A stretch of DNA of 40,827 nucleotides from Candidatus Obscuribacterales bacterium (GCA_021732565.1 JAKFUT010000044.1:1-40827); one strand, 5' to 3'; positions 1-40,827 are shown, counted from the first letter of the stretch. Notes: a model not told the origin generated them from the letters alone. Made by a program: numbers and translations.

Positions 1-180
1 TGAACGATGGTAACGAGGGTGTCGTCTCCCATCCTGATCCGGTGATCAAGAAAGGTGGTTTGAAGGATGGTGAAGAGGGCTTCGTCTCCCGCCCCGACCA
101 GGTGAACAAAAAAGGTGGTTTGAAAAAGGGCGAAGATGGTTTTATCTCTCGTCCCGATCAACCGAGTGACAAGGCTGAGC
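1..180 (+). repeat. Three tandem 60-bp coding repeats
   Basis: Bases 1-60, 61-120 and 121-180 align without gaps as 60-bp units (20 codons). The second is the closest match to both others and the third diverges in its last 20 bases. More units probably lie upstream of the window. Confidence 0.85.
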
Positions 181-539
181 AGGCTGATCGCGCACCAACC
201 GCGCCTTCGTCTCAACGCGATGTGCGGGGAATCGGCCGGGAACTGGGTGTCGCACCAACGGAGACTCGCGGTGCTCAGAAAGGCGATGCGATGAAGGATG
301 GTAAACCTGAGCCGAGACCTGGCGCCACCACCGAGACCAAAGACATACTGTCGCAGGCACCGCCGGAGCTAGCCGCATCAAAAAAGGATGCCTTGCCGGC
401 TGACGATAAAGGTGACAAGCCAAGTCAGGCTGGGACTGCACCAACTATGCGATCTGGCTATGACGGTGGCGTGCTGGGAATTGGACAAGCTCCCGAACAA
501 AAGCCGCAGGTCAAAAAGCCTGGTGCTCCAAAACCATAG
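3..539 (+). CDS. Repeat protein of unknown function, 5' end missing
   Basis: The reading frame is open from the first bases of the window, so the start codon lies upstream and the gene is partial. The visible N-terminal part is built of 20-residue units with the pattern KKGGLKDGEEGFVSRPDQ, of which two are complete and the tail of a third is seen before them. The remaining ~110 residues are low in complexity, rich in Lys, Pro, Ala, Asp and Gly, with no recognisable fold, and end in a Pro/Lys-rich tail. No catalytic motif, membrane segment or signal peptide is visible in this portion. The composition suggests a disordered, possibly secreted or surface-associated protein, but that is inference. 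The GTG at 42 is an internal codon, not a convincing start. Confidence 0.6.
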   Translation, partial: NDGNEGVVSHPDPVIKKGGLKDGEEGFVSRPDQVNKKGGLKKGEDGFISRPDQPSDKAEQADRAPTAPSSQRDVRGIGRELGVAPTETRGAQKGDAMKDGKPEPRPGATTETKDILSQAPPELAASKKDALPADDKGDKPSQAGTAPTMRSGYDGGVLGIGQAPEQKPQVKKPGAPKP

Positions 540-757
540 ACATGAGTTCGCTGGATCTCAACGTCGCAACTACTGGTTTGCACGTTATCGGCAATAGCAA
601 CGATTGAGAACAAAGAACGATCCGTCAATAATCTTCAGAACCTTATTGGTGAGGTGCAAACCGGCGTTATCCGCTGATGATAACAGCTTCAAGCATTGAG
701 GATTCAATGGTGCCTTTGATCGAGTACGACTGGTGGGCGAATATGGAAGGAGGAGTT

Positions 758-1468
758 ATGGAAAGAGACAATTTTGACGAAACTAATGATTGGAAAGATG
801 ACAGCTTCGATTCGGTTTGGGAAAATGCAGCAGCGGATCTCTATGGTGAAAATGAGGAGTCGGTCCGAAGCTCTTCTGAACGAGAGCCTCAAAGTAAGCT
901 CCATGAGGTGTTTGACGGACTTCGTACAGAAGTTGCAAGAATACTGCCAACGCCTTTTAAAGGAAAGCTCGGAGATGAGCAGAAGAAAGAACTGACCAAT
1001 TTTATGGGTTCAATGGTAACTCATGGATACGACGATGTCGGAGTAATAATGATTAACCAGCAGCTGGAAGGTTCGGGCTATAAGGCCTCCATATGGAAGG
1101 CCGGGCGCCAGCTGTTCTTGACTAACGAGGGCGATCCTGATCGATGGATCCTGACTATAACGGATAAGGATTCCGGGAAACCAACGGACACAATAGTTTC
1201 AAAAAAGGAACAGGAGTTTAGGGATTCTCAATTCAAACCAATGACAGCAAGTGACGGGAAGCCCATAAGCGTGACAATCGGATATGTGTTGACACCGAAA
1301 ATACCATTACAAATTAATGGACGAACTGAAACTGTGCCTTTCAACATGCCTCGCGGATCGGTGGCTCTCGAAACCAACGCACGTGGCGAAATTCAAGCGA
1401 ACCATTCAAATGGGCATAGGTACCATCTAAATCGGAAAGGTGGTAGTTGGAGCTGGTCACGCAAATAG
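758..1468 (+). CDS. Hypothetical protein, 236 aa
   Basis: I do not recognise this protein. The start at 758 is chosen because a strong ribosome-binding site (GGAAGGAGGAG, 745-755) sits directly upstream; the frame is open back to 677 but those starts lack such a site. The N-terminal ~60 residues are very acidic and probably disordered. Residues ~60-236 look globular, with a helical segment followed by beta-rich sequence (a YVLTPKIPLQ stretch and an Asn/Gly-rich end finishing in SWSWSRK). No membrane segment, signal peptide or catalytic motif is evident. It is probably a cytoplasmic lineage-specific protein. It is preceded by ~220 bp with no gene. Confidence 0.65.
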   Translation: MERDNFDETNDWKDDSFDSVWENAAADLYGENEESVRSSSEREPQSKLHEVFDGLRTEVARILPTPFKGKLGDEQKKELTNFMGSMVTHGYDDVGVIMINQQLEGSGYKASIWKAGRQLFLTNEGDPDRWILTITDKDSGKPTDTIVSKKEQEFRDSQFKPMTASDGKPISVTIGYVLTPKIPLQINGRTETVPFNMPRGSVALETNARGEIQANHSNGHRYHLNRKGGSWSWSRK

Positions 1469-1506
1469 CCGCGGTCGTCACCACCGGCTCAAGTTTTCAA
1501 CGAAAT

Positions 1507-1674
1507 ATGCCAATATACACTGATAATCTCAATGGATTGTTTCATCCGAAGCAGCAGGTGGTGGTGCTCTATGACCCGGACGACCCGGGCAAATCGCAAC
1601 CCGGTGAATATGGAGACAACACCGTCTGCATCAACATTGCCAGGAAAGGGAAGAGCACTGACAAGGATGTGTGA
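1507..1674 (+). CDS. Possible small ORF or gene fragment, 55 aa
   Basis: This short frame starts at an ATG 38 bases after the preceding stop. Its centre, GLFHPKQQVVVLYDPDDPG, resembles the beta-strand plus YDPxxP turn seen in DUF3592-type proteins, but only this fragment is present and no membrane helix accompanies it. No clear ribosome-binding site precedes the ATG. It could be a remnant of a larger gene, a genuine small protein or chance. Function unknown. Confidence 0.25.
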   Translation: MPIYTDNLNGLFHPKQQVVVLYDPDDPGKSQPGEYGDNTVCINIARKGKSTDKDV

Positions 1675-1789
1675 CTTGTCAGTGCGTTCCCGTCCAAGTT
1701 GATTCGGTGAGCACAATAAATGGCCACTCATGCTCTCAGTTCGCTCCCGGGTTTCAGAGAAATCTTAATTCGATTGAGAGATAGGTAGA

Positions 1790-1842
1790 CATTACCGCAA
1801 GATTGAGGTTCCCTCAAGCGTCCAGCTGGTTGCATGGTAATG
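1790..1842. repeat. Nested inverted repeat upstream of the 1897 gene
   Basis: CATTACC at 1790-1796 pairs with GGTAATG at 1836-1842, and inside it TTGAGG (1803-1808) pairs with CCTCAA (1812-1817) across a 3-base loop. There is no T-run, so it is not a typical terminator. It may be a leader structure for the gene starting at 1897. Confidence 0.35.
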
Positions 1843-1896
1843 GTTGATTGCTACACGCATTAGGACTCGTGTAACTTGTTCTTGAGGAGGATAGTG

Positions 1897-2289
1897 ATGA
1901 ATATCGCAGGAGTAATCTTGCTGTTACTGATATTGTCGATTCCAGTGCTTCCCGTGTTCGCGGCGGAATCCTGCAATGAGGAAACCGGAGCGGAGTGGAA
2001 TGTCGCTCACGACATATTGGCCGGTATGATGAACGAACGGGCAGATGTTAGATGTGATCCGATGGCGCATGAGTTGCTCGGTGACGTATACAGAGCCGCT
2101 GGCATGATGGAAGATGCAAGAGTGGAGTATCAGATTTCTGATCTACTTGCAGAGCAGCACCAGCCTGTGGTGAGGTGGGAGGTGTTGACATTTACGGGCG
2201 AAAGAGGCCGGCAGGGTACAGTGCGAGCCGGAACTGATCGACAGAGAGCAGCGGTTGAATCGTCACGAGCGAAAAACAATCGCGAGTAA
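1897..2289 (+). CDS. Secreted or periplasmic TPR-like small protein, 130 aa
   Basis: The start at 1897 is supported by GAGGAGG at 1884-1890. Residues 1-25 are a signal peptide with a long hydrophobic core and an AFA-A cleavage region. The mature part contains one TPR-like helical pair (AHELLGDVYRAAGMMEDARVEY, with the usual small and aromatic positions) at about residues 64-85, followed by a charged Arg-rich tail. Cys residues occur at ~28 and ~56. The protein is too short for a TPR superhelix on its own and may be an adaptor. The Arg-rich C-terminus is of low complexity. Function unknown. Confidence 0.6.
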   Translation: MNIAGVILLLLILSIPVLPVFAAESCNEETGAEWNVAHDILAGMMNERADVRCDPMAHELLGDVYRAAGMMEDARVEYQISDLLAEQHQPVVRWEVLTFTGERGRQGTVRAGTDRQRAAVESSRAKNNRE

Positions 2290-2558
2290 GGCAGAATGAT
2301 TTATAGACGACTCCACCCGAAAGTTTGTTCTTTTCCAAAAGTCGGGCTGGCGATTGTTGCCATTGATCGGAAAAATAGTTCCCGAATCGGTACCGCAATT
2401 GGTACGCCAGAGGCACCGTCTGCGGTACCGATTCGGAGCTGCCTCCTCGGGCTTGAAATCCTCGTGAAGTAAAAGTTTTGGGGTGTTTCTGATGTCCGGA
2501 AATTGACTCGAAGCAATCACTTGTTGGCGTGAACGAGTAGAACCACCAGGAGCAAAAG

Positions 2559-3107
2559 ATGATAGAAGATGGAATGGAGTTATCGGAACCAAACGACGTT
2601 GATTCGGATTTTTCTGATGAGCAATGGTTGAGGGGGTACCTTCTCAACTCAAACTGCCGACAATGAGTTTAGCAGAAGTGACAGCATTATCGACAACGGT
2701 ACTGGAGCGAACTTGGCCACAGCACATCGCAGAAATGAAGCCCGAACAAATTGCCGCATTGTCGAACGATCAAATCAAAGCGCTGTCGCTGTGGCTGTCA
2801 TGTCCCCTGCCGACGTGCTGATCAAATCAGAGCACTTTCCCGCGGAAAAATCACTGGATTCTCCAGAGAGCAAATTGGCGCCATGAGTCCAACGCAGTTC
2901 CAAGCAAATATTGACGAGAACGCAGCAAGGCAAACACCGCCAAAACCGGACGCTCACAGCAGGGCACTACAACCAGAACATCTTTTCAAAAGGCGGCGAC
3001 CACGACATATTCTGAAAAGTGCCCAAAGGTGGCGACCAGCCTACTGGCAAAGATTGAAGGTCTTGGCAAAGTTGAGGAAGCGAAAAACAACACACTTTAC
3101 GGAATGA
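2559..3107 (+). pseudogene. Decayed gene with repeating QIxALS motifs
   Basis: An ATG at 2559 with an upstream AGGAG reads about 33 codons and then stops. The frame starting at 2624 continues with MSLAEVTALS ... PEQIAALSNDQIKALS and stops at 2821. The frame covering 2751-3107 then resumes the same motif pattern, with ADQIRALSRGKITGFS and REQIGAMSPTQF. The motif (xxQIxALS, ~8-residue helical repeat) thus jumps between frames at least twice, which is the signature of one gene broken by small indels. Related Q-I-x-A-L-T/S repeats occur in bacterial surface and repeat proteins. Whether the breaks are real or assembly errors cannot be told from the sequence alone. Confidence 0.45.
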
Positions 3108-3455
3108 ACTCTCGCGGAATTGGGGTTCGTTGAGTGGTGCAATCTATCATGTTTCGCATTGGTTAGTACAACAATGAACAGCGTTGGCAGGCGCTGAAGG
3201 GGGTGCGTGGAATGGCTGCCCTGAGAACGATAAGGAGGTAACTGTAGCGTTCAATTGCCGACAGTATGAGGGGGCTGTAGCAATGCAGCGCCTCTGCTTG
3301 CCTCGCGTTGCGGCAACCTTCTTGTTCAGCTTTTGTCGCTGAATGCTCGTCTTTTTGATGGTTCCCACGCGACGCTCAAAGAAGGCACGTGAATAAATGT
3401 CTGAAAAGGTGAGCCACGAGAGAAGGGGCGAGCAGTTCTCGTCTTCGTCTTCTTC
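3108..3455. other. Intergenic, nothing recognised
   Basis: About 350 bases between the decayed repeat gene and the end of the binding-protein gene. Only short frames without ribosome-binding sites are present. I see no RNA gene and no convincing terminator. Confidence 0.5.
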
Positions 3456-4655
3456 TTAGTTTCTTCGCTGGCCGTCTGCAAGACTTTGACAGTACTGTCT
3501 TGCTTCACCATGGTCGATGCGTTTGACAATTAACGGGAAATCAAGTTCTCGTTTTGCGTCGAATTTAATTTTACCAACAAGCCCTTCTTGCGAAGACAGC
3601 CCGGCCAGTGATTCTCGCAGACTCGTCTTCGTTGTGCTGCTTTCTTTTGCGGCCGCTTGCACTAGCTTGAGGGTATCGTAAGCAAACGCACCTACGAAGC
3701 AAGGTTTTGAGTGATATTTGGTCTCGTAGCTCTTCACGAAAGAACTCTTGACCGGGTCAGTTGAGTTAGCCTGAAATGCCGTGTCCGGAAAATAGACTCC
3801 TTCATTCGCCGATTTGGTTTGCTCCATAAAATAAGGAATGGAGAGAGTTGAGACGGTCAGCACCGTGCCTTTATAACTTTGCTCTTTGAGCTGGCGAATT
3901 GCCGCAGCATATGCCGGACCAAAACCTGACACAAATACCGCATCCGGAGATTGAGCGGTCAATTTACTCAGTTGGCTGCGAACATCTTTGTCCATAATAC
4001 CAAAGGTCTCTGTTGCAGACACTTTCCCGCCGAGGCTCTCAAAGGTCTTTTTGAACTCATTGTTTGTTGCAACGCCAAATTCGTTGTTTATATAGAGAAT
4101 GGCTGCAGACTTGCGTTTTAATTCTTTCGCGGCCAAGCGTGCCATGCTCTCAGCCTGTTTCTCGGCATCAATGAAGACACGAAATACCCATTCGTTATCT
4201 TTCGTTATTCCAGGACCGGCAACAACTGTGCTAACAATGGGTACCATCTTTTGCTTCGCCATCGGTGCCAGATTGCACGTCACTACATCACCGGTGGAGA
4301 GAACAACAGGTACATTACTCATGGACAGTTTGTTAAAAGCCAGTATCGCATCCTTCGGACTGTCTTTACTGTCTTCATACAAAATCTCCACTCGCTTGCC
4401 GCCTATGCCCCCGGAATTATTTATGTCTTCGGCTGCAATGTCTAATGCATTTTTTACTTCTACTCCTAATGATGCTTGCGGCCCGGTCAAAAATACAATT
4501 GCGCCTACCTTATAGCTCTCCTGATCTGCGGCTATTCCCTTGGTTCCTTCGGCTACTTGCGAGCAGCCGAACAGAAAAAACGATATAGTTAACATCATTG
4601 CAGTGTACGGCGCGTAGCTATTTTTGCTCAATTGCTTAACCTCTATTTTTGTCAC
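3456..4655 (-). CDS. ABC transporter substrate-binding lipoprotein, branched-chain amino acid type
   Basis: This is a 399-residue Leu/Ile/Val-binding-type protein (type 1 periplasmic binding fold). The N-terminus has a hydrophobic segment ending in LFLFGC-like lipobox residues with Cys31, so it is probably anchored as a lipoprotein. The mature domain opens with VGAIVFLTGPQASLG and AAEDINNSGGIGGKRVEI, the family hallmark, and continues with the usual two-lobe pattern (YEDSKDSP, VFVSGFGPAYAAAIRQLKE). It starts with GTG at 4655; an internal ATG pair at ~4598 is an alternative that still keeps the lipobox. It lies 62 bp downstream of the ATPase gene on the same strand and is probably the last gene of the liv-like operon. 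The actual ligand (amino acid, amide, urea or other) cannot be assigned. Confidence 0.88.
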   Translation of the reverse strand: MTKIEVKQLSKNSYAPYTAMMLTISFFLFGCSQVAEGTKGIAADQESYKVGAIVFLTGPQASLGVEVKNALDIAAEDINNSGGIGGKRVEILYEDSKDSPKDAILAFNKLSMSNVPVVLSTGDVVTCNLAPMAKQKMVPIVSTVVAGPGITKDNEWVFRVFIDAEKQAESMARLAAKELKRKSAAILYINNEFGVATNNEFKKTFESLGGKVSATETFGIMDKDVRSQLSKLTAQSPDAVFVSGFGPAYAAAIRQLKEQSYKGTVLTVSTLSIPYFMEQTKSANEGVYFPDTAFQANSTDPVKSSFVKSYETKYHSKPCFVGAFAYDTLKLVQAAAKESSTTKTSLRESLAGLSSQEGLVGKIKFDAKRELDFPLIVKRIDHGEARQYCQSLADGQRRN

Positions 4656-4717
4656 TGCTGAGCCTGGTCCAAGTGTCAGTCCGGTGAAACCAGTCTATAT
4701 CCGTGGTGAAAGAAACG

Positions 4718-6310
4718 CTAACTGCCAGTCACAGTCGAAGGTATGGCAATGAGTATTCCCGCAAGATCTAACTTAGCCATGATCGTTTCTGTCAATTCTT
4801 CCACGCGTTTGGGATCAAGGGCAGAAAATGGTTCGTCTAGTAAACCTATTGTGAGGTGCCGATTGCCCAACACAGAATTGGTTAGAACCCGTTGACGTTC
4901 GCCGCCGCTCAAGTCGGACACTCGTTTCTTATGAAAACAGGAGAGCGATTCTGTGTCGCTGTTGTTGGCGATTTCCAGGCTTTCTTTAACTGTCAACGTT
5001 GCAAAGAAATTATCACGTGCCCGCAACAACGATAGTCCTGCCGATGATCTTTGCCATGGACGCATTTTATCCACTGGTCTATTGTTCACCAAAATTTTCC
5101 CGGATGATACAGGTAGCAAACCGGCAATCGCTTCCAGCAAAGTTGTCTTACCCCAGCCGTTTGGCGCGTGAAGAATAGCTATCTGTCCCCGCGCGATCTT
5201 AAATGACAAGCCTCTGATGCCGTCGTCGGCTATCTCTCCTATTACCAGGCGCCTACCACGATGCACTACTAAATCTTGGACCTCGAAAATTATATCCAAG
5301 TCTTGGACATGTGCCGGTGCTACTTGTGTTAACGTTGCACCGTTGACCAGTGGTAGATTAACCACCGCGCCAGCATCGCCGGCGAGTCGATCAATAATGT
5401 GTTGAAAGTCGGTATCGCACGATCGCTCTCTTCTAACATCTTCAGGACGCTCCGTGAATATTTTCCCCTCACGCAGTGTCCAGACTTTGGTCGCTATCTT
5501 CATGATGTGGGAGATATTGAAGATATGCTCAATAATGACAATGGTGATTTTGCCTGACGAAGACAAGCTTTCTAGCAGGCTCAATACTTCATGCATACCG
5601 CGAGCATCCAACCCGGATAGCGGTTCATCTAGAAAAAGTATTCGCGCACCCGACTGCACTGCTCTAGCTATTGCTACACGTTTAGATTGACCTAACGAGA
5701 GCTCGTCCGGAGACTTATTGCTTAGTTCCGCAATGCCTAGATCGGCGAGCACAAGCTGTGTCGCTTGCGAAATTGAACGTTCTTGTCGTCGCCATGCGTT
5801 TGGTTTGAGAAAGGCCCATAGGGGGTTCTCCCCGATTTGCTCCGGGCTGGCGACAGCAACATTATCGCTGAGATCTAATGACGGTAGCAGTCGCACATCT
5901 TGCCACATTCGGGCCACGCCTGCTTTCGCCAGGCGTTCAGGTGTAAAATGCTGAAACGGATTCAAGCTAGACCACCATTTCCGCGGAAAGCGAAAACTTT
6001 CGGTGCTCTGGTCAACTGCAATGTCTATTTCGCCGGCATCAGGCTCTAGATTACCTGTAAGAATGTTGATCAAGGTTGTCTTGCCAGCACCATTGTCGCC
6101 GCGAAGCAAAACAATCTCGCCTTGTTGGAGGCCTACCGACAAGTCATCTAGAACCACCTGACCGCCGTATGATTTAGTTAAGTTAGAAATGCTGAGTGCG
6201 GGGCGCGACTCGGCGGGAGCAACTTGGGCTACAGAAGTTTGATCTCCAGAGGCTCGCAATAGGTTTCTCTGGAGTCTTTGTGGGGTGTTGGTCGTCGTTG
6301 GTGCAATCAT
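4718..6310 (-). CDS. Fused two-domain ABC ATPase (LivG-LivF type)
   Basis: This cytoplasmic ATPase energises the LivH/LivM-type permease. In branched-chain amino acid systems LivG and LivF are normally separate proteins, and here they are one 530-residue chain. Domain 1 has Walker A GDNGAGKTT (71-79), a Q-loop Gln ~137, signature LSLGQ (204-208), Walker B ILFLDEP (224-230) and an H-loop His262. Domain 2 has a Walker A region APNGWGKTT (382-390, first Gly replaced by Ala), signature LSGGE (467-471) and Walker B LLDEP. It shows no obvious Q-loop Gln and no H-loop His, and ends abruptly after Walker B. I chose the ATG at 6310 (13 bp after the livM stop, GGGACAG upstream); an in-frame TTG at 6349 would overlap livM. 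Confidence 0.88.
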   Translation of the reverse strand: MIAPTTTNTPQRLQRNLLRASGDQTSVAQVAPAESRPALSISNLTKSYGGQVVLDDLSVGLQQGEIVLLRGDNGAGKTTLINILTGNLEPDAGEIDIAVDQSTESFRFPRKWWSSLNPFQHFTPERLAKAGVARMWQDVRLLPSLDLSDNVAVASPEQIGENPLWAFLKPNAWRRQERSISQATQLVLADLGIAELSNKSPDELSLGQSKRVAIARAVQSGARILFLDEPLSGLDARGMHEVLSLLESLSSSGKITIVIIEHIFNISHIMKIATKVWTLREGKIFTERPEDVRRERSCDTDFQHIIDRLAGDAGAVVNLPLVNGATLTQVAPAHVQDLDIIFEVQDLVVHRGRRLVIGEIADDGIRGLSFKIARGQIAILHAPNGWGKTTLLEAIAGLLPVSSGKILVNNRPVDKMRPWQRSSAGLSLLRARDNFFATLTVKESLEIANNSDTESLSCFHKKRVSDLSGGERQRVLTNSVLGNRHLTIGLLDEPFSALDPKRVEELTETIMAKLDLAGILIAIPSTVTGS

Positions 6311-6323
6311 TGAATCTGTCCCG

Positions 6324-7223
6324 TTAAGAAATGCGATATGACCCGGCAAGGCCCTGAGGTCTAAAATGCATCATCAATATGAGGATGAGTCCGTAGATCA
6401 GAAGCCTCAAATTTGAAGCAATCGTGTCAGGCATCGCACAAAACCTTAATAACTCAGGTATAGCAAGTAAGACAATTGCGCCGACAATCGGTCCGCGAAA
6501 GTTTCCGGTACCGCCGACTAGCACCATGCACAGTACCGCCATCGATTCGTCAAGCGAAGCAATAGTCGGATCGACATAGTTAACGTATGAAGCGTACAGT
6601 GCGCCACCAAATGCCGCCATTGCACACGAAATTGCGATCGCTTGGATCTTCGCCAATCGCACATTCTTTCCCATACCTCTGGTAACCAATTCGTCATCGC
6701 GCATGGATTGCAGCACACGTGACCAGGGAGAACGCAGAAGGACACGTGAGAGAAGCATGCAGACGATCAGTGCACCGAATGCTAACGCTGCGGTGCTCTC
6801 TATATCGGTTAACTGCATGCCGAAGAATGAGGGTTTCGGTATGTTCGTCAGACCAAAAGTGCCGTTGGTCAGATTCGACCAGGTGCCTGGTTCGCTGTTC
6901 GGGCTGGTCCAATTTTGAAAAAGGCTGAATAGCATTTGCTGTACGGCAAGTGAAATCAGTACGAAGGAATCACCGCGCAATCGCCATGCCGGCACCGATA
7001 TCGCCAAACTCATCAGCCCTGCAATCACCATTCCAAGCAGAGATGCGGGGATAAAGTCCATGCCCGATTTAGTTGTTGCCAGTGCATATGTGTAGCAGCC
7101 CACAGCGAAATAACTGGCCTGGGCCATGGTTAAAAGTCCGCAATAGCCGCTGACTATATTGAGGCTGGCAGCGACAATTCCATAGATACTCATGAAAATC
7201 ATGAGGTGCAAGGCGTAATTCAT
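6324..7223 (-). CDS. livM: Branched-chain amino acid type ABC permease, LivM family
   Basis: This is an inner-membrane permease subunit of about 300 residues with roughly eight to ten hydrophobic helices. Family features are visible: the N-terminal NIVSGYCGLLTMAQASYFAVG segment (loop with the conserved GxxS/A-LGQA-like pattern), GGTGNFRGPIVGAI in the cytoplasmic coupling region, and the C-terminal HFRPQGLAGS ending typical of LivM. The ATG at 7223 overlaps the TGA of livH in an ATGA arrangement and has GGAGGC upstream, indicating translational coupling. The frame runs upstream to 7337 inside livH, but those starts would encode an atypical N-terminus. It should pair with the LivH-type subunit and the fused ATPase. 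Substrate not assignable. Confidence 0.88.
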   Translation of the reverse strand: MNYALHLMIFMSIYGIVAASLNIVSGYCGLLTMAQASYFAVGCYTYALATTKSGMDFIPASLLGMVIAGLMSLAISVPAWRLRGDSFVLISLAVQQMLFSLFQNWTSPNSEPGTWSNLTNGTFGLTNIPKPSFFGMQLTDIESTAALAFGALIVCMLLSRVLLRSPWSRVLQSMRDDELVTRGMGKNVRLAKIQAIAISCAMAAFGGALYASYVNYVDPTIASLDESMAVLCMVLVGGTGNFRGPIVGAIVLLAIPELLRFCAMPDTIASNLRLLIYGLILILMMHFRPQGLAGSYRIS

Positions 7224-8089
7224 GAGGCTGCCTCCAATCGCATTCTGAAAGAGAGCATTCCCTCGGGACGAATCAACAATACCGCCGCCAATACTGCAAA
7301 TGTGAAAGCTTCTGCCCATTGCGCAGAGAACACCCATATCACCATTGCTCTTATTAAGCTTAGGCAGATGGCGCCAATGATTGGTCCATTGAATGACTTG
7401 CGCCCACCGATAATCACTCCGACAATGGCAAGCAAAACGGCAGTCAAGCCGCCGTGAGCATCGAAACCAATGTCGTAGGCTACCAGCAGTGAGCTAACGG
7501 AACAAAGTGCGCCCGAAGCGGCGAAGCTTGCAATGCGCATAACTGAGAGATTGTGTCCGCGCAGAACAAATTCAGTTGCATTGTCCGCCATTGCCCGAAA
7601 TCGGGTGCCGGCCTTGCTGCCATGCAAGACGACGAAGTACAACGTGAGGACCATAACCGATACTACTACGGAAATTTGTTGAGACTGCGTAAGAATGATG
7701 CCTGAAAAAGTGGAGACGGTATCGACACCGGTGCGCAGTACTTTTGTTTCATTTCCCCAGAAAATTGCCGCGCACTGTGATAACAGAATATAAACACCCA
7801 ATGAAGAGACCATGTGCGCTCCGGAGGATGCGCCTTTTGTGTCCAATGGACCATGATTGAACATCTCACAACCGATCGACAAAAGGGTGCCGCACAATAC
7901 AGCGACAAAAACTGCCGCTGGCACGGGTATCAGGTTTTGCAGGCATGCCCAAGCAACGAAAGGCACCAGCGTATAGATTCCCGCCAATGCAATGTAGAAG
8001 ACACGCGTGGGTACGTATACCACTGAAAATGCCGCAGCAAGTAGTGCCAGAGATAGTCCTGAAATAAGGCCATTAACGATGATCTGCAT
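7220..8089 (-). CDS. livH: Branched-chain amino acid type ABC permease, LivH family
   Basis: This 289-residue inner-membrane permease is the first gene of the minus-strand transporter operon. The start MQIIVNGLISGLSLALLAAAFSVVY is the classic LivH opening (Q-x-x-x-N-G-L-x-x-G). Further along are RAMADNATEFVLRGHNL (the conserved cytoplasmic region preceding the coupling helix) and GVIIGGRKSFNGPIIGA, the LivH equivalent of the GG-x3-GP-x-G coupling motif. About eight hydrophobic segments are visible and the length matches the family. Its stop overlaps the livM start by four bases. Upstream lies a 273-bp gap shared with the divergent second binding-protein gene. Confidence 0.88.
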   Translation of the reverse strand: MQIIVNGLISGLSLALLAAAFSVVYVPTRVFYIALAGIYTLVPFVAWACLQNLIPVPAAVFVAVLCGTLLSIGCEMFNHGPLDTKGASSGAHMVSSLGVYILLSQCAAIFWGNETKVLRTGVDTVSTFSGIILTQSQQISVVVSVMVLTLYFVVLHGSKAGTRFRAMADNATEFVLRGHNLSVMRIASFAASGALCSVSSLLVAYDIGFDAHGGLTAVLLAIVGVIIGGRKSFNGPIIGAICLSLIRAMVIWVFSAQWAEAFTFAVLAAVLLIRPEGMLSFRMRLEAAS

Positions 8090-8246
8090 TCAGCGTGGTA
8101 GCATCTGTCTAGACAAAAGGAGAGAAGCTCCTGGATTGTAAGGTAGACGGCACTTTTAGCCAACACGGTAATTCCCATAGTAAACCGGCTGAAGCAATAC
8201 TGCATTCAAATCCATGGACAAAATACGCTTACATTCAGGATTGTTC

Positions 8247-8271
8247 AGCTCTTTCCTCAAAAAGAGCAGGG
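8247..8271. repeat. Inverted repeat between divergent liv genes
   Basis: GCTCTTT and AAAGAGC face each other across about seven bases in the 273-bp gap between livH and the divergent binding-protein gene. It could be an operator or part of an untranslated leader. No T-run in either direction argues against a standard terminator. Confidence 0.3.
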
Positions 8272-8362
8272 CAAGAGCCTGCTCCAAATTCTTCTCACAG
8301 TTGCCAATCTACTCGGTCAATGTTTCAATTAACGCAGAATAGTACAACCGAGGCTTAACAAC

Positions 8363-9466
8363 ATGACCAGGGGATTAATTGGTTCACTCTGTGTATTGGT
8401 CGCATCGCTCTGCTTCAGTTTAATCTGCTTTGCAGTACCGGTTGTAAAAGTTGCAGGCAATTTGCCATTGACCGGGCCCATCGCAGCGTGGAGCGGCCAA
8501 TATCCGATTGGTTTCAAAATGGGAATTGAAGATTCTGCCAAGAAACTGGTATTTGCCCCCGGTAATTTTCAAATTGATTTTCAAGATAATGCAGGCAAGC
8601 CTGCTACTGCAATTACCGTTTTTCAGCGACAGAAGATGAATGATTTTGATGTTTATCTTTCAGGTACATCTGAAGCTGCCATTGCACTGGCGCCACAGGT
8701 ACAGTCCACTAAGGCGCCTCATTTTCTCATTGCATTCGATCCGTTTTTGACCAGGCAAGGAAAAAACAGATTGCGAATAATGCCGAACAGTAAGATCGAA
8801 GGTCCACTTTTCGTCAAATATGCAAAGATGAAAAATGCGAAGCGCGTTTTTATCATAAACCTGAATAGCGCCTACGCGAATTCTGAGTTTAACGATATCG
8901 TAGAACCTGAGCTGAAAAAAGCGGGCGTAGAGTTAGCACATGAACGATTCGATTTCTCAGCGCATGAGTTCAGAACAATCGCGTTGAAAGCGAAAGAATT
9001 TCACCCGGATCTCGTATATATTTGCGGCTATTCTACCCACCTCCGACCGCTTCTGCGCGACTTGCGGGCGACTGGAGTGACCAAGGAAGGAACCATCATG
9101 GCGGCGATGGACTTTGTCGATTTTCTGTACGATAACACTTCGAAGGATGAGTTGAAAGGCGTGGTCTTTGCGTGTCCGTTGTTCGAGGTAAATGGTGCTG
9201 TTAAGGGTGCCGATGAGTGGCGCGCTGATTATAATAGGAGATTTGGTAAATTACCGTCATATGTGGCGGCATATGCCTATGATACTGCAGGAATTTTAGG
9301 CAAATCGTATAGCAAATTCGGAAAGGTCGATATTGATTCACTGAGGAAATCAATGCCTTACGACGGTGTAACCGGCAACATAAATGTAGACAAAGATGGT
9401 GACATTGTTGCCACTATAACCTTAGCCAAGGTAGCAACGGACGGCAAGGTGGCTGAAGTCAAATAG
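8363..9466 (+). CDS. Second ABC transporter substrate-binding protein
   Basis: This is a 367-residue periplasmic binding protein of the Leu/Ile/Val type. Residues 1-24 form a signal peptide (hydrophobic core ending CFA) with no lipobox Cys at the cleavage site, so it should be soluble in the periplasm. The mature protein opens with VVKVAGNLPLTGPIAAWSGQ and continues with GIEDSAKK, a STSEAAIA-like ligand-pocket stretch and VAAYAYDTAGILGKSYSKFG, all typical of the fold. It is divergent from the livHM operon and similar in type to the binding protein at 3456 but clearly different in sequence. It may widen the substrate range of the same permease or act as a sensor subunit; both are inference. 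Confidence 0.85.
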   Translation: MTRGLIGSLCVLVASLCFSLICFAVPVVKVAGNLPLTGPIAAWSGQYPIGFKMGIEDSAKKLVFAPGNFQIDFQDNAGKPATAITVFQRQKMNDFDVYLSGTSEAAIALAPQVQSTKAPHFLIAFDPFLTRQGKNRLRIMPNSKIEGPLFVKYAKMKNAKRVFIINLNSAYANSEFNDIVEPELKKAGVELAHERFDFSAHEFRTIALKAKEFHPDLVYICGYSTHLRPLLRDLRATGVTKEGTIMAAMDFVDFLYDNTSKDELKGVVFACPLFEVNGAVKGADEWRADYNRRFGKLPSYVAAYAYDTAGILGKSYSKFGKVDIDSLRKSMPYDGVTGNINVDKDGDIVATITLAKVATDGKVAEVK

Positions 9467-9502
9467 TCAATGTTCATTGCTCGTCGGGCAAAGCATATGA
9501 AG

Positions 9503-9520
9503 GGCACCATCGCTGGTGCC
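9503..9520. terminator. Stem-loop between convergent genes
   Basis: GGCACCA (9503-9509) pairs perfectly with TGGTGCC (9514-9520) across a TCGC tetraloop, 36 bp after the stop of the binding-protein gene and just before the convergent TPR gene's stop. No T-run follows on either strand, so a bidirectional termination or RNA-stability role is only plausible. Confidence 0.35.
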
Positions 9521-9544
9521 ATCCAGGAAGTGCACAGACAGAAC

Positions 9545-10651
9545 TTACCGCACCGGTTGTTTGGTCTTTGAGTGGAGTTCCTTCGCTTTGGCTTCGTCAA
9601 CGGCGGCAAGGTCCTTCTTTCCAAGTTTGGTATATGCAAGAGCTCGCAACTCATACCCCCACGCTAGAGTGGGATTGGCTTTGATTCCTTTGTTGTACTC
9701 CTCGATCGCTTCCTGATATTTTCCAGTTCGCCGATAAACGATACCAATATCGAAATGAAGATCCGTATTGGTAGGAGCAAGATCGAGCGCCTTCTTGTAA
9801 TCTTTGAGTGCGGCGTCGAATTTATCAAGCGCAGAGCTTAACTCCCCTCGTGCCAGGTAGGGTGCCGCTAATGTGGGAGAAATTTGGATGGCCAAATCGT
9901 AATCTGCAAAGGCCTTTGCTGTTTGCTTTAGAACTTCGTAAACCAAACCTCGGTTTACAAGGAAGTCTGCATCCTTAGGATTCGTTTGGATGGCCTTATC
10001 GTAATCTGCTAAAGCCTTTTCGGGTTTCCCACTCTTTTTGTAAAGAACCCCGCGAAGGTTATAGCCCAGGGCGGTGATTTCATTGGGGGGAAGCCGCAAA
10101 AACTCGTCAACATCTAAAAATGCCTTGGGCAAATCACCCATGCGTCTGTAGGTTTCTGCTCGTTCTAAACGCGCCTCCCCTAACTTAGGATCGAGTTTGA
10201 GTGCCTGCCCGAAATCCTTGAGCGCTTTGTCATATTGCCCTAGAAATTGATATGAGATTCCCCTGTTATGAAATATGATGGCAAGGGTCGGGTCAATGGC
10301 GATCGCGGCAGAATAGTTCACCACGGCTTTCTCAGGTTGTCCAAGCCGTCGATAACAGATGCCTAAGTCGTCGTAACACTTGGCGGTGGGTTTCAGCGAT
10401 AATGACTTTGAAAAATCCTCTACGGCTTTTTCGACGTCCCCTAACTCGAGATGAGCCTCTCCGCGAACTTGATAGGCGGCGAAGTCATGCGCGCCACCAC
10501 CGATCTCCTTCTCAATCTTTGCAAGCGCCTCTGCATAGTGCTTCTGCTTTAAGAGGGCGGCAGCTTCTTTGTGTTTGCTATCAGCGGCCAGGGCGTGCCC
10601 GCATGCGAAGACCGATATCAATGTAACCACTATGGTTATGGAGTTTCTCAT
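9545..10651 (-). CDS. Exported TPR-repeat protein, 368 aa
   Basis: The start at 10651 is favoured because AAGGAGCG lies just upstream and because the product then begins with a signal peptide (MRNSITIVVTLISVFACG, cleavage near ALA-AD). The frame is open to 10699. Almost all of the mature protein consists of tandem 34-residue TPR units, about nine, with clear W/L-G-Y-A-F-A-P positions (for example IGICYRRLGQPEKAVVNYSA and RGLVYEVLKQTAKAFADYDLA). TPR solenoids bind other proteins, so this is probably a periplasmic scaffold. It lies between the transporter locus and the divergent operon at 10.9 kb, sharing a 264-bp regulatory gap with that operon. No partner can be named. Confidence 0.85.
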   Translation of the reverse strand: MRNSITIVVTLISVFACGHALAADSKHKEAAALLKQKHYAEALAKIEKEIGGGAHDFAAYQVRGEAHLELGDVEKAVEDFSKSLSLKPTAKCYDDLGICYRRLGQPEKAVVNYSAAIAIDPTLAIIFHNRGISYQFLGQYDKALKDFGQALKLDPKLGEARLERAETYRRMGDLPKAFLDVDEFLRLPPNEITALGYNLRGVLYKKSGKPEKALADYDKAIQTNPKDADFLVNRGLVYEVLKQTAKAFADYDLAIQISPTLAAPYLARGELSSALDKFDAALKDYKKALDLAPTNTDLHFDIGIVYRRTGKYQEAIEEYNKGIKANPTLAWGYELRALAYTKLGKKDLAAVDEAKAKELHSKTKQPVR

Positions 10652-10842
10652 GATGCCCGCTCCTTGAGGGAGCCCAATGATAACAGGTCGAAGAACCACG
10701 AAAAGGAGGACAAGGCCCCGGGCACTCCGCGGCAGGCAAACCGTAGCAAGATTTCAATAGCGCCTCAGAAATACACCACTGAAATGCCGTCAACTTTGTT
10801 CAAATAAATGAGGTCACGTCTAGTAGACTTTGAGCGAATGAC

Positions 10843-10871
10843 TTTACGATTTATCGAACACGTTCTATAAT
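10843..10871 (+). promoter_or_regulatory. Sigma-70-type promoter of the desaturase operon
   Basis: A -35-like TTTACG (10843-10848) is followed after exactly 17 bases by a consensus -10 TATAAT (10866-10871). Transcription would start near 10878, about 38 bases before the ATG at 10916. The -10 hexamer lies in the spacer of a perfect palindrome. Confidence 0.7.
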
Positions 10872-10884
10872 ATGAACGTGTTCG
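10855..10884. promoter_or_regulatory. Palindromic operator overlapping the -10 box
   Basis: CGAACACGTTC (10855-10865) and its exact reverse complement GAACGTGTTCG (10874-10884) flank the 8-base spacer TATAATAT. Each arm also contains a near-palindrome GAAC-NN-GTTC, so the site could hold one or two repressor dimers. Bound protein would cover the -10 box and the start site. The natural candidate ligand is the TetR domain encoded by the second gene of the operon. Confidence 0.72.
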
Positions 10885-10915
10885 GCAAACCAGAACCAGA
10901 GTAACCAGGAACATC

Positions 10916-12730
10916 ATGTTCACCGATGCAAATAATAGCTGTCTGGCAGGCAACCAGGACTTGCTCAGCAAGATTGGCGAACTCAGTAAGGTGCCATATG
11001 AATCTGTGGGGCGGATTGCCAGAGACCTGGTATTTTGGGGGGCTGCTGCATGTTTGTCCTACCACCTGAGCCATCCGTTGGCTACAGTTGTTGCAGTTAT
11101 ATTTATTGGCGCTGTACCAATGCACGATCTCATGGTGCACGGGCACGAAGGGGTACACAGCCTCATTTCACGCCGGCGACCGGTCAATGAGTTTTTCAAT
11201 TGGTTTGTTCACATGGTTGTCGGTCTTTCCGGCTCAGCCTACAGAGCGTTTCACCTTGAGCACCACAAGAAAGCCCACTCATCACAAGACCCGGAAGTCG
11301 AGGCGCTTCAATTTATTCACAAAGACATTCCCGGGTGGACATATCTGTTTCTTCCTTTGTCTGCTTTTTTTGCGATAAACACCTATCCGCTGCGCCACCC
11401 TAATACATTTGCCAACGGCTGGTCCGTTGCCCGAGATCTGTTATTTGCAGCGATGGCGCATTTCGCAATTCTCTTCGTGATTGGAATGGAGAACTATCTG
11501 ACGTACGTGACACTGCCCATTGTCACAAGTCTGGCGCTAACCAATGCCTTAAGAACCATCTGTGAGCATCACAACGCAGTGGCAGGTGATCGATGGTTGG
11601 ACACCAGAACGATGAAAACAAGTAGCTTGCTTGAGTGGCTCTGGTCTAACGTCAACTATCACTTGGAACATCATCTCTTCTCCACTGTTCCCTATCACAA
11701 ACTGCCGGAACTGCACAAACTCTTAGCTGCGGAATATACTCAAAGAGGGGCCATCATCGACGAAGGCTATTTCTCGACCAGTGCGCGGCTGTTGGCTGAA
11801 CCTGATCATTATCGAGGCCAAAGTCTCAAGGATAAGCACACCGGCGACGAATACATGGTTAACACCACTAGCCTCGCTTTCAAAATGAAGGTTCTGTGGT
11901 TCAAGGACATTCTTGTTTGTAGACCTGCAAGGCAATATCTCTGGAATTTGTACTATGCGGGCGAGGCCTATGTAGAGTTGCATCCAGACGGCGTTTTCAT
12001 TCCGTTGTTGAAAGAACCGTTGTCCCGGTTGCTTCACAGACATCTTTCCGATGAGACGCGTCATGCCACTATCTTCAGAGCTTTGTTGGCGCAGGATCAA
12101 CTTGCACCAACGGTGCTGAAACAGGAAGAAGACCTTGGCTGGTACTTGCTCAATCATTTGGTGCCGGACATTGTGCAAAAAGCCCGAAATAGCACCACTA
12201 TGTTTTCAGACGAAGACACTATGCGCTACATGGCATTCCTTCACACTCTTGAGTTGCGCAGTGTTTCCGATCTCTACGCGCTGCTGACGGCTGCTCGCCA
12301 ATTGCACGAAGTCGAATTAGTAAACGGGCTTGAGACCATTCTCCCTGACGAACTATTTCATGCGGCATATACGCATAAAGCCGTATTGGATCTTGCTCCA
12401 AGTGCAGAACAGGCACGCAAACTGTTGAATGAGATGCGCAATAACGAATTAGTACACTACACAGTGGTTATAAAAGGAATGCTCGCTCGACTTGTTGAAC
12501 TGAATGCGACTCCAGAGCCGCTTCCGGGGATGCTGCGCTGGCGAGCAATGAGCATGCTTTGTCATGTGATGTCTCCGTTCCCTAAGTTGCCGCTTTACCG
12601 AAAAGTACCACATAAGATTGCACCTGACGAAAATCTTCGCAGATACGTGCCGCCAGAGCTGGTAAAGAACCGAAAGACACCGACCCTGGCAAATGCTGCC
12701 AGTTTGAACGAGGAACAACCAAATGCATAA
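10916..12730 (+). CDS. Membrane fatty acid desaturase fused to a ferritin-like diiron domain
   Basis: Residues ~30-270 form a membrane-bound desaturase/hydroxylase with its histidine boxes in order: HGHEGVH (75-81), HLEHHKKAH (113-121), EHH (217-219) and HLEHH (249-253), set between hydrophobic helices. These boxes bind a di-iron centre that uses O2 to insert double bonds or hydroxyls into acyl chains. After a ~50-residue linker, residues ~320-530 are all-helical and carry a second potential metal set: E350/E354, E380-x2-H383, E446 and E479-x2-H482 (plus H487), the ExxH pattern of ferritin-like diiron oxygenases. Typical desaturases stop near residue 300-350, so this is a fusion of two oxygen-activating modules. 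It is the first gene of the operon; its last codons overlap the next gene by 8 bp. Substrate unknown, probably an acyl chain. Confidence 0.85.
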   Translation: MFTDANNSCLAGNQDLLSKIGELSKVPYESVGRIARDLVFWGAAACLSYHLSHPLATVVAVIFIGAVPMHDLMVHGHEGVHSLISRRRPVNEFFNWFVHMVVGLSGSAYRAFHLEHHKKAHSSQDPEVEALQFIHKDIPGWTYLFLPLSAFFAINTYPLRHPNTFANGWSVARDLLFAAMAHFAILFVIGMENYLTYVTLPIVTSLALTNALRTICEHHNAVAGDRWLDTRTMKTSSLLEWLWSNVNYHLEHHLFSTVPYHKLPELHKLLAAEYTQRGAIIDEGYFSTSARLLAEPDHYRGQSLKDKHTGDEYMVNTTSLAFKMKVLWFKDILVCRPARQYLWNLYYAGEAYVELHPDGVFIPLLKEPLSRLLHRHLSDETRHATIFRALLAQDQLAPTVLKQEEDLGWYLLNHLVPDIVQKARNSTTMFSDEDTMRYMAFLHTLELRSVSDLYALLTAARQLHEVELVNGLETILPDELFHAAYTHKAVLDLAPSAEQARKLLNEMRNNELVHYTVVIKGMLARLVELNATPEPLPGMLRWRAMSMLCHVMSPFPKLPLYRKVPHKIAPDENLRRYVPPELVKNRKTPTLANAASLNEEQPNA

Positions 12731-14993
12731 CACCGCTACAGCTGAAAAAATTGTTGAAGCTGCCTCTGCATTATGGAGTGATAAAGGCTTCGAACAAGCG
12801 ACCATGAGAGAGCTGGCCAGACGGCTTGGTATGGGTGTCAGCTCGCTGTACTTTTACTTCAAATCAAAGGAAGAAATCGTACTGTTTCTGTATAAAAAAT
12901 TGAACAAGCAAGCTATAGATGAATTCAGAAGCTCAGACGAAGGTGAGAAGAATCTTGCGCTGAACCTTTCCCGATACATGAAAATTAAGTTGGCGATTCT
13001 TGGACCACATCGTAGTTGCCTTGTAGCATTAGTGCGGGAGACTGTTGATCCAAGCTCCAGATTGAGTCCGCTGAGTGCAGATTCCGATCTGACCCGCGAA
13101 ATGAATTTGGAACTGCTGGCAGACATCGTCGCACGGTCCGCCGCCGTCAATAAGAACCAGGTCGCAGACACAGCGAAGGCACTGTGGCTGGCCAACCTGG
13201 GTGTGCTCCTTTACTGGCTACATGACCGAAGCCCGGAGTACCGGAATACTTACACTCTGATTGAAAAGACCGCTAATATGGTGGGCTTTCTGCCTATGCT
13301 GAGCAAAATGCCTGGAGCCGAATCAACCTTTCGATTGTTCTCGGACCTTTTACAGCAATCGGGTGACGAAACATCGGTGACCTGCGCCACCACTGGTGGT
13401 GAATCTGCAATCCCTTCCAGGGAATTCGATGTCGTTGTAATCGGCGGCGGGCCCATTGGCATCGTGTATGCCTGCTTTCTGAAAGCCAACAGACCACGCA
13501 CGCGTGTACTTGTTCTTGAAAGACTGCCTGAGCCTGGTCACAAGATTGGCGAAAGCACTCTATCTGGATTCTGCCGCGCGATGCGCAGCCTCGGCATCCG
13601 AAAAGAAGCAATGCAATCCCTCTTTTATCCAAAGAATGGATTGGGCTTTTTCTGGGTGGATGAAGCTACCAAGCGCCTCACAGACGCTCCCGAGTACATA
13701 CTCGAAACCTTCGACGAAACTTATCAGGTTGAGCGTCGCGTATTGGATAGTTTGCTGATAGCTAATGCCCGACGTCTGGGTGTCGAAGTTGTTCAAGGTG
13801 CAGGCGTCGACCTCAAGCGTTCTTCCATCACCGCATCTGGTAGCATCATCAGCTACTCAATCGGGAAGAAGGAGTTTCGCGTACGGTGTTTTCTGACGGT
13901 GGATGCTACGGGCCCGGCAGGCATCTTGTCCCGTGAGTTTGGACTGTGGACGTCTGAAGGGCTCCCGTTTCAAACCAGCGCAGTATGGGGGTACTTTCAG
14001 GGAATTCGTCCCCTGGCGAGCTATACCGGATGGCGCCGACAGTCTCAATTCCCTCGCGATCAATACACCCAACATGTTTGTCTTCGTGAAGGATGGATGT
14101 GGTACATACCGGTGGTTTCATGGCAAGGTTCGCCCACGACCAATCTGTCGCGAGGATTAGACGCGTGTTTACGCTCCGCACGAGCAATGCCGACCAGGGA
14201 CAAATTAGCGGAGGAATTCGGTTGCCCGTCTACCGACATAGTAAGCGTCGGGTTGGTTGTTCGCAGTGATCGCGATGAGTGGATGAAGAATGATCCGCGC
14301 GAAGCCTTTGAACACTACATGCGCAAATATCCGGCCATGCGCCAGGTCCTCGACGGTGCCCATCAGATAGAAGATCCGTATGGCACGGGTCAAACCTTCA
14401 TGCAACGGCTCAGCTTCCGTGGCTATGCCAGGCGCGTTGCGGGCGATGGTTGGCTGCTTGTGGGCGATGCTGCGTTCTTCGTCGATCCGCTCATTTCACC
14501 AGGACTGACAGGTGGAACCGCCTGTGCATATCAAGCCGCGATGGAATCGATTAAAGCGTTGGAGCAAAACCGGTTCGGGCGTGAAATGTTCACCGATTAT
14601 GAGGCGTTCGTACACAAGCTCCATGAAGCGTTAGAGCGGGACAACCAGCTTGTATACATGTCTTTCAATCATCCCGAAACGCTCGCGCTTATTCAGCGCT
14701 TTCAGGAGATCGATGCGCGTCGCCAATTTATCGAGACGAAGTCCTCCGAATACTCAGTCGCTGATACTAATGTTTGGGGAATCTTGAACCCGGCCTATCT
14801 AGACTATCAAAAGAAAGCCTGGGAGATTATGAGGCAAAGTGAGATCGGCAACGCCGAGGTTTCCATAGATGAGCAGTCATCGAAGGACTACGACTCGGCT
14901 CTTAAAGAACTGCAATCGTTGCTTTATGAATACGTGGATAGCCATGTTGATCTGACACCATATGTTCGTGCCAACACCGCTGTGAGCAGATGA
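12723..14993 (+). CDS. TetR-type repressor fused to a flavin-dependent halogenase/monooxygenase
   Basis: The 756-residue frame is uninterrupted. Residues ~1-200 are a TetR-family regulator: the helix-turn-helix lies at ~25-50 (TMRELARRLGMGVSSLYFYF, then KSKEEI) followed by a helical ligand-binding-like region. Residues ~235-700 are an FAD enzyme: GGGPIG in the dinucleotide fold (241-246), GEST (276-279), a candidate catalytic Lys304 in FYPKNGLGFFW, the WxWxIP motif of flavin-dependent halogenases (WMWYIP, 458-463) and GDAAFFVDPL (581-590). The motif set fits a halogenase better than a generic hydroxylase. The gene overlaps the desaturase gene by 8 bp and the next ORF by 4 bp. Such enzymes need reduced flavin; no reductase gene is in the window. 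Fusion of repressor and enzyme is unusual. Confidence 0.85.
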   Translation: MHNTATAEKIVEAASALWSDKGFEQATMRELARRLGMGVSSLYFYFKSKEEIVLFLYKKLNKQAIDEFRSSDEGEKNLALNLSRYMKIKLAILGPHRSCLVALVRETVDPSSRLSPLSADSDLTREMNLELLADIVARSAAVNKNQVADTAKALWLANLGVLLYWLHDRSPEYRNTYTLIEKTANMVGFLPMLSKMPGAESTFRLFSDLLQQSGDETSVTCATTGGESAIPSREFDVVVIGGGPIGIVYACFLKANRPRTRVLVLERLPEPGHKIGESTLSGFCRAMRSLGIRKEAMQSLFYPKNGLGFFWVDEATKRLTDAPEYILETFDETYQVERRVLDSLLIANARRLGVEVVQGAGVDLKRSSITASGSIISYSIGKKEFRVRCFLTVDATGPAGILSREFGLWTSEGLPFQTSAVWGYFQGIRPLASYTGWRRQSQFPRDQYTQHVCLREGWMWYIPVVSWQGSPTTNLSRGLDACLRSARAMPTRDKLAEEFGCPSTDIVSVGLVVRSDRDEWMKNDPREAFEHYMRKYPAMRQVLDGAHQIEDPYGTGQTFMQRLSFRGYARRVAGDGWLLVGDAAFFVDPLISPGLTGGTACAYQAAMESIKALEQNRFGREMFTDYEAFVHKLHEALERDNQLVYMSFNHPETLALIQRFQEIDARRQFIETKSSEYSVADTNVWGILNPAYLDYQKKAWEIMRQSEIGNAEVSIDEQSSKDYDSALKELQSLLYEYVDSHVDLTPYVRANTAVSR

Positions 14994-15181
14994 GCAGGTT
15001 GAACAATTCTTCTGTCAAACCATCTGTCGATCAGAGATTTCTGCTGATATTGGTTCCGATTCCGTCTTTCAGTGCCGCTCTTGTCAGACAACGGGTGTTA
15101 GGTTCGTCGACATGCGCACCAATTCGATTCGGCGGAATGCTGGAAGTCGAACGGCAATCTATTCTTGAATTGACATCTTGA
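14990..15181 (+). CDS. Possible small ORF, 63 aa
   Basis: The ATG overlaps the preceding stop (ATGA), which is the arrangement of a coupled gene, and the frame runs almost to the next gene start. The product has one short hydrophobic stretch (FLLILVPIPSFSAAL) and otherwise no recognisable feature, and no strong ribosome-binding site is seen. It fills the only gap in the operon. It could be a genuine small peptide, a remnant of the N-terminus of the following gene in another frame, or chance. Confidence 0.3.
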   Translation: MSRLNNSSVKPSVDQRFLLILVPIPSFSAALVRQRVLGSSTCAPIRFGGMLEVERQSILELTS

Positions 15182-15182
15182 A

Positions 15183-16169
15183 GTGGCTAGGATATTGCGA
15201 AACTGTGGGTTATATAAGATGCCCGGGGATCTAAGAAATACAATCAAGCGCATCGCCGCCACGCTAACGGATGGCATGTTGCTCTCCGGACACCCGGATG
15301 TCTTGCCGATGGAACTTGATAGAGACTTCGACGAGATAGAAAAACTGCTGATTCTTGAACAGTGGCCGTTCTTACGCTCCGACCTGGACGTGTCGCACGC
15401 TCAGCCTGGTGGAGTGTCGCACGTGGCTCGCAAGGATGGAAAATTCGGAGGCTTTTTCATTACCCACGCGTTCGGCACCATTGGCTACCTGGACATGATG
15501 ATCGTTTCGCCCGATTTCCGAGGATCAAGCATAGCTCGTCCACTCTATTTCAGGACCCTGCATGAGCTGGCAAAGAATGGCATGCAGTCTTATGTTGCGC
15601 ACACCACAAATGACTCTGCAAGAGTTATTGGTTTGCTTGGATTTAGAAAGACGAAGACTACATTTACATTGATGGGTCTTGATCCACAAGCGGTTGACTC
15701 GTCATTAGCTGCGGCTGGTTCAGAATCGCAAGTCTGCCCGCTGGCAGCTCTCGATGAAGAACAGGTCATCTGCCTTGATGCGCGGATATTCGGTCAGCGC
15801 AGGGATTCGTGGATCAAAGCACTCATGTCTCAAGACTCGACGCTGGTATGGGGACTAAAGCGAGATGGAGTTCTCACCGCTGTGGCATGGTTACGCAGCA
15901 GACGTGATAATAGCTACTGCATTGATGGATGTTCTTCAACTAATCCAGAAGATCTGACTTTGCTTATCTGCTCACTTGTTTCCGCTCACAGGCATGTTCG
16001 ACTGGAATGCTTTGTTCGTACAGGCTCTTTCCTCCATGGGGTCTTGAGCGTTTTGGGTTTCGCAGTGCCAGAGTTCTTTCGGAAGATTGGTCCACTTATG
16101 GAATGGCGCAAGGGAAAGGTTGGCGTCGCTGGTACGGGAACAGAGGTTCAGTGCTTAATGTGGTTTTGA
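15183..16169 (+). CDS. GNAT-family acyltransferase with two GNAT-like halves
   Basis: Residues ~45-165 are a GNAT fold: strand-turn GYLDMMIVSPDFRGSSIARPLY contains the V-x-P-x-x-R/Q-G-x-G/S-x-A acyl-CoA pyrophosphate loop, followed by NDSARVIGLLGFRKT, the usual helix alpha4/strand beta7. The C-terminal half (~180-315) has a second, more diverged GNAT-like pattern ending in FRKIGPLMEW. Tandem GNATs of this layout transfer acyl groups from acyl-CoA to amines. The GTG at 15183 is taken as start; an ATG at 15219 is the alternative, and neither has a strong ribosome-binding site. It is inside the desaturase/halogenase operon, 8 bp before the antiporter gene, so the acyl donor or acceptor may be the product of those enzymes (inference). 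Confidence 0.75.
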   Translation: MARILRNCGLYKMPGDLRNTIKRIAATLTDGMLLSGHPDVLPMELDRDFDEIEKLLILEQWPFLRSDLDVSHAQPGGVSHVARKDGKFGGFFITHAFGTIGYLDMMIVSPDFRGSSIARPLYFRTLHELAKNGMQSYVAHTTNDSARVIGLLGFRKTKTTFTLMGLDPQAVDSSLAAAGSESQVCPLAALDEEQVICLDARIFGQRRDSWIKALMSQDSTLVWGLKRDGVLTAVAWLRSRRDNSYCIDGCSSTNPEDLTLLICSLVSAHRHVRLECFVRTGSFLHGVLSVLGFAVPEFFRKIGPLMEWRKGKVGVAGTGTEVQCLMWF

Positions 16170-16177
16170 TCATCGGG

Positions 16178-18394
16178 ATGGCAAAGCACATGATCCGCAA
16201 AGCAATACCAGTGTTTCTGACTGCCTGTGCACTGGTGTTAACTCAAAGTGCGGCGCTAGCCACAAACCAGGGCAATTCACTGAGCCATGATCAAATTCTC
16301 TTGATGATGGTTCAGATTGGTGTCCTTCTCCTTGCATCTTTTGTGACGGGCGAGATTATGCTCCGCATTGGACAGCCGCCGGTTATAGGACAGCTTCTGT
16401 CCGGAATTGTCTTAGGGCACTCGGTGTTCGGGAAGCTTTGTCCTGAGTTGAGTTCGATGATCTTTAGAGCAGATCCGATCCAATTTGATTCGCTGGGCGT
16501 TGTTTCGTGGCTCGGGGCGATTTTCCTGCTTATGCTCGCCGGAATGGAGATGGACTTAGATGTAATTCGCAAGCAGGGCCGACCGGTGGTGATGATAGCG
16601 TTAGCAGCCAGTATCATTCCGTTTGCGGTGGCCTTTGGCTGCGCCCTCTGCTTGCCTCAATCTCTTGTCGGGCCAACTAACAATGGCGTACTCACTGCGC
16701 TCTTCATCGCCACGTTATTTTCGATGTCTTCTGTTCCTGTTATTGCGAAAATTCTGGGCGAACTAAATCTTCTTCGCCGTGATGTCGGCCAAATAATTGT
16801 GGCGTCTGCGCTGGTTCACGATGGCGTGGGTTACATTTTGCTTGGGTTTGTGGCAGCGCTGATTCCGGGAGGATCTTCCGGTGCGGGCTCTTTGGCACCT
16901 TTAATGGCACCACTTGGTGTCATCTCATTCCTGGCTATTTTGTATTTCGCAAAAGAGCGTATCTATGACGGGTTTCGTCGGGTGGCCTACCGTGCTCGTA
17001 CCGATGATGCTTTGCTTACCATGGTGGCAGTTCTGGTAATGTTTGGTGCATCCGCTACTCAATATATTGGCATTCACGTGGTGGTAGGCGCGTTTGCCAT
17101 TGGTGTACTTCTGGGCCGGCTGCCGCTTATTCGGCGGCGGGTTACCGACCCGCTTAAGAACATCACCAATGCAGTGTTTGCGCCAATCTTTTTCGCGAGC
17201 GCGGGTCTGACTCTCGATTTCACAAGACTGGCAGATGCGCCGAATCTCGCCGTTCTTTGTGCCTTCGTCTTGGTGGCCTCAGCATCTAAAATAAGCGCAT
17301 GTCTGATCGGCGGAAAACTGTCCGGGTTAGACAGATGGGAATCTTTGTTCATTGGCGTGGGGACGAATGCCTTTGGCGCTGTCGGTATAGTGGTGGCGAT
17401 GGTGGGGCGTTCTCTCAACCTGATCGGCGACGATCTGGCTACCATCATTGTGGCCATGTCCATAATCAGTACCATTATTACACCATCGCTACTTAAACTG
17501 ATTGTATTGAAGCTGCCGGCCAAACCCACTGAACAAGAACGGTTACGCCAAGAGCATGAAAACCAACGGAGCATCATTGGCCAAATCGGGCGTATCCTGA
17601 TACCCGTAGATTCTGAAGAAACGATCTCAAGGCTGAGTCTAGTTCTAAGAGCTCTGGGGCGATCAATTCACGCAGATGCTACCGCGTTGCAAGTGATGCC
17701 GGGACAGCCGGGAAACAACCGGCCGGGAAGAACATTCTCTCCTGAGGTAATGAAGGGCTTTGGTCACATTAATCTGATCAGCCGCGTGTCCGACGCAGCT
17801 TCTCCCGAAGACGGTATTCTGGCGGAATTAGATCGGGGATACGATCTTGTTCTGCTCGATTCGCCCATGAATCAAGTGTCTCCCGTGCAAAATAACTGCA
17901 CCCGCAATTGCGTTTACAGCGAATTTGCGTTGAGTCCGTATTCGGTGCTGGTATACAGCTCGTTCTCCTCAACCGAGGTGGCTCCGCTGCGGGCGATGAG
18001 AAAAATATTCGTGCCGATTTCCGGAACTCTGAGCTCAATCACGGCGGCAGAGATTGCTGTTTTGATCGCGTTGTCGGAACAGGCAATGCTCACTATCGCC
18101 CATGTGTGTGAATCGGGCGAGGTTAGGGAAATATCTGCATTGGCACCACCTGAACTGCTCGACATCAAGGCGGTGATCGAAAAATTAGTCGATGGATGCG
18201 CAAGCCCGGGCGGTGAGGTGATGGAACATTCAATGCAATTGCACCAGACAATTATCAGGTTAGCCCAACAGGTCGACCCTGATCTGATCGTGGTCACTTC
18301 GCGGCCTCGGCTCGGTCAAAGGGCCTACCGCTCATCTTTGGTGCGGCGCATTGTCGATGCTGTGCCCGGTGCGGATCTGCTGATTTTAATGTGA
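16178..18394 (+). CDS. CPA2-type cation/proton antiporter with C-terminal USP-like domains
   Basis: This inner-membrane Na+(K+)/H+ exchanger has about 738 residues. An N-terminal signal-like helix (VFLTACALVLTQSAALA) is followed by ~12 transmembrane segments containing IGQPPVIGQLLSGIVLGHSVFG, a conserved CPA2 opening, and FSMSSVPVIAKILGELNLL followed by ALVHDGVGYILL in the ion-binding region. From ~residue 460 the protein is cytoplasmic, with two universal-stress-protein-like domains beginning RILIPVDSEET and KIFVPISGTLSS and a terminal VVTSRPRLGQ stretch near the nucleotide-binding position. The start at 16178 is 8 bp after the GNAT stop; frames extending to 16007 overlap the GNAT gene and are not used. 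As the last gene of the operon it may balance ions or export protons when membrane lipids are altered (inference). Confidence 0.88.
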   Translation: MAKHMIRKAIPVFLTACALVLTQSAALATNQGNSLSHDQILLMMVQIGVLLLASFVTGEIMLRIGQPPVIGQLLSGIVLGHSVFGKLCPELSSMIFRADPIQFDSLGVVSWLGAIFLLMLAGMEMDLDVIRKQGRPVVMIALAASIIPFAVAFGCALCLPQSLVGPTNNGVLTALFIATLFSMSSVPVIAKILGELNLLRRDVGQIIVASALVHDGVGYILLGFVAALIPGGSSGAGSLAPLMAPLGVISFLAILYFAKERIYDGFRRVAYRARTDDALLTMVAVLVMFGASATQYIGIHVVVGAFAIGVLLGRLPLIRRRVTDPLKNITNAVFAPIFFASAGLTLDFTRLADAPNLAVLCAFVLVASASKISACLIGGKLSGLDRWESLFIGVGTNAFGAVGIVVAMVGRSLNLIGDDLATIIVAMSIISTIITPSLLKLIVLKLPAKPTEQERLRQEHENQRSIIGQIGRILIPVDSEETISRLSLVLRALGRSIHADATALQVMPGQPGNNRPGRTFSPEVMKGFGHINLISRVSDAASPEDGILAELDRGYDLVLLDSPMNQVSPVQNNCTRNCVYSEFALSPYSVLVYSSFSSTEVAPLRAMRKIFVPISGTLSSITAAEIAVLIALSEQAMLTIAHVCESGEVREISALAPPELLDIKAVIEKLVDGCASPGGEVMEHSMQLHQTIIRLAQQVDPDLIVVTSRPRLGQRAYRSSLVRRIVDAVPGADLLILM

Positions 18395-18539
18395 CACTTT
18401 GCCAGGGGTTAAACAACTTCAGCATTCAATTAGCCAATCATTCAGTACAATGGCTGCGCCAGCCGGTGGCATACGTGATTCTTGCTCGGTTCAGGATGTC
18501 TGCTCTGTTAAACTGATGTGAACCAGGTGATTCTGACTG

Positions 18540-19487
18540 CTAACTTGCTGCACGCGTGCGCATATCGCTTTCGTACATGGACTGAAGATGTTGCTTAGCG
18601 TCTTCGTAACCAAGTTTGATAAGCTGTTTTGATCTGTCAGGCTCAATATCCAGCAAATTGATATCTACAGGACGTCTGGGTTGAATAACTTCGATGCGCA
18701 CAGAACGCATTCCATAAGGAACTACAGTTGAACCCTCATCAATGAGGCGATTGTATAACCGGGCGAGCTCCAGCTCTTTTTGCGCTGAAGAATCAAGTAC
18801 GATGTCGAGTAATCGTGCAATCAGTTGCCACATGCTAGTAGGGCAGGCATTCACGGTTTCTGGATGCAGCAGCACCATATAGATTTCTTCCGCACCCTGG
18901 TCTATTGCTGCTCGAAGCGGAGTATTTCGCACCAGTCCGCCATCTACCCACAAGCCCTTTCCGTTGAGATGTCTTGGCGGGAATGCCACTGGAACCGCGG
19001 AGGTCGCCATTAAAACATCAATGAGTTCGCTGGTGGTTTGTAGATCTTCCAGTTTTATCAATCGCGTTTCCAGACTGCAAAGGTCTGTGGTGAAGAGACG
19101 AACCTTCATAGGGCTGGTTTTAATTCTGCGCAAATCGGCTTCACGACGCAAGAGTTCTTCCAGTGGTTTTGTATCGAGCATCCCGAGCTTGTGCCCGAGA
19201 AACATGCGACCGATCTGCTGCGCCGATGGAAGTTTGAAAATATCGCTCTGGCGGAGGTTGCACCAGATTTCTTCGAGTCGTTTGAATTCCCCCTGAGCCA
19301 TAAAGGTGGCATTGATAGCCCCAATGGAGGTACCGAAAGCCATGTCGAACCGTAAGCCCGATTCCATTAGCGCTTTGGCCACACCAACCTGGTAGGCTCC
19401 TCTGCCGCCGCCACCGGGCATAACCAGGGCCCGTTTCCTGGCCGGTGGTTTTTCAATGAACGCATCATCTTTGCCGCTGCCGCTCAT
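18540..19487 (-). CDS. Patatin-like phospholipase (RssA-type serine hydrolase)
   Basis: This 315-residue lipid acyl hydrolase has the complete patatin signature: oxyanion-hole loop GGGGRGAYQ (25-33), nucleophile elbow GTSIG with Ser54, and catalytic Asp in DGG (182-184), giving a Ser-Asp dyad. There is no signal peptide or membrane helix, so it is probably a cytoplasmic or peripherally membrane-bound hydrolase acting on acyl esters. It converges on the antiporter gene with a 145-bp gap that shows no clear terminator. It is not part of the neighbouring operon but its substrate class (acyl lipids) is related. Confidence 0.88.
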   Translation of the reverse strand: MSGSGKDDAFIEKPPARKRALVMPGGGGRGAYQVGVAKALMESGLRFDMAFGTSIGAINATFMAQGEFKRLEEIWCNLRQSDIFKLPSAQQIGRMFLGHKLGMLDTKPLEELLRREADLRRIKTSPMKVRLFTTDLCSLETRLIKLEDLQTTSELIDVLMATSAVPVAFPPRHLNGKGLWVDGGLVRNTPLRAAIDQGAEEIYMVLLHPETVNACPTSMWQLIARLLDIVLDSSAQKELELARLYNRLIDEGSTVVPYGMRSVRIEVIQPRRPVDINLLDIEPDRSKQLIKLGYEDAKQHLQSMYESDMRTRAAS

Positions 19488-19732
19488 GGTACTTATCTCG
19501 GAATGTTTGATAGGAGAGGTCTTGCGAATGCCAGACTGGTAAGGTCAAATGTCTAAGCCTAGTCTATTACATAATGCCACGCTGTGAACACTCTTTCTCG
19601 TTCCAATAGGCACAATCGGGGCGCACGCAACCCATTGCTAGACAAATCCTGTCGACTGCGGGCTTCGATTCTTGTGGGCAGCTACGCACTACACTCAGCC
19701 TTTCATGCCATGGAGACAACATTCAACGGCTG

Positions 19733-21397
19733 CTAAGGCAGGTTAGGAGTCGCTCGGTGAAGAATTTCTGGCACGCCTGCTGACCGAGAAAGTGTGCCGA
19801 ATACGGATCTGTGGTTTTCCGCCAGTCTCGATTGGCAGAATTCTTGCCAGACAAAATCCGGCGAATGCTGGATCAGGAGAGAAGCCTGCAGGCACAACGC
19901 CATCTGTTCCACTACTCGTCGCATGCCAAACTCTGCGTCAGATAAAGGCTGCTGCAGATTCTCGATAAGTTCGCACAAATAGCGATCATATACAGGATGT
20001 TGACCACACGAGATTTCCAATTCGCAGAGGAAAGCCTCCAGGCATTCCGGTTCGCGCTCAATTGTGCGGAGCACGTCCAGGCATATGACATTGCCGCAGC
20101 CTTCCCAGATTGAGTTTAGAGGACTCTCGCGAAATAGCCGGGCAAGCGGAAAATCTTCCGTATAGCCATTGCCACCAAGGCATTCGAGGGCTTCCGCCAC
20201 AAAGGACGGGGTTCGTTTCGATAGCCAGTATTTGCCAACAGCGGTTGCCAATCTTCGGAAGGCGGCTTCTTCGGGCCGATCATATGAGCGAGCAATTCGT
20301 ATTGCCAGAGTTGTTGCAGCTTCAGACTCAAGGGAAAGGTCTGCCAGCACATTCTGCATGAGCGGGTGGCTGAACAGAAGTTTGCCGAAAGCCTGCCTGT
20401 GAGAAGTATGGTGAATTGCCTGAATAAGGGACTGTCTTTGGAGAGCTGCCGACCCCAGCGCGCAATCTAATCGAGTGTAATTGACCATCTCTATAATGGT
20501 GGCAATTCCCCTTCCCTCTTCACCAATCAGTAGACCGAAGCATTTGTTGAGTTCGATTTCCGCGCTGGCATTTGAACGATTGCCGAGTTTGTCTTTCAGT
20601 CTTTGTATGAAAAAATTGTTGCGGACACCGTCCGGGGTCCACCGAGGAACGAGAAAACACGAAAGACCCCTCGGCGCTTGTGCCAGGACCAGGAAAACAT
20701 CGCTCATCGGTGCAGAACAAAACCATTTATGACCGGTGAGCATGTACTGAGGGGCACCAAATATAGTATCGCCGACCGGGACAGCTTGCGTGGTATTTGC
20801 CCTTACATCCGACCCTCCTTGTTTCTCTGTCATGGCCATACCGGCCAGGGCTCCGGTTTTTTGATCAACCGGCAGTGCTCGTTGATCGTAAGATGAGCTT
20901 GTCAGCCGCGGTTCCCACCAGGAAGATAGCTCAGGCTGCTTGCGAAGGGCTGGAATGATTGAATAAGTCATAGAGATCGGGCAGCCATGTCCAGATTCAA
21001 TTTGTCCCGCTATCATCATTTTGATGGCGCGGGCGACGTGGGCCCCTGGTTCTGGATTTTTCCAGGGGCTGCTATGTAGTTTGTGTTCAGCTGCCAATTT
21101 CATTAGATGGTGCCACGCCGGATGATACTCCACTTCATCAATGCGATTTCCATAGCGATCGTGAGTCTTCAGCGTTGGTTCATGCTTATTTGCTTGCGCT
21201 CCCCATTCGATTACCTCGGCACTACCGGCGATGCGCCCAAAATCGACCAGGTCTTGCTCGAGTGCTCCGACGCCTTCTCTACGCGCACAATCCATTAAGA
21301 CTTTGTCCCAAGTGTACACGTTGTAATCAACTAGAGGCGGAGTCTGATTCAATACATCATGCGTTGTTGTTTGTTCCAGTGTTGTGGTGGAATTCAT
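19733..21397 (-). CDS. aidB: AidB-like acyl-CoA dehydrogenase
   Basis: This 554-residue FAD enzyme belongs to the AidB branch of the acyl-CoA dehydrogenases, longer than the usual ~380-residue family members. Visible features are the N-terminal PPLVDYNVYTWD region, the flavin-binding MTEKQGGSDVRANTT stretch, the ALECLGGNGYTEDFPLARLF segment, and RESPLNSIWEGCGNV, which carries the Glu equivalent to the catalytic base. In E. coli AidB is induced by alkylating agents, binds DNA and is proposed to limit alkylation damage. The start at 21397 is 2 bp downstream of the arfB stop, so the two genes are almost certainly cotranscribed. Confidence 0.88.
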   Translation of the reverse strand: MNSTTTLEQTTTHDVLNQTPPLVDYNVYTWDKVLMDCARREGVGALEQDLVDFGRIAGSAEVIEWGAQANKHEPTLKTHDRYGNRIDEVEYHPAWHHLMKLAAEHKLHSSPWKNPEPGAHVARAIKMMIAGQIESGHGCPISMTYSIIPALRKQPELSSWWEPRLTSSSYDQRALPVDQKTGALAGMAMTEKQGGSDVRANTTQAVPVGDTIFGAPQYMLTGHKWFCSAPMSDVFLVLAQAPRGLSCFLVPRWTPDGVRNNFFIQRLKDKLGNRSNASAEIELNKCFGLLIGEEGRGIATIIEMVNYTRLDCALGSAALQRQSLIQAIHHTSHRQAFGKLLFSHPLMQNVLADLSLESEAATTLAIRIARSYDRPEEAAFRRLATAVGKYWLSKRTPSFVAEALECLGGNGYTEDFPLARLFRESPLNSIWEGCGNVICLDVLRTIEREPECLEAFLCELEISCGQHPVYDRYLCELIENLQQPLSDAEFGMRRVVEQMALCLQASLLIQHSPDFVWQEFCQSRLAENHRSVFGTLSRSAGVPEILHRATPNLP

Positions 21398-21399
21398 TT

Positions 21400-21810
21400 C
21401 TATTCACTTACCTGCGGGCGTTGACGGGATTGTTTCTTGCTAGACGTTTCTTTCTTCTCATCTATTCGTCTTTCTTTCGATGCTCTACTTGGTCGAGTAG
21501 GGCGACGGGGGGTGGGTGGTACCGCGACGGATTGCACCATGGCTCTCAATTTCTCCAGGCAATCTTCCACGTTTCGGTACTGATCACGATACTTCTGGCT
21601 CGTCAAAATTAAGTCGCCTTCGATGGTGATCCGAGTTGCATAGCGTTGCAAAAATCGTTCTTTCACATCTGCAGGCAAATTTGATGTGGCAACGATTGCC
21701 CAGCGAAGAATTGCTTTGCTGTTGACTTTATTCACGTTCTGACCGCCTGCGCCACTGCTGCGAGCGAAGGTAAATTCAAATTCTTGTACGGGTAGTTCGA
21801 TATCTGCCAT
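21400..21810 (-). CDS. arfB: Alternative ribosome-rescue factor ArfB (GGQ peptidyl-tRNA hydrolase)
   Basis: This 136-residue protein has the release-factor catalytic loop SSGAGGQNVNK with GGQ at residues 22-24, and a highly basic, Ser/Lys/Arg-rich C-terminal tail of ~35 residues. The tail is what lets ArfB enter the empty mRNA channel of stalled ribosomes; the GGQ then hydrolyses peptidyl-tRNA. The length matches E. coli ArfB (YaeJ), and there are no codon-recognition domains as in RF1/RF2. It is the upstream member of the arfB-aidB pair. Confidence 0.9.
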   Translation of the reverse strand: MADIELPVQEFEFTFARSSGAGGQNVNKVNSKAILRWAIVATSNLPADVKERFLQRYATRITIEGDLILTSQKYRDQYRNVEDCLEKLRAMVQSVAVPPTPRRPTRPSRASKERRIDEKKETSSKKQSRQRPQVSE

Positions 21811-21935
21811 CTAATTTCAACTCTGATCCGCCCCATTGTACCGCTAATGGAGGCGATCGGCGTTGCTTTTCGTTCGTGGCGGTGCAATTGTGCCGTCTGC
21901 TTTAACAAAAAACACATCATTCTTCGGAACACTGG

Positions 21936-22685
21936 CTACTGAGCGGTTCGCAATGTGTGCAACGCTGCGTTAATTCTCAGCTTCGCGTCGGTATTGTGGA
22001 AAACATCTGAACTGCGAATGGCAATTATCTCGTCGCCTTTAACGGCGACGTAGTCCAACCCGAAAATGGTTCGTCCCTTGTATTCTCCCTCCCATCTGTA
22101 GGCTTCAAATTTTAATCTCGCCTGATGCGCTAGCCCTATGTGTTCTTTGGCGGTAATCTTAATTCCTTCGGGATTGGTCCAATGGCAACAAACTTGGTCG
22201 GGAAGATTTTGCCCTTGTCCGGAAGGCAAAGCATCAACAGGAATTACGCTACTTTGAACAGGTCGCACGTGGTGTGCCACCATAAATGCAAATGTTGAAT
22301 CCGGCAAAAACGGTACCATGTTGCTGGCGCGAAAAATCTTCATCTGCCCCCTTTCGTCGGCGACGGACTCTGTTTGAGTCATCGCTGATGGCGCCCGAAG
22401 CTCATAACCACCAAGCCTGGTGACTTGACCAAGGCTTATGAAGGGAGAATAGTCCGCATGGTGTTGCAATGCAGTTATGCAACGAGAAATCGATGATTGT
22501 TCCGGGAGCACCGAATTTGGTATCGTCAAGATCGCCGCAAGAGGAATCATCCACAAAAGAACGCAGATTGTCAGACGGCGCACCGCCCGTGAGGTGCGGA
22601 AGTCTATAAGGGCTGCTAAAATAGCTAAAATTGCCGCCGGCATATTCCATGACAATGGCGCGGCTACGAAAGCACCTGCTGCCAA
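21936..22685 (-). CDS. C-terminal part of a frameshifted membrane protein
   Basis: This frame carries two hydrophobic helices at its start (AAGAFVAAPLSWNMPAAIL and LTICVLLWMIPLAAIL) followed by a ~150-residue extracytoplasmic-looking domain ending HNTDAKLRINAALHTL. Its only start is a TTG inside a hydrophobic stretch, and coding sense continues upstream of it for ~20 codons (IPVPAAIFALLAAG) to a stop. It therefore looks like the downstream half of the gene covered by 22402-23589, with the frame lost near 22730 beside a run of four G. No known family recognised for the C-terminal domain. Confidence 0.5.
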   Translation of the reverse strand: MAAGAFVAAPLSWNMPAAILAILAALIDFRTSRAVRRLTICVLLWMIPLAAILTIPNSVLPEQSSISRCITALQHHADYSPFISLGQVTRLGGYELRAPSAMTQTESVADERGQMKIFRASNMVPFLPDSTFAFMVAHHVRPVQSSVIPVDALPSGQGQNLPDQVCCHWTNPEGIKITAKEHIGLAHQARLKFEAYRWEGEYKGRTIFGLDYVAVKGDEIIAIRSSDVFHNTDAKLRINAALHTLRTAQ

Positions 22686-23589
22686 TAAAGCGAAAATGGC
22701 TGCCGGTACCGGGATACAGCTTCTTTCTCTGCCCCGTGATGGCTCTTCCTGCGAAATTTACAATCATCTGGCTGCAGATATCATAATCTGGCACATAACA
22801 AGCGATGCAAAAGTTACCCCGCTTGGTTCTTACATAGCAATAAGTTTCTTTTGCTGAAACTGACAGAATGTCGTCTACACCGCATTCAATTCTTCCAGTG
22901 CCGAGGGTTGAAAAAACAATTCTTTCATGCTCTATTGCAACGCGGTTGCACATCACCATAGGTGCCAATAGCCCGTAGCAGACGGCAGTGGGCAGCCCGA
23001 GGAAGAATCCGAGTTCGTATGGTGTTGATGGCGATAATGTAGTTAACAGGCCAAAAAAGAGGACACCAAACAGTGCCGCGCCAATGATCGAACCTGCTAG
23101 TCGTCCAAAATAATCCAGGGAGGGAACCACAAACACTTTTTTCTCTGTGTCAGCGTTCTTCTTGTTGGCGTGGTTGCGCAGGTCCATCAACAGGTCCTTA
23201 TGCTCCCCGGTTCTTGCCCATATGTAGAAGGTCTTTCCAGCCGCCTTTAGAACATAAACAGGAACTCTGTCTGGTTTCGTCCATGTTATTTGCACGTTTT
23301 TCCAGGCAACAGCAAAATCGCCGCTGAGCGTGGTGAACCTCAGCGCATCATCGCTAACCTGCACTTTTAGCGCAGTCGCACGTAACTGTTTCAGCATGGC
23401 GACACTGGCCGCGATCACTAATAAGATCAGCCCGACCGCTAGAATGATTAGAACGAGCACCTGGTCATTGGGGAAAGAAATTCGAAGTGTGCAAAAGGGA
23501 AGGAGTGCTACGCCCATAAGCACCGGCATGCTACCTGCTATCGCACAGCCGGTTTTTAAATGTGATTTATTGCCAGTTTCGTAGATCAT
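22402..23589 (-). CDS. N-terminal part of a frameshifted membrane protein with PH-like domains
   Basis: About 285 residues make coding sense: two helices (SMPVLMGVALLPFCTL, LVLIILAVGLILLVIAASVA), a ~70-residue bacterial PH-like beta domain (ALRFTTLSGDFAVAWKNV ... YIWARTGEHKDLLMDLR), two more helices, and a second PH-like domain (RIVFSTLGTGRIECGVDDIL). After KLYPGTGS (about position 22710) the translation turns into Cys/Arg/Ser-rich nonsense while the alternative frame continues with hydrophobic helices. The simplest reading is a single ~550-residue membrane protein broken by one indel, real or from assembly. The ORF as it stands ends at 22402. Confidence 0.5.
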   Translation of the reverse strand: MIYETGNKSHLKTGCAIAGSMPVLMGVALLPFCTLRISFPNDQVLVLIILAVGLILLVIAASVAMLKQLRATALKVQVSDDALRFTTLSGDFAVAWKNVQITWTKPDRVPVYVLKAAGKTFYIWARTGEHKDLLMDLRNHANKKNADTEKKVFVVPSLDYFGRLAGSIIGAALFGVLFFGLLTTLSPSTPYELGFFLGLPTAVCYGLLAPMVMCNRVAIEHERIVFSTLGTGRIECGVDDILSVSAKETYCYVRTKRGNFCIACYVPDYDICSQMIVNFAGRAITGQRKKLYPGTGSHFRFIGSRCFRSRAIVMEYAGGNFSYFSSPYRLPHLTGGAPSDNLRSFVDDSSCGDLDDTKFGAPGTIIDFSLHNCIATPCGLFSLHKPWSSHQAWWL

Positions 23590-23740
23590 CCCACCCGCCT
23601 CAACGACCAGATAATAAGCATAACCGCCTGCTTGACAACTCCGGCGCTTTTATATAGTTCCTTCAGCATTGGCCTCCGCATTGCTTGGAACGAGCCCCCA
23701 TCAGCAACCGGCTGACCAGCCTCTCTCCCGGCACAATCGC

Positions 23741-24146
23741 TCAGTCACCGTCTGGAATGTTTAAGCTCCCTTCCCGGCAAATGGCATTGTCAATAATCGC
23801 CAATTTTTCATGAATACCAGGTCGTAGAGTTACATGAATGCGAAAGCACCGCAGATAGTCCATACCTCTTCTCAGGTCGTCGATACGAATAGAATCTTCT
23901 GCGGAGATTTGCGAATTACTCGTTTGCCACCACAATGGCTCTTGCAAAAATACGCAGACACGAACTCGCCTTGATGCAAGTGCCTGCCATTCCTTTTCAA
24001 GATACTTTGCGCGTCTAACGGTCAAGTACGGACTTTGAATAATGACTCGAGCGCGCCTGTTGCAGGTCATTCTGAAAGGCGGACCAGAACGTATCTTGGT
24101 TGAAAGTTTTGCTGGGTATCATTAATGGTGTCCTGAAAGAGCACAG
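23741..24146 (-). pseudogene. Remnant of a phospholipase D-like (HKD) domain
   Basis: Two frames on the minus strand join into one recognisable domain. The first (from ~24146) reads TFNQDTFWSAFQNDLQQARS; the second (ORF ending 23741) continues VIIQSPYLTVRRAKYLEKEW, RVRVCVFLQEP and HEKLAIIDNAICREGSLN, the HxKxxxxDx6GSxN motif of PLD-superfamily enzymes. The frame slips near 24045. In the family this layout is the C-terminal nuclease-like module of some superfamily-1 helicases. Here the upstream helicase is absent and the end is cut short right after the HKD motif, so the copy is a non-functional fragment. Confidence 0.6.
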
Positions 24147-24515
24147 TCAATTTAAGATAACCCGGACGGTAAGACAAGCCGGAAAGCCGTACGCTTCTTG
24201 CTTAGCTAAACTAGCGTCAGGAACAGATCTGTTGAACTTTGGGGTTCGTGGCTGAATTCCATGGAGAAACTTCTCGCCTCTCCCACTGTATCCGTACCGG
24301 ATATTCCAATCTGGAATATTATTTGGTCGAAACATATTCCAATCCGGAATACTATTCCAATCTGGAATATTTTGACGCTCGAGAATATTCCAATCTGGAA
24401 TATTCCCCGACTATGCAAAGCTGTGGGAACGAATCTTCTCAGTTCGACTCTCGCTCCACCCTAAAATGGACCGATTCGCTCGTAGTCAAGGGGTGTTCTT
24501 CAGGGAAACAAAATC
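24147..24515. other. Intergenic region holding a four-palindrome repeat
   Basis: No gene is visible in this 369-bp stretch. Its main content is the 105-bp palindromic element at 24300-24404. The remainder should include the promoter of the heptad-repeat gene, but no convincing -35/-10 pair was found. Confidence 0.5.
24300..24404 (+). repeat. Four-palindrome 105-bp element, copy 1
   Basis: Four modules of the form ATTCCA-NNN-TGGAAT lie at ~24303, 24336, 24353 and 24387. Copy 2 at 37441-37545 has the same length, orientation and module spacing. By eye 18 of 105 bases differ; 17 of these are in loops and spacers and one (module 2, CGGAAT here) is in an arm. Flanking sequences of the two copies are unrelated. 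Confidence 0.85.
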
Positions 24516-25022
24516 ATGAACCGCAAAGTGTCGTTGCTCTTGTCGCTAGTGTCCTTAATAGTCTTGGCTACTGATAGTGTCGAGGCACAACAGCTGACAC
24601 CAATATATGGCAGCGAGTCCTCGACCACACAGGTGCCATCGTCAGATGCGCCGCTTCCCGTAACCTTGGCCGCGACTATAACCGCAGGAGCTGCCGCGCC
24701 TTCCTCAAGCGACGCGAAATTAGCGTCCGGTGGCTGGGGCGTAAATTCTGGAAGCTGGAACGTTCCTACTGGCAGTTGGGGTGTTAAGTCCGGAAGCTGG
24801 GGAGTGAACTCAGGCAGTTGGGGCGTGAATTCAGGCAGCTGGGGTGTGAAGTCGGGCAGTTGGGGCGTGAAGTCCGGAAGCTGGGGCGTGAATTCAGGCA
24901 GCTGGGGTGTGAAGTCCGGCAGTTGGGGCGTGAACTCCGGCAGCTGGGGCGTGAAGTCTGGAAGCTGGGGCGTGAACTCCGGCAGCTGGGGTGTTAAGTC
25001 CGGTAGCTGGGGTGTTCAATAG
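24516..25022 (+). CDS. Secreted Trp-rich heptad-repeat protein
   Basis: Residues 1-24 are a signal peptide (hydrophobic LLLSLVSLIVL core, cleavage near VEA-QQ). A ~48-residue Ser/Thr/Ala-rich linker follows. From residue 74 to the end at 168 the protein is 13 complete copies plus a partial copy of the heptad WGV(K/N)SGS, with one variant unit WNVPTGS. Lys and Asn alternate at position 4 in many adjacent units. AGGGAAAC precedes the ATG. There is no membrane anchor, so the protein is exported to periplasm or medium. The short Trp/Gly/Ser period suggests an extended beta or coil structure that could bind surfaces or polysaccharide; this is inference. Downstream, in the same direction, is the Ser/Thr kinase gene. 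Confidence 0.8.
   Translation: MNRKVSLLLSLVSLIVLATDSVEAQQLTPIYGSESSTTQVPSSDAPLPVTLAATITAGAAAPSSSDAKLASGGWGVNSGSWNVPTGSWGVKSGSWGVNSGSWGVNSGSWGVKSGSWGVKSGSWGVNSGSWGVKSGSWGVNSGSWGVKSGSWGVNSGSWGVKSGSWGVQ
24735..25022 (+). repeat. 21-bp tandem repeats encoding WGV(K/N)SGS
   Basis: Thirteen full units and one partial unit of 21 bp, in frame. Synonymous differences (for example GGCAGT/GGAAGC, GTGAA/GTAAA/GTTAA) show that the amino-acid pattern is kept while the bases drift. Copy number is likely to vary between strains. Confidence 0.9.
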
Positions 25023-25185
25023 TTGGTCATCCCAACCGAACTTAGCCAACATGTGAGTTGATCGATTGTGCAATCGCGTCTACATGCCACGCTTCACGCT
25101 GTCGTATCTCAAATGGAATGGTATTGACTTCAGACGTGTTCTGAAAGGGTATATTTCGGTTGAGTCCAACCCTGAAAGTGTGCGC

Positions 25186-27933
25186 ATGCGGAACCTGCAG
25201 CTTGATGAGTCATTAGTAGGAACTGTCATAGATGGCGGGTTCCTCATCACTCAATTTTTGGGTGCCGGTGGCATGGGCGCGGCGTTTCGAGCAAAGCAAG
25301 CCGAATTGAATAGGGATGTCTGCGTTAAGTTCCTCAGGGAAGACGGGCTCACCGACCCGGAAAATCTGGCGCGGTTCAAGCGTGAAGCGAGAGTTCTTTC
25401 GCGATTGAGGCACAACAACATCGTCGGGTGCTATTCCTTCGGGCTGCTGGGAAGTGTTTTTCCATTTTTGGTTATGGAGTATCTGGAAGGTCGGTCCCTG
25501 AAACACTTGTTGAACGAAGAGCGTTTGGGCTGGGCCCCGGCCGTCTCTATAGTCGAGCAAATTTGCAATGGGCTGGAGTATGCTCATCAAAGTGGCTTCG
25601 TTCATCGAGACATAAAGCCGGACAACATCATGCTGCCTCAATCAGGCACTCAAGATATCTCGGATGCGAAAATAATTGACTTTGGATTGGTGGGAAAGCA
25701 TCATGGACCAGTCGATGTAGACACGCTGACCTCACCGGGAACTCTGATAGGTAGCGTCAACTACATGGCACCGGAGGCGTTCAGGGGAGAGCCGGCGAAC
25801 CGGTCGCTAGATATTTATTCAGTCGGCTGTGTTTTGTTTGAGCTACTGAGCGGGCGACAGCCGTTTGAAGCCGATAATCCCATGGCGGTAATGTACAAGC
25901 ACGTTAATGAGCAGCTACCACCGTTACCGAAAGACGCTGCACCTGATACTGTACGCGGTACGCTTGAGGAATTGATATGGACGGCGACGGCAACAGATCC
26001 GGCGATGCGATTCGACTCCTGCGGAGAAATTGCAGTCGTTCTCAGAGATGTTCTTCTTCACCATGCTGATCCTGATACCAAAAGGCGCCTCCAGCGGCGC
26101 CTCCCTCTTTCCCCCCGCACCCCGCCTTCAGTGCGACGGGCAGCCATTTGCTTGGCGGGTATTGCGGCGTTCGCAGCTTGTATCCTGGCCAGCCAAACTT
26201 TGAGTCGCAAACAAGAAGCTGTTAATTCACCCGGGCTCACACTTGCCAGCCAGAGATTTCCAGTGGAGGCGTTGGCGCCTGAATTGACGAGCGAACAGCA
26301 ACAATCGTATGAGGTAAACGTTCGAAAAAGGTTGCAGGCTTTTGATCTATCCCTCCAAGGGTTGATTGCTTCATGGTCAAGGAGAGAGAGACACACAGCC
26401 TCTTTCGCCACCGCAAGTACCGCTGGCTTCGATAGAAATCCTCGGGCTGTGGAGGACAGAACTACCGGCGCCTTAGTTGCAAACACGAAGAATCTTCTGT
26501 CGGCGCTGCAAGAGTTCTTACGGCGAGACGGATACTATCTTGATGCCGTGGGTGAGAGTACTGCTGACGGCGTTCGAGCTCTGACTCGCAGGCTAAGTGA
26601 ATTATGTATTGATTTGTCCCGTGCCAAACAAGCTTCGTTAGCCAATGAGTTTATCGATTTTCAGTGCGATCTTTGCAGCAGCTCCGCATTTTATCAAGAA
26701 GCTCGCAGCATTCTAGACACCAGGAAACCGCTTCCTGAAGGCGCAACGTTGGACCAGCCTAGAGCTGGACTGAGCAATTTCCTGGAGCACTGCGTTGCAC
26801 TCAAGAGGGAAGCCAGTGGAACCGACGAGGACATTTGGATCTGGCACAGACTTCGTCCACTGGTGCGTCATTTTTCGCAGTTAACTAACGGGGCGAATTA
26901 CTTTGTTGCTTATGTGGCACAGTATTCTACCGAGGACGAGACGTGGGTGCCTAGCCTCTTTCAGGTATATCAATCTTTGAGATTCAGAAATGTTTCGAGT
27001 CGGCTCCAGGCACTTTCTGGTCTATCGGCTCTCTACCTGAACCAGCATCAGACTGATAAAGCTGCGCAAGTGTTGCAAGAAACTCTTCGCTATTATCAAC
27101 TCTCTTCCAATTTTCAGATCAATGAGCTGGCAGATGCACTTTTCGACATTCACCAGTCAGATACGGCCGTGTCTATTTTGAACGCTGAGAGTGCTAAGGC
27201 AAAACTGCGGAATGACCCGTTTCGTTATTGTTGCGCCCAATCGCAGCTGGCAAAATTTGCGATCGAATTGAAGCGGTCAAAAGGGTTGAATTATTGGAAT
27301 GAATTTCTTCAGAACGACGAATGGTCTCGTGTCTATTCGGAGTGGCGACAACCACCTAGTCCGTCGGCTGGTTGTGAAAACACCGTTTATCACGTGCTTG
27401 CCTGTCTAGAACAATCGGCCAATTTGCTGAGCTATCACGATCGAGCGGGCTCTGCAGAGTTATTCCGGCACCTTCGGGAGCTGGTCTTAGCAGGAAAACG
27501 AAGCGGTCTGTCATATGCGATGACTCTCTATCACGCAGTGCGTTATCATTCTTACGCGAAATTCTTTGTCGAAAGCTTGGATTTGGCTCGCGCCCTGAAT
27601 GAAGCGTGTTACCAGCCAAATCTTGAATTCACCGATAAATTCTTTTACTATGCCGCAGATGTAGAACTTGGGCAAAGGCTGTTGCTTGTGGGAAAGAAAA
27701 ACGAGGCGAGAACCTATCTTACAAGAGCTGCGTCTATTGCTGACGAGTTGATCTCGAATCCAGCAACCGGCGGAACGCTGCCTTATGTCGAAGAGAGTAT
27801 CGAGTTCTTTCGGGCTGCAGGACTCAACGCAGAAGCAGAAAAGATCAGACAACTCCTGGTGGAGCACTCCTTGCATCCCTTTGGCGGAGCCGCCACGGGA
27901 GCTGTTGGTTCGCCGGCCCGAGGACACAAATGA
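25186..27933 (+). CDS. Membrane-anchored Ser/Thr protein kinase with helical C-terminal domain
   Basis: This is a Hanks-type kinase. Numbering from the ATG at 25186, it has glycine-loop GAGGMG (26-31), Lys48 (CVKFL), catalytic HRDIKPDN (140-147), DFG (165-167), activation-loop GSVNYMAPE and SLDIYSVGCVLFELLSG; all catalytic residues are present. After the kinase domain (~15-285) there is one transmembrane helix at ~320-340 (AICLAGIAAFAACILA), then ~570 residues of mostly helical sequence, resembling degenerate TPR/SEL-like repeats (ALSGLSALYLNQHQTDKAAQ), which would be extracytoplasmic and sense a signal. The start is uncertain: GTG 25066 and ATG 25084 are in frame, none has a strong ribosome-binding site. 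Confidence 0.87.
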   Translation: MRNLQLDESLVGTVIDGGFLITQFLGAGGMGAAFRAKQAELNRDVCVKFLREDGLTDPENLARFKREARVLSRLRHNNIVGCYSFGLLGSVFPFLVMEYLEGRSLKHLLNEERLGWAPAVSIVEQICNGLEYAHQSGFVHRDIKPDNIMLPQSGTQDISDAKIIDFGLVGKHHGPVDVDTLTSPGTLIGSVNYMAPEAFRGEPANRSLDIYSVGCVLFELLSGRQPFEADNPMAVMYKHVNEQLPPLPKDAAPDTVRGTLEELIWTATATDPAMRFDSCGEIAVVLRDVLLHHADPDTKRRLQRRLPLSPRTPPSVRRAAICLAGIAAFAACILASQTLSRKQEAVNSPGLTLASQRFPVEALAPELTSEQQQSYEVNVRKRLQAFDLSLQGLIASWSRRERHTASFATASTAGFDRNPRAVEDRTTGALVANTKNLLSALQEFLRRDGYYLDAVGESTADGVRALTRRLSELCIDLSRAKQASLANEFIDFQCDLCSSSAFYQEARSILDTRKPLPEGATLDQPRAGLSNFLEHCVALKREASGTDEDIWIWHRLRPLVRHFSQLTNGANYFVAYVAQYSTEDETWVPSLFQVYQSLRFRNVSSRLQALSGLSALYLNQHQTDKAAQVLQETLRYYQLSSNFQINELADALFDIHQSDTAVSILNAESAKAKLRNDPFRYCCAQSQLAKFAIELKRSKGLNYWNEFLQNDEWSRVYSEWRQPPSPSAGCENTVYHVLACLEQSANLLSYHDRAGSAELFRHLRELVLAGKRSGLSYAMTLYHAVRYHSYAKFFVESLDLARALNEACYQPNLEFTDKFFYYAADVELGQRLLLVGKKNEARTYLTRAASIADELISNPATGGTLPYVEESIEFFRAAGLNAEAEKIRQLLVEHSLHPFGGAATGAVGSPARGHK

Positions 27934-28204
27934 AGGGCCAAACCTATTTGTTGCTAGACTACATCTCCGGCACCGACCTGCGACAGATTATTTTTCAAAA
28001 GGGCAAGCAAGATGGGCAAAGCTCGTTGAGCGAGTCTGGAGCGGAGCGGCAAGAGCGGTACAATTAAAGTCTCTCAAATTGTCGCAGAGGCAAGTTGAGA
28101 TTGGCTCTTGGGTGAAAGAGTTGGAAACGGCGGGCGAGTTGAAGGCAAGGCAAGCAGGCTGGCGCAGCGCAGTCTATCGTGAGATAGGGCGAACACATCC
28201 ATAA
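27930..28204 (+). pseudogene. Possible fragment of a second protein kinase
   Basis: An ATG overlapping the kinase stop (ATGA) reads 45 codons beginning MKGQTYLLLDYISGTDLRQI, which resembles the hinge segment of a Ser/Thr kinase (YLvxeYxxGxdLr). A second frame to 28204 then reads LSQRQVEIGSWVKELETAG and AVYREIGRTHP, reminiscent of the helix and the HRD/YRD loop further along a kinase, but with key residues lost. A frameshifted remnant is the best reading. Chance is not excluded. Confidence 0.35.
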
Positions 28205-28318
28205 ACGGTTTATCAGATCTCGTTTGCACCGGTTTATGAAAGAACTCCAGACTAATGGCTATAATTTGATTGACGAAAAGGCTAAAATGTTCTCTGTTTA
28301 TGTTGACAACGAGATTCT

Positions 28319-28993
28319 ATGGCAAAAATTCTTATTGCAGAAGACAACGAAGCTCTCCGCCAATCCCTCGTGAACTTGCTGAAGGATGAAAAACATCAGA
28401 TTGATGCTGCCGCCACGGGCGACTATGCTCTAGAACTGCTGCTCAATTACTCATATGATGCTGTCATTCTAGATTGGGACCTACCGGCGGTACCGGGCAT
28501 CGAAATTTGTCAGCGGTATAGAAAGCATGGCGGAGATGCTCCCGTTTTGTTTCTGACGGGCAAAACAGATTACAAATCTCGGGTAGCGGGGTTGGATTCC
28601 GGCGCTGATGATTACTTATGCAAGCCGTTTAACTCAGATGAGTTGATGGCGAGGTTGCGAGCCATGTTGCGACGCAGTCCCCACAAGGTGCGAACTGTTT
28701 TGAGGGTCGGAGCCATTGCCTACAACCCGGAAAGCAAAATAGTGTATTTCAACGAGGAACCAATCGACGTAACAAAGAAAGAAATTTCCATCGTTGAGTT
28801 CTTTCTTCGCCACCCTAATCAGGTCTTCAGCATTGAGGCAATTGTCGAGCGAGTTTGGTCCTCGGAGTCTGAAGTTTCTCCGGAAACCGTGCGCCCTTAT
28901 ATAAAACGCTTGCGCGATAAGCTGACAGATGACGGTGGCAAATGCCAACTAATTACGGTTCATGGTAGCGGGTATAAGTTGGTTGAGAGCTAG
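28319..28993 (+). CDS. OmpR/PhoB-family response regulator
   Basis: This 224-residue transcription regulator has an N-terminal receiver domain (acidic pair E8/D9, phospho-acceptor Asp52 in LDWDLP, Thr80, Lys102) and a C-terminal winged-helix domain from ~130 (VYFNEEPIDVTKKEISIVEF ... VSPETVRPYIKRLRDKL ... ITVHGSGYKLV). The cognate histidine kinase gene begins one base before this stop codon ends (28993), so the two are cotranscribed and translationally coupled. About 115 bp separate it from the kinase remnant upstream. Target genes are not visible. Confidence 0.9.
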   Translation: MAKILIAEDNEALRQSLVNLLKDEKHQIDAAATGDYALELLLNYSYDAVILDWDLPAVPGIEICQRYRKHGGDAPVLFLTGKTDYKSRVAGLDSGADDYLCKPFNSDELMARLRAMLRRSPHKVRTVLRVGAIAYNPESKIVYFNEEPIDVTKKEISIVEFFLRHPNQVFSIEAIVERVWSSESEVSPETVRPYIKRLRDKLTDDGGKCQLITVHGSGYKLVES

Positions 28994-30699
28994 TGTTCCG
29001 TGGTATGTCCCACCGTTTAGCCTTCGACAAACTGCGATTGTTTGCTTTGGCTGCAACATTATTGCAGCTGCTGCTGATTGCATGTGTTCTGATTTATAGC
29101 TTGCAGCAGTCTAACGAGATCAGCCTCTTGAAGTCTGTTGTCGCACTCGATCGAGTACTGATCGAAAGCGGCGTAACTGCCGAGAGTATTCCCCTGCATA
29201 TCGACGACAAGCTCTTTGCTATTCGGGCAAGAAACATACTCAAACGGAATTTTTCGGGCACATCCGACGAGGCTAGCAAGGCAGAAAGCCTGACTACTTC
29301 CCTGGTTTCAGCGTGCCAGGAAATGCAAAACATGATCGCACCTGCTTCATTTAAGTCGGAGAATCTTATATCTCTACGTAATGCCTTCAACCACTACATT
29401 GATAAATCTCGCCAGTTATTGCTGGCGAAAGAGAACACCATGAATTTTTTGATTCCTATGGTTTCTATATTGTCCTTGCTCATTGTTGGTTTGACTGTGG
29501 TGTCGACGGAGCAATCGATCAGACAGCAAGGCTCACAACCGAGTGGCAATGGTGATGGCGCAGATAGTGATAAAACGGCGGAAGAGAGCGCCGTTAGCCC
29601 TAGTGCCCTGGCCAAGTTGTCTAATCTGGACCAACTGGCGATGAATCTGACTGGCACGCTAACCATAGGGACAAAATCAGCCAAGAGTTATCTTGATAAT
29701 ATGCCAGTGGGCCTGTTGTCGGCAAATTCCGACGGCATTGTTCAGGCTGCCAATTTTACAGCGTTGAAGATGCTCCGTTGCACAATTGATAAGGTCGTTG
29801 GAAGCAACATTGCCAGCTTCTTTCGGCTGCATGACGGGAAGCGTGTCGATGTCGATACCCTCAGGGAACACGGGTTGGACAAGGTCGTTGAAGCCCTGCT
29901 GGCATGCCGTGATGCTGCGTCAACTCGCACTCCTGTAGATATTTCGTTTGCCCAGTTTTCCGGACCAACCGGCACTGGCTTGATAGTGAATATTGTTGAT
30001 GTTTCCGACCGATATGAAGTAGAGAAGTTGAAGCAGGATTTTCTCTCTATGGTTAGCCATGATCTGCGAACTCCGCTTACTTCGATCGGTTTAGCGCTCT
30101 CCTCGATTGCGTCGGCAGGAAGCAATCCGCTCTCAAACGAGCAGGTTGAGTTGGCAAATGGTGCGGAACGAGAGGTTGCTCGATTGGTACGCCTGGTTTC
30201 GACGTTGCTCGACTTCGCAAGAATTCGTTCGGGAAAACTCGAACTGCATAAGCGTGCATTCGACGTGCAGCCATTGTTAGAACGCCTGAGTTCCAATATG
30301 TCGAGACTAGCTACCTCACGATCTATTGTCATCGTCACTAAATCCAATTCAGATTATGTTGTCGCTGACGAAGATCGAATCTATCAGGTTCTGGAAAATT
30401 TTTTGGCCAATGCTATCAAGTTCAGTCCTGATGGAGGCAAAATTGTTATCGAAGCACTATCTGCGGGTGGTGGCGTGAGGTTTGAAGTAAGAGACTCTGG
30501 AGTCGGTATTTCCGAGGACAAGCGTGAAGTGATATTTGAGCGCTTCGAACAGGTTTCCGAAGAAGATCACACCGTGCGTGGAGGAACAGGGCTGGGGCTA
30601 GCGATATGCAAGCTGATGGTCGAGCAACACGGTGGTACCATCGGCGTAACTTCCGAGGTCGGCAAGGGTAGCTGCTTCTGGTTTACGTTACCCGACTAG
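28993..30699 (+). CDS. Membrane sensor histidine kinase
   Basis: The 568-residue kinase has two transmembrane helices (~15-38 and ~152-172) framing a ~110-residue helical extracytoplasmic sensor region, then a PAS-like domain (~232-340, LDNMPVGLLSANSDGIVQAAN), a HisKA domain with phospho-acceptor His356 in SHDLRTPLTS, and an HATPase with N-box Asn469/473, DSGVGIS and GGTGLGLAICK. All catalytic boxes are present. GTG at 28993 overlaps the regulator's stop by one base; ATG 29005 is an alternative start. It should phosphorylate the OmpR-type regulator upstream. Confidence 0.9.
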   Translation: MFRGMSHRLAFDKLRLFALAATLLQLLLIACVLIYSLQQSNEISLLKSVVALDRVLIESGVTAESIPLHIDDKLFAIRARNILKRNFSGTSDEASKAESLTTSLVSACQEMQNMIAPASFKSENLISLRNAFNHYIDKSRQLLLAKENTMNFLIPMVSILSLLIVGLTVVSTEQSIRQQGSQPSGNGDGADSDKTAEESAVSPSALAKLSNLDQLAMNLTGTLTIGTKSAKSYLDNMPVGLLSANSDGIVQAANFTALKMLRCTIDKVVGSNIASFFRLHDGKRVDVDTLREHGLDKVVEALLACRDAASTRTPVDISFAQFSGPTGTGLIVNIVDVSDRYEVEKLKQDFLSMVSHDLRTPLTSIGLALSSIASAGSNPLSNEQVELANGAEREVARLVRLVSTLLDFARIRSGKLELHKRAFDVQPLLERLSSNMSRLATSRSIVIVTKSNSDYVVADEDRIYQVLENFLANAIKFSPDGGKIVIEALSAGGGVRFEVRDSGVGISEDKREVIFERFEQVSEEDHTVRGGTGLGLAICKLMVEQHGGTIGVTSEVGKGSCFWFTLPD

Positions 30700-30720
30700 C
30701 TTCAAAATCATCCAAAGAAA

Positions 30721-31113
30721 TTACCCGTGTTCGAGATTTGAAATTTCTTTGGGCAACCACATGTTCAAGATGTGAGCCAGGTCGCCCAAGAGTCCGGGTT
30801 TCTGCAAATGGTCGTCCATCCCGGCTGCAAGGCACTGTTGCCTGTTGGAATGTGCCGTCATCGCAATTATTGGAACTCGCTTGAGACCCTCCTTATGTTC
30901 TTTCTCGCGGATAAGTTTGGTGGTCTTAATTCCATCAATGCCGGGTAGTCCCACGTCCATCAGGATCAATGAAAAGTCACCGTGGTACCTCTCCACCGCG
31001 TCTTCACCATTGGAAACAGTGTCAATGGCAAATCCTAATTGAGCAAGCTGTAGTTGAGTAACGTACGTCACAACTGGGTCGTCTTCGACAAGTAAGATTC
31101 GTATGTCCGTCAT
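30721..31113 (-). CDS. Single-domain receiver protein (CheY-like)
   Basis: This is a stand-alone receiver domain of 130 residues: acidic pair E10/D11/D12, phospho-acceptor Asp53 in LMDVGLPGID, a Thr in IAMTAHS and Lys in LQKPG. No output domain follows. The ATG at 31113 overlaps the TGA of the histidine kinase gene by four bases and is preferred over the start at 31149 inside the kinase. The domain resembles the receiver found at the C-terminus of hybrid kinases, so kinase and receiver together look like a split hybrid. It converges on the other kinase gene with only 21 bp between stops. Confidence 0.88.
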   Translation of the reverse strand: MTDIRILLVEDDPVVTYVTQLQLAQLGFAIDTVSNGEDAVERYHGDFSLILMDVGLPGIDGIKTTKLIREKEHKEGLKRVPIIAMTAHSNRQQCLAAGMDDHLQKPGLLGDLAHILNMWLPKEISNLEHG

Positions 31114-32246
31114 GACTTGTACTGGTCCTTGAAAAATGGAATCTCGCAACAGAACCTTGAGCCATTGCCCGGTTGGCTCGTCACACTTATCTGCCCTCCC
31201 ATCAACTCCACCAGATCTTTGCTTATGCTCAACCCCAAACCGGTACCACCAGCCACGCTGGTGGTTGTGTCTTGAACCTGTGTGAATGGCTGAAACAGAT
31301 CAGCTTGTTGCTGTTGCGATATACCGATACCAGTATCTATCACCGAAAAGCCAACAGTGGTCTTACTGCCATCTTCTTCCACCAGGTCGGCATTTATGTA
31401 TATCTCACCCTGCTCCGTGAATTTAACGGCATTACAGCCGAGGTTGAACAGTACCTGGCGCACTCGCAACTCATCACCACAAACATACTCTGGTAATCTT
31501 TTGTCGCATGATACGGATAATCGGAGCTGTTTGTTTTCCGCGTCACGTGAAATCAACTGTGCAACATCACTAACGACTGGACGAATGGGAAAAGGTCTGT
31601 ATTCCAGTTGAATCTTTCCAGCTTCCAACTTGGCTGCGTCAACTATGCAATTGAGAGTTTGCAAAAGCCTTTTTGAAGAATCGAAGGCTGTACGTACCAT
31701 TGGATTCACATCCGGACCGAGGTCTTTCAAGCAAAGCAGCTCAACCAGGCCGATTATGCCAACCATGGGAGTGCGAACCTCATGCCCGACCGTAGCCAAA
31801 AACTTGGTTTTTGCTTCAAGTGCGGACTCTGCTTGCTGTTTAGCCGTTTCGAGTTCCCGGATCTGGAGGGCCGCAAGCGTTGACTCTGCCTGTGTCTTAG
31901 CTAGCTGGAGGTCGCTGATTATCTGTGTGCGCCAACCAACAAATACGGCGATTCCCAAAACAACGACAAACGTGAAAAATGTTTCGAAATCCGTAATAAA
32001 GAAATCATACAAGGGTGGTTCGATAAAGAAGTCGAATGCAATCAAGCTAAGCACAGAAGCGATACTCGACATTATTGCATCACTCCTGGCTGCAATCAGA
32101 CAGACTGCAATCAAATACAATAGCCATGAAACCCGGTGAGAGACAACTCTCCCCAGCAGCATGCTCAACAATGTCGTGACCGTCACCACGAAGATCGCTG
32201 CTGCAAGCGAATTTAGACGATTTCTACGCGGTGATTTCGTAGCCAT
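31110..32246 (-). CDS. Histidine kinase with KdpD-like four-helix membrane domain
   Basis: Residues ~12-105 hold four transmembrane helices with the DUF4118 pattern known from KdpD (SWLLYLIAVCLIAARSD, FDFFIEPPLYDFFITD). A coiled coil (~108-145) leads to the HisKA domain with His155 in GHEVRTP and an ATPase domain with DTGIGIS and GGTGLGLSISKDLVELMGG. No extracytoplasmic sensor domain is present, so the membrane helices probably sense. The stop overlaps the receiver gene by four bases and the two form a pair. Roughly 150 bp upstream are the tandem hairpin repeats at 32396-32615. Confidence 0.9.
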   Translation of the reverse strand: MATKSPRRNRLNSLAAAIFVVTVTTLLSMLLGRVVSHRVSWLLYLIAVCLIAARSDAIMSSIASVLSLIAFDFFIEPPLYDFFITDFETFFTFVVVLGIAVFVGWRTQIISDLQLAKTQAESTLAALQIRELETAKQQAESALEAKTKFLATVGHEVRTPMVGIIGLVELLCLKDLGPDVNPMVRTAFDSSKRLLQTLNCIVDAAKLEAGKIQLEYRPFPIRPVVSDVAQLISRDAENKQLRLSVSCDKRLPEYVCGDELRVRQVLFNLGCNAVKFTEQGEIYINADLVEEDGSKTTVGFSVIDTGIGISQQQQADLFQPFTQVQDTTTSVAGGTGLGLSISKDLVELMGGQISVTSQPGNGSRFCCEIPFFKDQYKS

Positions 32247-33309
32247 AAATTTACAACTCTACTTTGCAGCATTGTAGTTTCATTATAGATTGGAAGACGA
32301 TCAACGCCGTTGTTCGTTTCCCTCCCGGCTCCTACCCCAACGAGATCAGTCAGTTGAGCTAGTTAATGGTCTTTCGGTGAACCAAGAAGCGTGCAGAACA
32401 GTGCCTTCATCTTTTATGTAGTGCAAGTGATAACGCATGCACCCGCGCATCGTGAACACTTGCGTTCACGATGGTCAAACGCAGACTAATCGACCTTCGG
32501 TTAATACTACGAGCTTGAGCGAACAATGCCTTTATCTGCTACATAGCGCAAGGGTGATACGCATGCGACACCCGGGCGGTATGAACGACTTGCGTTCACT
32601 GTGCTGCAACGCAGTACGCTTATAGCAGAAAAGATAAGGAATTGGCTTCTTCAGAATCATTATGTAGACACCACTGTTCCTTGGGAAGAAGCGGCCGGTT
32701 GCTCCCAACAAAAAGCCCAGCGGCGCAGACATGGCCGGGAGCTACCTTCGCGCAGGTTGGATCTTCGTATCATGCTCCCAAAAGGAGCACCCATCGACGA
32801 CCGAGGGTGTGCGGGGACTTGCCGACTGTCACTTCAAACATCAGCAACTAAGCAACGGGCGCTAACCATTCGCTATTAAGTTGAAGACATGTTTCGTGGT
32901 GGTAACTCCAAAGTCCGTCGATTTTAGGGCTCAATCTTCGCTGAGTTCATTGGACAACGCCCGTTCGAAATCTCTAACTTCAAGACAACATATATCACCC
33001 CGCTAGAATCACGAGGAGACACTAGAAAACAACCGTCAGCTCCGATCAGAATTAAGTCGAATTTTAAGCGCGTGCTTGCTTTGGAGCACCCGTTCTCCTC
33101 ACAAGCACCTGAATTAGGAAACAAAACCAGGAATTCAAATTGTTCGAGGAGCCAGATCTTGCTAATTGAGCTCTCCGTTCACGCGATACTTTATTCGCGA
33201 GCGGTTGGTCGGTGTGATGGGCTCCTTCCGCTACGGGCACTTCTAACTGTGCCATGGATACAGCGGGATGAAGCCCAAACTTGCAGACTCTAACAAACAG
33301 GAGACCCTC
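32247..33309. other. Long intergenic region with hairpin repeats
   Basis: Over 1 kb without a convincing gene. It holds the two diverged direct repeats at 32396-32615 and a small hairpin TGCTCC-CAAAA-GGAGCA near 32773. Short frames in it have no ribosome-binding site and no recognisable product. I see nothing definite in 32890-33290. Confidence 0.5.
32396..32615 (+). repeat. Two diverged direct repeats with internal hairpins
   Basis: Bases 32396-32486 and 32521-32615 are imperfect copies, both starting GAACARTGCCTTYATC, with CGCATGC in the middle and ending with ACGCAG. Copy A has a perfect 10-bp hairpin at 32448-32473 (CATCGTGAAC / GTTCACGATG). Copy B keeps only five pairs of it. Upstream GCAAGTG can alternatively pair with CACTTGC of the loop. 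Confidence 0.65.
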
Positions 33310-33777
33310 ATGTTACTGAGTGAAGCGAGCAGTCGGTTCGCCGTAATTCCTCTCTGCCTCTGGATGCTCACGCCAATCTTCGCAGCCTTTCTGATTCGCT
33401 GGAAGATCAAGGCGATCCTCAACTGGTATGGACGCACGTCTGGCAAGCGGACATGGATTGTGCTCGATGCCATCGCCGCTGGTGCATTTTCGCTGGGCAT
33501 CGTTGCTGGAGTGGTGGCGCTTGCCATCGGACCGTTCACACCCCAGCATGATGATCTTCTGATGTGGCTATGGAAGACCGCCGGGGCCGCCATCACGTTC
33601 TCCGTGATGGCGGTTAGCGTTCACGTCTGGCTTATAGAGTTTCAACAAACGCTTCTCCACGAGAAATATCTCGAGAGGGTCTATCGAATTCCTCCAGGCG
33701 GTGGAAGTCAATCATTGCGGCCTCACGGGACCAATCAATGCCGGTCCAAGCTGTTGATTCCAAATCACATTGACTGA
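33310..33777 (+). CDS. Hypothetical membrane protein, 155 aa
   Basis: The start at 33310 is supported by CAGGAGA eight bases upstream; the frame opens at 33268. Three hydrophobic segments are visible at about residues 10-32 (VIPLCLWMLTPIFAAFLI), 50-72 (AIAAGAFSLGIVAGVVALAI) and 90-110 (AAITFSVMAVSVHVWLI), followed by a ~45-residue basic tail, so an integral inner-membrane protein with a cytoplasmic tail is likely. The Leu/Trp/Lys content is that of a real membrane protein, not of random sequence. No family recognised. It lies in the gene-poor region between the hairpin repeats. Confidence 0.6.
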   Translation: MLLSEASSRFAVIPLCLWMLTPIFAAFLIRWKIKAILNWYGRTSGKRTWIVLDAIAAGAFSLGIVAGVVALAIGPFTPQHDDLLMWLWKTAGAAITFSVMAVSVHVWLIEFQQTLLHEKYLERVYRIPPGGGSQSLRPHGTNQCRSKLLIPNHID

Positions 33778-34080
33778 TTTTCCATACCACGATGGCCCAC
33801 TGAAGTAATCACCCCTGTGCGACGACCTCTGTTTCGGGTAGCGACGCTGAGTCGCGTGCTCCGTAAATCCTTCTCTGTACGGATTACGGAGGACGCGCCA
33901 TTTGACTGCTTTGATCGGTGCTAACCACCAATCGTGTGCCCATGAGTCACCGCCTGTGGGTAAACTGCCGTACATCCTTGTGGCTTTGTCGGCCCGTCCA
34001 AGACACTGAGCGGTGCTCTGCTAAACCATTCAAATCGGGAAGTCGCCGCTTGTGAAGCGGTGACTTCCGCGGGAGGATTT
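33778..34080 (+). other. Structured leader region without a gene
   Basis: About 300 bp with several pairable segments. GCGAC (33841-33845) can pair with GTCGC (33851-33855); alternatively 33853-33870 pairs with 33881-33897 (CTCCGTAA with TTACGGAG plus flanking pairs, one bulge and one mismatch). The two pairings share bases and exclude one another. A third hairpin lies at 34038-34068. Confidence 0.45.
34038..34068 (+). promoter_or_regulatory. Hairpin directly before a ribosome-binding site
   Basis: GGAAGTCGCCGCTT (34038-34051) pairs with AAGCGGTGACTTCC (34055-34068) across a GTG loop; all 14 pairs form if one G-U is allowed. The Shine-Dalgarno GGGAGG (34071-34076) begins two bases later. Such a placement can control translation of the 34081 gene or stabilise its mRNA. 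Confidence 0.6.
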
Positions 34081-34620
34081 ATGACTTCGTTCAAGGTTGG
34101 TCGGTTTCCCTTTGTTGTGCGCCAGGGTATGTCGGTGGCTCAGTCCATCGCATCCGGCCGTGGCAAGTATGTCTCCATGCTTGGTCTCCGGAGCCGGGCG
34201 ACGCAAGATGGGTGCACTCTGGTGGAAGTGCGTTACGAGGGTGGCATGAAAGTCGCCGTCGAACTGTTCAACAATTCCACCGACTCCCGATTGGAGGACT
34301 GGGCGGTGGTCTCTGCTGAACTGACAGTCAAAGGAACTGTGGACAGGATCTCTACTCAACGCCTAAGGGAGCTGCACGAGAGCGGCGGGTGGTATCACCC
34401 TCGTGTCATGGCTGTCGACGAGATCACCGGTACCGTTGGTGTCTTTGTTGACCGCTCGCGGATCGACGGGTTCGTGGTCGTCGATCCGGATAACAATCAG
34501 ATTGGTCACTACACCCTGTCCTCATCCCTGCCCTATCGCATTCTGGTCGCAGGTGATCTGAAAGCGGTGAAGGAGCTGGCCCGCCTTAAGCTGGTTGAGG
34601 ACCTTGAGGCGCTGCTGTAA
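34081..34620 (+). CDS. Hypothetical soluble protein, 179 aa
   Basis: I do not recognise this protein. The ATG at 34081 has a near-perfect ribosome-binding site (GGGAGG, 4-base spacing). The product has no signal peptide or membrane helix and alternates beta-like stretches (TLVEVRYEGGMKVAVELF, AVVSAELTVKGTVDRI, GFVVVDPDNNQIGHYTL) with a C-terminal helix (LKAVKELARLKLVEDLEALL). The composition is well-behaved coding sequence and a good terminator follows at 34708-34749. The gene has its own leader and terminator and so is probably a single-gene transcription unit. Confidence 0.65.
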   Translation: MTSFKVGRFPFVVRQGMSVAQSIASGRGKYVSMLGLRSRATQDGCTLVEVRYEGGMKVAVELFNNSTDSRLEDWAVVSAELTVKGTVDRISTQRLRELHESGGWYHPRVMAVDEITGTVGVFVDRSRIDGFVVVDPDNNQIGHYTLSSSLPYRILVAGDLKAVKELARLKLVEDLEALL

Positions 34621-34707
34621 CAGGTCGACTGTTTTGTGGGAGATGATAAGACATTCGCTACCGTTCCACGGCCTGAGGCGCAGGGCGAACTCGATGGCGT
34701 TCCTGAT

Positions 34708-34749
34708 AAAGGGATAAGTAATTCCACGTTCGGATTACTTGTCCCTTTT
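34708..34749 (+). terminator. Rho-independent terminator
   Basis: AAAGGGATAAGTAATTC (34708-34724) pairs with GGATTACTTGTCCCTTT (from ~34732) through a long stem with G-U wobbles and a ~7-base loop, ending in TTTT. It lies ~90 bp after the stop of the 34081 gene. The A-rich 5' side would also allow function on the other strand. Confidence 0.75.
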
Positions 34750-34870
34750 CTGCGATTCAACTTCTATCTTAAGATCAAGGTTCGAGACTCCAAAAGCAAG
34801 TTTTGCTTGAGTTCGCTTCTGAATTGCAAGTGGTGTTGAAGAGGCAAGTCAAATACAAAAGGATGACTCA

Positions 34871-35377
34871 ATGGAAGTTCTTGTGGTTGTGTTGTTGATC
34901 GTGGCGCCGCTTTTCCTGGGTCCCATTTATTACGCTTGGGAAATGCGCCAATTTGAGCGATGGTTTCGCAAGATGACAACCGCTCCTTTCTCAACGGTGG
35001 TCTGGGACAGGCAATCCCGTAGCCTTATTGAGACTTCGTTGTGCTATGACGAGATCAGGCAGCGAAGCAAACAGTTCACTGACGTAGAACGACTTGAGCA
35101 GCTGCATATGACAGGTGGTGAACCGGCTGTCTTCGAGCAGGCTTGTATCCGACGAATCAAAAACTATCGAAATCGGTTACTCAAGCAGGGCTGCGTTGAT
35201 GTTCCGGCTGAAATGGACCAGCGGGAGGCCGTAATGGAACTGCTCGTTGGTGTCTTGCACGCAGCTCAGTTTTGTGGTCGCTTGCGGCGTTATCGCACTG
35301 CAATCGCCATGTGCAACAATTTCGATCGGTGGGGATGGTTTCCCGCTCTGCGCACCAGATCGGTTGCTTGCCCCTGA
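34871..35377 (+). CDS. Hypothetical membrane-anchored protein, 168 aa
   Basis: The protein starts with one N-terminal transmembrane helix (VLVVVLLIVAPLFLGPIYYAW, residues ~3-23), followed by a charged, helical cytoplasmic or periplasmic part rich in Arg, Glu and Gln (VERLEQLHMTGGEPAVFEQACIRR is the most regular stretch, given here in two overlapping parts). AAGGAT upstream of the ATG is a moderate ribosome-binding site. No known domain is recognised. The end of the frame (TRSVACP) is not typical of a designed terminus, so a C-terminal frameshift is possible. Third gene of the hairpin-bounded region. Confidence 0.5.
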   Translation: MEVLVVVLLIVAPLFLGPIYYAWEMRQFERWFRKMTTAPFSTVVWDRQSRSLIETSLCYDEIRQRSKQFTDVERLEQLHMTGGEPAVFEQACIRRIKNYRNRLLKQGCVDVPAEMDQREAVMELLVGVLHAAQFCGRLRRYRTAIAMCNNFDRWGWFPALRTRSVACP

Positions 35378-36100
35378 TCGGAGCATGGTGAATTCATTGC
35401 ATGCGCACAATGAGTCGACAAATGCAGCCCGCCGGGCTCCCGCTATGACGAAGTTTCGTTGATGTCGACCGGCAATCGGGGGGCGAGATGCGGGTGCCTA
35501 ACGTATCCCGCATAACTCCATTCCAACGATGGTAGTGGGCGCAACAGGAAAGAGCATCGAGAGTATTGCGTCTTGCGATAGCTGTCACCGGATCGAGATC
35601 ATGTTGTCTGGTGCGACTCGAAGCTCTGAGCATCTTGCCGTCGCAACGATGTGAACACTTGTGTTCACATCGTTGCCGATTTGCGTGGTATTAAATGCGA
35701 TATCATGGGTCCCATTCGTTTCGCGAACTCTGCAAACGGATCAGTATTAAACGAAATGGTCAGTTCATAGGGATTCCCGAACAGTTAGATTCCCCAACCC
35801 GTGATCGATTTTGAACGAACCAGTAATCGTGTTTAGACAAGTTTCCTTACAAGTTTTCTGTAGAAATGCTTCAATAACGGCACACTGTTTTTTTTCTATC
35901 CTGAATTAATACTACTGGTATAGCGCGATCATGCATCATTCTGTCAACCACGCAGGAGAGTGGAAAATCATTGATAGCTCTTCGTTTTGAAAATAACGCG
36001 CATGCGACAGGTCCTTCTCGTCGCCCAGATCCCTCAGGCTGCTGGCACCATATGCCAGCCACGTTCGCAGAGTTTGAAGAAGAAAATGGACAGCAACACT
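35378..36100. other. Intergenic region with a 34-bp palindrome
   Basis: About 720 bp without a convincing gene. The only strong structure is the palindrome at 35643-35676. CCATTCGTTT (from ~35711) faces AAACGAAATGG (~35747-35757) as a weaker inverted repeat. A (T)8 run lies at ~35889. Confidence 0.5.
35643..35676. repeat. Perfect 34-bp palindrome
   Basis: GCAACGATGTGAACAC (35643-35658) and GTGTTCACATCGTTGC (35661-35676) are exact reverse complements around TT. The core GTGAACACTTGTGTTCAC matches 17 of 18 bases of the hairpin core at 32452-32469. No T-run follows, so it is not a standard terminator. Confidence 0.85.
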
Positions 36101-37051
36101 TTACTGTATCTTTTCGGCGGGATCTAACAGCGGGTATCCGACACCACCTTCTGCCTCACCGATTTCTGGAGTTAGCAGGGCAAGCTCGATCCGTGTTTCC
36201 TGCTCGTCGAGCTTGCTCACCAGAAATTTTTCTGTTCTGTAATATTTTTGATCTTCCACACAAAATGTGCCGGCGTATTCTCCGTCGTAGTGCAAATCGA
36301 GCCATGTGGTGGTCTGCAGCGAGCAGGCGAAACACGCAGTTTGCTTGTTTTGTTTGAGCCACTCACGCATTTGTAGCAGGTACTCCGGCGGGCTAAGCGA
36401 ATCGTTGCGAGTGAGAGGACAACCGAGAAACAAAGCTGCGGATGCGAGCACAACATGGTGCGGCAATTCGTAAATCCGAATGTCCGCACCAGGCACAGCC
36501 GCATCCTCCATCATCAGACTGAGTGATTCTTGCAGCGAGGGCGGTTCGTTCATGGACTTCTTGCCATAGACACATCCCACGACGCGGCCGGCATGCAGTA
36601 TGGCACCCGCGCGGGACACCCGATGTTGATTGAATGATTTTATGCAGCCTGTAAATTCTTGTTCCGCCAGTTCTGCGCACAACTTTTCGAAGTTACAGGT
36701 ATCACTTTGATAGTGGCGAATTTCGACATCATCTACGGGCGGAACGAGTAGATCCGTGGCGCGCTTGAATTTGAGACTCGTCGTTAGGGCTTGCTCTTCT
36801 TTTAATGCATCGCGAAGGCGTGAGTATGTGGAATGTTTATTTGAAAGTTCCTGCAGCATGGCGTGTTCTTCTCTTGCGGAGACAAATTGCGCAAGAACAA
36901 GCGCTCCCGGGTAGTGCTGCCGTTCGGACGACAGCAATCCTGGAATCTCGCTCTTTCCGATGGTGACTGAATAGCCGTCTTCGGACTGCCGAAGAATCTT
37001 GCATTCAACAATCTGTCCACACCAGTAATTCGCTAGCTCATTTTGTGCCAA
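36101..37051 (-). CDS. Hypothetical protein with N-terminal S1-like domain, 316 aa
   Basis: Residues ~10-58 follow the pattern of an S1/OB-fold RNA-binding domain (GQIVECKILRQSEDGYSVTI, then IPGLLSSE and a PGALVLAQFV closing strand). A Lys/Glu-rich helical linker leads to a ~170-residue domain with EFTGCIKSFNQHRVSRAGAI and LHAGRVVGCVYGKK, reminiscent of small beta/alpha modules in regulatory proteins, and a third beta-rich part (TTTWLDLHYDGEYAGTFCVED). The start is TTG at 37051, preceded by GGGAGAAG; no ATG upstream fits. No membrane segment. A cytoplasmic RNA- or nucleotide-binding role is suggested by the first domain only. Confidence 0.65.
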   Translation of the reverse strand: MAQNELANYWCGQIVECKILRQSEDGYSVTIGKSEIPGLLSSERQHYPGALVLAQFVSAREEHAMLQELSNKHSTYSRLRDALKEEQALTTSLKFKRATDLLVPPVDDVEIRHYQSDTCNFEKLCAELAEQEFTGCIKSFNQHRVSRAGAILHAGRVVGCVYGKKSMNEPPSLQESLSLMMEDAAVPGADIRIYELPHHVVLASAALFLGCPLTRNDSLSPPEYLLQMREWLKQNKQTACFACSLQTTTWLDLHYDGEYAGTFCVEDQKYYRTEKFLVSKLDEQETRIELALLTPEIGEAEGGVGYPLLDPAEKIQ

Positions 37052-37628
37052 GGATCTTCTCCCGCTCAGGTATCCATCATTTTAGCCGGTCTGGAGCTGT
37101 TGAGATCTCTCTGCGGACAATCGGCAGGTACCCAAGCGCAAGCGTCATGTCTTCCGTCGTCTATGCCACCGTTGAATAACTCCACTTTCGCGCAAGCAAG
37201 TGCTTCTCACGCTTAACGTGACCGGATGCTTGACTGGTTCGAGAATTAAACTTGGGCGGCTGCACTCACATGGCACCTTCCCTGTACTCAGCATCGTGCG
37301 GACCTTATGGATGTAGACCGCGGCTTGATAATTGACCGCCTATTGTTGAAATGTGGAGCTGGGACAATTCGCGGGATGAGGAGAAGGTATTTCGCCGCAC
37401 TTGTTTCTCCCGCCAGGTGGATTTGGGCGCCAACAACCAAAATATTCCAAAATGGAATATTATTTGGTCCAAAAGTATTCCATTTTGGAATAGTATTCCA
37501 CTTTGGAATACTTTGAGGCTCCAAAATATTCCAAAATGGAATATTCCTGCCGGGCGGGCTGTGGAGCATAGAGCCAACACGATTTGCGCGATGTTGGCAC
37601 AGAAAGTACGCCTGGGCTAGTCGCGACG
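37052..37628. other. Intergenic region holding copy 2 of the palindromic element
   Basis: Nearly 580 bp with no gene recognised. The element at 37441-37545 is its only clear content. GCAAGCAAGTGCTTCTCACGC-type short inverted pieces (~37191-37215) are weak. Confidence 0.5.
37441..37545 (+). repeat. Four-palindrome 105-bp element, copy 2
   Basis: Modules ATTCCA-AAA-TGGAAT, ATTCCA-TTT-TGGAAT, ATTCCA-CTT-TGGAAT and again ATTCCA-AAA-TGGAAT, all with perfect arms. Outer modules extend to AATATTCCA/TGGAATATT. Same length and spacing as the copy at 24300. Confidence 0.87.
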
Positions 37629-38081
37629 TCAACTTCGTGAAGTTGGGCTGGCGGTGGATTTTGTAATCGCTTGCAGTACCTTTTGCGGATCTGGCTTTCC
37701 GCGTTCGTAAAAGAGAATTGTTCCGCGCGGGCAGATCGCCACCACTGTTCGTCTGTTAAAAGGAAACAGTGGCAGGAAAGCCTTATATTTCTTTGCTACT
37801 GTTCCGCCCGGGTCGCTCAAGATTGGGAATTGCAGGCGCCGCCGCAAACAAAACTCTTTCTGTTTCTCAATGCGAGCTGTATTTACACCGAATACTCTTG
37901 CATTCACTTGAAGAAAGTCATCCCAGTTTTCGTTTACTTCATCAAGCTGCCGATTACATGTGGGCGTGTCATTGGCAGGGTAAAAAATGAGGACTACAAA
38001 CGAACCGAGGAGATCTTTTAAGCCAATCGGCTGGCCTGTTGTGGATTCAAGTGAGAAATCTGGTGCTTGCTGGCCGAGCAT
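37629..38081 (-). CDS. Peroxiredoxin (AhpC/TSA, BCP-like)
   Basis: This is a 150-residue thiol peroxidase that reduces H2O2 and organic hydroperoxides in the cytoplasm. The active-site loop YPANDTPTC contains the conserved P35-x3-T39-x2-C42, with Cys42 as the peroxidatic residue. The usual BCP sequence TPGCTxE is here TPTCNRQ, so a BCP-type resolving Cys five residues later is absent; Cys at ~78 (EFCLRRR) and ~115 are candidates. The thioredoxin-fold pattern (APDFSLES, FGVNTARIEKQKEFC, FPILSDPGGTVAKKY) is complete. GAGGTGA precedes the ATG. It is 20 bp downstream of the 38102 gene, suggesting cotranscription with korAB. Confidence 0.87.
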   Translation of the reverse strand: MLGQQAPDFSLESTTGQPIGLKDLLGSFVVLIFYPANDTPTCNRQLDEVNENWDDFLQVNARVFGVNTARIEKQKEFCLRRRLQFPILSDPGGTVAKKYKAFLPLFPFNRRTVVAICPRGTILFYERGKPDPQKVLQAITKSTASPTSRS

Positions 38082-38101
38082 CGGTCACCTCGCCGGCGGG
38101 T

Positions 38102-38668
38102 TCATAAGGATTGTTCGGGGCTGCTTTTTGATGTTAACGGATCTAAGTGCTGCGGTGCCACTGACGGGGAGTATAACAGTTTTGCTGCAGGGATTTGGGA
38201 GCCCCACAGCGAAAGCAGAATCTTTATCCGGACGCCTATCGTTTTTTTGAACTCATCGAGGCCGTACAGTCTGAGCCCGATGATGACGAATGTATTGAAA
38301 TCATCTTCCAGGTAACCAAACAACAGTCGCTCATCTGCTTCTTGATGTTCAATCAGCTTGTTGAGAAGGGAGAAGAGGTGTACTCGCGGTCGATAGAAAT
38401 GCTTCACCCAGGCACGAAACTGCTCTGACTCAGTGCACATATTGCACGAGTCGAAGTTCTCTCGATATTGTTCGAGCGATGCTGCGTCGGATCGCACTTC
38501 ATCCAGATAAGTCTTAATAAACTCCCAGGAGCGCCGGAAGCGCTCCTGGACTTCGTTCTGGAGTATCTGGGTGTTGACCTGCTTGATCTGAAAGTAGATC
38601 ATGAACAGAACAACGGTGCTGCTGACCGACTGAGCCCATACGGCTAAGAGGTTCCAATCGATCGTCAT
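38102..38668 (-). CDS. Hypothetical membrane-anchored protein, 188 aa
   Basis: The N-terminus (residues ~6-28, LAVWAQSVSSTVVLFMIYFQI) is a transmembrane helix followed by a ~120-residue helical, charged domain (SWEFIKTYLDEVRSDAASLE ... YRPRVHLFSLLNKLIEHQEA). This layout is common in small bacterial proteins of the DUF4760 type, but the match is only by overall look. It sits between korB and the peroxiredoxin gene with gaps of 12 and 20 bp, so it belongs to the same transcription unit. ATG 38668 is used; a GTG one codon upstream is equally possible. Confidence 0.65.
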   Translation of the reverse strand: MTIDWNLLAVWAQSVSSTVVLFMIYFQIKQVNTQILQNEVQERFRRSWEFIKTYLDEVRSDAASLEQYRENFDSCNMCTESEQFRAWVKHFYRPRVHLFSLLNKLIEHQEADERLLFGYLEDDFNTFVIIGLRLYGLDEFKKTIGVRIKILLSLWGSQIPAAKLLYSPSVAPQHLDPLTSKSSPEQSL

Positions 38669-38680
38669 CACGGCGCCATG

Positions 38681-39736
38681 TTACATTAGCGACTGCATAA
38701 TTTCATCAAGTGCTTCTTTGGGCGGGCGCAGTCGGTCCTGTTGCAAATGCGCTAACGGAGTATCATCTAGATTCATGATATCGGTGAAGTTTTCTTTTTC
38801 TTCATTGATATAAAGAAGACCAGTGAGGAACTGCGCCTCTTTATTTGCTTTGTGAATCGTGGAGATGGCCTGTTCGCGGTTTGTGGGATCGTAATCGTGG
38901 TGTAGTTTCTTCAATGTTACTTTTGAGCCGTCGTGCAGTGGAACTTCTTGCGTGCTGCCAGGCTCATAGTCGACGGTGATCTGTTCGAAGAAGGGTACGT
39001 ACCCGAGTTCATGAATCGGCACTTCGTGCTCTTTCGCGTACTTGTAGCTCTTAGTTGAACCTTCGTGGTTGTTGAAGGTTACGCAAGGGCTGATTACGTC
39101 GAGCACTGCTGTGCCCCTGTGAGACATTGCTGCCTTCAGTAATGCAATAAGCTGTTTGGGGTCGCCTGCAAATGAGCGGCCCACGAAACTGCATCCGAGC
39201 TCGATGGCCAGTGAGCACAAGTCGATGGACTGCAACTCGTTTTGAACGCCAGTTTTTGCTTTGGCGCCCTTTTCGGCTGTTGCTGAGAATTGACCTTTGG
39301 TCAGACCATAAACACCATTGTTTTCTATGATGTAGACGATCGGAATGTTGCGCCTGACGATGTGGCAGAATTGCCCCATGCCGATGCTCGCCGTGTCGCC
39401 ATCGCCGCTGACGGCGAGGAGCAATAGATCTTTGTTTGCCATTCCCACGCCTGTCGATACAGACGGCATTCTGCCGTGTACGGCATTGAACCCGTGGGAT
39501 TTGCTCAAGAAATACGCGGGTGTTTTACTTGAACAGCCTATGCCGCTCATTTTTGCGACATTTTGCGGATCTATTCCCACGTCGTAGCACGCCTTAATGA
39601 TCTGCGATGTAATGGCGTCGTGTCCGCAACCATCACACAGAGTTGAAGGGGAGCCTTTGTAATCCGCCAGAGTTAAACCGAGTCTGTTGGTCTTCGGTGC
39701 TGGCGCATCTTGTGACTTAACTGCTGCATCAACCAT
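38681..39736 (-). CDS. korB: 2-oxoacid:ferredoxin oxidoreductase, beta subunit
   Basis: The beta subunit binds thiamine diphosphate and, with the alpha/gamma chain, oxidatively decarboxylates a 2-oxoacid (2-oxoglutarate or pyruvate) to the acyl-CoA, reducing ferredoxin. Seen here: the CDGCGHD motif (34-40), SGIGCSSKTP (64-73), the ThDP/Mg motif GDGDTASIGMGQ (111-122) closed by ENNGVYGLTKGQ (138-149), and a C-terminal extension to 351 residues, longer than the ~280-residue archaeal forms. The start ATG is 8 bp after the korA stop, so subunits are made from one mRNA. KorB is chosen over the pyruvate enzyme by overall similarity; the substrate is not proven. Confidence 0.88.
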   Translation of the reverse strand: MVDAAVKSQDAPAPKTNRLGLTLADYKGSPSTLCDGCGHDAITSQIIKACYDVGIDPQNVAKMSGIGCSSKTPAYFLSKSHGFNAVHGRMPSVSTGVGMANKDLLLLAVSGDGDTASIGMGQFCHIVRRNIPIVYIIENNGVYGLTKGQFSATAEKGAKAKTGVQNELQSIDLCSLAIELGCSFVGRSFAGDPKQLIALLKAAMSHRGTAVLDVISPCVTFNNHEGSTKSYKYAKEHEVPIHELGYVPFFEQITVDYEPGSTQEVPLHDGSKVTLKKLHHDYDPTNREQAISTIHKANKEAQFLTGLLYINEEKENFTDIMNLDDTPLAHLQQDRLRPPKEALDEIMQSLM

Positions 39737-39744
39737 GACTCTAG

Positions 39745-40827
39745 TTACCTCTCTTGTTCCATAATGGCATCCGTGACAGATCGGGCATCAATTGGTAGCC
39801 CGTTGTAATGGCGAACAGAGCGGAGCTTCACTGCCAGATCGGGGAGCTCAAGCCTTAGTAGATCACGCATTTGTGCATCTCTATCTTGTTCTACAACATA
39901 GACGCGATCATGCTTTTCTACGAATTCGCGCAACTCGGGTGTAAACGGCAACGCTCTCACGCGGAAATAACTGCTGGCAATATTCGCGACTTTGAGCTGG
40001 TCTTGCGATTCAAGAATCGCATGGTGAGAGGAACCAAACGCAATAATGCCGACCTTGGCACCCTCTGTATGAGTAACTTCCGGTTTTGGCATATATTTGC
40101 GAGCGGTCTGATACTTCTTGTCCAACCTGTCCATGAGGTTGACGTAGTCTTCAGGACGTTCCGTATAGCCGGCCTTCTCGTTGTGTCCGCTACCACGAGT
40201 AAAATATGCTGCCAGCGGATGATTTGTGCCAGGAAGGGTTCTGTACGGAATTCCATCTCCGTCTACGTCACGATACCGCTCGAACTTGCCGAGTCGTTCC
40301 AGGTCTTCTGCAGTCAACACCTTGCCTCTATCCATCGGCTTTTCAGGATACTTGAAGGGATCAGACATCCAGTTGTTCATTCCCAGGTCAAGGTCGCTCA
40401 GCACGAAGATTGGTGTCTGGAATCTCTCTGCCAGATCAAAAGCCTCCAGTGCGAATGTGTAGCACTCTTCCACCGAGGCCGGCAACAAGACGATATGTTT
40501 GGTGTCGCCATGTGAAAGCTGATAGCAGCTGAATAAATCTGCTTGCGAAGTTCTAGTGGGCATTCCCGTGGAGGGTCCCACTCTGGATATGTCAAAGATG
40601 ACGGTCGGAATTTCGGCGAAATAACCGAGTCCTACGAATTCGCTCATGAGCGAGATTCCTGGACCAGAGGTGGAAGTCATGGATCTGGCACCAGCCCATC
40701 CTGCTCCCAGCGCCATTCCTATTGCCGCCAGCTCGTCCTCTGCCTGAATAATTGCGTAGGTGGCTTTTCCAGTTGTCTTATCGACGCGATAAGTCTCCAT
40801 GTAGTCGGAGAGTGTCTCGCACAGGCT
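39745..40827 (-). CDS. korA: 2-oxoacid:ferredoxin oxidoreductase, alpha subunit, 5' end missing
   Basis: The frame is open to the window edge (codons before the Met at 40800 continue in sense), so the N-terminal part is outside. The visible part starts in the pyrimidine-binding alpha domain: AIIQAEDELAAIGMALGAGWAG with the Glu that activates ThDP, then TSTSGPGISLMSE, GLGYFAEIPTVIFDISRVGPSTGMPT, all diagnostic. A second domain follows (KVGIIAFGSSHHAILES) and ends near EQER. Full-length relatives are often gamma-alpha fusions of ~600 residues, so a gamma domain probably lies just upstream. First gene of the korAB operon in this window. Confidence 0.9.
   Translation of the reverse strand, partial: SLCETLSDYMETYRVDKTTGKATYAIIQAEDELAAIGMALGAGWAGARSMTSTSGPGISLMSEFVGLGYFAEIPTVIFDISRVGPSTGMPTRTSQADLFSCYQLSHGDTKHIVLLPASVEECYTFALEAFDLAERFQTPIFVLSDLDLGMNNWMSDPFKYPEKPMDRGKVLTAEDLERLGKFERYRDVDGDGIPYRTLPGTNHPLAAYFTRGSGHNEKAGYTERPEDYVNLMDRLDKKYQTARKYMPKPEVTHTEGAKVGIIAFGSSHHAILESQDQLKVANIASSYFRVRALPFTPELREFVEKHDRVYVVEQDRDAQMRDLLRLELPDLAVKLRSVRHYNGLPIDARSVTDAIMEQER

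Follow-up and report, generated by a model that had tools for sequence, protein, structure and literature searches.

The second gene of a small operon in a Candidatus Obscuribacterales contig (the window, the whole 40,827-nucleotide stretch of DNA that was analysed) encodes a 756-residue protein in which a TetR-type domain runs in frame into a putative MalA-type flavin-dependent halogenase (FDH). The protein is proposed to unite the repressor and the catalyst of this small biosynthetic operon in one molecule, a reading that is given a probability of about 0.7; both domains are complete in sequence, and a predicted operator precedes the operon. Like the trigger enzymes PutA, BirA and NadR, the fusion would combine an enzyme and a transcriptional regulator on one polypeptide, and judged by its domains it would be a trigger enzyme that binds DNA through a TetR half and has a putative halogenase for its catalytic half. 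No relevant description of a TetR-halogenase fusion or of a TetR trigger enzyme was found among the listed titles and abstracts of the open-access literature searched.

The fusion gene (12723-14993, plus strand) is a single stop-free frame of 756 codons whose ATG overlaps the stop of the first operon gene by 8 nucleotides (12723-12730). The TetR domain spans residues 1-205 (12723-13337) and is composed of a helix-turn-helix (HTH, residues 10-53) and a ligand-binding and dimerisation domain (residues 90-187). It is followed by a variable linker of 28 residues (206-233, 13338-13421), which is delimited by alignment and by low pLDDT at residues 209-231, and by the FDH domain (residues 234-756, 13422-14993), which is delimited by phmmer and Foldseek. 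The in-frame fusion claimed in the preliminary description is thus borne out by the stop-free frame and by Pfam domains on both sides of the linker. The intact TetR domain that it placed at about residues 1-200 stands as well, and the start of the FDH domain is corrected to near residue 234. The DNA around the junction (13260-13470) has no stop, and there is no in-frame ATG from codon 197 to the FAD domain, which makes an internal ATG start yielding two separate proteins unlikely.

The TetR half is recognised by two Pfam families, with TetR_N (PF00440) matching residues 10-53 (E 8.8e-15, 54.7 bits, cut-off 24) and TetR_C_23 (PF17931) matching residues 90-187 (E 2.5e-14, 54 bits, cut-off 29.1). 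In the AlphaFold2 (AF2) model of the whole fusion this part is predicted with a confidence mostly above 80 and is matched by Foldseek to chain B of 3c07 over 208 columns (TMt 0.84, rmsd 2.4). A fused version from a different genus of the same family (G388) shares 79% identity with it in the HTH, 66% in the FDH core and 48% in the ligand domain. A third fusion, from a Rubripirellula metagenome-assembled genome (MAG), differs in the recognition helix. Among characterised regulators, KstR shows a weak resemblance to the fusion which is confined to the HTH (NF033703, E 5e-5).

The FDH half was modelled poorly in the context of the whole fusion and was therefore modelled apart with 18 sequences, giving a mean pLDDT of 75.8. 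Its closest solved relative is MalA' both by sequence (phmmer E 1.4e-46) and by fold (Foldseek E 2.6e-29, TMq 0.79), and the best 37 Foldseek matches of the model are halogenase structures throughout, including FasV (8zop). Pfam Trp_halogenase matches above its curated cut-off, with the best stretch at residues 323-466 (E 3.5e-14). The motifs quoted in the preliminary description are all found in the translation: GGGPIG (residues 241-246), which represents the GxGxxG FAD-binding motif, GEST (276-279), the candidate catalytic lysine K304 (codon 13632-13634, plus strand), WMWYIP (458-463, 14094-14111, plus strand) and GDAAFFVDPL, which begins at residue 581. An FxxPxxSxG tunnel motif, absent from that list, reads FVDPLISPG at residues 586-594 (14478-14504, plus strand). 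GxGxxG, WxWxIP and Fx.Px.Sx.G are hallmarks of FDHs, and WxWxIP reportedly suppresses monooxygenation (PMC10377541, PMC12871659). The WxWxIP motif is kept in the other fusions, where that of G388 reads WLWYIP.

K304 aligns with K108 of MalA', the lysine that carries the chloramine adduct (PMC8461649), and is invariant in 18 homologues. The fungal malbrancheamide halogenases MalA and MalA' (PDB 5wgr-5wgz) thus share the catalytic lysine column with the fusion, whereas E494 of MalA' is replaced by an aspartate, D664 (14712-14714, plus strand). The assignment of this column follows from the crystal entries, since 5wgv has a glutamate at the aligned position and the E494D variant 5wgu an aspartate, and every fused and cyanobacterial homologue likewise has Asp there. 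MalA' further differs in that it has no TetR domain, is about 26% identical to the FDH of the fusion with a sequence match that stops at residue 530 of 667, and reads WVWVIR in place of WMWYIP. The enzyme half is probably a halogenase, likely to chlorinate or brominate a small molecule.

The operon is preceded by a near-consensus sigma-70-type promoter (TTTACG-17-TATAAT, 10843-10871, plus strand, a scan match at 10 of 12 positions). The palindrome reported at 10855-10884 in the preliminary description is real and resolves into two GAACRYGTTC sites, each palindromic at its GAAC/GTTC ends, with TATAAT between them. The predicted operator O1 (GAACACGTTC, 10856-10865) is located within the -35/-10 spacer and O2 (GAACGTGTTC, 10874-10883) directly downstream of the -10 box. 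The layout is the same in the G388 operon, where O1 reads GAACATGTTC, O2 is conserved, and the two sites flank the -10 box of a TTGCAA-17-TATTAT promoter that is likewise close to consensus. Among 50 genomes of the family, a close pair of GAACRYGTTC sites (gap 6-11 nucleotides) is confined to the two fusion operons, and a reversed-pattern control gave zero matches in the same genomes. A wider pair (gap 30-52 nucleotides) is found at four stand-alone sister TetR loci and in two tandem-repeat arrays, with the reversed control matching in one genome. The paired motif is present at all four checkable sister loci and at 6/6 TetR loci of the clade against 0/35 others (Fisher 2e-7, with related loci treated as independent), a count that takes in the clade loci with relevant upstream DNA and leaves out two sister loci at contig edges (L018 and L024). 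In one of the genomes (G425) the pair stands ahead of a short series of genes and the sister TetR gene lies downstream, an arrangement as in the window.

Because the paired operators are conserved and specific to this TetR clade, the fused TetR domain has very likely kept the ability to bind DNA and to repress the operon of desaturase/diiron, TetR-FDH and GNAT genes, the step from the conserved operators to actual repression being inferred. The proposal that the protein switches its own operon through the palindrome very probably holds as far as repression is concerned, the operator being conserved at G388 and at the sister TetRs; the sensing of enzyme state that went with it is a more tentative matter, taken up below. 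The evidence for operator binding does not extend to every fusion, since neither a GAACRYGTTC site nor a strong palindrome was found in the DNA ahead of the Rubripirellula fusion, the one with the divergent recognition helix. The arrangement is reminiscent of TetR autorepressors of the KstR type, which also have an operator over the -10 box of their own promoter. KstR binds as a dimer to TnnAACnnGTTnnA, which overlaps the -10 box (PMC1995591), and GAACGTGTTC matches the core of this site. KstR differs in that it is a separate protein and controls many lipid genes, whereas the fusion operon has two operators, 18 bp apart from centre to centre.

The first gene of the operon (10916-12730, plus strand, PF00487 E 5.6e-29) encodes an N-terminal membrane fatty-acid desaturase/hydroxylase domain fused to a C-terminal half which is probably a ferritin-like diiron domain. 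Sequence features consistent with the latter are the candidate diiron motifs DETRH (379-383) and DELFH (478-482), and the C-terminal half has a weak match to COQ7 (E 0.0057, below cut-off). The gene product also matches GntB weakly. An orthologue with 56% identity occupies the same position in G388; no such partner was found in the Rubripirellula genome bin, and a search of cyanobacterial genomes returned 24-27% matches to the desaturase part only. The probable third gene (15219-16169, plus strand, with a possible GTG start at 15183) encodes a GNAT-type acyltransferase (PF00583 E 3.5e-07). A GNAT gene also lies downstream of the other two fusions, with 52% identity in G388 and 43% in Rubripirellula, whereas six cyanobacterial genomes yielded no relative. 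The order desaturase/diiron, fusion, GNAT is thus kept in G388 and partly in Rubripirellula. The product of the pathway might, at a guess, be a small halogenated compound, possibly derived from a lipid or an amine.

The same domain order, for which a search of other genomes had been suggested, is found in two of them. The G388 fusion is 60% identical and is flanked by the desaturase gene upstream and the GNAT gene downstream. The Rubripirellula MAG (L001) encodes a protein of 759 residues which was detected by a scan of genome contigs and is 50% identical over residues 8-754. Fusions are rare, with 2/50 genomes in the family and 1/397 genomes in the order of Rubripirellula. A long TetR frame in another genome of the family (G408) turned out to be a double TetR with no enzyme fused. 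Pleurocapsales cyanobacteria have stand-alone halogenases (L002-L007) that correspond to the enzyme half only (about 550 residues, 52-56% identity, or 54-56% over the FDH core); they share the motifs of the fusion and differ from it in having no TetR part and in belonging to genomes without a GNAT relative. Since these organisms retain the enzyme without the TetR part, the fusion is not required for keeping the enzyme. Only distant FDHs, with less than 30% identity and about half coverage, were found in a search of plasmids for a close relative. The fused TetR domains group together against stand-alone relatives (support 98/98), and the enzyme tree neither supports nor rejects a single clade of fusions. 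The simplest reading would be a single fusion event that was followed by transfer, together with loss or absence elsewhere.

Several other explanations of the fused frame have to be weighed. The source genome is fragmented (428 contigs, 67% complete), and a misassembly or frameshift joining two genes would leave homologues that always occur as two separate proteins. The fused order recurs with the same junction in two further independent assemblies at 50-60% identity, for which reason an artefact is rejected and its probability is negligible; moreover, 756 codons are open, similarity to the other fusions extends to both sides of the linker, and the frame runs cleanly through the stop-free stretch at 13300-13450 where a misjoin had been suspected. 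A monooxygenase or a maturase-type flavoenzyme akin to QhpG or LodB, in place of a halogenase, is also an unlikely identity for the FAD half: these two proteins do appear among sub-threshold NCBIfam matches, together with CmlS, but the nearest solved structures, on sequence as on fold, belong to halogenases, with MalA' at the top, and WxWxIP, Fx.Px.Sx.G and the lysine are all in place. The TetR part could further be a relic or a dimerisation scaffold with no regulation left, as the lack of a matching operator at the Rubripirellula locus would allow. This is quite improbable given that no other segment is as well conserved between the two family fusions as the HTH and that the operators which track this TetR clade lie right over the promoter of the operon.

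The sole point in dispute within the reading of the fusion as repressor plus enzyme is whether its two halves are coupled. In the uncoupled sub-case, which comes close to even odds, TetR represses and the FDH catalyses, the two are joined for co-production, and an effector acts at the TetR pocket alone. The variable linker of low confidence, the Pleurocapsales enzymes that have the same motifs without TetR and the fully kept TetR ligand domain all favour such an arrangement, whereas the persistence of the fusion across two phyla at 50-60% identity suggests some advantage, although it discriminates weakly. The preliminary description suggested that the protein could sense the flavin redox state, substrate or product directly; that occupancy of the halogenase active site or the state of the flavin is transmitted to the TetR domain, which would thereby gauge substrate supply and switch the operon, is speculative and rather unlikely. 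A signal may conceivably pass from the enzyme half to the TetR half, the variable linker being neutral on this point. The accompanying comparison with PutA is plausible as an analogy for how the fusion could work, its redox version being conjectural, and does not imply homology, because PutA differs in both its DNA-binding domain and its flavoenzyme: it has a ribbon-helix-helix module and a flavoenzyme of another type, where the fusion has a TetR module and a putative biosynthetic halogenase. PutA is a proline dehydrogenase which represses its own put genes (PMC8249747).

For the fusion as repressor and catalyst in one protein, it is proposed that the TetR part dimerises and that two dimers would occupy the two GAACRYGTTC operators flanking the -10 box (10843-10883). 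The bound protein would keep the desaturase/diiron gene and its own gene from being transcribed, and probably the GNAT gene as well. The FDH half would take FADH2 from a reductase encoded elsewhere, and K304 would pass the oxidised halide to an electron-rich substrate. TetR regulators are usually induced by an effector that enters the TetR pocket. Binding of a substrate, product or lipid-like effector, the choice among these being speculative, either in this pocket or in the attached enzyme may release the protein from the DNA, upon which the operon would be expressed. A single polypeptide would therefore set both the amount of enzyme and the degree of repression.

The predicted operator makes autorepression directly testable. 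If it is true that the DNA-binding half reads the state of the enzyme, the fusion would amount to a naturally occurring biosensor of halogenase substrates or products and be of use in screening these enzymes. The regulators of natural-product genes are usually separate proteins; in this case a single protein very probably fills the roles of tailoring enzyme and repressor alike, apparently in uncultured non-photosynthetic relatives of cyanobacteria.

The product of the operon's first gene (10916-12730) is a fusion of a desaturase/hydroxylase domain to a C-terminal domain that carries the motifs DETRH and DELFH and, judged from its sequence, is probably of the ferritin-like diiron type; this one polypeptide holds two oxygenase-type domains. 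Its counterpart in G388, a genome from another genus of the same family, is 56% conserved, and sequence comparison gave no relative of solved structure for the 10916-12730 product. At 3456-9466, adjoining the operon, lie ABC importer genes of the branched-chain amino acid type, together with two binding proteins of the Peripla_BP_6 family. Immediately 3' of the GNAT gene lies a fusion of a Na+/H+ exchanger with a universal stress protein domain (16007-18394); the frame of this fusion, in its longest reading, overlaps the end of the GNAT gene.

The candidate operator motif GAACRYGTTC also recurs at regular intervals within tandem repeats in two other genomes (G399:C201:7440-7539 and G407:C205:82560-82649), which are probably not operators. 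At the stand-alone TetR loci of a same-family clade (L019, L028, L029 and L030) the motif is found in pairs 42-45 nt apart (site centres 52-55 bp) that apparently bracket a promoter. A further genome of the family, G408, encodes a 454-residue protein with two TetR units in a single chain (locus L088, 1212-2576, minus strand), a layout reminiscent of Mce3R.
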